Assembly (NCBI GenBank): GCA_027487315.1
Contig: JAIYDW010000069.1
Coordinates: 1-45,095, forward strand
Length of the DNA stretch: 45,095 bases
Direction: 5' to 3'
Source of the DNA: Verrucomicrobiaceae bacterium
Lineage (GTDB): Bacteria > Verrucomicrobiota > Verrucomicrobiia > Verrucomicrobiales > Verrucomicrobiaceae
Part shown: positions 1 to 45,095 of the stretch, in pieces
Numbering within the stretch: the first letter of the stretch is position 1
Layout: each line of letters begins with the position of its first letter
Notes under the pieces: generated by a model
Database searches by the model: none
Seen by the model: only the letters and a program-made list of their open reading frames with translations
What the model was told of the DNA's origin: nothing
Made by a program: the position numbers and the translations under genes

Positions 1-167
1 GTCAGAAAGCGGGTGGCGCGGGGGATATCATCCGTGAAGACTTTTTTGCCGTAGCGGAAGGTGGAGTCGCTGGCGGACTGGATCTGGACGGTGGAACAAC
101 TGCTGATGAACGCGATGGAACAGGCTGCCAGCAGGGCGAGCGGCGAAGGGAAGGGGCGATGATTCAT
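1..167 (-). CDS. Lipoprotein, N-terminal part (truncated by window edge)
   Basis: Reading from an ATG at 167 toward the window edge gives 55 residues with no stop. A basic start and a hydrophobic stretch end in ISSC, a good lipobox with the lipidated Cys near residue 24, so the product is probably a membrane-anchored lipoprotein. The mature part begins STVQIQSASDSTF and matches no family I recognise. It lies 42 nt after dapA on the same strand and probably ends the trpA-dapF-dapA operon. No SD sequence precedes the ATG. Function is unknown and the C-terminus lies outside the window. Confidence 0.6.
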   Translation of the reverse strand, partial: MNHRPFPSPLALLAACSIAFISSCSTVQIQSASDSTFRYGKKVFTDDIPRATRFL

Positions 168-209
168 TGGCGGAGGTGTTTAATTGGAACATCCGCCATG
201 AGAATCGAA

Positions 210-1088
210 TCAGATGACGCCGACCTGTTTGAGGGTGGCGCGGAGTTCTTCGACTTTGGTAGGCTCCATGGGGGACATGGGGAGGCGCAGTTCGGGGTCG
301 ATTTTGCCAGCGAGGCCCATCGCGGTTTTGATCGGGATGGGATTGGTGGAGAGCTTGAGGAAAGCGGCGAGGAGGGGGTAGTAGCGCTCGTGGATGGCGC
401 GGGCTTCGAGGAAGCGGCCTTCGAGGGCGAGTTGGACCATTTGCGAGACGGGTCCTGGGATGATGTTGGAGGCAACGGAGACGACGCCGACGGCACCGAC
501 TGACATGAAGGGGAGGGTGAGGGAGTCGTCGCCGGAGAGGATTTCGAAGCTATGAGGGAGGGCGAGGCGCATCTGGTTGACGCGTTCGGGCGTGCCGCCG
601 GCTTCTTTCATGGCGCAGATGTTGGGGCAGGCTTCGACGAGGCGGGCGACGACGTCGACGCCGATTTCGATGCCACTGCGGCCGGGGATGCTGTAGAGCA
701 TGATGGGCAGTTTGGTGGCTTGAGCGACGGCTTTGAAGTGCTGGAAGAGGCCTTCGGGAGTGGGCTTGTTGTAGTAGGGGGCGACCTGGAGGATGGCGGT
801 GGCGCCAGCGGCTTCGGCTTCCTCGGTCATTTGGACGGCTTCGCGGGTGGAGTTGGATCCGGTGCCGGCCATGACGACACCCCGTCCGGCGGCGAATTCC
901 ACAGTGAGTTTGACGACACGCTCGTGTTCTTCGTAGTCGAGGGTGGGGGACTCGCCGGTGGTGCCGCAGGGGACGACGCCGGTGACGCCGCCGGCGAATT
1001 GGTCATCGATGAGTTGTTTCAAGGCGGCTTCGTCGATGCGGCCGTTTTTGAAAGGGGTGACGATAGCGGTGTGGGTGCCTGCGAACAT
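210..1088 (-). CDS. dapA: 4-hydroxy-tetrahydrodipicolinate synthase
   Basis: A 292-residue class I aldolase of the DapA family. It condenses pyruvate with aspartate semialdehyde, the first committed step to diaminopimelate and lysine, in the cytoplasm. Family marks are visible: the GTTGESPTL pyruvate-binding loop (residues 42-50), YYNKP near 105-109, Tyr132 in LYSIPGRSG, and the Schiff-base Lys161 in AMKEAGG. Length matches the family. The ATG at 1088 starts MFAGTHTAIVTPF, the usual N-terminus. It lies 19 nt downstream of dapF, so the two peptidoglycan/lysine-pathway enzymes are probably co-transcribed. The leader is C/T-rich and has no SD sequence. Confidence 0.95.
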   Translation of the reverse strand: MFAGTHTAIVTPFKNGRIDEAALKQLIDDQFAGGVTGVVPCGTTGESPTLDYEEHERVVKLTVEFAAGRGVVMAGTGSNSTREAVQMTEEAEAAGATAILQVAPYYNKPTPEGLFQHFKAVAQATKLPIMLYSIPGRSGIEIGVDVVARLVEACPNICAMKEAGGTPERVNQMRLALPHSFEILSGDDSLTLPFMSVGAVGVVSVASNIIPGPVSQMVQLALEGRFLEARAIHERYYPLLAAFLKLSTNPIPIKTAMGLAGKIDPELRLPMSPMEPTKVEELRATLKQVGVI

Positions 1089-1107
1089 GAGAGTGTGGAG
1101 AGAAGAG

Positions 1108-1920
1108 TTAAATGGTCACGGTGCCGGTGAAGGCGAAGTCGGCGGGACCGAAGAGGGTGACGTTGGTGTATTGGTGCGGGGCGGTTTCTTCGAAGCCGAC
1201 GGCGAGGGTGTCGCCTCCCTGGACTTTGACTTGGATGGGGGAGGGAGCGCCGGTGAGTTCGTGATGGATGAGGGCGCAGGCGACCATGCCGGTGCCGCAG
1301 GCGAGGGTTTCATCCTCAACGCCGCGCTCATAGGTGCGGATGCGGATGCTATTGGGAGCGAGGGTTTGGACGAAGTTGGCGTTGGTGCCTTTGGGAGCGA
1401 AGGCTTCGTGGTAGCGGAGGCCGGCACCGAGTTTACGGACATCGACGGAATCGACGTCGTCAAAGAAGACGACGGCGTGGGGGACGCCGGTGTTGAGGCT
1501 GTGGACGGTGAGGGATTCGCCAGCGACAGGGAGGGTTTGGTTGAGCTTGAGGTCGAAGGGGGCGCTCATGTTGATGCGCACCTGGCCGTTTTCGAATTCG
1601 GCAGAGATCATTCCGGCGAGGGTTTCGAAGCGGATGAGTTCGAGGGTGTCGCCATGGAGATGGTTGACGAAGCGACCGAAGCAGCGAGCGCCGTTGCCGC
1701 ACATTTCGGCTTCACCGCCGTCGGCATTGTAGTAGCGCATTTTGAAGTCGCCGCCTTCGGTGGCGGGTTCGACGAGGAGGAGGCCGTCGGCACCGACGCC
1801 GCGGTGGCGGTCGCAGAGGCGTGCGATTTGGTCTCCGGTGAGGGAGAGGCTGAGGTCCCGATTGTCGAGCATGACGAAGTCATTCCCGGCACCGTTCATT
1901 TTGACGAACTGCAGTTGCAT
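1108..1920 (-). CDS. dapF: Diaminopimelate epimerase
   Basis: This 270-residue enzyme interconverts LL- and meso-diaminopimelate using two cysteines as acid and base, supplying meso-DAP for peptidoglycan and lysine. Both catalytic cysteines are visible: Cys74 in MCGNGARCF and Cys208 in EDETLACGTGM. The N-terminal KMNGAGNDF motif is also diagnostic. The frame stays open upstream of the ATG at 1920, but homology begins at MQLQFVKMNGAGNDF, so that start is chosen. The gene sits 22 nt after trpA and 19 nt before dapA on the same strand. Confidence 0.95.
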   Translation of the reverse strand: MQLQFVKMNGAGNDFVMLDNRDLSLSLTGDQIARLCDRHRGVGADGLLLVEPATEGGDFKMRYYNADGGEAEMCGNGARCFGRFVNHLHGDTLELIRFETLAGMISAEFENGQVRINMSAPFDLKLNQTLPVAGESLTVHSLNTGVPHAVVFFDDVDSVDVRKLGAGLRYHEAFAPKGTNANFVQTLAPNSIRIRTYERGVEDETLACGTGMVACALIHHELTGAPSPIQVKVQGGDTLAVGFEETAPHQYTNVTLFGPADFAFTGTVTI

Positions 1921-1942
1921 GGCTGAAAAGGAAGCTGGGTGA

Positions 1943-2761
1943 CTACACCGCCTTGACTGCGTCGACAAGGGGTTTCACGAAGGCCAGGAGGCGGTCGGGG
2001 AGGTCCGGGGAGGCGCCGTTTTGTTCGATGAGGCGGACGATGGCGCTACCGACGACGACGCCGTCGGCTTTGGAGGCGATTTCGGCGGCCTGGTCTGGAT
2101 TGGAGACGCCGAAGCCGACGCAGACGGGCACGTTGGAGGCGGCTTTGATGACGGCGACTTGTTCGGCGATGCCGGTGGCGACGCTGGTTTGGGTGCCGGT
2201 GACGCCGAGGCGCGAAACGTAGTAGATGAAGCCTTCGGCGCTGGCGGCGATTTGTTTGATGCGCTCGGGAGAGGAGGTGGGAGCGATGAGTTGGATGTGG
2301 CGGAGGCCGGGCGCGGGTTTGAGTTCGGCGTTTTGATTGGCTTCGTCCGGTGGGAGGTCGAGGACGAGGATGCCATCGGCTCCGGCGGCGGCGGCTTCGT
2401 GGTGGAAGCGTTCGTAGCCGAAAGCGTAGACGGGGTTGAGGTAGGTGAAGAGAACGAGGGGGATTTGGGTGTGCTCGCGGAGTTTGCGAATCATGTCGAG
2501 GACACCCTGGGTGGAAGCGCCGGCGCGGAGGGCGCGGTCGGCGGCGAGTTGGTTGACGACGCCATCGGCGAGGGGATCGGAAAAGGGCAGGCCGAGTTCG
2601 ATGATGTCGGCACCGGCTTTTTCGAGGGCGAGGACGACGTCGATGGTGCGGTCGAGGGTGGGGTCGCCGGCGCAGACGTAGGCGACGAAGGCGCGTTTGC
2701 CGTCAGCGCGGAGTTGCTGGAAGCGGGTGTCGATGCGGTTGGCGGTTTGGGGGGCGGACAT
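1943..2761 (-). CDS. trpA: Tryptophan synthase alpha subunit
   Basis: A 272-residue TIM-barrel protein that cleaves indole-3-glycerol phosphate to indole and glyceraldehyde 3-phosphate and passes indole to TrpB. The catalytic acids are in place: Glu55 in IIELGLPFSDP and Asp66 in LADG. FIYYVSRLGVTG and the phosphate-binding VCVGFGVSNP and VVVGSAIVRL segments follow. The start at 2761 (MSAPQTANRIDTRF) is preferred over an in-frame start 18 codons upstream because homology begins there. No trpB is in the window; trpA instead heads a run with dapF and dapA. Confidence 0.95.
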   Translation of the reverse strand: MSAPQTANRIDTRFQQLRADGKRAFVAYVCAGDPTLDRTIDVVLALEKAGADIIELGLPFSDPLADGVVNQLAADRALRAGASTQGVLDMIRKLREHTQIPLVLFTYLNPVYAFGYERFHHEAAAAGADGILVLDLPPDEANQNAELKPAPGLRHIQLIAPTSSPERIKQIAASAEGFIYYVSRLGVTGTQTSVATGIAEQVAVIKAASNVPVCVGFGVSNPDQAAEIASKADGVVVGSAIVRLIEQNGASPDLPDRLLAFVKPLVDAVKAV

Positions 2762-2831
2762 GGGTGGGGTATTTACGTGATACGAGCGGGGATTGCAAAT
2801 GGTGGGTGGGGGCATGGGGCGCTGGCGCGCC

Positions 2832-2875
2832 GGAGATGGGAGATTGAAGATGGCAGATTGGGTGGGAGATTGGTG
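2832..2875. repeat. Simple G/A/T repeat of about 7-10 nt words
   Basis: In the spacer between divergent trpA and the sulfatase gene the sequence iterates the word GGAGAT/GCAGATTG about four times (GGAGATGGGAGATTG, then GGCAGATTGGGTGGGAGATT). It resembles in style the iterated GGAATG and GGATTG repeats at 29606-29645 and 38921-38956. It may overlap promoters of either gene. I see no clear promoter in this spacer. Confidence 0.55.
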
Positions 2876-2911
2876 AAGGAGTGGTGGGGGTTGGGGCGTT
2901 TGAGGTGGGGT

Positions 2912-4294
2912 ATGCGTGTTTTGATTTTTTGTTTGGGATTATGGGCTGCCGTTTTGCCGGCGATTGCGGCACCGAATGTGGTTTTGTTTTTGGCGGATGA
3001 TTTGGGGTATGGGGATTTGGGATGCTTTGGGCATCAGGTGATTCAATCGCCGAATTTGGATGCGTTTGCGAAGGAGGGGGTGCGGTTGACGCAGTGTTAC
3101 TCGGGGAGTGCGGTTTGCAGTCCGTCGAGGTCGGCGCTTTTGACAGGGCGGACGCCGCATCGAAATGGGGTTTACACTTGGATTGCGGAGGGGGCGGAGG
3201 TGCATTTGCGGACGAGTGAGGTGACGCTGCCGAAGTTGTTGAAGGGGGCGGGGTATGGCACGTGCCACGTTGGGAAGTGGCATTTGAACGGGCTGTTCAA
3301 TGATGCGAAGCAGCCGCAGCCTGGGGATCACGGGTATGACTGGTGGTTGGCGACGCAGAACAATGCGGGACCGAGTCATGAGAATCCGGACAATTTTGTG
3401 CGCAATGGTCAGCCGGTGGGATTGATGCAGGGGTATTCGGCGCCGCTGGTGGTGGAGGAGGCGATTGGGTGGCTGAAGGAGAAACGGGATCCAGCGAAGC
3501 CCTTCTTTTTGGCGGTGTGGACGCACGAGCCGCACTATCCGATCAAGTCGGACCCTAAGTTTAAGGCGTTGTATCCCGGTTTGACGGATGATGTGCAAGC
3601 GGAGCATCATGCGAACGTGACGCAGATGGATCATGCGTTTGGGAATTTGATGGCGGCGCTCAAGGAGCAGAAGTTGGAGGACAATACGGTGGTGTTTTTT
3701 ACTTCCGACAATGGGCCGGAAGGGGATGGGGTGAAATCGCCAGGGCGGGGTTCAAGTGGGGGTTTGCGGGGGCGGAAGCGGGATTTGCACGAGGGGGGGA
3801 TTCGGGTGCCGGGGATCGTGCGGTGGCCGGGGCAGATCCCGGCGGGGACGACGTGCGATGTGCCGGTGATTGGGAGTGATGTGTTTCCGACGATGCTGGG
3901 TGTGGCTGGGGTGGCGGTGCCGGTGGATCGAGTGATCGATGGGGTGGATGTGATGAAGGTGCTGAAGGGGGAGGCGGCGGAGGTGGAGAGGCCGCAGCCG
4001 TTGTTTTGGCGTCTGCACATGGCACCGAACGCGAAGGTGGCGATGCGGGTGGGGGATTGGAAGCTGCTGGCGGATGAGACGCTGTCTGAGTTTGAGCTTT
4101 ATGATTTGAAGGCGGATCCGAAGGAGGCGAGCGACTTGAAGGAGAAGGAGGCGGCGCGGTTTGAGGCGATGAAGAAGCAGTTGGCGGCGCACAACTCGGC
4201 GATTGACGCGGAGGGGCCGGACTGGTGGAGGCGGTTGAGTCCGAACGGGGGGAAGCCGAAGTCGGCTAAGGAGGGAAAGAAGAAGGGGGAGTGA
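2912..4294 (+). CDS. Secreted sulfatase (arylsulfatase family)
   Basis: A 460-residue alkaline-phosphatase-superfamily sulfatase. A signal peptide (about residues 1-20, ending AIAA) is followed at once by the metal-binding N-terminus PNVVLFLADDLGYGD. The active-site signature is C69-S-P-S-R73, the Cys type whose cysteine must be converted to formylglycine by a separate enzyme not in this window. HVGKWH, TSDNGPEG and the Lys-rich C-terminal tail are typical. It probably hydrolyses sulfate esters of polysaccharides in the periplasm; the substrate cannot be read from sequence. The frame is open far upstream, but the signal peptide fixes the start at 2912. Confidence 0.92.
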   Translation: MRVLIFCLGLWAAVLPAIAAPNVVLFLADDLGYGDLGCFGHQVIQSPNLDAFAKEGVRLTQCYSGSAVCSPSRSALLTGRTPHRNGVYTWIAEGAEVHLRTSEVTLPKLLKGAGYGTCHVGKWHLNGLFNDAKQPQPGDHGYDWWLATQNNAGPSHENPDNFVRNGQPVGLMQGYSAPLVVEEAIGWLKEKRDPAKPFFLAVWTHEPHYPIKSDPKFKALYPGLTDDVQAEHHANVTQMDHAFGNLMAALKEQKLEDNTVVFFTSDNGPEGDGVKSPGRGSSGGLRGRKRDLHEGGIRVPGIVRWPGQIPAGTTCDVPVIGSDVFPTMLGVAGVAVPVDRVIDGVDVMKVLKGEAAEVERPQPLFWRLHMAPNAKVAMRVGDWKLLADETLSEFELYDLKADPKEASDLKEKEAARFEAMKKQLAAHNSAIDAEGPDWWRRLSPNGGKPKSAKEGKKKGE

Positions 4295-4317
4295 GGGGCG
4301 AGCCAGCGGCCCGCCCC
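4295..4317. terminator. 23-nt GC hairpin between convergent genes
   Basis: Arms GGGGCGAGC and GCCCGCCCC (one mismatch) flank the 5-nt loop CAGCG. It starts directly after the sulfatase stop and precedes the prfB stop, so it could end both transcripts. No T-run follows. The same 9-5-9 layout with related arms recurs at 17361 and 33695. Confidence 0.5.
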
Positions 4318-4324
4318 ACGGGAA

Positions 4325-5474
4325 CTACAGGTCTTCGTCTTTGTCGGAGTCGCCAGCTTTTTGGCCGCGGAGTTTGGCTTCCATGAAGGCGTCGATGTCG
4401 CCGTCCATGACGTCCTGAACACCGGAGGTTTTGTAGCCGGTGCGGTGGTCTTTGACCATTTGGTAGGGTTGGAAGACGTAGCTTCTTATTTGGCTACCCC
4501 AGGCGACGTCGTCTTTGCCGCCGTAGGCTTTGTCGATTTCGGCGCGGCGTTTGTCTTCTTCGATCTGGTAGAGTTTGGCTTTCAGCATGCCGATGGCTTT
4601 GGCCCGGTTTTTGGGTTGGGAGCGTTCGACCTGACAGGCGACGATGACGCCGGAGGGGAGGTGGGTGATGCGGACGGCGGTTTCGACTTTGTTGACGTTC
4701 TGTCCGCCTTTGCCGCCGGAGCGGTAGGTGTCGACTTTGAGGTCGTCATCGCGGATTTCGATTTCGATGTCTTCCTCGGCGTCGGGTGTGACGTCGACGG
4801 AGGCGAAGGAGGTGTGGCGCTTTTTGGCGGCGTCGAAGGGGGAGATGCGGACGAGGCGATGGACGCCGCGTTCGGCCTGGAGGAAGCCGTAGGCGTTTTC
4901 GCCCATGATTTCGAGGGTGGCGGAGCGGATACCGACTTCGTCGCCCTCCATGTGGTCGATGATTTGGACTTTGCAGCCGTGGCGTTCGGCCCAGCGCTGG
5001 TACATGCGGAGGAGCATGTTGGCCCAGTCGCAGGATTCGGTGCCGCCGGCGCCGGAGTGGACGGTGAGGTAGGCGTTGCCGCGGTCGAGGGGACCTGAGA
5101 GCATGAGGTCGAGCTCGTATTTGGCGATGGCGTCCTGGATGTCGTCGTATTCTTTGGCGACTTCCTGGAAGGCGGAGGTGACGCCTTCTTCTTTGGCCAT
5201 TTCGATGAGGACTTCGAAGTCTTCGGCGCGGGCGTCGAGGGTGGTCAGGGGTTCGATGCGGCGTTTGATGCCGTTGATCTGGTCGATGACTTTGCGGGCG
5301 TTGTTTTGGCTATCCCAGAAGCCGGGGGCGGAGACGCGTTCTTCGAGTTCTTCGAGTTGTCGGGTTTGGGCCGGGACGTCAAAGATACCTCCGGAGCTCG
5401 CTCAAGCGGCCTTTGAGGGCGGCGGTGTCGTAGGCTTGGAGGTCGGTGAGAATGGCTTTGTTGCGATTGTCCAT
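4325..5474 (-). CDS. prfB: Peptide chain release factor 2, programmed +1 frameshift
   Basis: RF2 ends translation at UGA and UAA. Translation from the ATG at 5474 gives 31 residues ending RRYL and then meets an in-frame TGA at 5381-5379. The bases there are GGAGG-TAT-CTT-TGA-C, the classical RF2 autoregulatory +1 frameshift site with its internal SD-like GGAGG. Reading on from GAC at 5380 gives 351 more residues, about 382 in all. The codon-recognition tripeptide SPF (about 211-213) and the catalytic GGQ (about 256-258) are intact. The C-terminus has a short acidic tail (DSDKDEDL). The protein is slightly longer than E. coli RF2 (365). Gene callers may truncate it to a start near 5200. Confidence 0.95.
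5378..5394 (-). promoter_or_regulatory. RF2 programmed +1 frameshift site
   Basis: On the minus strand the order is GGAGG, TAT, CTT, TGA, C. In known RF2 genes, low RF2 lets the ribosome pause at the UGA. The SD-like GGAGG then strains anticodon pairing and tRNA-Leu slips from CUU to UUU, resuming at GAC. All elements and their spacing are present. Confidence 0.93.
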
Positions 5475-5510
5475 GGATGGGTTTAGATAGCGCAGGGTGG
5501 CGGTGCTGCA

Positions 5511-5526
5511 ACCGGGAATCCCCGGT
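5511..5526. repeat. Short hairpin in the prfB/recO divergent spacer
   Basis: ACCGGG and CCCGGT arms around a 4-nt loop lie in the 79-nt spacer between divergently read prfB and recO. It may be regulatory or incidental. No convincing promoter hexamers stand out beside it. Confidence 0.3.
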
Positions 5527-5553
5527 GCGGACGGTCACTGGAGAGACTGAAAC

Positions 5554-6114
5554 ATGGAGCAGACGGATGCGATATTGGTGGGGCGCACGCGCTTTGGGGA
5601 GTCGAGTCTTATTGTGCAATGGTGCGCGCCGGAGGTGGGGTTGTTTCGGACGATGGCGAAGGGGGCACTGAGGCCGAAGTCGCCGCTGGGGCAGAGGCTG
5701 GATCTTTTTGTGACGGCGGATTTGAGATGGGTGCGGAGTCGGCGGTCGGATTTGCACACGCTGGCGGAGGTGACGTGGAAGAATCCGAGGCTGGGACTGA
5801 GGTCGAGTTATGGTCGGGTGCTGGCGGCAACGTATCTGGTGAAGTTGGTGGAACGGGTGGTGGAGCCGGAGGCGGCGGTGCCGGGGTTGTATGATTTGCT
5901 GACGAAGGCGCTGGATTATCTGGCGGAGAAGGAGCCGACGATGGCGCTGGTGGAGCGGTTTGAACTGCGGTTGGCGGAGGATTTGGGGATCGCGACGGAG
6001 GTGGATGCGGGGCAGTCGGCGTATTTGATTGAGGAGGCTTTTCACCGGAAGCTGCCGGTGCAAAGGCGTCAGTTGGTGGAGTGGCTGGCGGGAAAAAAGG
6101 GAGCGATGGAGTGA
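5554..6114 (+). CDS. recO: DNA repair protein RecO
   Basis: RecO works with RecF and RecR to load RecA on SSB-coated single-stranded DNA. The N-terminal OB fold is recognisable: TDAILVGRTRFGESSLIV followed by GLFRTMAKGALRPKS, the usual G-x-KGA-R pattern. The helical part has the SYGRVLAATYLVKLVE segment. At 186 residues it is shorter than typical RecO (about 240), and I see no four-Cys zinc module, so this is a compact form. GGAGAG about 10 nt before the ATG is one of the few SD-like sequences in this window. Confidence 0.85.
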   Translation: MEQTDAILVGRTRFGESSLIVQWCAPEVGLFRTMAKGALRPKSPLGQRLDLFVTADLRWVRSRRSDLHTLAEVTWKNPRLGLRSSYGRVLAATYLVKLVERVVEPEAAVPGLYDLLTKALDYLAEKEPTMALVERFELRLAEDLGIATEVDAGQSAYLIEEAFHRKLPVQRRQLVEWLAGKKGAME

Positions 6115-6186
6115 GAAGAATTGGTATTTTCGCTTGCTGCCCTCAGTAAATGTCCCTGATAGTACAGGATTACGCCTTTTTGAGCC

Positions 6187-7071
6187 ATGATTCCTGACGC
6201 TGATTCGAATGAAACCCTGACGGAAGATCCCGCGATGGTGATGATACGGGAGGGTCGTGGAGACGAGGCGATGCAGTGGGCGATCGCTCAGGTGTCAGAG
6301 GCGAGGCAGGCGGAGGAGGATGGGGATGGGACGTTGTTGGAGTTGGCGGTTGCGTTGGAGCGTTTGGGGACGGTGGCGAAAGAGTTGGGGGATGTGGATG
6401 GGGCTGAGGCGGCACTGCGGGAGGCGTTGGAGTCGGCTCTGAAGGCGGAGGGGTCTCTGAGTTTGTTGGCGGGTCTGCGGACGAATTTGGCGACTTTGCT
6501 GGATTTCAGTCAGAGGGAGGCGGATGCGGTTCCGCTCTATGAGCAGGCGATTGCGGACTACGAAGCGATGGATCCGGCCGAGGTGGAGGTGGCGGCGCAG
6601 TTGCGGAACAATCTGGCGATGATTTACAAGGGGTTGGGCAAGTTTGCGCTGGCGGAGCAGCATTATTTGAGGGCGCTGGAGGTGTTGGAGGGGAAACAGG
6701 GGGCCGCGTCGGAGCCGGTGGCGGCGGTGTATAACAATCTGGGAGGGCTTTATTACACGGCGGGGTTTGCGGAGCAGGCGAAGGAGATGTTCACGCAAGG
6801 GATGAACACGCGGGTCGAACTCCTGGGGGAAGATCATCCGGATGTGGCGCAGTCACACTGCAATCTGGCAACTGTTTTTCATGAATTGGGCGACAATGAG
6901 ACTGCGGTGGAGCATTTTGAACGCAGTTTGGATATCCTGGAGAAGCATGTGCAGGACGAGGCGGCGAGTTTCGAGGCTGTGGGAGGGGATTTTGTTTCCC
7001 TGCTCGAGCTGATGGGGGACGAGAAGAAGATGCTGGCCGTTCGGAAGCGCATTCAGAAGGCGCTGGCCTGA
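6187..7071 (+). CDS. Tetratricopeptide-repeat protein
   Basis: A 294-residue protein made mostly of TPR helices. Repeats include LAVALERLGTVAKELGDVDG, LRNNLAMIYKGLGKFALAEQ, VYNNLGGLYYTAGFAEQAKE and SHCNLATVFHELGDNETAVE, in the NB-ARC/kinesin-light-chain style (TPR_10/12). There is no signal peptide or membrane segment, so it is probably a cytoplasmic scaffold for protein contacts. Partner and pathway cannot be told. It is transcribed away from recO and converges on the phoR-type gene. Confidence 0.8.
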   Translation: MIPDADSNETLTEDPAMVMIREGRGDEAMQWAIAQVSEARQAEEDGDGTLLELAVALERLGTVAKELGDVDGAEAALREALESALKAEGSLSLLAGLRTNLATLLDFSQREADAVPLYEQAIADYEAMDPAEVEVAAQLRNNLAMIYKGLGKFALAEQHYLRALEVLEGKQGAASEPVAAVYNNLGGLYYTAGFAEQAKEMFTQGMNTRVELLGEDHPDVAQSHCNLATVFHELGDNETAVEHFERSLDILEKHVQDEAASFEAVGGDFVSLLELMGDEKKMLAVRKRIQKALA

Positions 7072-7115
7072 GGTTCTGAGGCTGAGTGAAAGTTCAGCGG
7101 CAGCGTGAGCTCGAG

Positions 7116-8420
7116 CTAGGCGGCGGCGGTTTCCTTGAGGGGAAGGAGTTCGTTTTGGGCGGGGGGTTCGATGGGCGTGAGTGGAAGCGCGGAGGGGACT
7201 TCGATGGTGAAGATGGTTTCGATGCCGGGGGTGCTACGGAGGTCGATGGTGCCGCTGTGGGCTTCGATGGCGCGGCGGACGATGGAGAGGCCGAGGCCGG
7301 TGCCTTTGATGGTTTGGCCGTGGTGTTTGTGGCCGCGGAAGAAGCGTTTGAAGACGAAGGGGATATCGTGTGAGGGGATGCCGACGCCGTCGTCGCTGAG
7401 AGTGAGGGTGCATTGATCACCGGACCAGCGGCCTGAGAGGCGAATGGTCAGGGCGCGACCTGGGTTTTCTTTGATGGCGTTTTCGAGGAGGTTGGTGAAG
7501 ATTTGGTCCCAGTAGAAGCGATCGCCGTGGAGGGTGCCACCGGAGGGAGGGAAATCGAAGTCGAAGTGGACTTGGCGACTTTCGAGCATGGGGGCGAGGT
7601 GGTCGATGGCATCCTGGATGCAACCGCGGACGTTGAAGGGTTCGAAGTTGAGGGTGGAGCCGACAGATTCCAAACGTGAGATGGTGAGCATGTCCTCGAT
7701 GATGCGAATGAGGCGCTGGCCATGTTTTTCCATGATGGCGAGGCAATGGCGGGCGGTGGCAGGGTCGTCAATGAGGCCATCGCGGAGTGTTTCGATGTAG
7801 CCCTGGATGATGGTCAAAGGGGTCCGAAGTTCGTGCGAGGCATTGGCCACGAAGTCTTTGCGTATCTGCTCTGTGAGGATTTGTTCGGTGATGTCATGAA
7901 CCATCAACCAGGCACCGCGTTCAGCCTCTGCCGGCAAAGGGGCGGCCTCGATGAGGTAATGGCGAGCACCGGAGCGGTTTGTGCTATTGCCGCTGACAAA
8001 GCGGATTTGACGTACATTGCGACGGCCTTCTGTGAGCGCCATTCTAACGGTTTCGACAACCTGATGGTCGTGGATTTCATCGAGCAAGGGTTGATTTCGC
8101 TGGATAGTGGGTCGCTGAAACAGTTGGGCGATGTTGCGATTGGCGAATCGGACTTTGAGGTCTCGATCGACAATGAGGACGCCCTGTCGGATTTCGCTGA
8201 GGAGGGACTCGAATAGGCGACGAAGGTAAGTCTCGCGGCTGAGATCGGTGAGGTCGGTGGCGAGTTTTTCGACGAGGCGCGGTGTCTCGTCCGGGGTGAC
8301 GGTTTGGCCGAGGGCACGAGAGAGGGCGAGGTGTCGCTGCTGCCACTGGCGTTCCCTGTGCCAGGACCAAACGGCGATAGCACCGAGAAGAATGGCGAGG
8401 GTGATGCAGAGGGTGAGCAT
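7116..8420 (-). CDS. phoR: PhoR-like sensor histidine kinase
   Basis: A 434-residue kinase with one N-terminal membrane helix (about 2-20), a linker, a PAS domain (about 65-180, GVLIVDRDLKVRFANRN), HisKA with the phospho-acceptor His near 196 (NASHELRTPLTI) and a HATPase_c domain (NLLENAIKENPG, DDGVGIP, GTGLGLSIV). One membrane helix plus a cytoplasmic PAS is the PhoR layout, and neighbours encode PhoB- and PhoU-type proteins. It should phosphorylate the regulator encoded immediately upstream. The ATG at 8420 follows the regulator's stop by 5 nt; a TTG at 8429 would overlap that stop. phoR is inferred from layout and context; paralogous sensors share this architecture. Confidence 0.85.
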   Translation of the reverse strand: MLTLCITLAILLGAIAVWSWHRERQWQQRHLALSRALGQTVTPDETPRLVEKLATDLTDLSRETYLRRLFESLLSEIRQGVLIVDRDLKVRFANRNIAQLFQRPTIQRNQPLLDEIHDHQVVETVRMALTEGRRNVRQIRFVSGNSTNRSGARHYLIEAAPLPAEAERGAWLMVHDITEQILTEQIRKDFVANASHELRTPLTIIQGYIETLRDGLIDDPATARHCLAIMEKHGQRLIRIIEDMLTISRLESVGSTLNFEPFNVRGCIQDAIDHLAPMLESRQVHFDFDFPPSGGTLHGDRFYWDQIFTNLLENAIKENPGRALTIRLSGRWSGDQCTLTLSDDGVGIPSHDIPFVFKRFFRGHKHHGQTIKGTGLGLSIVRRAIEAHSGTIDLRSTPGIETIFTIEVPSALPLTPIEPPAQNELLPLKETAAA

Positions 8421-8425
8421 GGAAG

Positions 8426-9115
8426 TCAACTATCCGGCAGAGTCACACAGAACTGATAGCCGGTGCCTCTTATAGTGACGATGTGACGGCCTGCGTCACC
8501 GAGTTTTTCACGGAGACGCTTGACGTGGGTATCGAGGGTGCGGGTGGCGACTTCGTCACTGTAGCCCCAGACCTCCCGAAGGAGTTCGGAGCGGGTGTGG
8601 ACGGCTTTGTCGTTTTCCATGAGGGTGGCCAGCAGCTTGAATTCGGTAGTGGTGAGATCGACGGGGGCATCGTCGAGGAAGAGTTTCATGTTTTTCCGGT
8701 CGAGAAGGAAGCGGCCGGTTTTGACTTCTGAGACGGCTTGGACGCGCTGGGTGCGGCGGAGAACGGCGGAGATGCGAAGGGCGAGCTCCCTGGGGCTAAA
8801 GGGCTTGGTGAGGTAGTCATCGGCACCGAGTTCTAGACCGGAAATGCGATCCGACATTTGAGCGCGGGCGGTCAGGATGATGACCGGGGTGGTACGAGAG
8901 CGACTGTCGGCACGGAGGCGTTTGAAGACGGTGAGCCCGTCCTGGCCTGGCAGCATGAGGTCGAGGACGATGAGGTCGGGTTGATGGGCGGTGACGTAGG
9001 GGAAGACCTCGAGGCCGTTGGTGAGGCAAACGCACTCATGCCCATCTCTAGCCAAGTGAAGGGCTACAAGTTCGGAGATATCCGGTTCATCATCGACGAC
9101 CAATATTTTACTCAT
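8426..9115 (-). CDS. phoB: PhoB-like response regulator
   Basis: A 229-residue OmpR/PhoB-family regulator. The receiver has the acidic pair Asp8-Asp9, the phospho-acceptor Asp52 (LIVLDLMLPG), the Thr of ILTARAQ and the Lys of YLTKPFSP. The C-terminal winged helix (TTTEFKLLATLMEN to IRGTGYQFC) binds DNA. It is translationally linked to the kinase gene and divergent from the glycosyltransferase-plcP-phoU genes. Two GTGAC-N6-GTCAC palindromes in its own upstream region make autoregulation likely. The PhoB assignment rests on domain type and neighbours. Confidence 0.88.
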   Translation of the reverse strand: MSKILVVDDEPDISELVALHLARDGHECVCLTNGLEVFPYVTAHQPDLIVLDLMLPGQDGLTVFKRLRADSRSRTTPVIILTARAQMSDRISGLELGADDYLTKPFSPRELALRISAVLRRTQRVQAVSEVKTGRFLLDRKNMKLFLDDAPVDLTTTEFKLLATLMENDKAVHTRSELLREVWGYSDEVATRTLDTHVKRLREKLGDAGRHIVTIRGTGYQFCVTLPDS

Positions 9116-9170
9116 AATGAGGGAGATAGTGGATAACGCGCCTAGGGGCTAATGCAGCAAACTCGATTGA

Positions 9171-9186
9171 GTGACGATGCTGTCAC
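9171..9186. promoter_or_regulatory. Palindromic operator candidate, copy 1
   Basis: GTGACGATGCTGTCAC: arms GTGAC/GTCAC around 6 nt. It lies in the divergent spacer between the phoB-like gene and the glycosyltransferase gene. A second copy with the same arms and the same GAT at the start of the spacer begins exactly 63 bp downstream. Confidence 0.6.
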
Positions 9187-9233
9187 AAGGTCGCCAAGAG
9201 GCAAGCAAAGTGTTGGGTTGGTTATTTGCAGGT

Positions 9234-9249
9234 GTGACGATATTGTCAC
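9234..9249. promoter_or_regulatory. Palindromic operator candidate, copy 2
   Basis: GTGACGATATTGTCAC, matching copy 1 in 14 of 16 positions. The TGTCAC half resembles the TGTCA core of Pho boxes, but the arrangement is inverted rather than the enterobacterial direct repeat. It ends 60 bp before the glycosyltransferase ATG. Confidence 0.6.
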
Positions 9250-9309
9250 GCGCCGGACTTTGGGTGAGGGACCTAACGCGGGAATGATCACGAGGGGTGC
9301 GACCCGATC

Positions 9310-10467
9310 ATGAAACTGCTGCTGGTGACTGACACTTATCCTCCCGATATCAATGGAGTGGCGAGGACATTGCACATGTGGGTCGGGGCGCTGAGAGATC
9401 GCGGGCACGCGGTGGAGGTGGTGACGACATTGGTGGGTGAGGGAGGGGATGAGGAAGGGAGACGGGTGTGCGGATCGTTGCCCTTGCCGGGCTATCCGGG
9501 GCTTAGGATCGGTTTGGCATCGACAAGAGGAATGGTGCAAGTGATTCGGGAGACGGAGGCGGAGGTGCTTTATGTGGCGACGGAGACGCCACTGGGAATT
9601 GCGGCGATTCGTGCGGCGAAGAAGTTGGGGGTTCCGGTGGTCTCCGGGTTTCACACGAATTTTCAGACTTACCTGGAAAAGTATCGGGTGCCAGGAATGG
9701 AATCGGTAGCCAAGGCGATCTTGCGGTCCTTGCACAATCAAACGGCCCGGACACTGACGCCTTCCGAAGATACGGCGATGGTCCTGCGATCGTGGGGCAT
9801 TCGGGATGTGGGGGTGCTCGGACGGGGAGTGGACACAACGTTGTTTGATCCGGTGAAGCGGGATGAGGCCTTGAGGCGGTCCTGGGGGGCGGGACCGGAG
9901 ACAGTGGTGGCGATTTCTGTGGGGCGTTTGGCGGCTGAGAAGAATTTGCCACTGACGGCACGAGTTTTTGAAGCGATGCGGGCGGCTCGGGCGGGGACAG
10001 TGGGCGTGTTTGTGGGAGACGGGCCGCGGGCGAAGGCCTTGGAGGAAGAGTACCCCACCTTTGTTTATGCCGGCTCGAGAGTGGGTGAGGATTTAGCGAG
10101 GCACTATGCGTCAGCGGACGTGTTTGTTTTTCCGAGTGAAACCGAGACGTTTGGAAATGTGGTGCTTGAGGCGATGGCAAGTGGTTTGGCAGTGGTGGCA
10201 TATGATTATGCGGCACCCAGGTTATTGATTCGGAATGGGAGCAATGGTTGGCGGGTTCCGTTTGGTGATGGGGAAGCGTTTTTGAAGCAGTCCGTGGAGG
10301 CCTGTGTAGGGTCGATACCGGAGGGTATGCGGAAACGGGCGAGGGAGACGGCTTTGGAGCACTCGTGGGAAAGTGTGGTGAATCAGTTCGAGGGAGAGCT
10401 AACGGGGGCCTGTGGAGTGAAATCACCTGTTGAAGATTCAGTGAAACAACCGATTCCAGATGCATGA
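9310..10467 (+). CDS. GT4-family glycosyltransferase (Agt/MgtA-like, probable glycolipid synthesis)
   Basis: A 385-residue GT-B glycosyltransferase. The N-terminal MKLLLVTDTYPPDINGVARTL is typical of the MgtA/SqdX/Agt branch. The donor-binding half has VAISVGRLAAEKN, VFVGDGPR and the E-x7-E region FPSETETFGNVVLEAMASG. Such enzymes transfer a sugar to a lipid such as diacylglycerol. The next gene overlaps it by ATGA and resembles PlcP, the partner of Agt in phosphate-starvation lipid remodelling. That context suggests it makes phosphorus-free glycolipids. Acceptor and sugar are not readable from sequence; a mannosyltransferase for other glycans is the alternative. Confidence 0.85.
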   Translation: MKLLLVTDTYPPDINGVARTLHMWVGALRDRGHAVEVVTTLVGEGGDEEGRRVCGSLPLPGYPGLRIGLASTRGMVQVIRETEAEVLYVATETPLGIAAIRAAKKLGVPVVSGFHTNFQTYLEKYRVPGMESVAKAILRSLHNQTARTLTPSEDTAMVLRSWGIRDVGVLGRGVDTTLFDPVKRDEALRRSWGAGPETVVAISVGRLAAEKNLPLTARVFEAMRAARAGTVGVFVGDGPRAKALEEEYPTFVYAGSRVGEDLARHYASADVFVFPSETETFGNVVLEAMASGLAVVAYDYAAPRLLIRNGSNGWRVPFGDGEAFLKQSVEACVGSIPEGMRKRARETALEHSWESVVNQFEGELTGACGVKSPVEDSVKQPIPDA

Positions 10468-11333
10468 GTGAAGAGATTGCCGCACCCGAAGCGAAAAAGG
10501 CCAAGCTATCAGTGAAGACACTGTTTATTTCAGATGTTCACCTGGGGGTGCCTGAATGCAAGGCGGCGCAGGCCTCACACTTTTTGCGCAACACGCTGTG
10601 TGAGAAGTTGGTGATGAATGGGGACATCATTGATGCGTGGCATTTGAGGAGGTCGGGTGGGTGGAACAAGGGGCACACGCATTTCGTCAGGACCGTGCTT
10701 CGAAAGATGGAGAAGGAGGGGACGCAGGTGCTCTATTTGAGGGGCAACCATGACGATATCTTGGACCGGTTTCTGCCACTGAAACTGGAGAATTTTCATC
10801 TGACGGATGAGTATATCCATCAGGGGCGGGGCGGGGATTACTTGGTGGTGCATGGTGACGGGTTTGATGCGGTGACGACCCGGCATCCTTGGATGGCCAA
10901 GGCCGGGGCGATTGGCTACAACCTGCTCTTGAAGGTGAATCGCCTTTACAACGGGTGGAGACACTGGCGAGGGAAGGAGAATTTTTCGTTGAGTCGGTGG
11001 GTCAAGTTGAAGGTCAAATCGGCGGTGAGTTTTGTGGGTCGCTATGAGGAGCAACTGCAGCAATTGGCGGAATGGAAGAAGTGTCGTGGCATTATCTGCG
11101 GGCACATTCACCAGCCGGCGAACAAGATGATCGGGTCGGTGCACTATTTGAATTCGGGAGACTGGGTGGAATCGATGACGGCGATTTTGGAGCACCATGA
11201 TGGCCATTTTGAGGTGATCACGTATGATGATTTTTGTCAGCGAACGAACCGGCAGCCCAAGGGGGATGCGGTTTCGACAGGGGTAGCAGACCAGGTTAAA
11301 ATGCCGCTGGAGAACTCTGGGAATGTGGCTTAA
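10464..11333 (+). CDS. PlcP/LpxH-type metallophosphoesterase (probable phospholipase C)
   Basis: A 289-residue calcineurin-like phosphoesterase of the UDP-2,3-diacylglucosamine-hydrolase family. Metal ligands are visible in order: ISDVHLG, MNGDIID, LRGNHDD, VHGDGFD and CGHIHQP. There is no signal peptide. Two readings are possible: LpxH acting in lipid A synthesis, or PlcP, which releases diacylglycerol from phospholipids under phosphate starvation. The overlap with a GT4 gene, phoU downstream and the phoBR pair alongside favour PlcP. The start overlaps the previous stop (ATGA), so translation is probably coupled. Confidence 0.8.
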   Translation: MSEEIAAPEAKKAKLSVKTLFISDVHLGVPECKAAQASHFLRNTLCEKLVMNGDIIDAWHLRRSGGWNKGHTHFVRTVLRKMEKEGTQVLYLRGNHDDILDRFLPLKLENFHLTDEYIHQGRGGDYLVVHGDGFDAVTTRHPWMAKAGAIGYNLLLKVNRLYNGWRHWRGKENFSLSRWVKLKVKSAVSFVGRYEEQLQQLAEWKKCRGIICGHIHQPANKMIGSVHYLNSGDWVESMTAILEHHDGHFEVITYDDFCQRTNRQPKGDAVSTGVADQVKMPLENSGNVA

Positions 11334-11340
11334 ATGTCAC
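11325..11340. promoter_or_regulatory. Degenerate third operator candidate upstream of phoU
   Basis: GTGGCTTAAATGTCAC keeps the GTGRC-N6-GTCAC layout of the two sites at 9171 and 9234, with one arm mismatch. It spans the stop codon of the plcP-like gene and ends 34 nt before the phoU ATG, so phoU may have its own regulated promoter. Confidence 0.4.
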
Positions 11341-11374
11341 TAAGATTTGCTTGACCTAGCGAGCTACACCGACC

Positions 11375-12076
11375 ATGCACGATCATATTCTTTCAAGTTT
11401 CGACAAAGCCCTGCGTTCCATGCGAGAAATGGTGCTGACGATGATCAGCATCACCCGGAAGAACGTTGATGTAGCGCGGCGTGGGCTTTTGGAACGGGAT
11501 ACGGACCTTTGCAACGAGGCGATTGCTTCGGATCATGAGGTGAATCAGTTGGAGAAGGATGTGGATCAAATGGGGATGGAGATGCTGCTAAAATTTCAAC
11601 CGGCGGCGTTGGATTTGCGGCAGATCATGGGCACGCTGCGGGTGGCGAACAACATGGAGCGGATCGCGGATCAGGCAGCGGGGATTGCGAAGCGGGCGAG
11701 GATCATCAATCAGTTGCCTGAGATGACCGAGTTGAACCTCATTCAGCCTCTGTTTGAGCTGTGTCTGACCAACTTTGAGGCGGCGGTGGCGGCGTTTGTG
11801 GAAGGTGATGTGGAGGCGGCAGCGACTGCCCGGGCGGCTGATAAGGTGTTGGATGCGGCTGAGAAGGAGTTTGACCGGGAGATGCTGAGGGTGATGGAGA
11901 ACCACTCCAGTCCGCTAGAAGGCTATTTGCATCTGATCTTTGTGGCGCGGTTTTTGGAGCGGGTTGGGGATCATGCGAAGAACATCTGCGAAGACACGAT
12001 TTTCATCGCAGAGGCGAAGGACGTCCGGTTCTTGAAGAACAAGCGTCAGGCTACTGACGGTGCGGCTGAAGGCTGA
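11375..12076 (+). CDS. phoU: Phosphate-response accessory protein PhoU
   Basis: A 233-residue all-helical protein with two PhoU domains. Each has the metal-binding signature style: DLRQIMGTLRVANNMERIAD (about 80-100) and LHLIFVARFLERVGDHAKNI (about 188-207). PhoU couples the Pst transporter to PhoR and damps the Pho response when phosphate is plentiful. No pst genes are in the window; phoU instead follows the lipid-remodelling pair on the same strand, 41 nt after plcP. Length is normal for the family. Confidence 0.93.
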   Translation: MHDHILSSFDKALRSMREMVLTMISITRKNVDVARRGLLERDTDLCNEAIASDHEVNQLEKDVDQMGMEMLLKFQPAALDLRQIMGTLRVANNMERIADQAAGIAKRARIINQLPEMTELNLIQPLFELCLTNFEAAVAAFVEGDVEAAATARAADKVLDAAEKEFDREMLRVMENHSSPLEGYLHLIFVARFLERVGDHAKNICEDTIFIAEAKDVRFLKNKRQATDGAAEG

Positions 12077-12095
12077 GGAAAGGAGCTAGACTTTT

Positions 12096-12422
12096 CTAAG
12101 GACCAATGGCGAGCCAACTCACTTCCGCCGAGTAGACGAGGGTGTTTTGCCAAGTGTTGAAGACCACATCGAAGGCTTCTGCGGTGATGTTGGTCACGGT
12201 GGTTGTCAGGCGGGAACTGGTGCCTTGATCGATGTCAAAGCCGGTGAGACCGACTTGGACAACGGGCGGGTATGAGAAGGGGTAGGCGAAAGGAATCGTG
12301 AGGGTGAATTGACGGCACGATTCAGGGTCGCTGGGTGATTCGGAGAGGTTCCAACCTTCGGTGAGGACGCCGGCTTGGGCGGTGGCGGAGAGGATTTTCC
12401 AGGGGATGTAGTCCGAGTTCAT
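12096..12422 (-). CDS. H-type lectin domain protein
   Basis: A 108-residue protein that is almost entirely one H-type lectin (discoidin-type agglutinin) domain. The marks are PFSYPPVVQVGLTGFDID, RLTTTVTNITAEAFDVVF and the closing VYSAEVSWLAIGP. Family members bind N-acetylgalactosamine-like sugars. No signal peptide is present, and I see no partner domain. It converges on phoU, so its nearness to the Pho genes need not be functional. Confidence 0.75.
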   Translation of the reverse strand: MNSDYIPWKILSATAQAGVLTEGWNLSESPSDPESCRQFTLTIPFAYPFSYPPVVQVGLTGFDIDQGTSSRLTTTVTNITAEAFDVVFNTWQNTLVYSAEVSWLAIGP

Positions 12423-12476
12423 TGAGATCGGAGTAGCAAGAAGCGGGCCGGATTCGACCGACTCTCGTAATGCTTG

Positions 12477-12782
12477 TCACCTTGGGAGTTTTGCGAAGTC
12501 GAACTGGCAGCAGCCGAGGTCGAGGACGTTTTTGTTTTCGGCCAGGTGTTCGGCGAAGGCGGAGGCTAATGCGTAGAGGCGTTGCTGGCCGTGTTTTTCG
12601 AGTTCGATGAGTTCGGCTTCGCGCAGCACACGGAGGTGTTTGGAGACGTTGTATTGCGGGAGGTTCAGGGCCTCGGCGATTTCGTTCACGCTGCACTGCT
12701 TCTTCATCAGCATGCGGATGATGCGCAGGCGGCTTTCCTCGCCGAGCGCCTTCATGGCGATGATGCAGTCGAATTTTTTCAC
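12477..12782 (-). CDS. ArsR/SmtB-family transcriptional repressor
   Basis: A 101-residue winged-helix regulator starting at GTG. EESRLRIIRMLMKKQCSVNEIAEALNLPQYNVSKHLRVLREAELI is a clear ArsR DNA-binding domain; the recognition helix is near YNVSKHLRVL. Cysteines fall at 6, 30, 91 and 92. The adjacent Cys91-Cys92 near the C-terminus resembles the thiol pair that binds As(III) in some ArsR proteins, but thiol-based persulfide sensing is also possible. It follows the G3E GTPase gene by 42 nt on the same strand and is divergent from the permease-barrel-rhodanese genes it probably controls. Confidence 0.88.
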   Translation of the reverse strand: MKKFDCIIAMKALGEESRLRIIRMLMKKQCSVNEIAEALNLPQYNVSKHLRVLREAELIELEKHGQQRLYALASAFAEHLAENKNVLDLGCCQFDFAKLPR

Positions 12783-12824
12783 CGCTGTCGTTTAGTTGAA
12801 TGTGAAGAGACGATCAAGCGAGCA

Positions 12825-13997
12825 TCAGCAGCAATCCGCGGTGGGAGTGCAGCCGCCTTTGATCTCGACGGGTTCGGAGTCACGATGGGTGGGGACGGGT
12901 TTGCCGGGTCGGAAGTGTTCTTCGTGGTCGAGGAAAGCGGCAAGGCCAGGCATGGCGGCGGTTGCTGAATCGAGGGCGGCGCGAACCGACTCAAGTAGAT
13001 TTTCGGGATCGGTTTCGGCGCGCAGGTTCAGGATTAGTTGGCCGCCGGTGCTGGGCTCATCGAGGGACATGCCGCTTTCGGGGATGTTGTCGTTGCGCAC
13101 GAGGTTCACGGAGGCGATCTCGCCAGCGATGCCGTCGTCCGGGCTGTAGGTCATTTTCAGGTGAGCGACCTCGGCGTTTTGGGCTTGGAGGCGGGATTGG
13201 ATATTGCCTGCGAGGTCTTTGAGGAAGGCATTGGCATCAAATTCATCCTCCGCTTTCAGGGTCACCGTGGCGTTGAGCCAGCCGAGCAGGGCTTCGCCAT
13301 CGGCATAGACTTCGTAGTCCACTTCCATGGTGGGATGGATGCCTTGTGTCTCCCGGGAAAGAATGTCGAACCACTCGGAGAGGCCCTTTTGTTCCCGGGC
13401 TGAGGCCGTAAGGACATAGGCATTGGGGAAAGCGATCTCCAGGGCGTCAACGAGTTGGGTGAGTTGATCCGGCGTGAGCAACTCCTGTTTGTTGATGACG
13501 ATGACATCCGCCTCTTCGAGCTGCTTTTTGTAAATGTAGGCGACCTTGGTGGAGAAGTTGCCGCCGTCATCGAGACCGAGAATGCGGCGGGCGCGGATGG
13601 GATCGACTAGGACGCTTAGAGGGGCGACGGTGAATTCTGCGCCATAGATGCGGCGGAGGGGGTAGGTGACGGTGGCGACGAGGTCGGTGCAGCTTCCGAC
13701 GGGTTCGGCGATGAAGACATCGGGTTTGGTGGCGTCGGTGAGTTTCGCGGCAGCATCCACGAGCGTATTGAAGCGGCAGCAGAAGCAGCCGCCGGCGATT
13801 TCTTCGGTGGCGAAGCCCTGGTTGCGCATCAGCTTGGTGTCCACAAGACCGCCTGCCTGATCGTTGGTGATGAGTCCGACACGAAGACCTTGGTCGGTGA
13901 GGTGACGGGCGAGCCTGCCCATGGCGGTGGTTTTGCCGGCGCCGAGGAAGCCTCCGATCATGATGTAACGTGCTGGAGTGGGTGGGATGGAGATCAT
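12825..13997 (-). CDS. G3E-family (CobW-like) GTPase with Cys-rich tail
   Basis: A 390-residue P-loop GTPase. It has Walker A GGFLGAGKTT (15-24), the metal-chaperone motif CFCC at 71-74 (family CxCC), the base-recognition NKQE segment, and a CobW C-terminal domain. It ends in CTPTADCC, adding three cysteines. Relatives deliver metals such as zinc, cobalt or nickel, or act in ligand processing. Here the gene leads ArsR on one strand and faces a PiT-type permease, so it is probably part of an ArsR-controlled metal, metalloid or sulfur response. The start MISIPPTPARYIM is chosen by homology; the frame is open further upstream. The leader has no SD sequence. Confidence 0.85.
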   Translation of the reverse strand: MISIPPTPARYIMIGGFLGAGKTTAMGRLARHLTDQGLRVGLITNDQAGGLVDTKLMRNQGFATEEIAGGCFCCRFNTLVDAAAKLTDATKPDVFIAEPVGSCTDLVATVTYPLRRIYGAEFTVAPLSVLVDPIRARRILGLDDGGNFSTKVAYIYKKQLEEADVIVINKQELLTPDQLTQLVDALEIAFPNAYVLTASAREQKGLSEWFDILSRETQGIHPTMEVDYEVYADGEALLGWLNATVTLKAEDEFDANAFLKDLAGNIQSRLQAQNAEVAHLKMTYSPDDGIAGEIASVNLVRNDNIPESGMSLDEPSTGGQLILNLRAETDPENLLESVRAALDSATAAMPGLAAFLDHEEHFRPGKPVPTHRDSEPVEIKGGCTPTADCC

Positions 13998-14017
13998 GTT
14001 CAGGGAGGGTGAAACAA

Positions 14018-14041
14018 ATATATGCGCTAGCAAGCAAATAT
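14018..14041. promoter_or_regulatory. Candidate ArsR operator in divergent promoter
   Basis: An 8-8-8 imperfect palindrome: ATATATGC, 8 nt, GCAAATAT, matching at 7 of 8 arm positions. It is embedded in the only AT-rich stretch between the GTPase and the permease genes. ArsR/SmtB repressors usually bind imperfect AT-rich palindromes of about this size. A second GCAAATA word occurs at 14084 and a GCCAA-GA-TTGGC palindrome at 14074-14085. Confidence 0.4.
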
Positions 14042-14107
14042 GTTTGGACAAATACAAAAGGCTGAGGAGATATGCCAAGATTGGCAAATACGAATTGATT
14101 GCTTAAA

Positions 14108-15058
14108 ATGGTCCCCGCCTTTCTCATTACCGCCACGCTCGCTGTTGCTTTTGCGAACGGTGCGAACGCCAATTTCAAGGGTGTGGCGTCGCTTTTCGGG
14201 AGCGGCACGACGGGTTATTGGACAGCGGTGTGGTGGGCGACGGTCACAACGGCGGTGGGGTGTCTGGTTGCTCTGATGGGTTCCAGTGTGATGCTGCAAG
14301 CCTTTTCGGGAAGGGGATTGGTGCCGGAGGCGCTGGCAGCGAAGCCTTTGTTCTTGGTGGCAGTTGCTGGGGGCGCGGGCGTTGCGAATTTGCTGGCGAC
14401 GCGATTGGGGTTTCCGGTGTCCACTACGCACATGCTCCTGGGTGGTCTGTTGGGGGCTGGACTTGCGGCGCAACCCGAGGGGGTGAACTGGGCGAAGCTT
14501 TGGGATACCTTTGCTCGACCGTTGTTGTTGAGTCCGGTGATCGCGCTGGGGGTGGGGGCTGTGCTTTACTTGATGCTGAAAAGGCTGAGTCTTGCGCCGG
14601 ATCATCGCACACCCACGCTCGATACTCTGCACTTCCTGAGTGGCGGGGCGGTGTGTTTTGCGCGTGGACTGAACGACACGCCGAAGATGGCGGCGTTGCT
14701 GGTCGGGGTTGGAGGTCTGAGCGTGAAGGGGTCGATGCTGTTGATCCTGGTGGTGATGGCACTTGGAGGGATTCTCGGGGCGAGGCAGGTGGCGGAGACT
14801 TTGGCGCACAAGATTACCGGGATGAATCCGGGGCAGGGATTCGCGGCGAATTTGGCGACGTCGGTTCTTACGACCACTGCGAGCTTTCACGGGCTGCCGG
14901 TATCCACCACGCATGTCTCGGTTGGGGCGTTGCTTGGGATTGGGATCACCACTGGGCAGGCGAAGTGGAAGACCGTCATTCCCGTGCTGTTGGCGTGGGT
15001 TGTGACGCTGCCGAGTGCCGCGCTGCTTTCCGGCCTGATCTTCAAGCTCATCGACTAG
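14108..15058 (+). CDS. PiT-family inorganic anion permease
   Basis: A 316-residue permease of the PiT phosphate/sulfate family with about nine to ten membrane helices. The two signature repeats are visible: AFANGANANFKGVASLFGS near the start and CFARGLNDTPKMAALLVG midway, each followed by a PVSTTH segment (FPVSTTHMLLG, LPVSTTHVSVG). The short length is nearer to CysP-type sulfate permeases than to PitA (499). The first signature reads NGANAN where NGANDN is usual. Substrate could be phosphate, arsenate, sulfate or thiosulfate; an ArsR regulator and a rhodanese alongside keep sulfur in play. An in-frame 8-codon reading frame (14072-14098) ends just before a TTG at 14099, an alternative start. 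Confidence 0.85.
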   Translation: MVPAFLITATLAVAFANGANANFKGVASLFGSGTTGYWTAVWWATVTTAVGCLVALMGSSVMLQAFSGRGLVPEALAAKPLFLVAVAGGAGVANLLATRLGFPVSTTHMLLGGLLGAGLAAQPEGVNWAKLWDTFARPLLLSPVIALGVGAVLYLMLKRLSLAPDHRTPTLDTLHFLSGGAVCFARGLNDTPKMAALLVGVGGLSVKGSMLLILVVMALGGILGARQVAETLAHKITGMNPGQGFAANLATSVLTTTASFHGLPVSTTHVSVGALLGIGITTGQAKWKTVIPVLLAWVVTLPSAALLSGLIFKLID

Positions 15059-15067
15059 GCTTTCCTC

Positions 15068-15748
15068 ATGAAAAAACAAACACATACCCTCGCGCTTTAT
15101 GCGCTTCTGACGGTCTCTGCTTTGGCGACCCCGAGCGGATTGAACAACATCCCCACGACAGACACGGTGCCGCATCGAACGGTGGCGGTGCAGGCGTTTA
15201 GCAGCTTTGGCGGGGCCAATCAGTTCGCTGCCAACGGACCGGGCCAGCATGCGTTTTGGACGGGGTTCAAGACGGGTTGGGATTTCTCACCGGTGCACTT
15301 GGAATGGGGTATGGATAGTCCCATCGGGACGGCTCAAAGTGGGCCGCTCTTTTTTCAGACCAAGGCGCGGTTTGAGCCCTGGGAGGGTGGGATGTTTGTT
15401 TTGGGGGTCGCGAACGTTGCTTTGACGGATACCGGGCGTGCGAGTGATCCCTTTACTTATGCGATGCTCAGTCATGATTTTGAGCTGTTTCGGTTTCATG
15501 CGGGTTATGGCCTGCAAACCAATGGCAACAGCTTCCTTTTTGGCATTGATCGCAATTTCAAAGTCTTTGAGCGGAACCTCAATCTGAATGCGGATCTGGT
15601 CCAGACACGCGATGGGCGCGGCACCATCACGGCGCTGGGTGCGAAGTACGATCTGAGCAAGCACATCGTGCTCGAGAGTTGGCTCAATATTCCGGATCGG
15701 GAGGAAGTCAGTGCCATCGCCAAGATCAATTTTGTTTTTACCTTTTAA
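15068..15748 (+). CDS. Predicted outer-membrane beta-barrel protein
   Basis: A 226-residue protein with a signal peptide (about residues 1-20, cleavage near ALA-TP). Beyond it lie alternating amphipathic beta strands and a C-terminal aromatic residue (NFVFTF), the usual outer-membrane-protein ending. No family is recognised. It follows the permease by 9 nt and precedes the rhodanese by 26 nt, so it is probably co-transcribed and may provide outer-membrane passage or sensing for the same solute. Confidence 0.65.
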   Translation: MKKQTHTLALYALLTVSALATPSGLNNIPTTDTVPHRTVAVQAFSSFGGANQFAANGPGQHAFWTGFKTGWDFSPVHLEWGMDSPIGTAQSGPLFFQTKARFEPWEGGMFVLGVANVALTDTGRASDPFTYAMLSHDFELFRFHAGYGLQTNGNSFLFGIDRNFKVFERNLNLNADLVQTRDGRGTITALGAKYDLSKHIVLESWLNIPDREEVSAIAKINFVFTF

Positions 15749-15774
15749 CTCAAATCCAAGCCAACCTCATCCTT

Positions 15775-16701
15775 ATGAAACGACACATCCTAGTTCTCAC
15801 CACACTCATCGCGTTTAGCGGAATCGCTCGGGCCGACATTGGGCTCATCACTTGCGCTGAGGCGAAAGCGCTGATTGAAAATCCTGATGCCACGAAGCGG
15901 CCCATCGTGCTCGACACGCGAGGCGGCTACAAAGACTACTTCCGGGGGCATTTGCCGACGGCGCATCACATCAACTTTGACACGCTGCGCGGCACGGATG
16001 CGGCGGTGCCGGTGCAATACCTGCCGGATGACCTCACGAAGGCGTTGCTGGTTCGAGCGGGGGTGGATAAGGATCGCATGCATCTTGTTTATGCCACCGG
16101 AGACAAGCTGCCGAACGATGAGATCCTGAGCACCTCCATGGTGGTGTATGTGTTGGAGAAGTTTGGGGTGGAGAATATTCGCATCGTTGATGGTGGGTTT
16201 GCGGCGTGGAAGAAGCAGGGGCTTGAGCCAGCGAGGGATTACTTTGGCAATCCGCCGGGCACGCTGCCGGAGAAAGGCATCACGAGCGTGACGGCGAATA
16301 TCGATGATGTGCTGGCCCACATGGGCAAGCCGGGTAATCTGCTTGTTGATGCCCGACCGCTTAATGAGTTTCAGGGTGATGACGATGTGTGGCTGAGGAA
16401 GGGGCACATCCCAGGGGCGATCAGTTTTCACTGGGCGCGCTTGATGGACAGTGACAACACGCATCAATTCAAGCCCTTTGCTGAAGTGAAGGCTGAGTTG
16501 GAGAAGGCGGGCATCACGCCTGAGAAAAACATCATCGCGTACTGCGGGACCTCGCGTGAGGGGAGCCTGTTGCAGTTTTACCTCAAGCACGTGGCGGGTT
16601 ATCCGAACGTGCGTCTCTATGAGGGAGCTTGGAAGGAGTATGTGTGGTTGAAGGGCAAGTTGCTGCCTGCGGAGACGGGGGGTGAGGCGGCTGGGAAGTG
16701 A
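15775..16701 (+). CDS. Periplasmic double-rhodanese sulfurtransferase
   Basis: A 308-residue thiosulfate/3-mercaptopyruvate sulfurtransferase with a signal peptide (about 1-20, ending ARA). The first rhodanese domain (about 25-155) lacks the catalytic Cys, as is usual. The second (about 170-300) has Cys257 in the loop CGTSRE. It would move sulfane sulfur from thiosulfate or mercaptopyruvate to an acceptor such as cyanide or thiols, outside the cytoplasm. The frame is open upstream, but the signal peptide fixes the ATG at 15775. The leader is A/C-rich with no SD sequence. It closes the permease-barrel-rhodanese unit. Confidence 0.88.
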   Translation: MKRHILVLTTLIAFSGIARADIGLITCAEAKALIENPDATKRPIVLDTRGGYKDYFRGHLPTAHHINFDTLRGTDAAVPVQYLPDDLTKALLVRAGVDKDRMHLVYATGDKLPNDEILSTSMVVYVLEKFGVENIRIVDGGFAAWKKQGLEPARDYFGNPPGTLPEKGITSVTANIDDVLAHMGKPGNLLVDARPLNEFQGDDDVWLRKGHIPGAISFHWARLMDSDNTHQFKPFAEVKAELEKAGITPEKNIIAYCGTSREGSLLQFYLKHVAGYPNVRLYEGAWKEYVWLKGKLLPAETGGEAAGK

Positions 16702-16720
16702 AGATATTGTTTTGGAGGAG

Positions 16721-17332
16721 CTAGAAGAGTTCGTCTTGCCGCCAGTGGGGGCGGGACGGCTCTTCTGGGGTGGGTTTTCGGGTGAGGGGATTGGGGGCGG
16801 GGGATTCGAGGTGGAGGAGGCTGGGGGAGGGGGCGAAGGTTTGGATTTGGCCGGACAGGTAGGCGTCGAGTTGATCGGGATGGAGGAGGGCGGGCATGCG
16901 GTCGTGAACGGGTTCGACGAGGGCGTTGGGGGAGCAGGTGATCATGCTGAAGCAGGGGCCGTGTTCTTTGGACTCCTCCCAGATGCCGGCGGCCCAGAAG
17001 TGATCGGACTCCGACGGGGTGAAGCGATGGGTGGTCTTTTTTCCGGTGTCGCCGGACCATTCGTAGTAGGCGACCATGGGGATGAGGCAGCGGCGTTGTT
17101 CGAAGGCGGAGCTCCAGATGCGAGTGGAGAGTTTGTCATCGCGACTGTTGACGATGGCTTTGCTCCAGGGTCGGGCGAAGCCCCAGCGCATGTGGATGAC
17201 TTCGTCGGCGTCGAGGAGGACGGGGGCTTGGTTGGTGGGGCGGAGGAGGCGGAGGGAGTTTTCGAGGCCGATGAGTTTGGAGGCGTAGCGCCTGCTGGTG
17301 GCAGTGGGGCCGAACTGGTAGGCTGTGCACAT
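16721..17332 (-). CDS. SRAP-domain protein (YedK/HMCES family)
   Basis: A 203-residue SOS-response-associated peptidase-fold protein. Such proteins crosslink to abasic sites in single-stranded DNA through the N-terminal Cys2 and shield them. MCTAYQF gives Cys2 after Met removal; IVNSRDDKL, CLIPMVAYYEWSG and HDRMPALL supply the Asn, Glu and His of the active site. Length is normal. It is convergent with the rhodanese gene (19-nt gap) and sits downstream of the metal efflux operon on the same strand. Confidence 0.92.
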   Translation of the reverse strand: MCTAYQFGPTATSRRYASKLIGLENSLRLLRPTNQAPVLLDADEVIHMRWGFARPWSKAIVNSRDDKLSTRIWSSAFEQRRCLIPMVAYYEWSGDTGKKTTHRFTPSESDHFWAAGIWEESKEHGPCFSMITCSPNALVEPVHDRMPALLHPDQLDAYLSGQIQTFAPSPSLLHLESPAPNPLTRKPTPEEPSRPHWRQDELF

Positions 17333-17360
17333 GGGTGGAGATGGATGATGGTGGGTTATG

Positions 17361-17393
17361 GGGGCGACCGGGGTGGTCGCCCCGTTTTTTTTT
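17361..17393 (+). terminator. Strong intrinsic terminator, plus-strand oriented
   Basis: A perfect 9-bp stem GGGGCGACC/GGTCGCCCC with a 5-nt loop is followed by G and nine T on the plus strand. Both flanking genes are on the minus strand. It would therefore stop rightward transcription, perhaps read-through from the rhodanese operon across the SRAP gene. It belongs to the 23-nt hairpin family also seen at 4295 and 33695. Confidence 0.8.
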
Positions 17394-17395
17394 GG

Positions 17396-17833
17396 TTATT
17401 TTTCGGGTTTGCATTCGCAGAGCCATTCGGCTTTGGAGCAGGCTTCGCAGGTGGCGGTGTTGTATTCGAGGCGGGCGGTGATGGGCTTGGACTTGGGGGA
17501 GTCTTTGTATTGGAGGATGAGCCATTCGCCGGGTTTGATGACGGGGATGAGGAAGCCTTTGGGGCTTTTTGTGACTTCGAGTTTGGTTGGGTTGTCGCGG
17601 TCGCCGGTGACGGCGGTGAGGGTCTGCTCGGCGATGGCGACGGGCTTCTTGTCTTTGTCGAGCAGGGCGATTTGGAATTTGTCGCCGGTGACGGTGACTT
17701 CGCCATGCATGGTTTCGTTTTTGCTGAACTCGAGGATGCGGCCTTTGTTGGGGCCGAGTTCGACGCCGCTGTGGGCGATGAGGAGGCTGGTGGTGGCAGC
17801 AAGCAGCAGGGTGGTGATGAGGTTGGTTTTCAT
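17396..17833 (-). CDS. Secreted Cys-rich protein of metal efflux operon
   Basis: A 145-residue protein with a signal peptide (about 1-20) and an all-beta middle. The C-terminus TCEACSKAEWLCECKPEK has four cysteines, a likely metal-binding cluster. The mature start SGVELGPNKGRILEF resembles segments of CzcB-type adaptors. It is the last gene of the efflux operon, 32 nt after czcA, and its leader is an A/C-rich run of CCAAA words with no SD sequence. It is probably a periplasmic metal chaperone or buffer for the pump. No named family is recognised. Confidence 0.65.
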   Translation of the reverse strand: MKTNLITTLLLAATTSLLIAHSGVELGPNKGRILEFSKNETMHGEVTVTGDKFQIALLDKDKKPVAIAEQTLTAVTGDRDNPTKLEVTKSPKGFLIPVIKPGEWLILQYKDSPKSKPITARLEYNTATCEACSKAEWLCECKPEK

Positions 17834-17865
17834 TGGGTTCGTGGGTTGTCTGGTTTTGGTTTGGT

Positions 17866-20800
17866 TTACTGGGCTGCGGGGGTATGAGCCGACACAGCGG
17901 ATTGGGCGGCCTTGCGGCCAAAGAGGTAGAACACGGCGGGTGTGATCATGAGGTCGAGCAGGGTGCTGCTGATGAGGCCGCCGACGATGACGACGGCGAC
18001 GGGGTGGAGGATTTCTTTGCCGGGTTCGTGGGCGGCGAGGAGGAGGGGGATCAGGGCGATGCCGGCGCTGAGGGCGGTCATGAGGACGGGGACGAGTCGC
18101 TCGAGGGTGCCGCGCGCGATCATCTGGCGGGTGAAGGTTTCGCCTTCATGAGTCATGAGGTGGAGGTAGTGGCTGATCATCATGATGCCGTTGCGGGCGG
18201 CGACGCCGCCGACGGCGATGAAGCCGACGATGGTGGCGATGCTGATGTTGTTGATGAGGAGCCAGGTCAGGGCGAGGGCCCCCATCAAGGCGAGGGGGAT
18301 GTTGAGCATGACCTGGAGGGCGAGGGAGAGGCTGCGGAAGTAGCTGTAGAGGAGGACGGTGACGGCGAGGAGGACGAGGAGGAAGTAGAAGGCGATGCGT
18401 TTGGCGGCGGCTTGCTGGGCTTGGAATTCGCCTTCGAAGCGGAGGAAGTAGCCGGGGGGAAGCTGGACCTTTTCTTTGACGGCGGTTTGCCACTGGTTGA
18501 CGAGGGAATCGAGATTGCGTGAGGAGGTGTTGGCGCCGATGACGATGCGGCGTTGGGTGTTTTCGCGGTTGATGACATTGGGGCCTTTGCTTTCCCGAAT
18601 TTCGGCGACGAGGCGGAGGGGGATGCGGTGGCCGCGGTCGGTTTCGATGAGGAGGTTGCCGAGTTTTTCGGGGGAGTCGCGCCAGGATTCGGGGAGGCGA
18701 AGGACGAGGTCGACGGTGCGCTGGCCTTCGCGGAGTTCGGCGAGGGTTTTGCCGCCGAGGAGGGTGGAGACTTGCTCATTGAGGGTGCCGGGCTGGATGC
18801 CGTAGGCGACGGCGCGCTCGCGATTCACTTCGATTTGGATTTGAGGGATGGGGACCTGGGCTTCGAGGTTGACGTCGGTGAGGCCGGGGATGGCTTGGGC
18901 GAGGTCGCGGATTTGGGCACCTTTTTCGCGGAGAATTTGGAGATCGGGGCCGAAGACTTTGACGGCGATTTTGGCGGAGACGCCGCTGAGCATGTGGGAG
19001 AGGCGGTGGCCGATGGGTTGGCCGACATTGACGAAGGTGCCGGGGATGGCTTGGAGTTTGGCGCGGATGTCAGCGAAGACGATTTCCCGGGATCTGCCGG
19101 ACTCGTGGAATTCGACATCGAACTCATTGACGCTGACGGGCATGACGTGGTCGTCTTTTTCAGCGCGACCGGCACGGCGGCCGACGCTTTTGACTTCGGG
19201 GATGGATTGGAGAAGGCGGACGCCGACTTCGCCGACTTCATTGGAGTGGACGAGGGAGGTGCCGGGGGCGCTGACGAGGGAGATGGTGGCGCTGCCTTCG
19301 TTGAAAGCGGGCAGGAACTCTTTGCCCATCTGGGGATAGAGCATGATGGAGGCGATGAGCAGGATGCCGGCGAAGGCGATGACGAGGATGGGGGCGTTGA
19401 GAGCGATGCGGAGGAAGGAGCGCTCGACGAGCCACTTCATGGAGCGGACGAGGAAGCCATCGGGCGAATGGTGCGAGGTGGATTTGGGTTTGAGGAGAAG
19501 GGAGCAGAGGACGGGGATGACAGTGAGGGAGACGACGAAGGAGGCGGCCATGCTGGTGATGGTGGCGATGGCGATGGGGGTGAAGAGGCGGCCTTCGATG
19601 CCCTCCAAGCCGAGCAGGGGCAGGAAGACGAGGATGATGAGGATGGTGGCGTAGAGGATGGAGTTTCGAACTTCGCTGGAGGCGGAGGCGATGACTTCGA
19701 GGATGGGTTTGGGGGCCTGCGAGGTGGCGTTTTCCTGGAGGCGGCGGTAGACGTTTTCGACATCGACGATGGCGTCATCGACGACCATGCCGATGGCGAC
19801 GGCGAGGCCGCCGAGGGTCATGGAGTTGACGCTGACACCGAGGAGTTTGAAGCTGAGGATGGTGACGGCGAAGGACAGCGGCATGGCTGTGAGGGTGATG
19901 GCGGTGGTGCGGAAATTGAGCAGGAAGAGAAAGAGGATGAGGGTGACCATGAGGGCCCCGTCGCGGATGGCTTCTTTGAGATTGCCGATGGCGTGCTCGA
20001 TGAAGTCGCCCTGGCGGAACATGATTTCGGCGGTGACACCTGGAGGGAGGGTGGGACGGAGTTCGGCGAGGGCGGATTCGATTTGGGAGGTGAGTTTGAG
20101 GGTGTCGAAGCCGGGGGCTTTGTCGATGCTGAGGACGACCCCCATGGTGCCGTTGACGCTGGCGTCGCCGCGCATGGTTTGGATGGCGGGTTTGACCGCG
20201 GCGACATCACTGATGAGGACGGGGCGGAGGCCGACGGTTTTGACGACGGTGTTGGCGAGGTCGGCGAGGGAGGTGGTCATGCCGAGGTTGCGGACCATGA
20301 TTTCGCGCGGGCCAGCCTGGAGGTAGCCGCTGGTGGCATTGCCCGCGGCGCGGGTGACGGCGGACTCGAGTTCTTCGAAGGTGATGCCGAAGGCGGCGAG
20401 GCGGTTGGGGTCTGGCTGGACTTGGATTTGTTTGACGCCGCCGCCGATGGTGAGGACTTCGGCGACCCCGGCGATGCTTTGCAAGCGGCGGCGGAGGGTC
20501 CAGTCGGCGAGGGTGCGGAGATCGGAGGGGGTGACTTGATTATCGGAACTGCGGAGGCCGATGAGCAAGATTTCGCCCATGAGCGAGGAGACGGGCGTCA
20601 TGCCGGGTTTGGTGCCAGCGGGGAGGGTGTTGAGGACGGACTGCATGCGCTCCTGGACGAGCTGGCGGGCGCGATAGATGTCGGTGCCCCAGCCGAATTC
20701 GGCGAAGACGAGGGAGAGGCCGACGTCGGAGTTGGAGCGGAGGCGGTCGAGACCGCCGACGCCTTGGACGGCGCTTTCGAGGGGCTGGGTGACGAGGGTT

Positions 20801-20985
20801 TCGACTTCTTCGGGGGCGAGGCCGGGGGCTTCGGTGAGGATGGTGACCGTGGGTTTGGTCATGTCTGGCAGGACTTCGACAGGCAACTGGGTGAGGGTTT
20901 GCCAACCGAAGAGCAGCACCAGGAGGGCCGCCATGAGGATGAGCGGTCGATGATGCAGGGAGAAGCGGATGAGCTGATTGAGCAT
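17866..20985 (-). CDS. CzcA/CusA-type heavy-metal RND efflux pump
   Basis: A 1039-residue RND transporter, the inner-membrane proton-driven part of a tripartite metal exporter. The N-terminal helix, the EEVETLVTQPLESAVQGVGG porter signature and the TM4 acid pair in GMVVDDAIVDVENVYRRL are typical of the heavy-metal branch. VGFIAVGGVAARNGIMMISH near the C-terminus is the second conserved helix. Cation specificity cannot be settled by eye; His-rich partners suggest zinc, cobalt, nickel or copper. It is 4 nt downstream of the adaptor gene, so co-translation is likely. Full length. Confidence 0.93.
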   Translation of the reverse strand: MLNQLIRFSLHHRPLILMAALLVLLFGWQTLTQLPVEVLPDMTKPTVTILTEAPGLAPEEVETLVTQPLESAVQGVGGLDRLRSNSDVGLSLVFAEFGWGTDIYRARQLVQERMQSVLNTLPAGTKPGMTPVSSLMGEILLIGLRSSDNQVTPSDLRTLADWTLRRRLQSIAGVAEVLTIGGGVKQIQVQPDPNRLAAFGITFEELESAVTRAAGNATSGYLQAGPREIMVRNLGMTTSLADLANTVVKTVGLRPVLISDVAAVKPAIQTMRGDASVNGTMGVVLSIDKAPGFDTLKLTSQIESALAELRPTLPPGVTAEIMFRQGDFIEHAIGNLKEAIRDGALMVTLILFLFLLNFRTTAITLTAMPLSFAVTILSFKLLGVSVNSMTLGGLAVAIGMVVDDAIVDVENVYRRLQENATSQAPKPILEVIASASSEVRNSILYATILIILVFLPLLGLEGIEGRLFTPIAIATITSMAASFVVSLTVIPVLCSLLLKPKSTSHHSPDGFLVRSMKWLVERSFLRIALNAPILVIAFAGILLIASIMLYPQMGKEFLPAFNEGSATISLVSAPGTSLVHSNEVGEVGVRLLQSIPEVKSVGRRAGRAEKDDHVMPVSVNEFDVEFHESGRSREIVFADIRAKLQAIPGTFVNVGQPIGHRLSHMLSGVSAKIAVKVFGPDLQILREKGAQIRDLAQAIPGLTDVNLEAQVPIPQIQIEVNRERAVAYGIQPGTLNEQVSTLLGGKTLAELREGQRTVDLVLRLPESWRDSPEKLGNLLIETDRGHRIPLRLVAEIRESKGPNVINRENTQRRIVIGANTSSRNLDSLVNQWQTAVKEKVQLPPGYFLRFEGEFQAQQAAAKRIAFYFLLVLLAVTVLLYSYFRSLSLALQVMLNIPLALMGALALTWLLINNISIATIVGFIAVGGVAARNGIMMISHYLHLMTHEGETFTRQMIARGTLERLVPVLMTALSAGIALIPLLLAAHEPGKEILHPVAVVIVGGLISSTLLDLMITPAVFYLFGRKAAQSAVSAHTPAAQ

Positions 20986-20989
20986 GGGA

Positions 20990-22120
20990 TCAGGCGGGGG
21001 TGTGTTTGCGTCCGATCACGAGGGCGAGAATCAAGGCGAGGAGGAGCATGCCGCTGGTGGCGGCGAAGAAGGTGGTGAGGAGGGACCACTGGGAGTCGGC
21101 GGGAGCGTGGTCGTGATCGTCATGATCGTGGCCACCTGCAGCGGCGATTTGTTCTTTGCTCATTTCGGTGCCGTCTTCGTTGTGGGGGTGGCCGTGGGCG
21201 GCGTCCATGGCTTCTTTGAGGCTGACGCTGCCTTTGCCAGCGAAGCCGAGAGCGTAGGCACCACGGGTGACGACTTCATCGCCGGGGAAGAGGCCTTTGG
21301 TGACTTCGACGAATTGGTCGTTTTGGGCACCGAGGACGATGCTGGTTTTGACGAAGGCGTTTTTGAGGTCGTAGTCCTTGATGTAGACGAAGCGATTGGC
21401 GGCGTCGCCTTGTACGGCGGAGCGGGGGATGGACATGACGTTTTCGCGAGTGCTGACGGCGATGCTGAACTCGGCCTTCATGCCCGGGCGGAGGAGGGTG
21501 TCGGGATTGGGGACGTGGAAGGCGGCTTCGATGGTGCTGGAGTCGGCATCGGCGATGGTGGCGATGTGGGCGAGTTTGGCTTCGAAGACCTGGTCGGGCA
21601 GGGCGGCCAGGCGGATGTGGGCGATCTGGCCCTGCTTGAGTTGGCCGGCGAGGTGCTGGGGGACGTGGGCGGCGGCTTCGACGGTGCTGAGGTCGATGAT
21701 TTCGATGAGGGCCTGGTCGGGAGAGATGGGTTGACCGGCAACGATGTCGACTTTGGAGACGATGCCGCTGATGGGGGCTTCGAGCATGATGGTGGGTGGC
21801 GGGTCACCGGGTTGGCGGCTTTCGACCCAGGCGACTTCGTCTCCCTCTTCGACTTGCTGGTGCGGGATGGCGAGGACGGAGAAGGCGCGGCCGGGGATGC
21901 GGCTGCTGACGACGGCGCGTTTGCCGGGGAGGACCTCGATGGCGCCCAGGGAGAAGACGGTTTCTTCGAAGGTGGATTCTTCGGCCTCGCTGAATTCGAG
22001 TTGGAGATTGGCGATTTCGGCGTCTTCGAGGATGAGGGTGTTTGCTTGCTTGTTCGGTTCGACGGCGAACAGGGCGATCGCTTGGAGCGCGAGCAGGGGG
22101 ATGAGGTGTTTGAGCGACAT
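20990..22120 (-). CDS. CzcB-like periplasmic adaptor with His-rich C-terminal membrane tail
   Basis: A 376-residue membrane-fusion protein. It has a signal segment (about 1-20), a barrel-sandwich/lipoyl region (LEAPISGIVSKVDIVAGQPI), a beta barrel (RPGMKAEFSIAV) and a membrane-proximal domain (GLFPGDEVVTRGAYAL). The C-terminus is unusual: a His/Asp-rich linker (AHGHPHNEDG, GGHDHDDHDHAP) and then a hydrophobic helix (LLTTFFAATSGMLLLALILA) ending GRKHTPA. It should bridge the RND pump and the outer-membrane channel. The frame is open far upstream; MSLKHLIPLLALQ is chosen as start because it begins the signal peptide 11 nt after the channel gene. Confidence 0.88.
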   Translation of the reverse strand: MSLKHLIPLLALQAIALFAVEPNKQANTLILEDAEIANLQLEFSEAEESTFEETVFSLGAIEVLPGKRAVVSSRIPGRAFSVLAIPHQQVEEGDEVAWVESRQPGDPPPTIMLEAPISGIVSKVDIVAGQPISPDQALIEIIDLSTVEAAAHVPQHLAGQLKQGQIAHIRLAALPDQVFEAKLAHIATIADADSSTIEAAFHVPNPDTLLRPGMKAEFSIAVSTRENVMSIPRSAVQGDAANRFVYIKDYDLKNAFVKTSIVLGAQNDQFVEVTKGLFPGDEVVTRGAYALGFAGKGSVSLKEAMDAAHGHPHNEDGTEMSKEQIAAAGGHDHDDHDHAPADSQWSLLTTFFAATSGMLLLALILALVIGRKHTPA

Positions 22121-22131
22121 GGGGAGGTGGA

Positions 22132-23358
22132 TCAGGGATTTTTGTCGGAAGTGGACGGGGTGCCGAGGGCGGTTTCGTGGCGGATGCGGGCGAGGTGGAA
22201 GTCGCGGAGGGAGTCGAGAAGGGAGGATTCGGCTTCGAGTTGTTGCTCGCGGGCGCGGAGGAGAGCGAGGAGGTCGGTCTGGCCGGCTTGGTAAGCTTTT
22301 TCGAGGGCGTTGGTTTGTTCGGAGATGAGGGGGAGGAGGTGGTCGCGGGTTTCGGTGATGAGGGCGAGTTGAGAGGCCATGTCCTGGCGGGCGGTGGCGG
22401 CTTCGTGGCTGATGTGAGAGGCGAGGGCGGCGGTCTCGAGGCGGGCGCGCTCGGCGGCGGCGGTTTTTTCGGCGATCTGGCCTTGGTTGCGATCCCAGAA
22501 GGGGAGAGGGATGGAGAGGCGGAAGCCGACGAAGCCGGTGCGTTGGGTGCCCTGGCCGGTGACGTCTTGTTGTTCGCGGGCGGCGAAGAGGCCGGCGCTG
22601 AGGTCCTGCCAGCGGTTGGATTTGGCGAGGGCGGTTTCGGTGGCGGCGGTTTGCTCCTGGGTTTGGGCGAGTTGGAAATCGGGGCGGGATTGCCAATCGC
22701 GTTTGGGGGGGAGGTCGGGGGAGGGGAGGTTGCCGGAGAGGGTGAGTGAGGCGGCGGGAGGGAGGCCGATGAGGGGTTTTAATTGGCTGAGGAGGAGGGT
22801 TTTTTGGGCGGTGAGCTGGCGGCTTTCGAGATCGAGGCGGCGGGCGTCGACACGGGCTTGTGAGGCATCGAGCGGGGAGATTTCGCCGGCTTTGGTTCGG
22901 GCTTCGGTGAAGGCGACGAGGTCGGCGGCGAGTTTGCCCTGCTGCTGGTGAATGGTGAGGTGCTGGCCGAGAGCGAGGGCATTGATGGCGAGGCTTTGGG
23001 CTTCGGCGATGAGGCGGCGTTCGACATCGAGGACTTCGAGTTCGGCGGCTTTGACGAGCTGGGAGGTGAGTTGTTTTTCGAGGCGGAGGCGGTGGGTGAC
23101 GGGGAAGTTTTGTTCGAGGGCGACGGAAGAGGTGCGGGGGCTGACTTTGCTTTCGGGTTGGAACTCGACGCCGACGGAGGGGTTGGCGAGGCGGCCGGAG
23201 GCGAGTTGGCGAGCCTGGGCCTCGGTGATGCGGAGGCGGGCGGCTTGGAGGTCTGGGTGACCTGAGCGGACGCGATCCGGAATGGTGTCGAGAGTGAGGG
23301 TCTCAGCGAGGGCTGATGTGGTCAGTAGGATACTGAGGAGAAAAAGGTGAAAGGACAT
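22132..23358 (-). CDS. CzcC/TolC-type outer-membrane efflux channel
   Basis: A 408-residue outer-membrane factor with a signal peptide ending ALAE. Two long coiled-coil hairpins (LRITEAQARQLASGRLANP and the Ala/Gln-rich second half) are typical of TolC-like channels. It provides the outer-membrane exit for the adjacent RND pump. Gene order on this strand is channel, adaptor, pump, Cys-rich protein, with gaps of 11, 4 and 32 nt, a compact operon. Confidence 0.88.
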   Translation of the reverse strand: MSFHLFLLSILLTTSALAETLTLDTIPDRVRSGHPDLQAARLRITEAQARQLASGRLANPSVGVEFQPESKVSPRTSSVALEQNFPVTHRLRLEKQLTSQLVKAAELEVLDVERRLIAEAQSLAINALALGQHLTIHQQQGKLAADLVAFTEARTKAGEISPLDASQARVDARRLDLESRQLTAQKTLLLSQLKPLIGLPPAASLTLSGNLPSPDLPPKRDWQSRPDFQLAQTQEQTAATETALAKSNRWQDLSAGLFAAREQQDVTGQGTQRTGFVGFRLSIPLPFWDRNQGQIAEKTAAAERARLETAALASHISHEAATARQDMASQLALITETRDHLLPLISEQTNALEKAYQAGQTDLLALLRAREQQLEAESSLLDSLRDFHLARIRHETALGTPSTSDKNP

Positions 23359-23438
23359 GATGAATGGAAAAGCAGAGGGACAGATGCGCTGGCGAACCCT
23401 GGCAGGCGCGATGGCCGAGCAAGGGCGGAGGGAGCGGA

Positions 23439-23456
23439 GTCAGGGACGTGCCTGAC
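23439..23456. terminator. Weak hairpin between His-rich gene and efflux channel gene
   Basis: GTCAGG/CCTGAC, 6-bp stem with a 6-nt loop, lies in the 112-nt gap after the His-rich gene. There is no T-run on either side. It may attenuate rather than end transcription, or may be incidental. Confidence 0.3.
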
Positions 23457-23470
23457 ACCATCTGAGCTTT

Positions 23471-23941
23471 TCAAAGCCTCAAGGCGATGGATTGCGAGAG
23501 CTGGCGTGGCCAGTTGTCGACTTGGGGACATCGTCGCGAGGTGGACGAAGCGATGAGGGGCGCGGTGTCAGATGACACGGAGATGGGGTGGGCGATCCGG
23601 ATGGAGAGGGGATCGAGGAGGAAGACGAAGGGGGCAGGAGGCTGGACCTTGGTGAACGAGAGGGTGCTGGCGACGAGGGTGTCGACGACGGGCTCATGCT
23701 CGTGTGAATCGTTGGACAGAGGCTCGGTGTGATCGTGCGGCAGGGAGTGATCGGAGTCGTGATGATGGTCGTGAGGGCTGGTCTGCTGCGGGCCGTGGCA
23801 GTGGTCGACGAAAGTGAAGTGGCCACCGGAGGGTTCGAGGTCGCAGGCGCAGTGGTAGCCGATGTGCATGCCGAACGCCTGGGCCCAGAGGACAGCCAGG
23901 AGGGCGGTCAGGGAAAGGAGGCGATGCGAACGTTTTGACAC
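23471..23941 (-). CDS. Secreted His-rich metal-binding protein
   Basis: About 156 residues if started at the GTG at 23941, which gives a good signal segment (SKRSHRLLSLTALLAVLWAQAFG). The mature part has HIGYHCACDLE and a dense His/Asp stretch (HDHHHDSDHSLPHDHTE, then HEHEP), then a hydrophobic-proline region. It probably sequesters or senses a divalent metal in the periplasm. Its position first in the RND efflux operon strengthens that. A TTG at 24010 would add 23 residues and overlap less well with secretion. No family is recognised. Confidence 0.6.
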   Translation of the reverse strand: MSKRSHRLLSLTALLAVLWAQAFGMHIGYHCACDLEPSGGHFTFVDHCHGPQQTSPHDHHHDSDHSLPHDHTEPLSNDSHEHEPVVDTLVASTLSFTKVQPPAPFVFLLDPLSIRIAHPISVSSDTAPLIASSTSRRCPQVDNWPRQLSQSIALRL

Positions 23942-24041
23942 GGTGGGGTACTGTGGGGGCAAGGCGAGAGGGGTCAAATGGAAAGTGGGAGCGACGAAGA
24001 GGCGTTGCAAGCGTGGGGTTTTACTTCAAAGTGGACGCCTG

Positions 24042-26003
24042 ATGCCTGCCCCGACTTACGCCCCGACCGTTGTCATCGAGAATTTTTACCCTTGCCTGGA
24101 AGGTGGGAGGTATCCAATTAAACGCATTGTGGGCGAGGTTTTGGAGGTGTGGGTGGATGTGTTCAAGGACGGGCATGACGTGATGAGCGCGGTGTTGAAG
24201 CACCGGAAAGAGGGGACGCGGCGGTGGGCGGAAACGGGATTGGAGCAGGTGGATGGGGATCGGTGGCATGGGTGCTGTCAGTTTGAGAGCGCGGGGCGGT
24301 GGGAGTATGCGGTGGAAGCGTGGGGGGATGTGTTTCGGTCTTGGAAGAAGACGTTTGCGGTGCGGGTGGAGTCGAAGGATCCGGATGCGGGGATCGAGGC
24401 GCGGGAGGGGGCGAGGTTGCTGATGGAAGCGGCGCAGCGGGCGAAGGGCGCTGGGGCAGAGGATGCGGCGATGCAGTTGCGGGATTGCGCGGAGCTGCTG
24501 GGGACATTGCCGCCGGAGCAGTTGCTGGAGGTTTTGCTTTCGGCGGAGTTGCAGGCGCTGATGGACCGGTTTCCGGATCGGTCGCAGTCGACGACGTCGG
24601 TGGTGATGAAGGCGCAGGTGGAGCGGGCGCGGGCGCGGTTTTCAGCGTGGTATGAGTTTTTTCCGCGCAATGCGGAGGGTCGGGCGGACAAGCACTCGAC
24701 GTTTCGGGATTGTGTGGCGCGGTTGGATGATGCGAAGGCGATGGGGTTTGATGTGATTTACTTTCCGCCGATTCATCCGATCGGGGTGGCGCATCGGAAG
24801 GGGAAGAACAACACGCTGGTGGCACAACCGGGCGATGTGGGATCGCCGTGGGCGATTGGGGGACCTGCGGGGGGGCATTTGGCGATCGAGCCGGCGCTGG
24901 GGACGGAGGCGGATTTTGTTTGGTTGCTGGGGCAGGCGAAAGAGAGGGGGATGGAGATTGCGATGGATTTTGCGCTGAATTGTTCGCCGGATCATCCGTA
25001 TGTGAAGTCGCATCCGGATTGGTTTTATCAGAGGCCCGATGGATCGATCCGGTATGCGGAGAATCCGCCGAAGAAGTACCAGGACATTTATCCGCTGAAC
25101 TTTCATTGCGCGGATTGGAAGAACCTTTGGAAGGAATTGATCGAGGTGGTGCTGTATTGGGTGGGGCGCGGGGTGAAGATTTTCCGGGTGGACAATCCGC
25201 ATACGAAGCCAGTGGCGTTTTGGGAGGAATTGATCGGGACTGTGCAACGGGTGGATCCGGATGTGTTGTTTTTGGCGGAGGCGTTTACGAAGCCGAAGAT
25301 GATGCAGGTGTTGGGGAAGATCGGGTTCAGTCAGAGCTACACGTATTTTACGTGGCGGGAGACGAAGGAGGAGTTGACGGCGTATGCGACGGAGCTGACG
25401 CAGGGGGAGATGCGCTGGTATTACCGGGGCAATTTTTGGCCGAACACACCGGACATTTTGCCGGGGCATTTGCAGAACGCGGGACCGGCGGTGTTTCGGT
25501 TGCGGGCGGCTTTGGCGGCGACGTTGTCTTCGACGTGGGGGATGTATTCGGGATATGAGTTTTGTGAGAATGAGCCGTATCCGGGCAAGGAGGAGTACAA
25601 CTGGTCGGAGAAGTATGAGTTGAAGAATCGGGATTGGGATGCGCCGGGGAACATCAAGCCGTTCATTGCTTTATTGAACCAGGTGCGGAAGGAGAATCCG
25701 GCGCTGCATTTGTATGACAATCTGGTGTTTCATCAGGCGGATCATTCGGAGGTGATGTGCTACAGCCGGGTGACGCCAGATTTGAGCAATCGACTTTTGT
25801 TTGTGGTGAGTTTGAACACGAGTCATCCGGTGGAGACGATGGTGCATGTGAATCTGGGAGCGCTGGGTTTGGTGGAGGGGCAGAGCTATGTGGTGACGGA
25901 TTTGCTGCATGGGAGTCGGTATACCTGGGCTGGGAGTAGCAACTTTGTGGGGCTGCGGCCGGACGGGGTGGCGCTGCATGTGTTCCGGGTGGAGAATGTG
26001 TAG
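24042..26003 (+). CDS. glgE: Maltose-1-phosphate maltosyltransferase GlgE
   Basis: A 653-residue GH13_3 enzyme. It extends alpha-1,4-glucan from maltose 1-phosphate, the last step of the trehalose-to-glucan route. The N-terminal domain has VVIENFYPCLEGGRYPIKRIVGE. The barrel holds YFPPIHPIGVAHRKGKNN, the nucleophile Asp in KIFRVDNPHTKP and the acid Glu in VLFLAEAFTKPKM. Length fits the family (about 660). The ATG at 24042 is chosen because homology begins just after it. treS, mak and glgB partners are not in the window. The TAG stop abuts a long inverted-repeat element. Confidence 0.94.
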   Translation: MPAPTYAPTVVIENFYPCLEGGRYPIKRIVGEVLEVWVDVFKDGHDVMSAVLKHRKEGTRRWAETGLEQVDGDRWHGCCQFESAGRWEYAVEAWGDVFRSWKKTFAVRVESKDPDAGIEAREGARLLMEAAQRAKGAGAEDAAMQLRDCAELLGTLPPEQLLEVLLSAELQALMDRFPDRSQSTTSVVMKAQVERARARFSAWYEFFPRNAEGRADKHSTFRDCVARLDDAKAMGFDVIYFPPIHPIGVAHRKGKNNTLVAQPGDVGSPWAIGGPAGGHLAIEPALGTEADFVWLLGQAKERGMEIAMDFALNCSPDHPYVKSHPDWFYQRPDGSIRYAENPPKKYQDIYPLNFHCADWKNLWKELIEVVLYWVGRGVKIFRVDNPHTKPVAFWEELIGTVQRVDPDVLFLAEAFTKPKMMQVLGKIGFSQSYTYFTWRETKEELTAYATELTQGEMRWYYRGNFWPNTPDILPGHLQNAGPAVFRLRAALAATLSSTWGMYSGYEFCENEPYPGKEEYNWSEKYELKNRDWDAPGNIKPFIALLNQVRKENPALHLYDNLVFHQADHSEVMCYSRVTPDLSNRLLFVVSLNTSHPVETMVHVNLGALGLVEGQSYVVTDLLHGSRYTWAGSSNFVGLRPDGVALHVFRVENV

Positions 26004-26004
26004 T

Positions 26005-26161
26005 GCGTGTTTACAAACTCGACACGCCCCTGCGGCGGTGGAGGAGGGCGACTGGCTTCGTTCCAGGGTTTGCCATTATTCATCAATAGCGGCAGCACCC
26101 TGCGCCTCGCCATTCACCCTCCTGCACTCGCCGTCCGGGCATCCCGAGTTTTTAAACACGC
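26005..26161. repeat. Long imperfect inverted-repeat element (about 157 nt)
   Basis: The whole segment folds on itself. The outer arms GCGTGTTTACAAACTCG and CGAGTTTTTAAACACGC pair at 16 of 17 positions. Further in, GGAGGAGGGCGACTGGC pairs with a GGAGGGTGAATGGC complement, and the centre forms CAGGGTTTGCCATTATT against AATAGCGGCAGCACCCTG. It starts 1 nt after the glgE TAG stop. No open frame of interest lies inside. The size, layout and outer ends resemble the element at 37449-37614, suggesting a non-autonomous, MITE-like or structured-RNA family. Confidence 0.75.
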
Positions 26162-26242
26162 CCTAAACTGGAAGGTGTGCTGGACTGGAAGTTGCTAATC
26201 TGATATATCCCAATTGTTTGTTTGTAATCCACCCACGTTGTC

Positions 26243-27181
26243 ATGCCTGTTGCCAAGTCTCCGCCGAGTTTCCGACGTTTGTTTGATGACATTGGGACAG
26301 TCGATGCGGTGGGGATTGAGGAGCGGGTGGCGAAGTATGGGACGCGGAGTGTGAAGAAGAAGGCGAAGGTGTTCGGGTTGCGGTTGGCAGTGACGATGGT
26401 GGATTTGACGACGCTTGAGGGGAAGGACACGCCGGGGAAGGTGGCTTCACTTTGTGCGAAGGCGTTGAGGCCGCATGATGTGGGGGAGATTCCTCCGACA
26501 GCGGCGGTGTGTGTTTATCCGGCGATGGTGCGGCATGCGGCGAAGCATGTGAAAGGGACGGCGGTGAGGATTGCGTCGGTGGCGACGGCCTTTCCTTCGG
26601 GGCAGGCGCCGTTGAAGACTCGGCTTGCTGAAGTGCGGGCGGCGGTGGCGGATGGGGCGGATGAGATCGATATGGTGATCAATCGGGGGGCGTTTTTGAG
26701 CGGGGAGTTTGGGCTGATGCAGGATGAGATTGCGGCGGTGGTGGAGGCGTGCGGGGCGGCGACGTTGAAGGTGATTTTGGAGACGAGTGAGTTGGAGACG
26801 TATGACAACATTCGAGCGGCGAGTTTTTTGGCGATGCGGGTGATTCGGCCGAATGATTTCATCAAGACGAGCACGGGGAAGACGTCAGCTAATGCGACGC
26901 TGGGGAACAATCAGGTGATGTTGGAGGCGATACGGGATCACTTTTTGGCGACGGGTGTGCCGATTGCGATGAAGCCTGCGGGCGGGATTCGGACGGCGAA
27001 GCAGGCGCTGACGTTCTTGATTGCGGTGAAGGAAACGATGGGGGACGAGTGGTTGAACAATGGGCGGTATCGGTTTGGGGCGTCGGCGTTGTTGAATGAT
27101 TTGGTGCGGCAGTTGGAGAAGGAGCGGACAGGGGCGTATCAGGCGCCGTGGAATTTTAGCGAGGCCTCGGAGGGGTATTGA
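26243..27181 (+). CDS. deoC: Deoxyribose-phosphate aldolase
   Basis: A 312-residue class I aldolase that splits 2-deoxyribose 5-phosphate to acetaldehyde and glyceraldehyde 3-phosphate. Family marks are VTMVDLTTLEG near the start, DEIDMVINRGAFLSG, the Schiff-base Lys region in DFIKTSTGK, and KPAGGIRT with its second Lys. It is longer than E. coli DeoC (259), as in the eukaryote-like branch. The aldehyde dehydrogenase gene starts 1 nt after its stop, which suggests that acetaldehyde from this reaction is oxidised by the neighbour. Confidence 0.93.
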   Translation: MPVAKSPPSFRRLFDDIGTVDAVGIEERVAKYGTRSVKKKAKVFGLRLAVTMVDLTTLEGKDTPGKVASLCAKALRPHDVGEIPPTAAVCVYPAMVRHAAKHVKGTAVRIASVATAFPSGQAPLKTRLAEVRAAVADGADEIDMVINRGAFLSGEFGLMQDEIAAVVEACGAATLKVILETSELETYDNIRAASFLAMRVIRPNDFIKTSTGKTSANATLGNNQVMLEAIRDHFLATGVPIAMKPAGGIRTAKQALTFLIAVKETMGDEWLNNGRYRFGASALLNDLVRQLEKERTGAYQAPWNFSEASEGY

Positions 27182-27182
27182 T

Positions 27183-28673
27183 ATGATTATGGCAAGAGCA
27201 TCTAACAAAACTAACCCGGCGCGTGAACTCGTTTTTGGCGATTTGTGGGAGTATGATGCGGCGCCGGAGACGGCGGCTCCTAAGTTGAAGAAACGTTATG
27301 ATTTGTTCATCAATGGACAGTTTGTAGCGCCGAAGAAGGGGAAGTATTTTACGACCATCAATCCGGGGACGGAAGTGAAGATTGCGGACATTGCGTTGGG
27401 GGGTGCGGCGGATGTGGATGCGGCGTGCAAGGCGGCGCAGAAGGCGTTCACCACGGTGTGGGGGCCGATGCCGGGGAAGGAGCGGGGGAAGTATTTGTAT
27501 CGGATCGCGCGGCTGCTGCAGGATCATGCGCGGGAGTTTGCGGTGGCGGAGACGATGGATGGTGGCAAGCCGATTAAGGAGTCGCGGGATTTTGATTTGC
27601 CGATGGCGGCGGCGCATTTCTTTTATCATGCGGGTTGGGCGGACAAGCTGCCCTATTTGGCCGCGGGGAGGCAGGTGGCGCCTTATGGGGTGGTGGGGCA
27701 GGTGATTCCTTGGAATTTCCCGTTGCTGATGCTGGCTTGGAAGATTGCGCCGGCTTTGGCGGCGGGGAATTGTGTGGTGTTGAAGCCGGCGGAGACGACG
27801 AGTTTGACGGCGCTGAAGTTTGGAGAGATTTGCCAGGAGGCGGGGTTGCCGCCGGGGGTCGTCAATATTGTGAGTGGGGCGGGTGAGACGGGGGCAGCGG
27901 TGATCAATCATCCGTTGACTTCGAAGGTGGCGTTCACGGGGAGCACGGAGGTGGGCAAGCTGATCATGCGGTCGCTGGCGGGAACGGAGAAGAAGATGAC
28001 GCTGGAGTTGGGGGGGAAGGCGGCGAACATTGTGTTTGAGGACGCGCCGCTGGATCAGGCGGTGGAGGGGATCATCAATGGGATCTTTTTCAACCAGGGG
28101 CATGTGTGCTGCGCGGGGTCGCGATTGCTGGTGCAGGAGAGTGTGGCGGGGGAGGTGCTGGCGCGTTTGAAGCGGCGGTTGGCGACACTGCGGGTGGGGG
28201 ATCCTTTGGATAAGAACACGGACATTGGGGCGATCAACAGCAAGGAGCAGTTGGGCAAGATTACGGAGCTGGTGAAGGCGGGGGTGGCTGAGGGGGCGGA
28301 GATGCATCAGAGTGCGTGCCAGTTGCCTGCGAAGGGGTTTTATTTCAGGCCGACGTTGTTTGCGAAGGTGAGCATGAGTCACCGGATTGCGCGGGAGGAG
28401 ATCTTTGGTCCGGTGCTGAGCATGCTAACGTTTCGGACGCTGGAGGAGGCGGTGGAGAAGGCGAACAACACGCCTTATGGCTTGAGCGCGGGGGTTTGGA
28501 CGGACAAGGGGAGTAAGATTTTGAAGATGAGCACGCTGCTGAAGGCGGGGGTGGTGTGGGCGAACACGTACAACAAGTTTGATCCGGCGAGTCCGTTCGG
28601 GGGGTATAAGGAGAGTGGCTTTGGGCGTGAGGGCGGGAAGCAGGGGTTGATGGATTATTGCAAGGTGGGGTGA
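27183..28673 (+). CDS. Aldehyde dehydrogenase (catalytic part of a split ALDH16-like pair)
   Basis: A 496-residue NAD(P)-dependent aldehyde dehydrogenase. VVGQVIPWNFPLLML, the glycine loop FTGSTEVGK, the catalytic Glu in LELGGK and the catalytic Cys in NQGHVCCAGSRL are all present, so it should be active. The start ATG-ATT-ATG at 27183 is preceded by GGAGGGG inside deoC. With deoC upstream, a role in oxidising acetaldehyde or a similar product is likely. Together with the next gene it matches the length and order of ALDH16, which is normally one chain with an active and an inactive domain. Confidence 0.93.
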   Translation: MIMARASNKTNPARELVFGDLWEYDAAPETAAPKLKKRYDLFINGQFVAPKKGKYFTTINPGTEVKIADIALGGAADVDAACKAAQKAFTTVWGPMPGKERGKYLYRIARLLQDHAREFAVAETMDGGKPIKESRDFDLPMAAAHFFYHAGWADKLPYLAAGRQVAPYGVVGQVIPWNFPLLMLAWKIAPALAAGNCVVLKPAETTSLTALKFGEICQEAGLPPGVVNIVSGAGETGAAVINHPLTSKVAFTGSTEVGKLIMRSLAGTEKKMTLELGGKAANIVFEDAPLDQAVEGIINGIFFNQGHVCCAGSRLLVQESVAGEVLARLKRRLATLRVGDPLDKNTDIGAINSKEQLGKITELVKAGVAEGAEMHQSACQLPAKGFYFRPTLFAKVSMSHRIAREEIFGPVLSMLTFRTLEEAVEKANNTPYGLSAGVWTDKGSKILKMSTLLKAGVVWANTYNKFDPASPFGGYKESGFGREGGKQGLMDYCKVG

Positions 28674-28682
28674 GGCTTTTTG

Positions 28683-28725
28683 GGGAGAGGATTGGCGGGA
28701 TTTTTTTTGGATTAACAGGATTTTT
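28683..28725 (+). repeat. Dispersed GGATTAACAGGA repeat, copy A
   Basis: GAGGATTGGCGGGATTTTT followed by GGATTAACAGGATTTTT lies in the 62-nt gap between the two aldehyde dehydrogenase genes. It consists of two related words of about 22 nt. Copy B at 39057 shares AGGATTG-n-CGGGATTTTT and GGATTAACAGGA in the same order and orientation. Confidence 0.7.
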
Positions 28726-28735
28726 GGACTGACTT

Positions 28736-29605
28736 ATGAGTGCTCGATTGACGATTACGAAGACGCCGAAGTGTTATGTGGGTGGGGCTTTCATTCGGAG
28801 TGAGAGTGGACGGGTGTTTGAGTTGAAGGATCACAAAGGGGAGTTCTTTGCGAATGTGCCGCTGTGCAGTCGGAAGGATTTGAGGAATGCGGTGGAGGCG
28901 GCGGCGAAGGCGGGGCCGGGGTGGGCGAAGCGGACGGCGTTCAATCGCGGGCAGATTTTGTATCGGGTGGCGGAGATGATTGAGTCGCGGGTGGAAGATA
29001 TGGCGGGGGCGCTGATGCTGGGTGGGGTGACGAAGGCGGCGGCGATGAAGGAGGTGGTGGCGGCGGTGGAGCGGATCGTGCATTACGCGGGGTGGACGGA
29101 CAAGTATGAGGCGATGCTGGGGAGTGTGAATCCGGTGGCGTCGGCGCATTTCAATTTCACGGTGACGGAGCCGATGGGGATCATCGGGGTGCTGGCGCCG
29201 GATGAGCGGCCTTTGCTGGCGCTGGTGTCGCTGATTTTGCCGGCGATCACGAGTGGGAATTGTGTGGTGGCGTTGGCGAGTGAGACGCAGCCTTATCCGG
29301 CGATTTTGCTGGGGGAGATGCTGGCGGTGAGCGATCTGCCGGGCGGGGTGGTGAATTTGTTAACGGGGAAGCGGGCGGAGATGGTGCCGACGTTTGCGAC
29401 GCATGAGCATTTGCGGGCGATCAGCGGGGCGGTGAATGCGGAGCAGCGGAAGGCGCTGAGGTTGGGGGCGGCGGAGAGTGTGAAGCGGGTGCGGCTGTGG
29501 AAGGCGGAGGAGGCGGTGGATTGGGAGTCTGATGCGATGGAGGGGCTGGAGGAGATTCGGGCGCTGGTGGAGTGCAAGACGACCTGGCATCCGGTGGGGG
29601 GGTGA
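28736..29605 (+). CDS. Truncated, Cys-less aldehyde dehydrogenase homologue (ALDH16 second domain-like)
   Basis: A 289-residue protein that covers only the N-terminal and NAD-binding parts of an aldehyde dehydrogenase (KCYVGGAFIRSESGR; EPMGIIGVLAPDERPLLAL; GNCVVALASETQPYPA; LPGGVVNLLTG). The Glu-LGGK and catalytic Cys segments are absent, so it cannot be an active dehydrogenase. It resembles the inactive second domain of ALDH16. It may stabilise or regulate the enzyme encoded just upstream. Decay of a full-length gene is the alternative, but codon use and reading frame look healthy and it ends cleanly. Confidence 0.82.
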   Translation: MSARLTITKTPKCYVGGAFIRSESGRVFELKDHKGEFFANVPLCSRKDLRNAVEAAAKAGPGWAKRTAFNRGQILYRVAEMIESRVEDMAGALMLGGVTKAAAMKEVVAAVERIVHYAGWTDKYEAMLGSVNPVASAHFNFTVTEPMGIIGVLAPDERPLLALVSLILPAITSGNCVVALASETQPYPAILLGEMLAVSDLPGGVVNLLTGKRAEMVPTFATHEHLRAISGAVNAEQRKALRLGAAESVKRVRLWKAEEAVDWESDAMEGLEEIRALVECKTTWHPVGG

Positions 29606-29645
29606 ATTGCGGAATGCGGAATGAGGAATGAGGAATGAGGATTGG
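29606..29645 (+). repeat. Iterated GGAATG simple repeat
   Basis: Directly after the stop of the preceding gene, the words GCGGAAT, GAGGAAT and GAGGATT repeat five to six times with a 7-nt period. A related GCGGATT iteration lies inside the DUF1501 coding region at 38921. Confidence 0.75.
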
Positions 29646-29651
29646 GGGCAC

Positions 29652-29685
29652 AAAAAAGCCGGGCTTTGTGGGGCCCGGCTTTTTT
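29652..29685. terminator. Bidirectional intrinsic terminator
   Basis: AAAAAAGCCGGGC and GCCCGGCTTTTTT arms around an 8-nt loop, between convergent genes. The A-run on one side and the T-run on the other make it work in both directions, serving the aldehyde dehydrogenase operon and the HMA-like gene. Confidence 0.92.
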
Positions 29686-29710
29686 GAGGTGAAATGGGAA
29701 CTGGATGTGA

Positions 29711-30022
29711 TCAGCCTTTCTTTTCCAGGGAGAGGATTTTGTAGTCGTTGCCGATGGAGCTGAGGGCTTGGGAGGCGGTGTCTTTGGTGACGTCGTCCTT
29801 TTTGGAGACGATGGTGATTTTCTGTTCGCCGTCCTTGGCACCGGGAGTGATTTTGACTTCGGTGATGCCGTCGAGTTTGGCGGTGAGGGCTTCGGTGACG
29901 TGTTGTTTGCAGGCGACGCAGACGACGCCGGTGATGGTACCTTCGTAGGTGGAGGCGTCGCCGGCGCGGAGGGCTGGGGTCGCGAGCAGGGCGAGGGCGG
30001 AGAGGAGGATGAGTTTCTTCAT
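29711..30022 (-). CDS. Secreted heavy-metal-associated (HMA-like) domain protein
   Basis: A 103-residue protein with a signal peptide (about 1-20, ALRAGD). The mature part is one ferredoxin-like HMA domain: GVVCVACKQHVTEAL carries a C-x2-C metal-binding pair, followed by the beta-alpha-beta pattern to the C-terminus. It resembles MerP/CopZ-type chaperones but has VCVAC in place of the usual MTCxxC. It would act in the periplasm. It lies 98 nt downstream of a rhodanese gene on the same strand, with two hairpins in the gap. Confidence 0.7.
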   Translation of the reverse strand: MKKLILLSALALLATPALRAGDASTYEGTITGVVCVACKQHVTEALTAKLDGITEVKITPGAKDGEQKITIVSKKDDVTKDTASQALSSIGNDYKILSLEKKG

Positions 30023-30050
30023 GGGATTTCGATTTGGGTTTCTATAAAAG

Positions 30051-30092
30051 AGCACCGGGTGCGCTGTCTTGCAAGACTCGCTGCCCGGTGCT
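30051..30092 (-). terminator. Hairpin between rhodanese and HMA-like genes
   Basis: AGCACCGGG and CCCGGTGCT form a perfect 9-bp outer stem around a 24-nt loop containing the inner palindrome GTCTTGCAAGAC. On the minus strand CTTTTAT follows, so it can end or attenuate transcription after the rhodanese gene. Confidence 0.6.
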
Positions 30093-30098
30093 GAAGGA

Positions 30099-30112
30099 GG
30101 TTCAGATGAACC
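30099..30112. repeat. Perfect palindrome GGTTCAGATGAACC
   Basis: A 6-2-6 perfect palindrome 8 nt after the rhodanese stop and 6 nt before the larger hairpin. It may be part of the same 3-prime RNA structure or a protein site. Confidence 0.5.
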
Positions 30113-30120
30113 GAAGTTAA

Positions 30121-30507
30121 TTACTTGGCAGCTTCGAGTTTTTCGCCAGCGGACTTCCAGCCGCTGATGCCGGCGGAGAGGTGCTTGATGTTGGTGTAGC
30201 CGAGTTCTTCAGCCTTCTTGGCGCCGGCTTTGTAAGCGGAGCAGGAAGGGCCGCCGCAGTAAGCGACCACGAGGGTGCTTTTGTCGGCTGGGAGCTTGCT
30301 GGCGAGTGCGTCTTTGCTGGAAGCGAAGTCGATGGCTCCTGGGACGTGGCCGTTGGCGAAGGAGGAGGAACCGTTGACGTCGATCACGGCGACTTTGCCG
30401 TCAGCGATTGCCTTTTTGAGGTCGTCGATGGAGATGTCAGGGTATTCGGCGGCCATGATGGAGGTGGCAGCGAAGAGGGAGAGGGCGAGTGCGAGCAATT
30501 TTTTCAT
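30121..30507 (-). CDS. Secreted single-domain rhodanese
   Basis: A 128-residue rhodanese-like protein with a signal peptide (about 1-19, IMAAEYP). VAVIDVNGSSSFANGHVPGAIDF is the substrate-loop side, and VAYCGGPSCSAYKAG holds the active Cys in a CGGPSC loop. It probably transfers or carries sulfane sulfur in the periplasm. The frame is open upstream, but the ATG at 30507 begins the signal peptide. Its leader is an unusually G-poor run of CAAAC and CCAAA words with no SD sequence. Confidence 0.85.
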   Translation of the reverse strand: MKKLLALALSLFAATSIMAAEYPDISIDDLKKAIADGKVAVIDVNGSSSFANGHVPGAIDFASSKDALASKLPADKSTLVVAYCGGPSCSAYKAGAKKAEELGYTNIKHLSAGISGWKSAGEKLEAAK

Positions 30508-30743
30508 GTGTTTGATTGGTATGTGGTTTGGCTTGTTTGATTTGGTTTGTTTGAGTGCGTGACTGCCTTTGGGGGCGCGCTGCGCGGGCGCTGCTCCGGT
30601 GAAGGAGCAAAGGGTTGTCAGGAGGGGAGGACGAAGACTGCGGACATTGGACTGTGACTGGAACGGTTTTATTCCGGATTTCTTTGCGATGGTTGATCGG
30701 CGAGAGAGATAACGTCTGCGGAAAAGGGGTTTGGTGTGTTTTT

Positions 30744-32006
30744 TTAGCGCCACCAGGGGGGAAGGTCGGGGAGGGTTTCTTTGAGGATGGTGCGGATGGC
30801 GAGGCGTTCGGAGACGGGGAGGTGGGAGAGGTCGCGCGGGGTGCCGGATTCTTTGAGGCCCTGGGCCATGTGGAGGTAGACGCGGTTTTTGAGGTCTTTG
30901 GGGGCGTCTTTCCAGGAGTCGGTATAGAGCATGTAGGTGCAGCGGTATTTGAAGAGGCGGGTTTTGAGGTCGAAGTCTTTGAGGGAGTGACCGGAGCGGG
31001 TGGTGATTTTTTTGGATTGGAAGTCGCGGATGAAGTCGGGGTCGCCTTCGATGCCTTTGGCGGGAAGGGGGGCTTCGTTGGCGAAGAGGATGTAGCGGGC
31101 GAGGTCGGCGGCTTGGGCGTCGATTTCTTTTTCGGCGCCGGGGGTGAGGCGGCCTTTGCCTTCGTGCTCGCGCTGGCGGAGAAGGTAGCTCATTTGGAAG
31201 AGGCGGTTTTCGAAGCCGAGTTGGTGCTCGTGGACAAGATGGGGGAGGATGTCGCTGGTGGGGCGGAGGTGGAGGCTGAGGTCTGAGAAGCGGCCGGGGG
31301 AGGCGTCGAAGCGTTCGATTTTGCCGGCGTCGGATTTGCCGGCGACGTTGGCTTCGTGCTTGGTGAGGTTGTGTTTGCCGGTGAGGAGCCAGCCGCCGAA
31401 GCGGGATTCGAGGGGGATTTGGTGGCCTTGCTCGTCGCGGCGGAAGGTTTGCAGGCTGGAGCCGGCCATGGAGACGAGGACGGATTCGGCGATGAGGCCG
31501 GGGACGTAGTTGGTGGCGGTGCCGGCGTGGCAGGCGAAGCAGCGGGTGGAGCGTTCGGGGACGGGGATGCGACCGGGGGTGAAGCGTTCGTAGACGTAGA
31601 ACATGGGGCCCATTTCGGGGTCGATGGCGGAGACTTCGACGCGGCCGCCGGGGACCCAGCCGAGGTAGGTGTCGTCGTTAAAGTAGAGGGCGCGGGGATT
31701 GCGGGGGTTGATGATTTCGCTCTGGAGGCTGGTGGCGGAGAAGACGAGGATCTGGGAGCTGACGGGGATTTCGAGGGCCTTCAAGATTGACACGAGGAAG
31801 GCGTTGTCTGAGGAGGTGTCGAGTTCGGCTTTGCCTGCGGAGAGGTCGGCCTGGAGGCGGGCGAGGCGGTCGTTGGGCTTGTGTTCGAAGTAGGAGTGGG
31901 GGGCTTCGCGGAAGTTGAAGAGGCGTTCGGCGCTGGAGGATGGGGTGGGGGCGCTCAGGGCCGTGAGGGCGGCGAGGTAGGCGACGGCTTTGAGGGTGAG
32001 GCGCAT
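30744..32006 (-). CDS. Secreted c-type haem protein, function unknown
   Basis: A 420-residue protein with a signal peptide (about 1-25, SSSAE) and a single haem-binding C-x2-C-H motif in RCFACHAG near residue 156. The rest is not a compact small cytochrome; segments such as PRALYFNDDTYLGWVPGG, GGWLLTGKHNLTKHEAN and HEHQLGFENRLFQMSYLLRQ suggest a larger domain known only from hypothetical proteins. Periplasmic electron transfer or peroxidase-like chemistry is possible but not shown. The downstream gap to the rhodanese promoter (30508-30743) shows no gene. Confidence 0.65.
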   Translation of the reverse strand: MRLTLKAVAYLAALTALSAPTPSSSAERLFNFREAPHSYFEHKPNDRLARLQADLSAGKAELDTSSDNAFLVSILKALEIPVSSQILVFSATSLQSEIINPRNPRALYFNDDTYLGWVPGGRVEVSAIDPEMGPMFYVYERFTPGRIPVPERSTRCFACHAGTATNYVPGLIAESVLVSMAGSSLQTFRRDEQGHQIPLESRFGGWLLTGKHNLTKHEANVAGKSDAGKIERFDASPGRFSDLSLHLRPTSDILPHLVHEHQLGFENRLFQMSYLLRQREHEGKGRLTPGAEKEIDAQAADLARYILFANEAPLPAKGIEGDPDFIRDFQSKKITTRSGHSLKDFDLKTRLFKYRCTYMLYTDSWKDAPKDLKNRVYLHMAQGLKESGTPRDLSHLPVSERLAIRTILKETLPDLPPWWR

Positions 32007-32221
32007 TCAGTGATTTAACGTTTGGGGAGGAGGGGGCGTTGCAGGGGAGTGATTCATTTTGGAGGGCTGCGTTTCCAGGGTGATTCGGTCTTTGAAGTGC
32101 GAAGATTCTCAAATGTGAGGCGATTCAAACAAGGAGGAACATTATTTTTACATCGAATATGATAATTATACTTGCGATGAGTATCATTTGTGTGAAAATT
32201 ATAGCTGTCATCCAAAACACT

Positions 32222-32743
32222 ATGATCACTTCCACTCTCGCCCCTGCTGCCATGAATCCCGCCATGATGTTGTTGCCAACGCAACTGCTGACGCTTCCTT
32301 CGGTTCAGAAAGAGGCCAGTCGATTGGAGCCGGTGAAGCGTTGGAGGATGGCGCACCCGGAGTTGTTTGAGCAGCGTCGGATTGAGGGGATGAAGAAGTC
32401 GGACTTGGTGCGGGAGAATTTGATGCGGTTGCACAGGGAGAAGAAGGCGGAGTGGCACAAGTCGGCGCGGAAGAATCCGAAGTTGCGTGCGACGGTGGAG
32501 CACATCGCGGCGAAGGAGTGGTCGCTGAAGGCACCAAGCGGGGTGGTTTATCGCTTTCGCAATTTGAAGCAGTTTTTGCGCGGCAATGCGGAGTTGTTTG
32601 ATGTGGAGGACGTGATTTGGAAGGAAGTTCCAGGGCGTCCGAGTCAGGCTTGGTGCCGGGCGTTTCACGGGTTGTCGAGGTTGCGCCCGAGTTGTGTGAA
32701 GTTGCTGCCGGACTGGAAGGGGTGGACTTGGTCGGAGGAGTAA
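32222..32743 (+). CDS. Unrecognised small basic protein with a W-x-SP-G...KGW module
   Basis: About 173 residues from the ATG at 32222 (32252 is an alternative; an in-frame ATG at 32159 gives an implausible hydrophobic extension). The N-terminal half is basic and helical (RLHREKKAEWHKSARKNPK). The C-terminal half reads EWSLKAPSGVVYRFRNLKQF, then GLSRLRP, then DWKGWTW. This pattern, SP-G-x2-Y-x-F-x-NL-x2-F followed by a closing KGW, resembles modules attached to phage and homing-endonuclease DNA-binding proteins. The upstream 200 nt are strikingly AT-rich. Function unknown. Confidence 0.55.
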   Translation: MITSTLAPAAMNPAMMLLPTQLLTLPSVQKEASRLEPVKRWRMAHPELFEQRRIEGMKKSDLVRENLMRLHREKKAEWHKSARKNPKLRATVEHIAAKEWSLKAPSGVVYRFRNLKQFLRGNAELFDVEDVIWKEVPGRPSQAWCRAFHGLSRLRPSCVKLLPDWKGWTWSEE

Positions 32744-32785
32744 GAACACGGTTGCGCTTGACCGGGGGGAGGGGAGCGGCTTTGA

Positions 32786-33685
32786 ATGGCGGCTTCCATG
32801 TTGCCTGATTTTTCCACTTACCTCGGATCCCGCTGCCAGTTTGTCGATGCTTTGCTGGATCGGGTGATTCCGACGGGGGAGACGAGGCCGGCGACGTTGC
32901 ACAAGGCGATGCGACACAGCATTTTTGCGGGGGGGAAGCGGTTGCGGCCGGTGCTGTGCATCGCGGCGGCGGAGGCTTGCGGGAGCAGCCAGGAGGCGGC
33001 GGGATTCAATGCGTGCGCGGTGGAGTGTCTGCATACCTACACGCTGATCCATGATGATTTGCCGTGCATGGATGATGATGATTTGCGGCGCGGGGTGCCG
33101 ACGTGTCACAAGGTTTACGGGGAGGGGATCGCGGTTTTGGCGGGGGATGCGCTGCAGGCGCTGGCGTTTGAGTTGATCACGCGGACGCGGGCGACGGTGC
33201 GGCATACGACGGGGGACATGGTGGCGGAGTTGGCGAGGACATCGGGGAGTTTGCACCTAGTAGGCGGGCAGGTGGCGGATGTGGAGGGTGAGGGGAAGAG
33301 GCTGCCGCTGGAGGAGTTGCGGTTTGTGCATGAGAGCAAGACGGCGGCGCTTTTGACGAGTTCGATCCGGTTGGGTGGGATGGCGGCGGATGCGGATGAG
33401 GAGAAGATGGCGGCGTTGGGTCGGTTTGGGATGGCGGCGGGTTTGGCGTTTCAGATTATTGACGACATTTTGGATGTGACGCAGACGAGTGAAAAACTGG
33501 GCAAGAGTGCGGGGAAGGATTTGACGTCGGAGAAGTCGACCTATCCGGCTTTGATCGGGCTGGAGGCGTCACGGGATGAGGCGCATCGGCTGACAGAGGA
33601 GGCGCACGCGGCTTTGGCGTGTTTTGGGTCGGGGGGACTGCGGTTGAAGCAGTTGGCGGATTATCTGCTGGCGCGGGATTATTGA
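32786..33685 (+). CDS. ispA: Polyprenyl (farnesyl/geranylgeranyl) diphosphate synthase
   Basis: A 299-residue short-chain trans-prenyltransferase. It condenses isopentenyl diphosphate with allylic diphosphates. The first Asp-rich motif is DDLPCMDDDDLRRG and the second is FQIIDDILD; GGKRLRP binds diphosphate. The DDxxxxD spacing of the first motif is the bacterial FPPS type. The ATG at 32786 or the one four codons later could start it. The exact chain length cannot be fixed by eye, so the symbol is provisional. Confidence 0.9.
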   Translation: MAASMLPDFSTYLGSRCQFVDALLDRVIPTGETRPATLHKAMRHSIFAGGKRLRPVLCIAAAEACGSSQEAAGFNACAVECLHTYTLIHDDLPCMDDDDLRRGVPTCHKVYGEGIAVLAGDALQALAFELITRTRATVRHTTGDMVAELARTSGSLHLVGGQVADVEGEGKRLPLEELRFVHESKTAALLTSSIRLGGMAADADEEKMAALGRFGMAAGLAFQIIDDILDVTQTSEKLGKSAGKDLTSEKSTYPALIGLEASRDEAHRLTEEAHAALACFGSGGLRLKQLADYLLARDY

Positions 33686-33694
33686 TGGGCTCTG

Positions 33695-33717
33695 GGTGCG
33701 ACCAAGCTGGTCGCGCC
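33695..33717. terminator. 23-nt GC hairpin between convergent genes
   Basis: GGTGCGACC and GGTCGCGCC arms (one G-T wobble) around the loop AAGCT, 9 nt after the ispA stop and before the M23 peptidase stop. It has no T-run. It belongs to the 9-5-9 family at 4295 and 17361. Confidence 0.55.
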
Positions 33718-33738
33718 ACGAGGTGAGGCGGACTGCGA

Positions 33739-34779
33739 CTATGGGAGGCCGCAGGCTAAGCGGATGAGGCTGAGGCCGGAGGGGGTGAGGGTGGCATTTT
33801 CGCCGGAGCCGGTGACGAGGCCGCGGGTGTTGAGGGAGTGGGGGAAGGTTTGGTTGGGGGGGATGCCGGTGAGTTGGGGGGCGGCGATGGAGTCGGTGGT
33901 GGTGCGGATGCGGAGGGGAAGGCCCCAGGCGCTGAAGGTGACGCGCCAGCTGGGGGGAGGGGTGGCGGGTGGTGGGGTGTCGTGAAGCCAAGGGTAGCGT
34001 TTGGCGAGGTCCATTTCGGCGGTGCCGGGGACGGCGACTTCGAAGTAGGGGTCGGAATTTCGGATGAACTTAGCCGGGGTGAGGGTGGGGTCTTTGAGGC
34101 GGGCGAGGTAGAGGGCGGCGAGGTCGAGGCCGATGAGGTTTTGGCCGTTGTAGTTGCCGTGTTTGTTGGGGCTTGAGAAGCCTTGATCGTACCAGGTTTG
34201 GTAGTTGGTGGACCAGAGGAGGTTCAGTTCGATGTGGAGGTGGGCGCGGCGTTTGTCGATGCCGGCGCCGGTGTAACCGAGGCGACCGAGGGGGTGGCCG
34301 GATTTGATGGGATCGCCGACTTCGACGGTGGTGGAGTTGAGGTGGGCGTAGAGGGAGTAGAAGGGGCCCTCACCCCAGTTGTGTTCGAGGACGATGTAGC
34401 GGCCGTAGTTGCTGTGGGAGGGGATTTTGGAGACATGGACGACACGGCCCGGGCAGATGGCGAGGACGTCGTCGAGGGGTTCGCCTTTGGGGTCGCGGTT
34501 GATCGGTTTGATGTCGAGGCCTTCGTGAAAGCGGGCGTAGCCGATTTGTCCGCCGACGCGGCGGGGGTCGCGGACGAAGCCGAATTTGCCGCCTTCCCAG
34601 GGGGTGGTGGTTTGGCCTTCGAAGGTGCGGTCGACGAACTGGTAGAAGTCGCTTCCGGCATTGCGGAAGATGGCGTCGTTGGCGGTGGGGAGGCGGAGTT
34701 CGAAGGGGGTTTGTTGGGCGACGAGAGAGCCGGGGAGAAGGAGTGAAAGGATGAGGAGAGCGAGGGAAGGCTGAAGCAT
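33739..34779 (-). CDS. Secreted M23-family metallopeptidase
   Basis: A 346-residue protein with a signal peptide (about 1-21, SLVAQQ) and a LytM/M23 zinc-peptidase domain. FHEGLDI supplies the H-x3-D ligands and AHLHIELN the H-x-H. The GRYIVLEHNWGEGPFYSLYAHL core is typical. A C-terminal region of about 100 residues (from KFIRNSDPYFEV) is not recognised. It probably cleaves peptidoglycan cross-bridges or acts as an activator in wall growth. Its leader overlaps nothing; a lipoprotein gene lies 12 nt upstream on the same strand. Confidence 0.9.
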   Translation of the reverse strand: MLQPSLALLILSLLLPGSLVAQQTPFELRLPTANDAIFRNAGSDFYQFVDRTFEGQTTTPWEGGKFGFVRDPRRVGGQIGYARFHEGLDIKPINRDPKGEPLDDVLAICPGRVVHVSKIPSHSNYGRYIVLEHNWGEGPFYSLYAHLNSTTVEVGDPIKSGHPLGRLGYTGAGIDKRRAHLHIELNLLWSTNYQTWYDQGFSSPNKHGNYNGQNLIGLDLAALYLARLKDPTLTPAKFIRNSDPYFEVAVPGTAEMDLAKRYPWLHDTPPPATPPPSWRVTFSAWGLPLRIRTTTDSIAAPQLTGIPPNQTFPHSLNTRGLVTGSGENATLTPSGLSLIRLACGLP

Positions 34780-34791
34780 GAGGAAAGAGGG

Positions 34792-35460
34792 TTAGGGGGC
34801 GCCTTCGGGCAGGGGTGGGAGGGGATCGATGGTGGCAGCGGAGGCGTCGGGGGACTGGATGGCGGCGGCTTCTTCTTTCTTGGTTTTGGCTTTTTCGGTG
34901 GTGGCTTCGCGTTCGGATTGTTTGAAGAGGCGGAAGGCTTTTTTCTTTTCGTCCTTGGTGCTGGGGGTCATATCGAAGTTAACGGAGGCGGATTTCATGC
35001 CAGTGATGGTGGGATATTTTTTGGCCATCTCGGCGATGACTTCGTCGCCGACGCCTTCCCAGATGGTGAAGATGCCGTCGGTGATGGGGCGGTCGATGAC
35101 CACGTAGTCGACGCCGCGACCGTTGACGATGGAGCGGAGGATTTCGCCCTGGCGCATGCGGGTGACGAGTTCGAGGGCCTGGGTGCCTTTGAAGTCGAGC
35201 TTGAGGGCGACGCCGTTGCCATTGCCGTTGTCGGCGGGGAAGGAGTGGTAGGCGGCGATGTTGCTGTGAGAGAATTCGGGTGAGCGGGCGAGGATGACTT
35301 TGCGGGGAGGATTGCCGATGAGATCAGGCATGATGGAGCGTGGGGACTCCATTTCGGAGCTTTCGGAATGGACGCTGAGGGTGAAGGTGGGTTTGTCAGT
35401 CTGGCAACTGGTGAAGACCAGGGTGATGAGGGGAAGGAGGAGAAGCAAGAAACGGCTCAT
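34792..35460 (-). CDS. Lipoprotein of unknown function
   Basis: A 222-residue protein with a lipobox ending FTSC (Cys19). The middle part, from ESPRSIMPDLIGNPPRKVILA to VDYVVIDRPITDGIFTIWEGVG, looks like a folded domain seen in verrucomicrobial hypothetical proteins. The C-terminus is a charged Lys/Glu linker followed by a Pro/Ala tail. It precedes the M23 peptidase gene by 12 nt, so an envelope or cell-wall role is plausible but not shown. Confidence 0.65.
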   Translation of the reverse strand: MSRFLLLLLPLITLVFTSCQTDKPTFTLSVHSESSEMESPRSIMPDLIGNPPRKVILARSPEFSHSNIAAYHSFPADNGNGNGVALKLDFKGTQALELVTRMRQGEILRSIVNGRGVDYVVIDRPITDGIFTIWEGVGDEVIAEMAKKYPTITGMKSASVNFDMTPSTKDEKKKAFRLFKQSEREATTEKAKTKKEEAAAIQSPDASAATIDPLPPLPEGAP

Positions 35461-35574
35461 GGGGGAATCAAATCAGAGGACGGTGGTGAATGCAAGGGGG
35501 GAGGTGGATGGGCGGCGGCGGGGGATGTTCATAAGTGGGATTGCTCGATGGAGAAAGACACGGTATGAGACGGG

Positions 35575-36609
35575 ATGGGTTTTGAGTCGCCAAATGTACC
35601 GTTTCCGCCGGCAGATATGCTGGGCCGGAGGCTGCATGATTTGCGATTGTCGGTGACGGACCGCTGCAATTTTAGGTGTGCGTATTGCATGCCGAAGGAG
35701 GTTTTTGGCAGGGATCACTCGTTTTTGCCGAAGAGCGAGATTTTGACGCTGGAGGAGCTGGCGAGGGTGGCGAGGTTGTTTGCGGGGCTGGGGGTGGAGA
35801 AGGTGCGGTTGACTGGGGGGGAGCCGTTGTTGCGGCGGGATTTGACGAAGTTGGTGGCGATGCTGGCGGAGATTCAGCGGTTGAAGGATATCACGCTGAC
35901 CACGAACGGGTCTGGATTGGCGGCGTTGGCAAGGCCTTTGAGGGAGGCGGGGTTGCATCGGGTGACGGTGAGTTTGGATGCGCTGGATGACGGGATTTTC
36001 CGGGCGATGAACGATGTGGATTTTCCGGTGGGGCGGGTGCTTGAGGGGATCGAGGCGGCCGTGGAGGCCGGATTCGGGCCGGTGAAGATCAACATGGTGG
36101 TGAAGCGGGGGGTGAATGAGCATGAGATTTTGCCGATGGCGCGGAGGTTCAGTGGGGCTCAATACATTCTGCGATTCATCGAGTTCATGGATGTGGGGAA
36201 TACGAATGGCTGGCGGATGGACAGTGTGGTGCCGGGGAGTGAGATCGTGGAAGTGATTCGCAGAGAGTTTGCGCTGGAGCCGTTGGCGCCCAACTATGCG
36301 GGGGAGGTGGCGCGGCGGTTTCGGCACGTGGAGGGAGGTGGGGAGATCGGAGTGATCACCTCGGTGACGAAGCCGTTTTGCGGGAGTTGCACGCGTGCGA
36401 GGCTTTCGGCGGATGGGCAGTTGTACACGTGTTTGTTTGGGTCGCATGGGCATGATGTACGAGCGCTTTTGAGGGGGGAGCCTGACGATGCGAAGGTGAT
36501 GCGGGTGCTGGCGAGTTTGTGGTCGGCGAGAGAGGATCGGTACAGTGAGTTGAGGTCATCGATGACGGCGGTGGGTCCTAAGGTGGAGATGTCGAAGATC
36601 GGGGGATGA
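35575..36609 (+). CDS. moaA: GTP 3',8-cyclase (molybdenum cofactor synthesis)
   Basis: A 344-residue radical-SAM enzyme that turns GTP into 3',8-cyclo-GTP, the first step to molybdopterin. The N-terminal cluster site is C-x3-C-x2-C in [13 protein letters not shown]. The C-terminal cluster site is [21 protein letters not shown]. The chain ends in the essential Gly-Gly pair (SKIGG). The TGGEPLLR and TTNGSGL motifs are also present. No other moa genes are in the window. Confidence 0.95.
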
Positions 36610-36678
36610 GGCAGGTGCAATGAGCTTGCAGGGTGTTCAAAGCGGTTCAGGATACGGCGCTCCACTGGGGGGCGTTTG

Positions 36679-37443
36679 ATGAAGTCTTTGATCAACCTTT
36701 TGCAGCCGCTGAGCTTTGCTTGGCTGCTATTGACTTACTGGGTCGTGCGCCGGGCGTGGAAGCGACAGTGGCGGGTGTTGGCTTTGCCGGGATTGGCATG
36801 GTTGATTTTGTCGGTGATGATGTGCACGCCGGTGGCGTCGCTTTTGATGGCGGAGTTGGAAGGGCAGAGTGCGAAGGTGAAGATGGGGGAGGTGGAACAG
36901 GCGGATGCGATTGTGTGTTTGGGCGGGGGAGCGGAGCCGTCGTTGACAGAGCCGACTGGGCTGCATTTGAAGCCGGGGGCGGATCGGTTGAGTACGGCGG
37001 TGGCGTTGTTGATTCAGAAGAAGGCGCCGGTGTTGGTGCTCGGGGGTGGGGGGCTTAAGAAAGCGGGTGTGATGCACTCGGAGGCGGATCAGATGAAGGT
37101 GGGGCTGGGGCAGTTGGGAATCGGGACAGAAGCGATGGTGTCGCTGGGGGTGTGTGCGGACACGCATGATGAAGCGGTCAAGACGGCGGCGCTGGTGAAG
37201 GAGCGTGGCTGGGCGAAGGTGTTGCTGGTGACATCGGCCTATCACATGCCGAGGGCCGCAGGGACGTTTGAGAAGGCGGGTGTTTCAGTGGTGGAGGTGC
37301 CTTGCAACTATGTGAGCAGCTTGAATCGGGTGGGGGATTTCCAGTGGTTGCACCTGCCGCACGGTGATGCGTTTGGCGTGTTTGGGGCGTGGTTCCATGA
37401 GGTGGTTGGAACGTGGGTGTATCGGTGGCGTGGGTGGATGTGA
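36679..37443 (+). CDS. YdcF/SanA/ElyC-family membrane protein (DUF218)
   Basis: A 254-residue protein with two N-terminal membrane helices (about 10-55). A DUF218 domain follows: ADAIVCLGGGAEPS, DRLSTAVALLIQKKAP, LVLGGGGLKKAG, SEADQMKVGLGQLGI and VLLVTSAYHMPRAAGTF. The family, including ElyC, is linked to envelope polysaccharide and peptidoglycan homeostasis. The ATG at 36679 is preferred over the TTG just before it. It converges on the DUF1501 gene across a long hairpin element. Confidence 0.85.
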   Translation: MKSLINLLQPLSFAWLLLTYWVVRRAWKRQWRVLALPGLAWLILSVMMCTPVASLLMAELEGQSAKVKMGEVEQADAIVCLGGGAEPSLTEPTGLHLKPGADRLSTAVALLIQKKAPVLVLGGGGLKKAGVMHSEADQMKVGLGQLGIGTEAMVSLGVCADTHDEAVKTAALVKERGWAKVLLVTSAYHMPRAAGTFEKAGVSVVEVPCNYVSSLNRVGDFQWLHLPHGDAFGVFGAWFHEVVGTWVYRWRGWM

Positions 37444-37448
37444 GTGTG

Positions 37449-37614
37449 AGAGCAGTTTAAGAAAAACTGTAGCCACACCTTTGGGGCGGCGGAGGCGGAT
37501 CTGGGCCGTCGTCAGCTTGGGACGTATGCACTCATATGCCCCGGCGCTGCCAACGGCCCATCTCCACCTCCGGCGCTCCCAAATCTACGGCCACATCTTT
37601 TCTTAAAATGCTCT
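37449..37614. repeat. Long imperfect inverted-repeat element (about 166 nt)
   Basis: The left arm AGAGCAGTTTAAGAAAA pairs with the right-arm complement AGAGCATTTTAAGAAAA. Inside, TTTGGG, CGGAGG, GGA, TGGGCCGT and CAGC recur in order in both arms, with one 1-nt offset; about three quarters of roughly 80 positions pair. The centre is a short ATG-CACT-CAT turn. The right end overlaps the TAG stop of DUF1501. It fills the convergent gap between two genes. Its outer ends resemble those of the element at 26005. Confidence 0.78.
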
Positions 37615-39052
37615 AGGCGAGGATTTCTTTGGCGACGATGCCGTGGACGTCGGTGAGGCGGAAGTCGCGGCCGGCGTAGCGGTAGGTGAGGCGTTCGTGA
37701 TCGAGGCCCATGAGGTGCAGGAGGGTGGCGTGCCAGTCGTGGATGTGCATTTTGTTGTGCACGGCCTCGTAGCCGTAGTCGTCGGTTAGGCCGTAGTTCA
37801 TGCCGCCTTTGACGCCGCCGCCGGCCATCCAGAGGGTGAAGCCTTTGTTGTTGTGGTCGCGTCCGTCGGTGCCCTGGCTGTGTGGGGTGCGGCCGAACTC
37901 GCCGCCCCAGACGACGAGGGTGTCTTTGAGGAGGTCACGTTGTTTGAGGTCTTGGAGGAGACCAGCGATGGCTTGGTCGATTTGGCCGCAGTTGTTTTCG
38001 AGGGCGGCGGTGAGGTTGGTGTGATGGTCCCAGTTGCCGTGGGTGATTTCGATGAAGCGGACGCCGGCTTCGACGAATTTGCGGGCCATGAGGCATTGCT
38101 TGCCGAAGGTGTCGGAGGGGCCTTCGCCGATGCCGTAGAGTTTTTGGGTGGCGGCGCTTTCTTTGCTGAGGTCCATGACGTTGGGGACTTCCGATTGCAT
38201 GCGGAAGGCGAGTTCGTGGGATTCGATGACGCCGTCGATTTCAGGGCTGACGCCGCCGTCGAGTTGTTTGCGGGATTGGTTGAGTTTTTGGATGAGGTCG
38301 AGTTGGGAGCGTTGGGCTTCGGGGTTGAGACGGGTGTTTTTGATGTCGGCCATGCCGGCTTCTTGGCCGCCGAAGCGACGGGCGAATTGCTGGGGTATGG
38401 GGAGGCGATTGCCGCCGAGTTTGGTGCCCTGGTAGATGGCGGGGAGGAAGGCGCTGCCGTAGGTGCGGGTGGCGTTGCCGGGGGGATTGATGGTGATGAA
38501 GCCGGGGAGGTTTTCGTTTTCGGTGCCGAGGCCGTAGAGGGTCCAGGCGCCGAGTGAGGGGCGGATGAATTGGGTGGTGCCGGTGTGGAGTTGGGTGAAG
38601 GCCTGGGGGTGGGCGGGGAGGTCGGTGGCCATGGAGTTGATGATGCAGAGGTCGTCGGCGTGTTTGGCGACGTTGGGGAAAAGGCTGGAGATCCAGAGGC
38701 CGCTTTTGCCGTGTTGTTTGAAGTCCCATTTGGGGGCCATCAGGTCGGCACGGCCGTAGCGGCCTGCGGCGGAGGGGGCGGATTTGCCGGCGTCGGCGAT
38801 GAGTTTGGGTTTGTAGTCGAAGGTGTCGACGTGGGAGGGGGCTCCCTGCATGCAGAGGAAGATGATGTGTTTGGCTTTGGCGGGGAAGTGGGGGGGCTTG
38901 GGGGAAAGGGGGCCGGGGGCGATTGCGGATTGCGGATTTGGGATTGCGGATTGGGCTGAGGCGCGCGCGGCGAGGGCGGAGAAGGCGAGGTAGCCGAAGC
39001 CGTTGGCGGTGGTTTGGAGGACTTCGCGGCGGGTGAGCGGGGTGGCGTTCAT
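37613..39052 (-). CDS. DUF1501 protein (secreted, sulfatase-like fold)
   Basis: A 479-residue protein with a Tat-like leader (LTRREVLQTTANGFGYLAF). The DUF1501 domain follows: KHIIFLCMQGAPSHVDTFDYKP, CLMARKFVEAGVRFIEITHG and VVWGGEFGRTPHSQGTDGRDHN. The family has an alkaline-phosphatase-like fold, abounds in planctomycetes and verrucomicrobia, and usually directly follows a PSCyt1/DUF1549/DUF1553 gene. Here that partner starts over 3 kb upstream. Between the leader and the domain is a low-complexity insert, AQSAIPNPQSAIAPGP, encoded by an iterated GCGGATT repeat. Function in vivo is unknown. Confidence 0.92.
   Translation of the reverse strand: MNATPLTRREVLQTTANGFGYLAFSALAARASAQSAIPNPQSAIAPGPLSPKPPHFPAKAKHIIFLCMQGAPSHVDTFDYKPKLIADAGKSAPSAAGRYGRADLMAPKWDFKQHGKSGLWISSLFPNVAKHADDLCIINSMATDLPAHPQAFTQLHTGTTQFIRPSLGAWTLYGLGTENENLPGFITINPPGNATRTYGSAFLPAIYQGTKLGGNRLPIPQQFARRFGGQEAGMADIKNTRLNPEAQRSQLDLIQKLNQSRKQLDGGVSPEIDGVIESHELAFRMQSEVPNVMDLSKESAATQKLYGIGEGPSDTFGKQCLMARKFVEAGVRFIEITHGNWDHHTNLTAALENNCGQIDQAIAGLLQDLKQRDLLKDTLVVWGGEFGRTPHSQGTDGRDHNNKGFTLWMAGGGVKGGMNYGLTDDYGYEAVHNKMHIHDWHATLLHLMGLDHERLTYRYAGRDFRLTDVHGIVAKEILA
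38921..38956. repeat. GCGGATT iteration inside a coding sequence
   Basis: GATTGCGGATTGCGGATTT followed by GGGATTGCGGATTGGG lies inside the DUF1501 gene, where the minus strand reads it as SAIPNPQSAI. It falls exactly at the junction of the Tat leader and the mature domain, where length is presumably unconstrained. Confidence 0.75.
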
Positions 39053-39056
39053 GGCT

Positions 39057-39099
39057 GGGACAGGATTGACGGGATTTTTGAGGGATTAACAGGAGGTTG
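39057..39099 (+). repeat. Dispersed GGATTAACAGGA repeat, copy B
   Basis: GGGACAGGATTGACGGGATT, then TTTGAGGGATTAACAGGA, matches copy A at 28683 at most positions in the same orientation. It begins 4 nt upstream of the DUF1501 start and so forms part of its leader. Confidence 0.7.
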
Positions 39100-39312
39100 G
39101 GGATGAAACCTGACGCGGGGCGTTTGGTTGCGCGGGGGGAGGTTGTTCGCCGATTCGCCTGAGAAGTTGCTGCAGGGTGAACCCGAAATCCGAAGTTGAG
39201 GGGGCTTGATGGGATTGAGCTTGGAGTGATCCAGCTGTCGAGCCTTTCAGTTACCTCGGCCTCCGGCATTTGAGTTGAGGCCAGATGGATTACTGACTGG
39301 CGTATCCAGGCA
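39100..39312. other. Intergenic spacer upstream of DUF1501
   Basis: No gene is seen. Near 39260-39284 a GGCCTC...GAGGCC hairpin with a 13-nt loop follows the 3-prime end of the vapC-like gene and may terminate it. The rest shows no clear promoter or repeat. Confidence 0.4.
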
Positions 39313-39735
39313 CTATGGGTTGGCGATCACCCAATCGTCGGGTCGCATAGCCCTTGCGCGTTGGATGTGTTCGTTGTCCCAAGACACGAGGTTGCAGCCT
39401 GCAATATCGGCAGTCGCGGCATACAAAGCATCGGCTCCGCGAAGAAAACTGGCTGATCCGATGGATGACGCTTTGGCGAGGAGGGCGGCGTTCACGGGAT
39501 GTTGTTTGGCAGAGGTGGTGTTGAAGATAAGGTTGGCAAGGCGCTGTCCGCGAGCTGCATTGCGGAGTTTGCGAGACAGGGCACAAGTCACTTCAACCAA
39601 TGCGAACGCAGGCACATGAAGCACTACTCCGGCAGACAGTGCATGGCTGATGAATAACCGGCTTGGCGCACAAAGCGGATCGGTCGAATCCTGCGCGGCC
39701 ACCCAGACACTGGCATCCACAGCGACGGCGCTCAT
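39313..39735 (-). CDS. PIN-domain ribonuclease toxin (VapC-like)
   Basis: A 140-residue PIN-domain protein. The acidic residues of the site are visible: Asp in AVAVDASVWVAA, Glu in FALVEVTCALS, Asp in RGADALYAATA and the Asp of LVSWDNEHIQRA. VapC toxins cleave tRNA or rRNA when freed from VapB. The start ATG overlaps the antitoxin stop (ATGA). All key acids are present, so it looks active. Confidence 0.88.
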   Translation of the reverse strand: MSAVAVDASVWVAAQDSTDPLCAPSRLFISHALSAGVVLHVPAFALVEVTCALSRKLRNAARGQRLANLIFNTTSAKQHPVNAALLAKASSIGSASFLRGADALYAATADIAGCNLVSWDNEHIQRARAMRPDDWVIANP

Positions 39736-39998
39736 GCTCTTTCAAGCCGACTGCGTTCCTTGGTCAAATGTGATCGGGCGGTGGGTCCACGTGGGGCAAC
39801 CTGCATCGCCTGATCGGCCTCAGCAAAACAGGCCGCGAGTTTTTTGGATGCTGCGGCTTTGGTGACTGGTTGAACTGCAGGTTGCAAAGCGAGGCGCAGG
39901 CCTTCATCAACGAGGTCCTTCATTTTGCGACCCGTGGAGGCGGCGAACAGTTTGGCTTCACGGTAGAGTTCGTCATTGATCTCCAGTGTGGTTTTCAT
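39732..39998 (-). CDS. VapB-like antitoxin
   Basis: An 88-residue protein. MKTTLEINDELYREAKLFAA followed by STGRKMKDLVDEGLRLAL is the VapB ribbon-helix/antitoxin pattern. The C-terminal part (about 45 residues) is Ala/Arg-rich and should wrap the toxin. The start at 39998 is chosen by homology; in-frame ATGs at 40007 and 40025 are alternatives. The pair is translationally coupled through ATGA and probably autoregulated. Confidence 0.82.
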   Translation of the reverse strand: MKTTLEINDELYREAKLFAASTGRKMKDLVDEGLRLALQPAVQPVTKAAASKKLAACFAEADQAMQVAPRGPTARSHLTKERSRLERA

Positions 39999-40089
39999 TT
40001 GACCCATATTCCCAGATTCCCGCATAGCTGTCAACCGGTGGGCTTGGTTCGCATCGAGGAGGGCGAAGACGAAGTCGTTTGTTGTTGGA

Positions 40090-40722
40090 TCACAGGACCC
40101 GGATTTGGGCGGGGTCGCTCCAGGGGCCGAAGAGGCCTTTGAGGCCGAGGGTGCGGACTCGGACCCAGATGAGGGCGCCGGGTGGGAGTTGGGTCAGTTC
40201 GGCTTTGCCACTGCGGAAGTAGCTGGCGGTCTTCCAATTCGCTTCTTCGAGGGGGTTGGCGAGGCAGATTTGGACTTCGTTGACTGAGCGTCGGCGGAAG
40301 GGGCGGTAGCGGGCTATGATTGTGCCGCTGAGTGTGCCGTGGCGGAGCACGAGGTTTTCGGGCGCGGGTGGTGGAGCGTGATTGGGCGGACGGCGGGTGG
40401 CGTAGGTGGGGAAGCCGCTCTGCGCTATTCTCTCGGCGTCATTGAGGGCCAACGAGTTTACATACTGGCCGAGGGTACGGAGGGTTTTGGCGAGGGCCGT
40501 GTGGGCGCGGCGAAGGGCGGAGACGGCGGCGGTGGCACCGCTTTGGCGTTCCTGGAGCTTGATGTTGAAGTCGTTGATCTGCGTCTGAAAGTTTGGGAGG
40601 GTGATGGGCGGGTTCGGGAACAGGTCCGGGTGGGCGGCCAAGCCGTTGTGGATGATTTGGGCCTGGGTTTTGAGTTCCGGGGAGGGAAGTTCTTCAAAGT
40701 AGATCCGAGCGCGAAGGGACAT
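40090..40722 (-). CDS. Fibronectin type III-containing protein of unknown function
   Basis: A 210-residue protein in two parts. The N-terminal 110 residues are helical (QTQINDFNIKLQERQSGATA, then LRRAHTALAKTLRTLGQYVN). The C-terminal 90 are one fibronectin type III-like domain (PAPENLVLRHGTLSGTIIAR, then ALIWVRVRTLGLKGLFGPWS). Similar two-part proteins occur as hypothetical genes in Bacteroidota and Verrucomicrobiota. There is no signal peptide. A 42-bp tandem array begins about 130 nt upstream of its start, in the region its transcript or promoter would occupy. Confidence 0.65.
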   Translation of the reverse strand: MSLRARIYFEELPSPELKTQAQIIHNGLAAHPDLFPNPPITLPNFQTQINDFNIKLQERQSGATAAVSALRRAHTALAKTLRTLGQYVNSLALNDAERIAQSGFPTYATRRPPNHAPPPAPENLVLRHGTLSGTIIARYRPFRRRSVNEVQICLANPLEEANWKTASYFRSGKAELTQLPPGALIWVRVRTLGLKGLFGPWSDPAQIRVL

Positions 40723-40850
40723 GACGGTGTCGGTTGGGGTGGAGCCTCAATCCGCGCTGTTGCGGGGCTGAAGCGTTGCGGCATGGGACAATTCCGCTTC
40801 GGAGAAGAGCTGGTTCGCGTCTCTGAAGCACGAATCCGAATGGGAAAAGG

Positions 40851-41170
40851 ATGACACGTTTGCGATTTTCGGTCCACCTTTTTTTGGAAACGGATCACGC
40901 TATGGGTGAGAGGATGGACCGTTTGCTGAAAACGGTTCATGCTTTTGGAAAAGAGATGATCCGTTTGTGAAAAACGGTCCACGGTTCTGGCAAACGGGTG
41001 AACCGTTTGCCGTTTTCGTGTCACGCTTTTGGGGAAAGGATGATCCGTTTTCTAAAAACGGTTCACGGTTTTGGTGATGGAGTGACACGTTTGCCGCTTT
41101 CGGTCCACGTTTTTGGGAATGGGGTGAACCGTTTTGCATTTTCGGTCCACGCTTTTTGACCTGGGATGAG
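40851..41170. repeat. 42-bp degenerate tandem array with internal palindromes
   Basis: The anchor CGTTT recurs at 40857, 40920, 40962, 41004, 41046, 41088 and 41130: one step of 63, then five of exactly 42. A second anchor CGGTYCA (CGTGTCA in one unit) recurs at 40933, 40975, 41017, 41059, 41101 and 41143. Several units contain CCGTTT...AAACGG palindromes, for example CCGTTTTCTAAAAACGG at 41045. The rest of the gap from 40723 to 41355 holds no gene. All minus-strand frames are open through much of the array, giving 14-residue peptide repeats, but no convincing gene. No cas genes or conserved-repeat/unique-spacer pattern. Confidence 0.9.
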
Positions 41171-41301
41171 GCGTTGCTGGCCTTTGGGGCCTAGTTTTTG
41201 CGTGTGCGTGGGACGTTTTTGGCATTCGAGTTCTCCCAGAGCTTGAACTGTGGGCGAATCTGAGCTCTAGAACCCAGAAATCTGTTCACGAATTAGACAA
41301 A

Positions 41302-41324
41302 CCACATTTTAGTGTGGACTAAAA
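41302..41324. promoter_or_regulatory. Overlapping palindromes upstream of small membrane protein
   Basis: CCACA-TTTTAG-TGTGG and TTTTAG-TGTGGA-CTAAAA overlap about 32-54 nt before the ATG at 41356, in an otherwise AT-richer stretch. They could be an operator or alternative RNA stems. Confidence 0.35.
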
Positions 41325-41355
41325 AACGTTCGCCCAACTCAACAAGCCACTCGCC

Positions 41356-41625
41356 ATGAACGAGACTGTCTCAACGCCATCATGGACTGAACGGCTCCTC
41401 TACTTCGGCGTTATCTGTGCTGCGACTGTCGCCCCTCTTTTCCTTCACTTTCGGGTGAGTTGGTGGCTTGCCCTCATTACTTGGTTCGGATTAGTCACAC
41501 TCTATGACCGCCTGTTTGTTTCAAGGAGTGCGCTTTGCATGGGGATGGGATTCACATTACCGCTGGTGACCGGCATGCTTCTCATTGGCATGGATGTGGT
41601 CGCACTTATTCGATGGCTTTTTTAG
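41356..41625 (+). CDS. Small membrane protein, unknown
   Basis: An 89-residue protein with two to three hydrophobic helices (LLYFGVICAATVAPLFLHF, WWLALITWFGLVTLYD and FTLPLVTGMLLIGMDVVALI). There are few charges and no recognised family. It sits alone in the accessory region between the 42-bp array and the broken toxin-antitoxin genes. Its base composition is more AT-rich than its neighbours, in keeping with transferred DNA. It is probably a real gene but unconfirmed. Confidence 0.5.
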   Translation: MNETVSTPSWTERLLYFGVICAATVAPLFLHFRVSWWLALITWFGLVTLYDRLFVSRSALCMGMGFTLPLVTGMLLIGMDVVALIRWLF

Positions 41626-41670
41626 CAGCGAGGATTTCAAAGCGCATTTTCCATTTATGGCAGACCCTCA

Positions 41671-41964
41671 CTATACCAGCAATGGAGCACGATGACGGAG
41701 GTCTAGCATGGCGTGGATTACAATGCCTCGAGATTCCACCACATAGAACAAGCCGTAACGCCTTTGAGGGCCCATCAACCAGCGGCGCATCTTCGGTGCG
41801 CCAAGGACTTTGGCTCCGACTTCGGGATGGTCTGACAGCAGGCTCAAGGCCGAATGAGGTGGGAGCTCTAGCACCTCGGTGATCCGAGTGTCGTTCTCGG
41901 CCAACAGGTCAAACCAAAGCTGATGGATTTCTAGAAGGTCGCGCTAGGCTCCAGCGGACCACAT
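41671..41964 (-). pseudogene. ParE/RelE-type toxin with premature TAG
   Basis: Reading from the ATG at 41964 gives MWSAGA, a TAG at codon 7, then RDLLEIHQLWFDLLAEN through SALSLLSDHPEVGAKV to RRYGLFYVVESRGIVIHAML and the final stop, 97 codons in all. The pattern RDL-x-EI near the start, L-x-x-HPE-x-G in the middle and the closing YVVES...HAMLDLRHRAP is that of ParE/RelE toxins. A TTG at 41904 could start only a fragment. The ATG lies 4 nt after the antitoxin stop. Nonsense mutation, rather than suppression, is the simplest reading. Confidence 0.7.
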
Positions 41965-41968
41965 GATC

Positions 41969-42193
41969 TCACTTGGCATCACCTCGGAATATGCGTTCGC
42001 GCACTTGATGCCAGGATGAAGCCGCCGATGGATCAGCGGCGTGCTGGGATAGGCGCTGGTCGAGCAATTCCAAAATGGCTGGATCAATGGTGGTCTCGTT
42101 TGTGTCGTCAGCCGACAACCAGAGTTCTTCGGCGAGTTGCCGCTTCTGGTCTGAAGGCAGTTTCTGAAGATCAGGTAACTGTTACAGGATCAT
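41969..42193 (-). pseudogene. Addiction-module antitoxin (PF09720-like) with premature TAA
   Basis: From the ATG at 42193 the frame reads MIL, a TAA at codon 4 (42184-42182), then QLPDLQKLPSDQKRQLAEEL, W and on to SWHQVRERIFRGDAK and a TGA, 75 codons in all. LPSDQKRQLAEELW is the hallmark of the short addiction-module antitoxins that accompany ParE/RelE toxins. The in-frame stop close to the start suggests inactivation, unless an unusual start downstream is used. The downstream toxin also has a premature stop. Confidence 0.7.
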
Positions 42194-42265
42194 GAGGGGA
42201 GAAGTAGGTGATTTAGGGTTTTGGCAAATAGGGAACTGCTCTGAGCCGGTGGTGGGGCAGCGTAT

Positions 42266-44782
42266 TCAGTTGAGGTAGCGGAATTCGGCGGAGGCTAGGA
42301 GGGCTTGGCAGAAGGAGGTGAGGGCGAGTTTTTGGGCTTTGTCTTTTTGCTGTTGGGAGTTTTTGGAGGAGCCGGTTTCGACTTTGGTGGGGAAGGTCAT
42401 CCAAAAGGTGCGGATGGCGGTGAGTTCTTCGGGGGTGGGGGCGCGGGAGAAGGCGAGGTGGTAGGCGTGGGTGAGGCGGTCGAGGGGGTTGCCGTCGAAT
42501 TCGTTCAAGCGGGTGGCGAAGGCGTCGGCGAGGGCTATGGCCTGGGGGTTGTTCATGAGGAAGAGACTTTGGGAGGGGACGTTGGTGTTGTCGCGCGAGC
42601 CGTTGACGAGGGAGGCGTCGGGGAAGTCGAAGACGGAGAGGAACTCGGGGATTTGATCGCGGATGATGGGTAGGTAGATGGAGCGGTGGGGGGAGGGCTG
42701 GCTGTTGACCTGGGTGAGGAGCTGGATGAGGCCCTGGCGGCCTTCGCTGACGCGGGCGACGGGGGAGCCGTCGATGGGGTAGAGGTCGAGGGTGCCGGAC
42801 ACGGCGAGCATGGCGTCGCGGACGGCTTCTGCGTCGAGGCGGCGTTGGTCCATGCGCCAGCGGTGTTTGTTGTCGGGGTCCGTGGCGTGGTTGGCGGCGT
42901 CGTAGGTGGAGCTCATTTGGTAGGTGCGGCTGAGCATGATTTGTTTGATGAGTTTTTTGACGGACCAGCCGTTTTCCATGAAGGCGAGGGCGAGGTGGTC
43001 GAGGAGTTCGGGGTGGGTGGGTTTCATGCCCATGAGGCCGAAGTTGTCGGGGGTGGGGACGATGGCCTGGCCCATGAGGTGGAGCCAGATGCGGTTGGCC
43101 ATGACGCGGGCGGTGAGGGGATTGTCCTTGGAGGCGATGAAGTAGGCGAGGTCGAGGCGGCCGGAGCCCTGGGCAATGTTGCGGGGTTCGTCGGGGGCGC
43201 AGAGGACTTCGACGAGGCCGCGGGGGATGATGTCGGATTGTTGATTGATGTCGCCACGGACGAGGAGGGGGCTATCAATGGGGGCGGAGCGGTCGAGGAC
43301 GCCCATGGTGAGGGTGCGGGGGGTGCCGTCGGGGTTGAAGAGGTCGAGGTCGGCCTGGGCGGTGGCGGTGCGGTCGCGGGCCTGGCGGATGCGGAGGAAG
43401 GTAGTGACATTGCCGTTGTCGCGTCCCTGCTGGCGCATGGCCATGGCTTCGCGGGTGGCTTCTTCAGAGGCTTTGGTGAGGGAGGCGACTTCCTGTTTGA
43501 GGCGGGTGACTTCGGCGGGGGCGAGTTTGGCGATGGCGGCGGGCTGACCGGAGGCGGGGTCGAGTTCGATGAGGGTGGAGGGGAAGTTGTTTTGCTGCTG
43601 GCTGGGGGTGCCGTAGAGGGTTTCGCTGCTTTGGAAGATGCCGGCGAGGGCGTAGTAGTCGCGCTGGGTGACTGGGTCGAATTTGTGGTCGTGGCAGCGG
43701 GCGCAGGCGAGGGTGAGGCCGAGCATGGACTGGGAGACGACGTCGATTTGCTCGTCGACGAGGTCGGCCTGGAACTGGCGGCGGTCGCGGTTGTTGAGGC
43801 CTTTGGGGCCGAGGGCGAGGAAGCTGGTGGCGATGATTTTTTCAGCCTGATCTTTTTTGCCGTCGGAGAGGAGGAGATCGCCGGCGAGCTGCTCTTTGAG
43901 GAACTGGTCGTAGGGTTTGTCTTTGTTGAAGGACTCGATGACGTAGTCGCGGTAGCGCCAGGCGTGGGGGTAGGGGACGTTCGATTCTTTGCCGTTGGAT
44001 TCGGCGTAGCGGGCGACGTCGAGCCAGTGGCGGGCCCAGCGTTCGCCAAAGCGGGCGGAGTCGAGGAACTGGTCGATGACGGATGCGACGGCGTCGGGGG
44101 ATTTGTCTTCGGTGAAGGCTTTGACTTGATCCGGGGTGGGCGGGAGGCCGGTGAGGTCGAAGGCGATGCGGCGGATGAGGGTGGGGCGGTCGGCATCGCG
44201 GACTGGGTGGAGGCCGGCGGTCTCCATGCTGGCGAGGATGAAGTGGTCGATGGGGGTTTTGGCCCAGTCGGGCGTTTTGACGGCGGGAGGAGGGGTGGCG
44301 ACGGGTTTTTGGAAGGACCAGTGTTTGCGGCCTTCGGTCATGTCGATCTGGCGGCGGCCGCCTTCGGGGTTGGCGATTTTGGATTCGCGAGGGTCGGGGG
44401 CGCCCATTTCGATCCAGCGTTTGAAGTTGGCGATGACGTCATCGGGGAGTTTTTGTTTGGGCGGCATTTCCATGTCCGGGTCTTCCCAGGTCATGGCGGT
44501 GTAGAGGGTGCTGGCGGCGGGGTCGCCGGGGGTGACTGCGGGATGGCCGGACTCGCCGCCGAGGAGGGTGTTTTGTTTGTTGTCGAGGAGCAGGCCGCCG
44601 CGGACTTTGGTGGCGTCGGCGGCGTGGCATTTGTAGCAATGCTCGACGAGGACGGGGCGGATGTTTTTTTCGAAGAAGGCGAGTTGGTCGGGGGAGATGG
44701 CCGCGTGCGGAGCGGGGCTTTCGGTTTGGGCGAAAGCGGAGGCGGAGAGGAGGGCGATGACGGGGAGGGAGAGGGCCTTCAT
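42266..44782 (-). CDS. PSCyt1-DUF1549-DUF1553 protein (planctomycete-type cytochrome)
   Basis: An 838-residue secreted protein with a signal peptide (about 1-18, SAFAQ). An N-terminal PSCyt1 haem domain has C49-Y-K-C-H53. The DUF1549 (PSCyt2) region follows (DHFILASMETAGL; WARHWLDVARYAES) with a second C-x2-C-H in ACARCHDHKFDP. A DUF1553 (PSD1) domain is at the C-terminus (NRIWLHLMGQAIVPTPDNFG; SLFLMNNPQAIALAD). Such proteins normally precede a DUF1501 gene and may act in periplasmic polysaccharide or sulfated-glycan use. The frame is open upstream; the ATG at 44782 begins the signal peptide. The gap at 42194-42265 holds no gene. Confidence 0.93.
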   Translation of the reverse strand: MKALSLPVIALLSASAFAQTESPAPHAAISPDQLAFFEKNIRPVLVEHCYKCHAADATKVRGGLLLDNKQNTLLGGESGHPAVTPGDPAASTLYTAMTWEDPDMEMPPKQKLPDDVIANFKRWIEMGAPDPRESKIANPEGGRRQIDMTEGRKHWSFQKPVATPPPAVKTPDWAKTPIDHFILASMETAGLHPVRDADRPTLIRRIAFDLTGLPPTPDQVKAFTEDKSPDAVASVIDQFLDSARFGERWARHWLDVARYAESNGKESNVPYPHAWRYRDYVIESFNKDKPYDQFLKEQLAGDLLLSDGKKDQAEKIIATSFLALGPKGLNNRDRRQFQADLVDEQIDVVSQSMLGLTLACARCHDHKFDPVTQRDYYALAGIFQSSETLYGTPSQQQNNFPSTLIELDPASGQPAAIAKLAPAEVTRLKQEVASLTKASEEATREAMAMRQQGRDNGNVTTFLRIRQARDRTATAQADLDLFNPDGTPRTLTMGVLDRSAPIDSPLLVRGDINQQSDIIPRGLVEVLCAPDEPRNIAQGSGRLDLAYFIASKDNPLTARVMANRIWLHLMGQAIVPTPDNFGLMGMKPTHPELLDHLALAFMENGWSVKKLIKQIMLSRTYQMSSTYDAANHATDPDNKHRWRMDQRRLDAEAVRDAMLAVSGTLDLYPIDGSPVARVSEGRQGLIQLLTQVNSQPSPHRSIYLPIIRDQIPEFLSVFDFPDASLVNGSRDNTNVPSQSLFLMNNPQAIALADAFATRLNEFDGNPLDRLTHAYHLAFSRAPTPEELTAIRTFWMTFPTKVETGSSKNSQQQKDKAQKLALTSFCQALLASAEFRYLN

Positions 44783-44920
44783 GGGATTCCGAGGGGTGAT
44801 GGGAAATGAAACCCGGGTGTGGGCGGATAGTTGCGAAAGAGGAGACGAGGGGGGTGGTTTTAGCGAGGTTTGGTCTGTTTTGTGCGGCTTCGGCAGGGAG
44901 GTCCTGCAGTGGGAACATTC

Positions 44921-44949
44921 TTGATGGTCAAACCCTGAAATTGTGTTAG
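44921..44949 (+). promoter_or_regulatory. Possible sigma-70-like promoter for fba
   Basis: TTGATG, 17 nt, TGTTAG lies 37 nt before the ATG of the aldolase gene. The match to TTGACA/TATAAT is modest, but the spacing is ideal and it is the best candidate in the 204-nt divergent spacer. Confidence 0.3.
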
Positions 44950-44986
44950 GGCAGGGTGTCGACTGAATGGACAACAAAAAAACACT

Positions 44987-45095
44987 ATGAGTCAAAACAC
45001 CAAATTCCGGGCCGGAGTTCTTTTCGGCGATGAAGTCAAAGAGGTCCTCGACTATGCGAAGGCGAACGAGTTTGCCCTGCCAGCGGTCAATTGCA
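44987..45095 (+). CDS. fba: Class II fructose-bisphosphate aldolase, N-terminal part
   Basis: The first 36 residues run to the window edge with no stop. KFRAGVLFGDEVKEVLDYAK followed by ANEFALPAVNC is the N-terminus of the E. coli FbaA-type class II aldolase, a zinc enzyme of glycolysis and gluconeogenesis. The leader is A-rich (ACAACAAAAAAACACT) with no SD sequence. The gene continues outside the window, so zinc ligands cannot be checked. Confidence 0.85.
   Translation, partial: MSQNTKFRAGVLFGDEVKEVLDYAKANEFALPAVNC

Follow-up and report, generated by a model that had tools for sequence, protein, structure and literature searches.

Plasmid iterons, which are bound by Rep proteins, are direct repeats of some 20 bp arranged in tandem and in helical phase beside a gene, the sequence of an iteron being tied to its cognate Rep. 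Bacterial minisatellites and higher-order satellites are likewise built of tandem units, and are known for homogenisation and for the formation of higher-order repeats. At the promoters bound by BvgA, head-to-head dimers of the regulator occupy one face of the DNA every 22 bp, and six weak sites without strong-binding features suffice (PMC7250471). In the type III toxin-antitoxin system ToxIN, a repeat array is located directly upstream of a small protein gene; its units of about 34-36 nt, present in 2.8-5.5 copies, contain pseudoknots and are conserved among related toxins, and the repeats of type III systems are as a rule conserved within a toxin group (PMC5086642).

The array described here was found in a stretch of 45,095 nucleotides from a Verrucomicrobiaceae bacterium (hereafter the window). 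It shares with the BvgA promoters a two-turn spacing on one face of the helix and a putative joint use of several weak sites by dimers; however, those promoters have at most six sites and one known regulator (PMC7250471), whereas the arrays here have about 11-16 units with locus-specific sequences, and their binder is putative. Like ToxIN, it places repeats directly upstream of a small protein gene, but in contrast to type III systems the arrays lack covariation. The resemblance to iterons lies in helix-phased direct repeats of about 20 bp adjoining a gene, although the arrays are chromosomal, have no Rep or origin and change beside a conserved protein. Tandem units, homogenisation and higher-order repeats are shared with minisatellites, from which the arrays differ by their fixed 21/22-bp period and phase, their dyads and their recurrent place before one gene family.

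The array, its gene and its island

The array extends from 40848 to 41183 (336 bp, no strand assigned), slightly beyond the 40851-41170 given in an earlier note on this DNA, and is made up of 16 units, the final one degenerate; each measures 21 bp, which is exactly two turns of the helix. Two versions of the unit, A (CGGTYCACGNTTTTGG) and B (GRTGAWCCGTTTGC), alternate in a 42-bp higher-order repeat. The exact 42-bp step and the single step of 63 bp described before are both present, but the basic unit is 21 bp and not 42 bp: the 42-bp step reflects the alternation of the two 21-bp versions, and the 63-bp step arises because one B unit is missing near the low end (order B-A-A-B-A-B...). In self-alignment over the 336 bp, lags of 42, 84 and 126 bp give self-matches of 0.61, 0.64 and 0.62, respectively, as against only 0.35-0.38 one base off phase and a top value of 0.39 for 2,000 shuffles at any lag from 15 to 99, which bears out the proposed phasing. 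The CCGTTT...AAACGG palindromes reported earlier are also real (monomer dyad z = 4.5, p = 0.002), and the inverted relation between B and A units is exemplified by the arm at 40915-40940 (TGGACCGTTTGCTGAAAACGGTTCAT), which pairs with 40956-40981 with 77% complementarity over 26 nt. No second tandem array of this kind scoring at least 25 occurs in the window. The array sequence is present once in its own genome and is absent from 58 other genomes of the family, and the idea of an element scattered through the genome or originating at another site was rejected because no further copies were found. Intrinsically curved DNA was rejected as well, since the curvature of the array (0.092; wedge model) is not raised relative to permuted sequence with an identical period (0.081; flanks, 0.057).

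A spacer of 125 bp (40723-40847, minus strand) separates the array from the start codon of the Fn3 gene (40090-40722, minus strand); a simple scan shows no sigma-70 consensus promoter in this spacer. The 210-aa product of the gene has an N-terminal helical bundle followed by a C-terminal fibronectin type III domain in a confident AlphaFold model (mean pLDDT 92), and matches to the Pfam fn3 domain were obtained for 7 of 19 relatives of the protein. Relatives of the gene are found in 27 of 68 genomes of the family and, by profile search at class level, in 30 of 189 genomes, some through the fn3 domain only; named carriers are Verrucomicrobiaceae and Spartobacteria assemblies. The gene is multicopy in many Verrucomicrobia, with a maximum found of at least 13 copies in one genome, copy numbers being lower bounds because 16 candidates were scored per genome in the class-wide search. 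The protein is under purifying selection without a consistent hot region. In many homologues (L011, L012, L014, L019, L027) the N-terminus has a triple [WFY]D motif (LTWDTPGLTWDSGLTWDG, RYDDPSVFWD), a portion that seems to be frameshifted or lost at the window locus. In about 31 loci a gene for a collagen-like protein (start like MFDPTYPPTNAEIESAPLRSQFNGLKDLIDA) follows the Fn3 gene, at about +300 to +1500 of it (L034, L068, L135, L138-L143), and neither of the two proteins has an evident signal peptide. A variant cassette at L158 (1972-4017) combines an array with adjacent genes for a W-D-motif helical protein without an Fn3 domain, a collagen-like protein and an XRE-like protein.

Array and Fn3 gene are part of a 3.2-kb island (39079-42267, no strand assigned) that also contains VapBC-like genes and a ParE-like gene. 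The VapB-like antitoxin gene (39732-40034, minus strand) has a weak Pfam match and is accompanied by a gene for a PIN-domain (VapC-like) toxin (39313-39735, minus strand); the ParE-like toxin match at 41671-41904 is weak, and its partner region at 41900-42190 looks broken. The island is absent in congener G014, in which about 31 bp separate the bordering PSD1-type and DUF1501-type genes, with 95-96% identity on both sides, while in G003, of the same genus, the junction holds different sequence and a transposase-like ORF (IS1595-like by eye). This junction is thus an insertion hotspot, and close relatives are without the array because they lack the island. The earlier note had considered that homologous loci in close relatives might lack the array or space it at random; where the gene is present, however, correctly spaced arrays usually accompany it. 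The toxin-antitoxin setting that it had described applies to this island, but such genes are not recurrent neighbours of arrays elsewhere.

Spacing, symmetry and sequence turnover across the gene family

The suggested link between array and Fn3 gene is borne out by the search of homologues, since an array is present within the upstream 1.5 kb at 57 of 78 homologue loci. A random sample of 800 kb from genomes with arrays contained seven such arrays (about one per 115 kb), so that about one would be expected across the 78 upstream regions. When near-duplicate loci were removed, 58 of 71 loci had an array (slightly laxer cut-off, 1.8 kb upstream). Nearly all periods are 21, 22, 42, 43, 44, 63 or 66 bp. 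Most of the upstream arrays are 200-370 bp in length, and the distance from their end to the matched part of the gene is mostly about 80-350 bp; one subfamily has them further upstream, separated from the gene by a small HTH gene. In 400 kb from three genomes without detected family members no arrays of this type were found, a sample too small to demonstrate absence. Contigs of draft genomes stop in or near arrays (L047, L118, L069, L077, L086), and arrays are therefore likely under-represented in assemblies.

Partition or replication control, which had been put forward as a use of the array, finds no counterpart in this survey. Among the recurrent neighbours of the arrays there is no replication or partition gene, including the linked replication initiator expected of iterons, and no polymerase, reverse transcriptase or recombinase. 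Searches of phage, plasmid and viral-contig sequences gave no matches to the Fn3 gene, for which a mobile phage or plasmid origin was rejected on these grounds.

The units of an array differ from one another by about 30% and yet remain in phase. The match at exact multiples of the unit is 0.72 at two units and 0.69 at 12 units, where neighbouring offsets of 1 to 4 bp give a background match of 0.24-0.31, and only 3 of 356 units fit another phase better. Similarity between units is flat with the distance between them, so the arrays are not shaped mainly by recent local duplication, and conservation is unequal among columns in 85% of arrays, so units are not merely decaying copies. Even at 87-93% identity of flanks and gene, unit sequences differ among loci, whereas phase, place and rough length stay. 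The arrays of L103 and L104 are unrelated, with nearly equal block lengths and flanks that are 88% and 87% identical; so are those of L085 and L086, with 12 and 11 units, flanks that are 93% and 90% identical and a dS of about 0.16. The orthologue pairs L100/L112 and L098/L108 also carry unrelated arrays, and in L123/L124 (flanks 92% and 90% identical) the arrays differ with some words still in common. In most tested pairs unit profiles are no closer than in random pairs; related units are retained in L101/L114, L140/L143 and L085/L087, and turnover is therefore uneven. In line with what the earlier note had supposed from a single array, spacing rather than sequence persists across the gene family. 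Comparison of these loci suggests that what is preserved in evolution is how the units are spaced and that they are symmetric, not their exact sequence. The Fn3 protein itself was rejected as the reader of the sequence: being 84-93% identical beside unrelated arrays, it is conserved while they change and is unlikely to read them.

The symmetric sites on one DNA face that the earlier note had proposed are likewise supported. In 62% of arrays the monomer profile is similar to its reverse complement, as against 7% of simulated ones (p = 3e-17), and dyad symmetry is also present in five of seven arrays away from the Fn3 gene family. A weak motif is common to the arrays, consisting of a purine-rich turn followed by TTT[GT]CC and lying about 6.5 sd over natural-word nulls; residual homology among some arrays may add to this signal.

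A putative binding platform and competing explanations

We tentatively favour, with chances that we put somewhat below even, the reading of the array as a cis-acting platform of double-stranded DNA for a putative dimeric binder that would control the downstream Fn3 gene. The 5' region of this gene would thereby contain about 11-16 weak dyad-symmetric sites, all on the same side of the helix because they recur every 21 (or 22) bp. Protein binding, cooperativity of binding and gene regulation are what we infer from this anatomy: a dimeric DNA-binding protein would occupy the sites cooperatively as a row, and the row of bound dimers would set the expression of the gene. Because binding would rest on many weak sites in register, indels would be purged while the base sequence would be free to drift and be re-homogenised, so that each locus would acquire a unit of its own. 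This reading is preferred because the anatomy matches the cooperative dimer geometry of BvgA. Two features of a phased operator array are found, namely spacing by integral helical turns (21/22 bp, no drift over 12 units) and dyad-symmetric sites (62% of arrays, and the window's own). Other observations speak against it. Arrays occur also away from the Fn3 family, and at least one of them (L164) lies between convergent genes, where no promoter is expected; turnover at the divergence of L085 and L086 exceeds the rate to be expected if one binder with a fixed motif were at work; about 40% of arrays are without a significant dyad; and a simple scan of the window detects no sigma-70 consensus promoter.

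A fixed period could also be maintained without regulatory function, if the arrays were satellite-like minisatellites of 21/22 bp spread and homogenised by unequal exchange, the Fn3 cassettes inserting into them or travelling along; the period would then be fixed because exchange moves whole units. The arrays elsewhere in the same genomes, the higher-order repeats of 42, 63, 44 and 66 bp and the block lengths, which differ between loci by roughly whole units, are in keeping with such an origin. However, a neutral process should leave indels beside so many substitutions, and hardly any unit is off phase; other periods are nearly absent, unit similarity is flat with distance, and the dyads and the weak shared motif suggest selection. 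We regard this origin as unlikely. Quite unlikely is an active writing of arrays, in which copying or recombination would make 21/22-bp units en bloc and diversity would be the product, as a recognition tag or in an arms race. The non-alignable array blocks of paralogues whose flanks and gene are 87-93% identical point in this direction, as does a young array with near-identical units of a sequence that does not recur in its genome, but no linked polymerase, reverse transcriptase or recombinase recurs beside arrays, and homologous recombination between flanks, with divergent donors, could have produced what is seen.

That the array acts as RNA, as a chain of hairpins in the leader (a suggestion of the earlier note) or as processed leader repeats resembling the antitoxin RNA of type III systems, is very improbable. 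The repeats do stand before a small protein gene, and consensus units fold better than shuffles, but they do so on both strands, with no strand preference. The two arms of strong inverted repeats vary independently: compensatory cells number 19 where 14.7 are expected, and G-T pairs are no commoner than expected, which fits DNA half-sites and not RNA stems. No Rfam family matches the array at threshold, closely related proteins have unrelated arrays, in contrast to the type III repeats (PMC5086642), and the predicted model of the linked protein does not have the ToxN/CptN/TenpN toxin fold. A coding repeat of heptapeptides is hardly credible: 21 bp equal seven codons and at least one frame is open in 41 of 50 arrays (as against 69% expected after permutation of columns), but only 8 of 50 are open into the gene, 22- and 44-bp arrays exist, and nine of the 50, including the window's, have stops in all six frames, which refutes this origin for the window copy and upholds its description as a non-coding gap outside any longer translated gene.

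It is possible, if somewhat doubtful, that the arrays constitute a novel class of cis-element in Verrucomicrobia, in which the geometry (21/22-bp phase, dyads, about 300 bp) would be inherited and the sequence rewritten as a whole, at orthologous loci as well as paralogous ones, by an array-writing process or by diversifying selection from a co-evolving binder, each array serving a helical-bundle/Fn3 cassette that often includes a collagen-like protein. No published description of such arrays was found in the literature that could be searched; the repeat class is to that extent undescribed, and it also seems to break the assemblies of these genomes. In these arrays, which stand beside a conserved gene, DNA sites retain their spacing and symmetry over many loci and genomes but do not retain their sequence. 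If confirmed, this would provide a direct test of how regulatory arrays can last when no motif is conserved.
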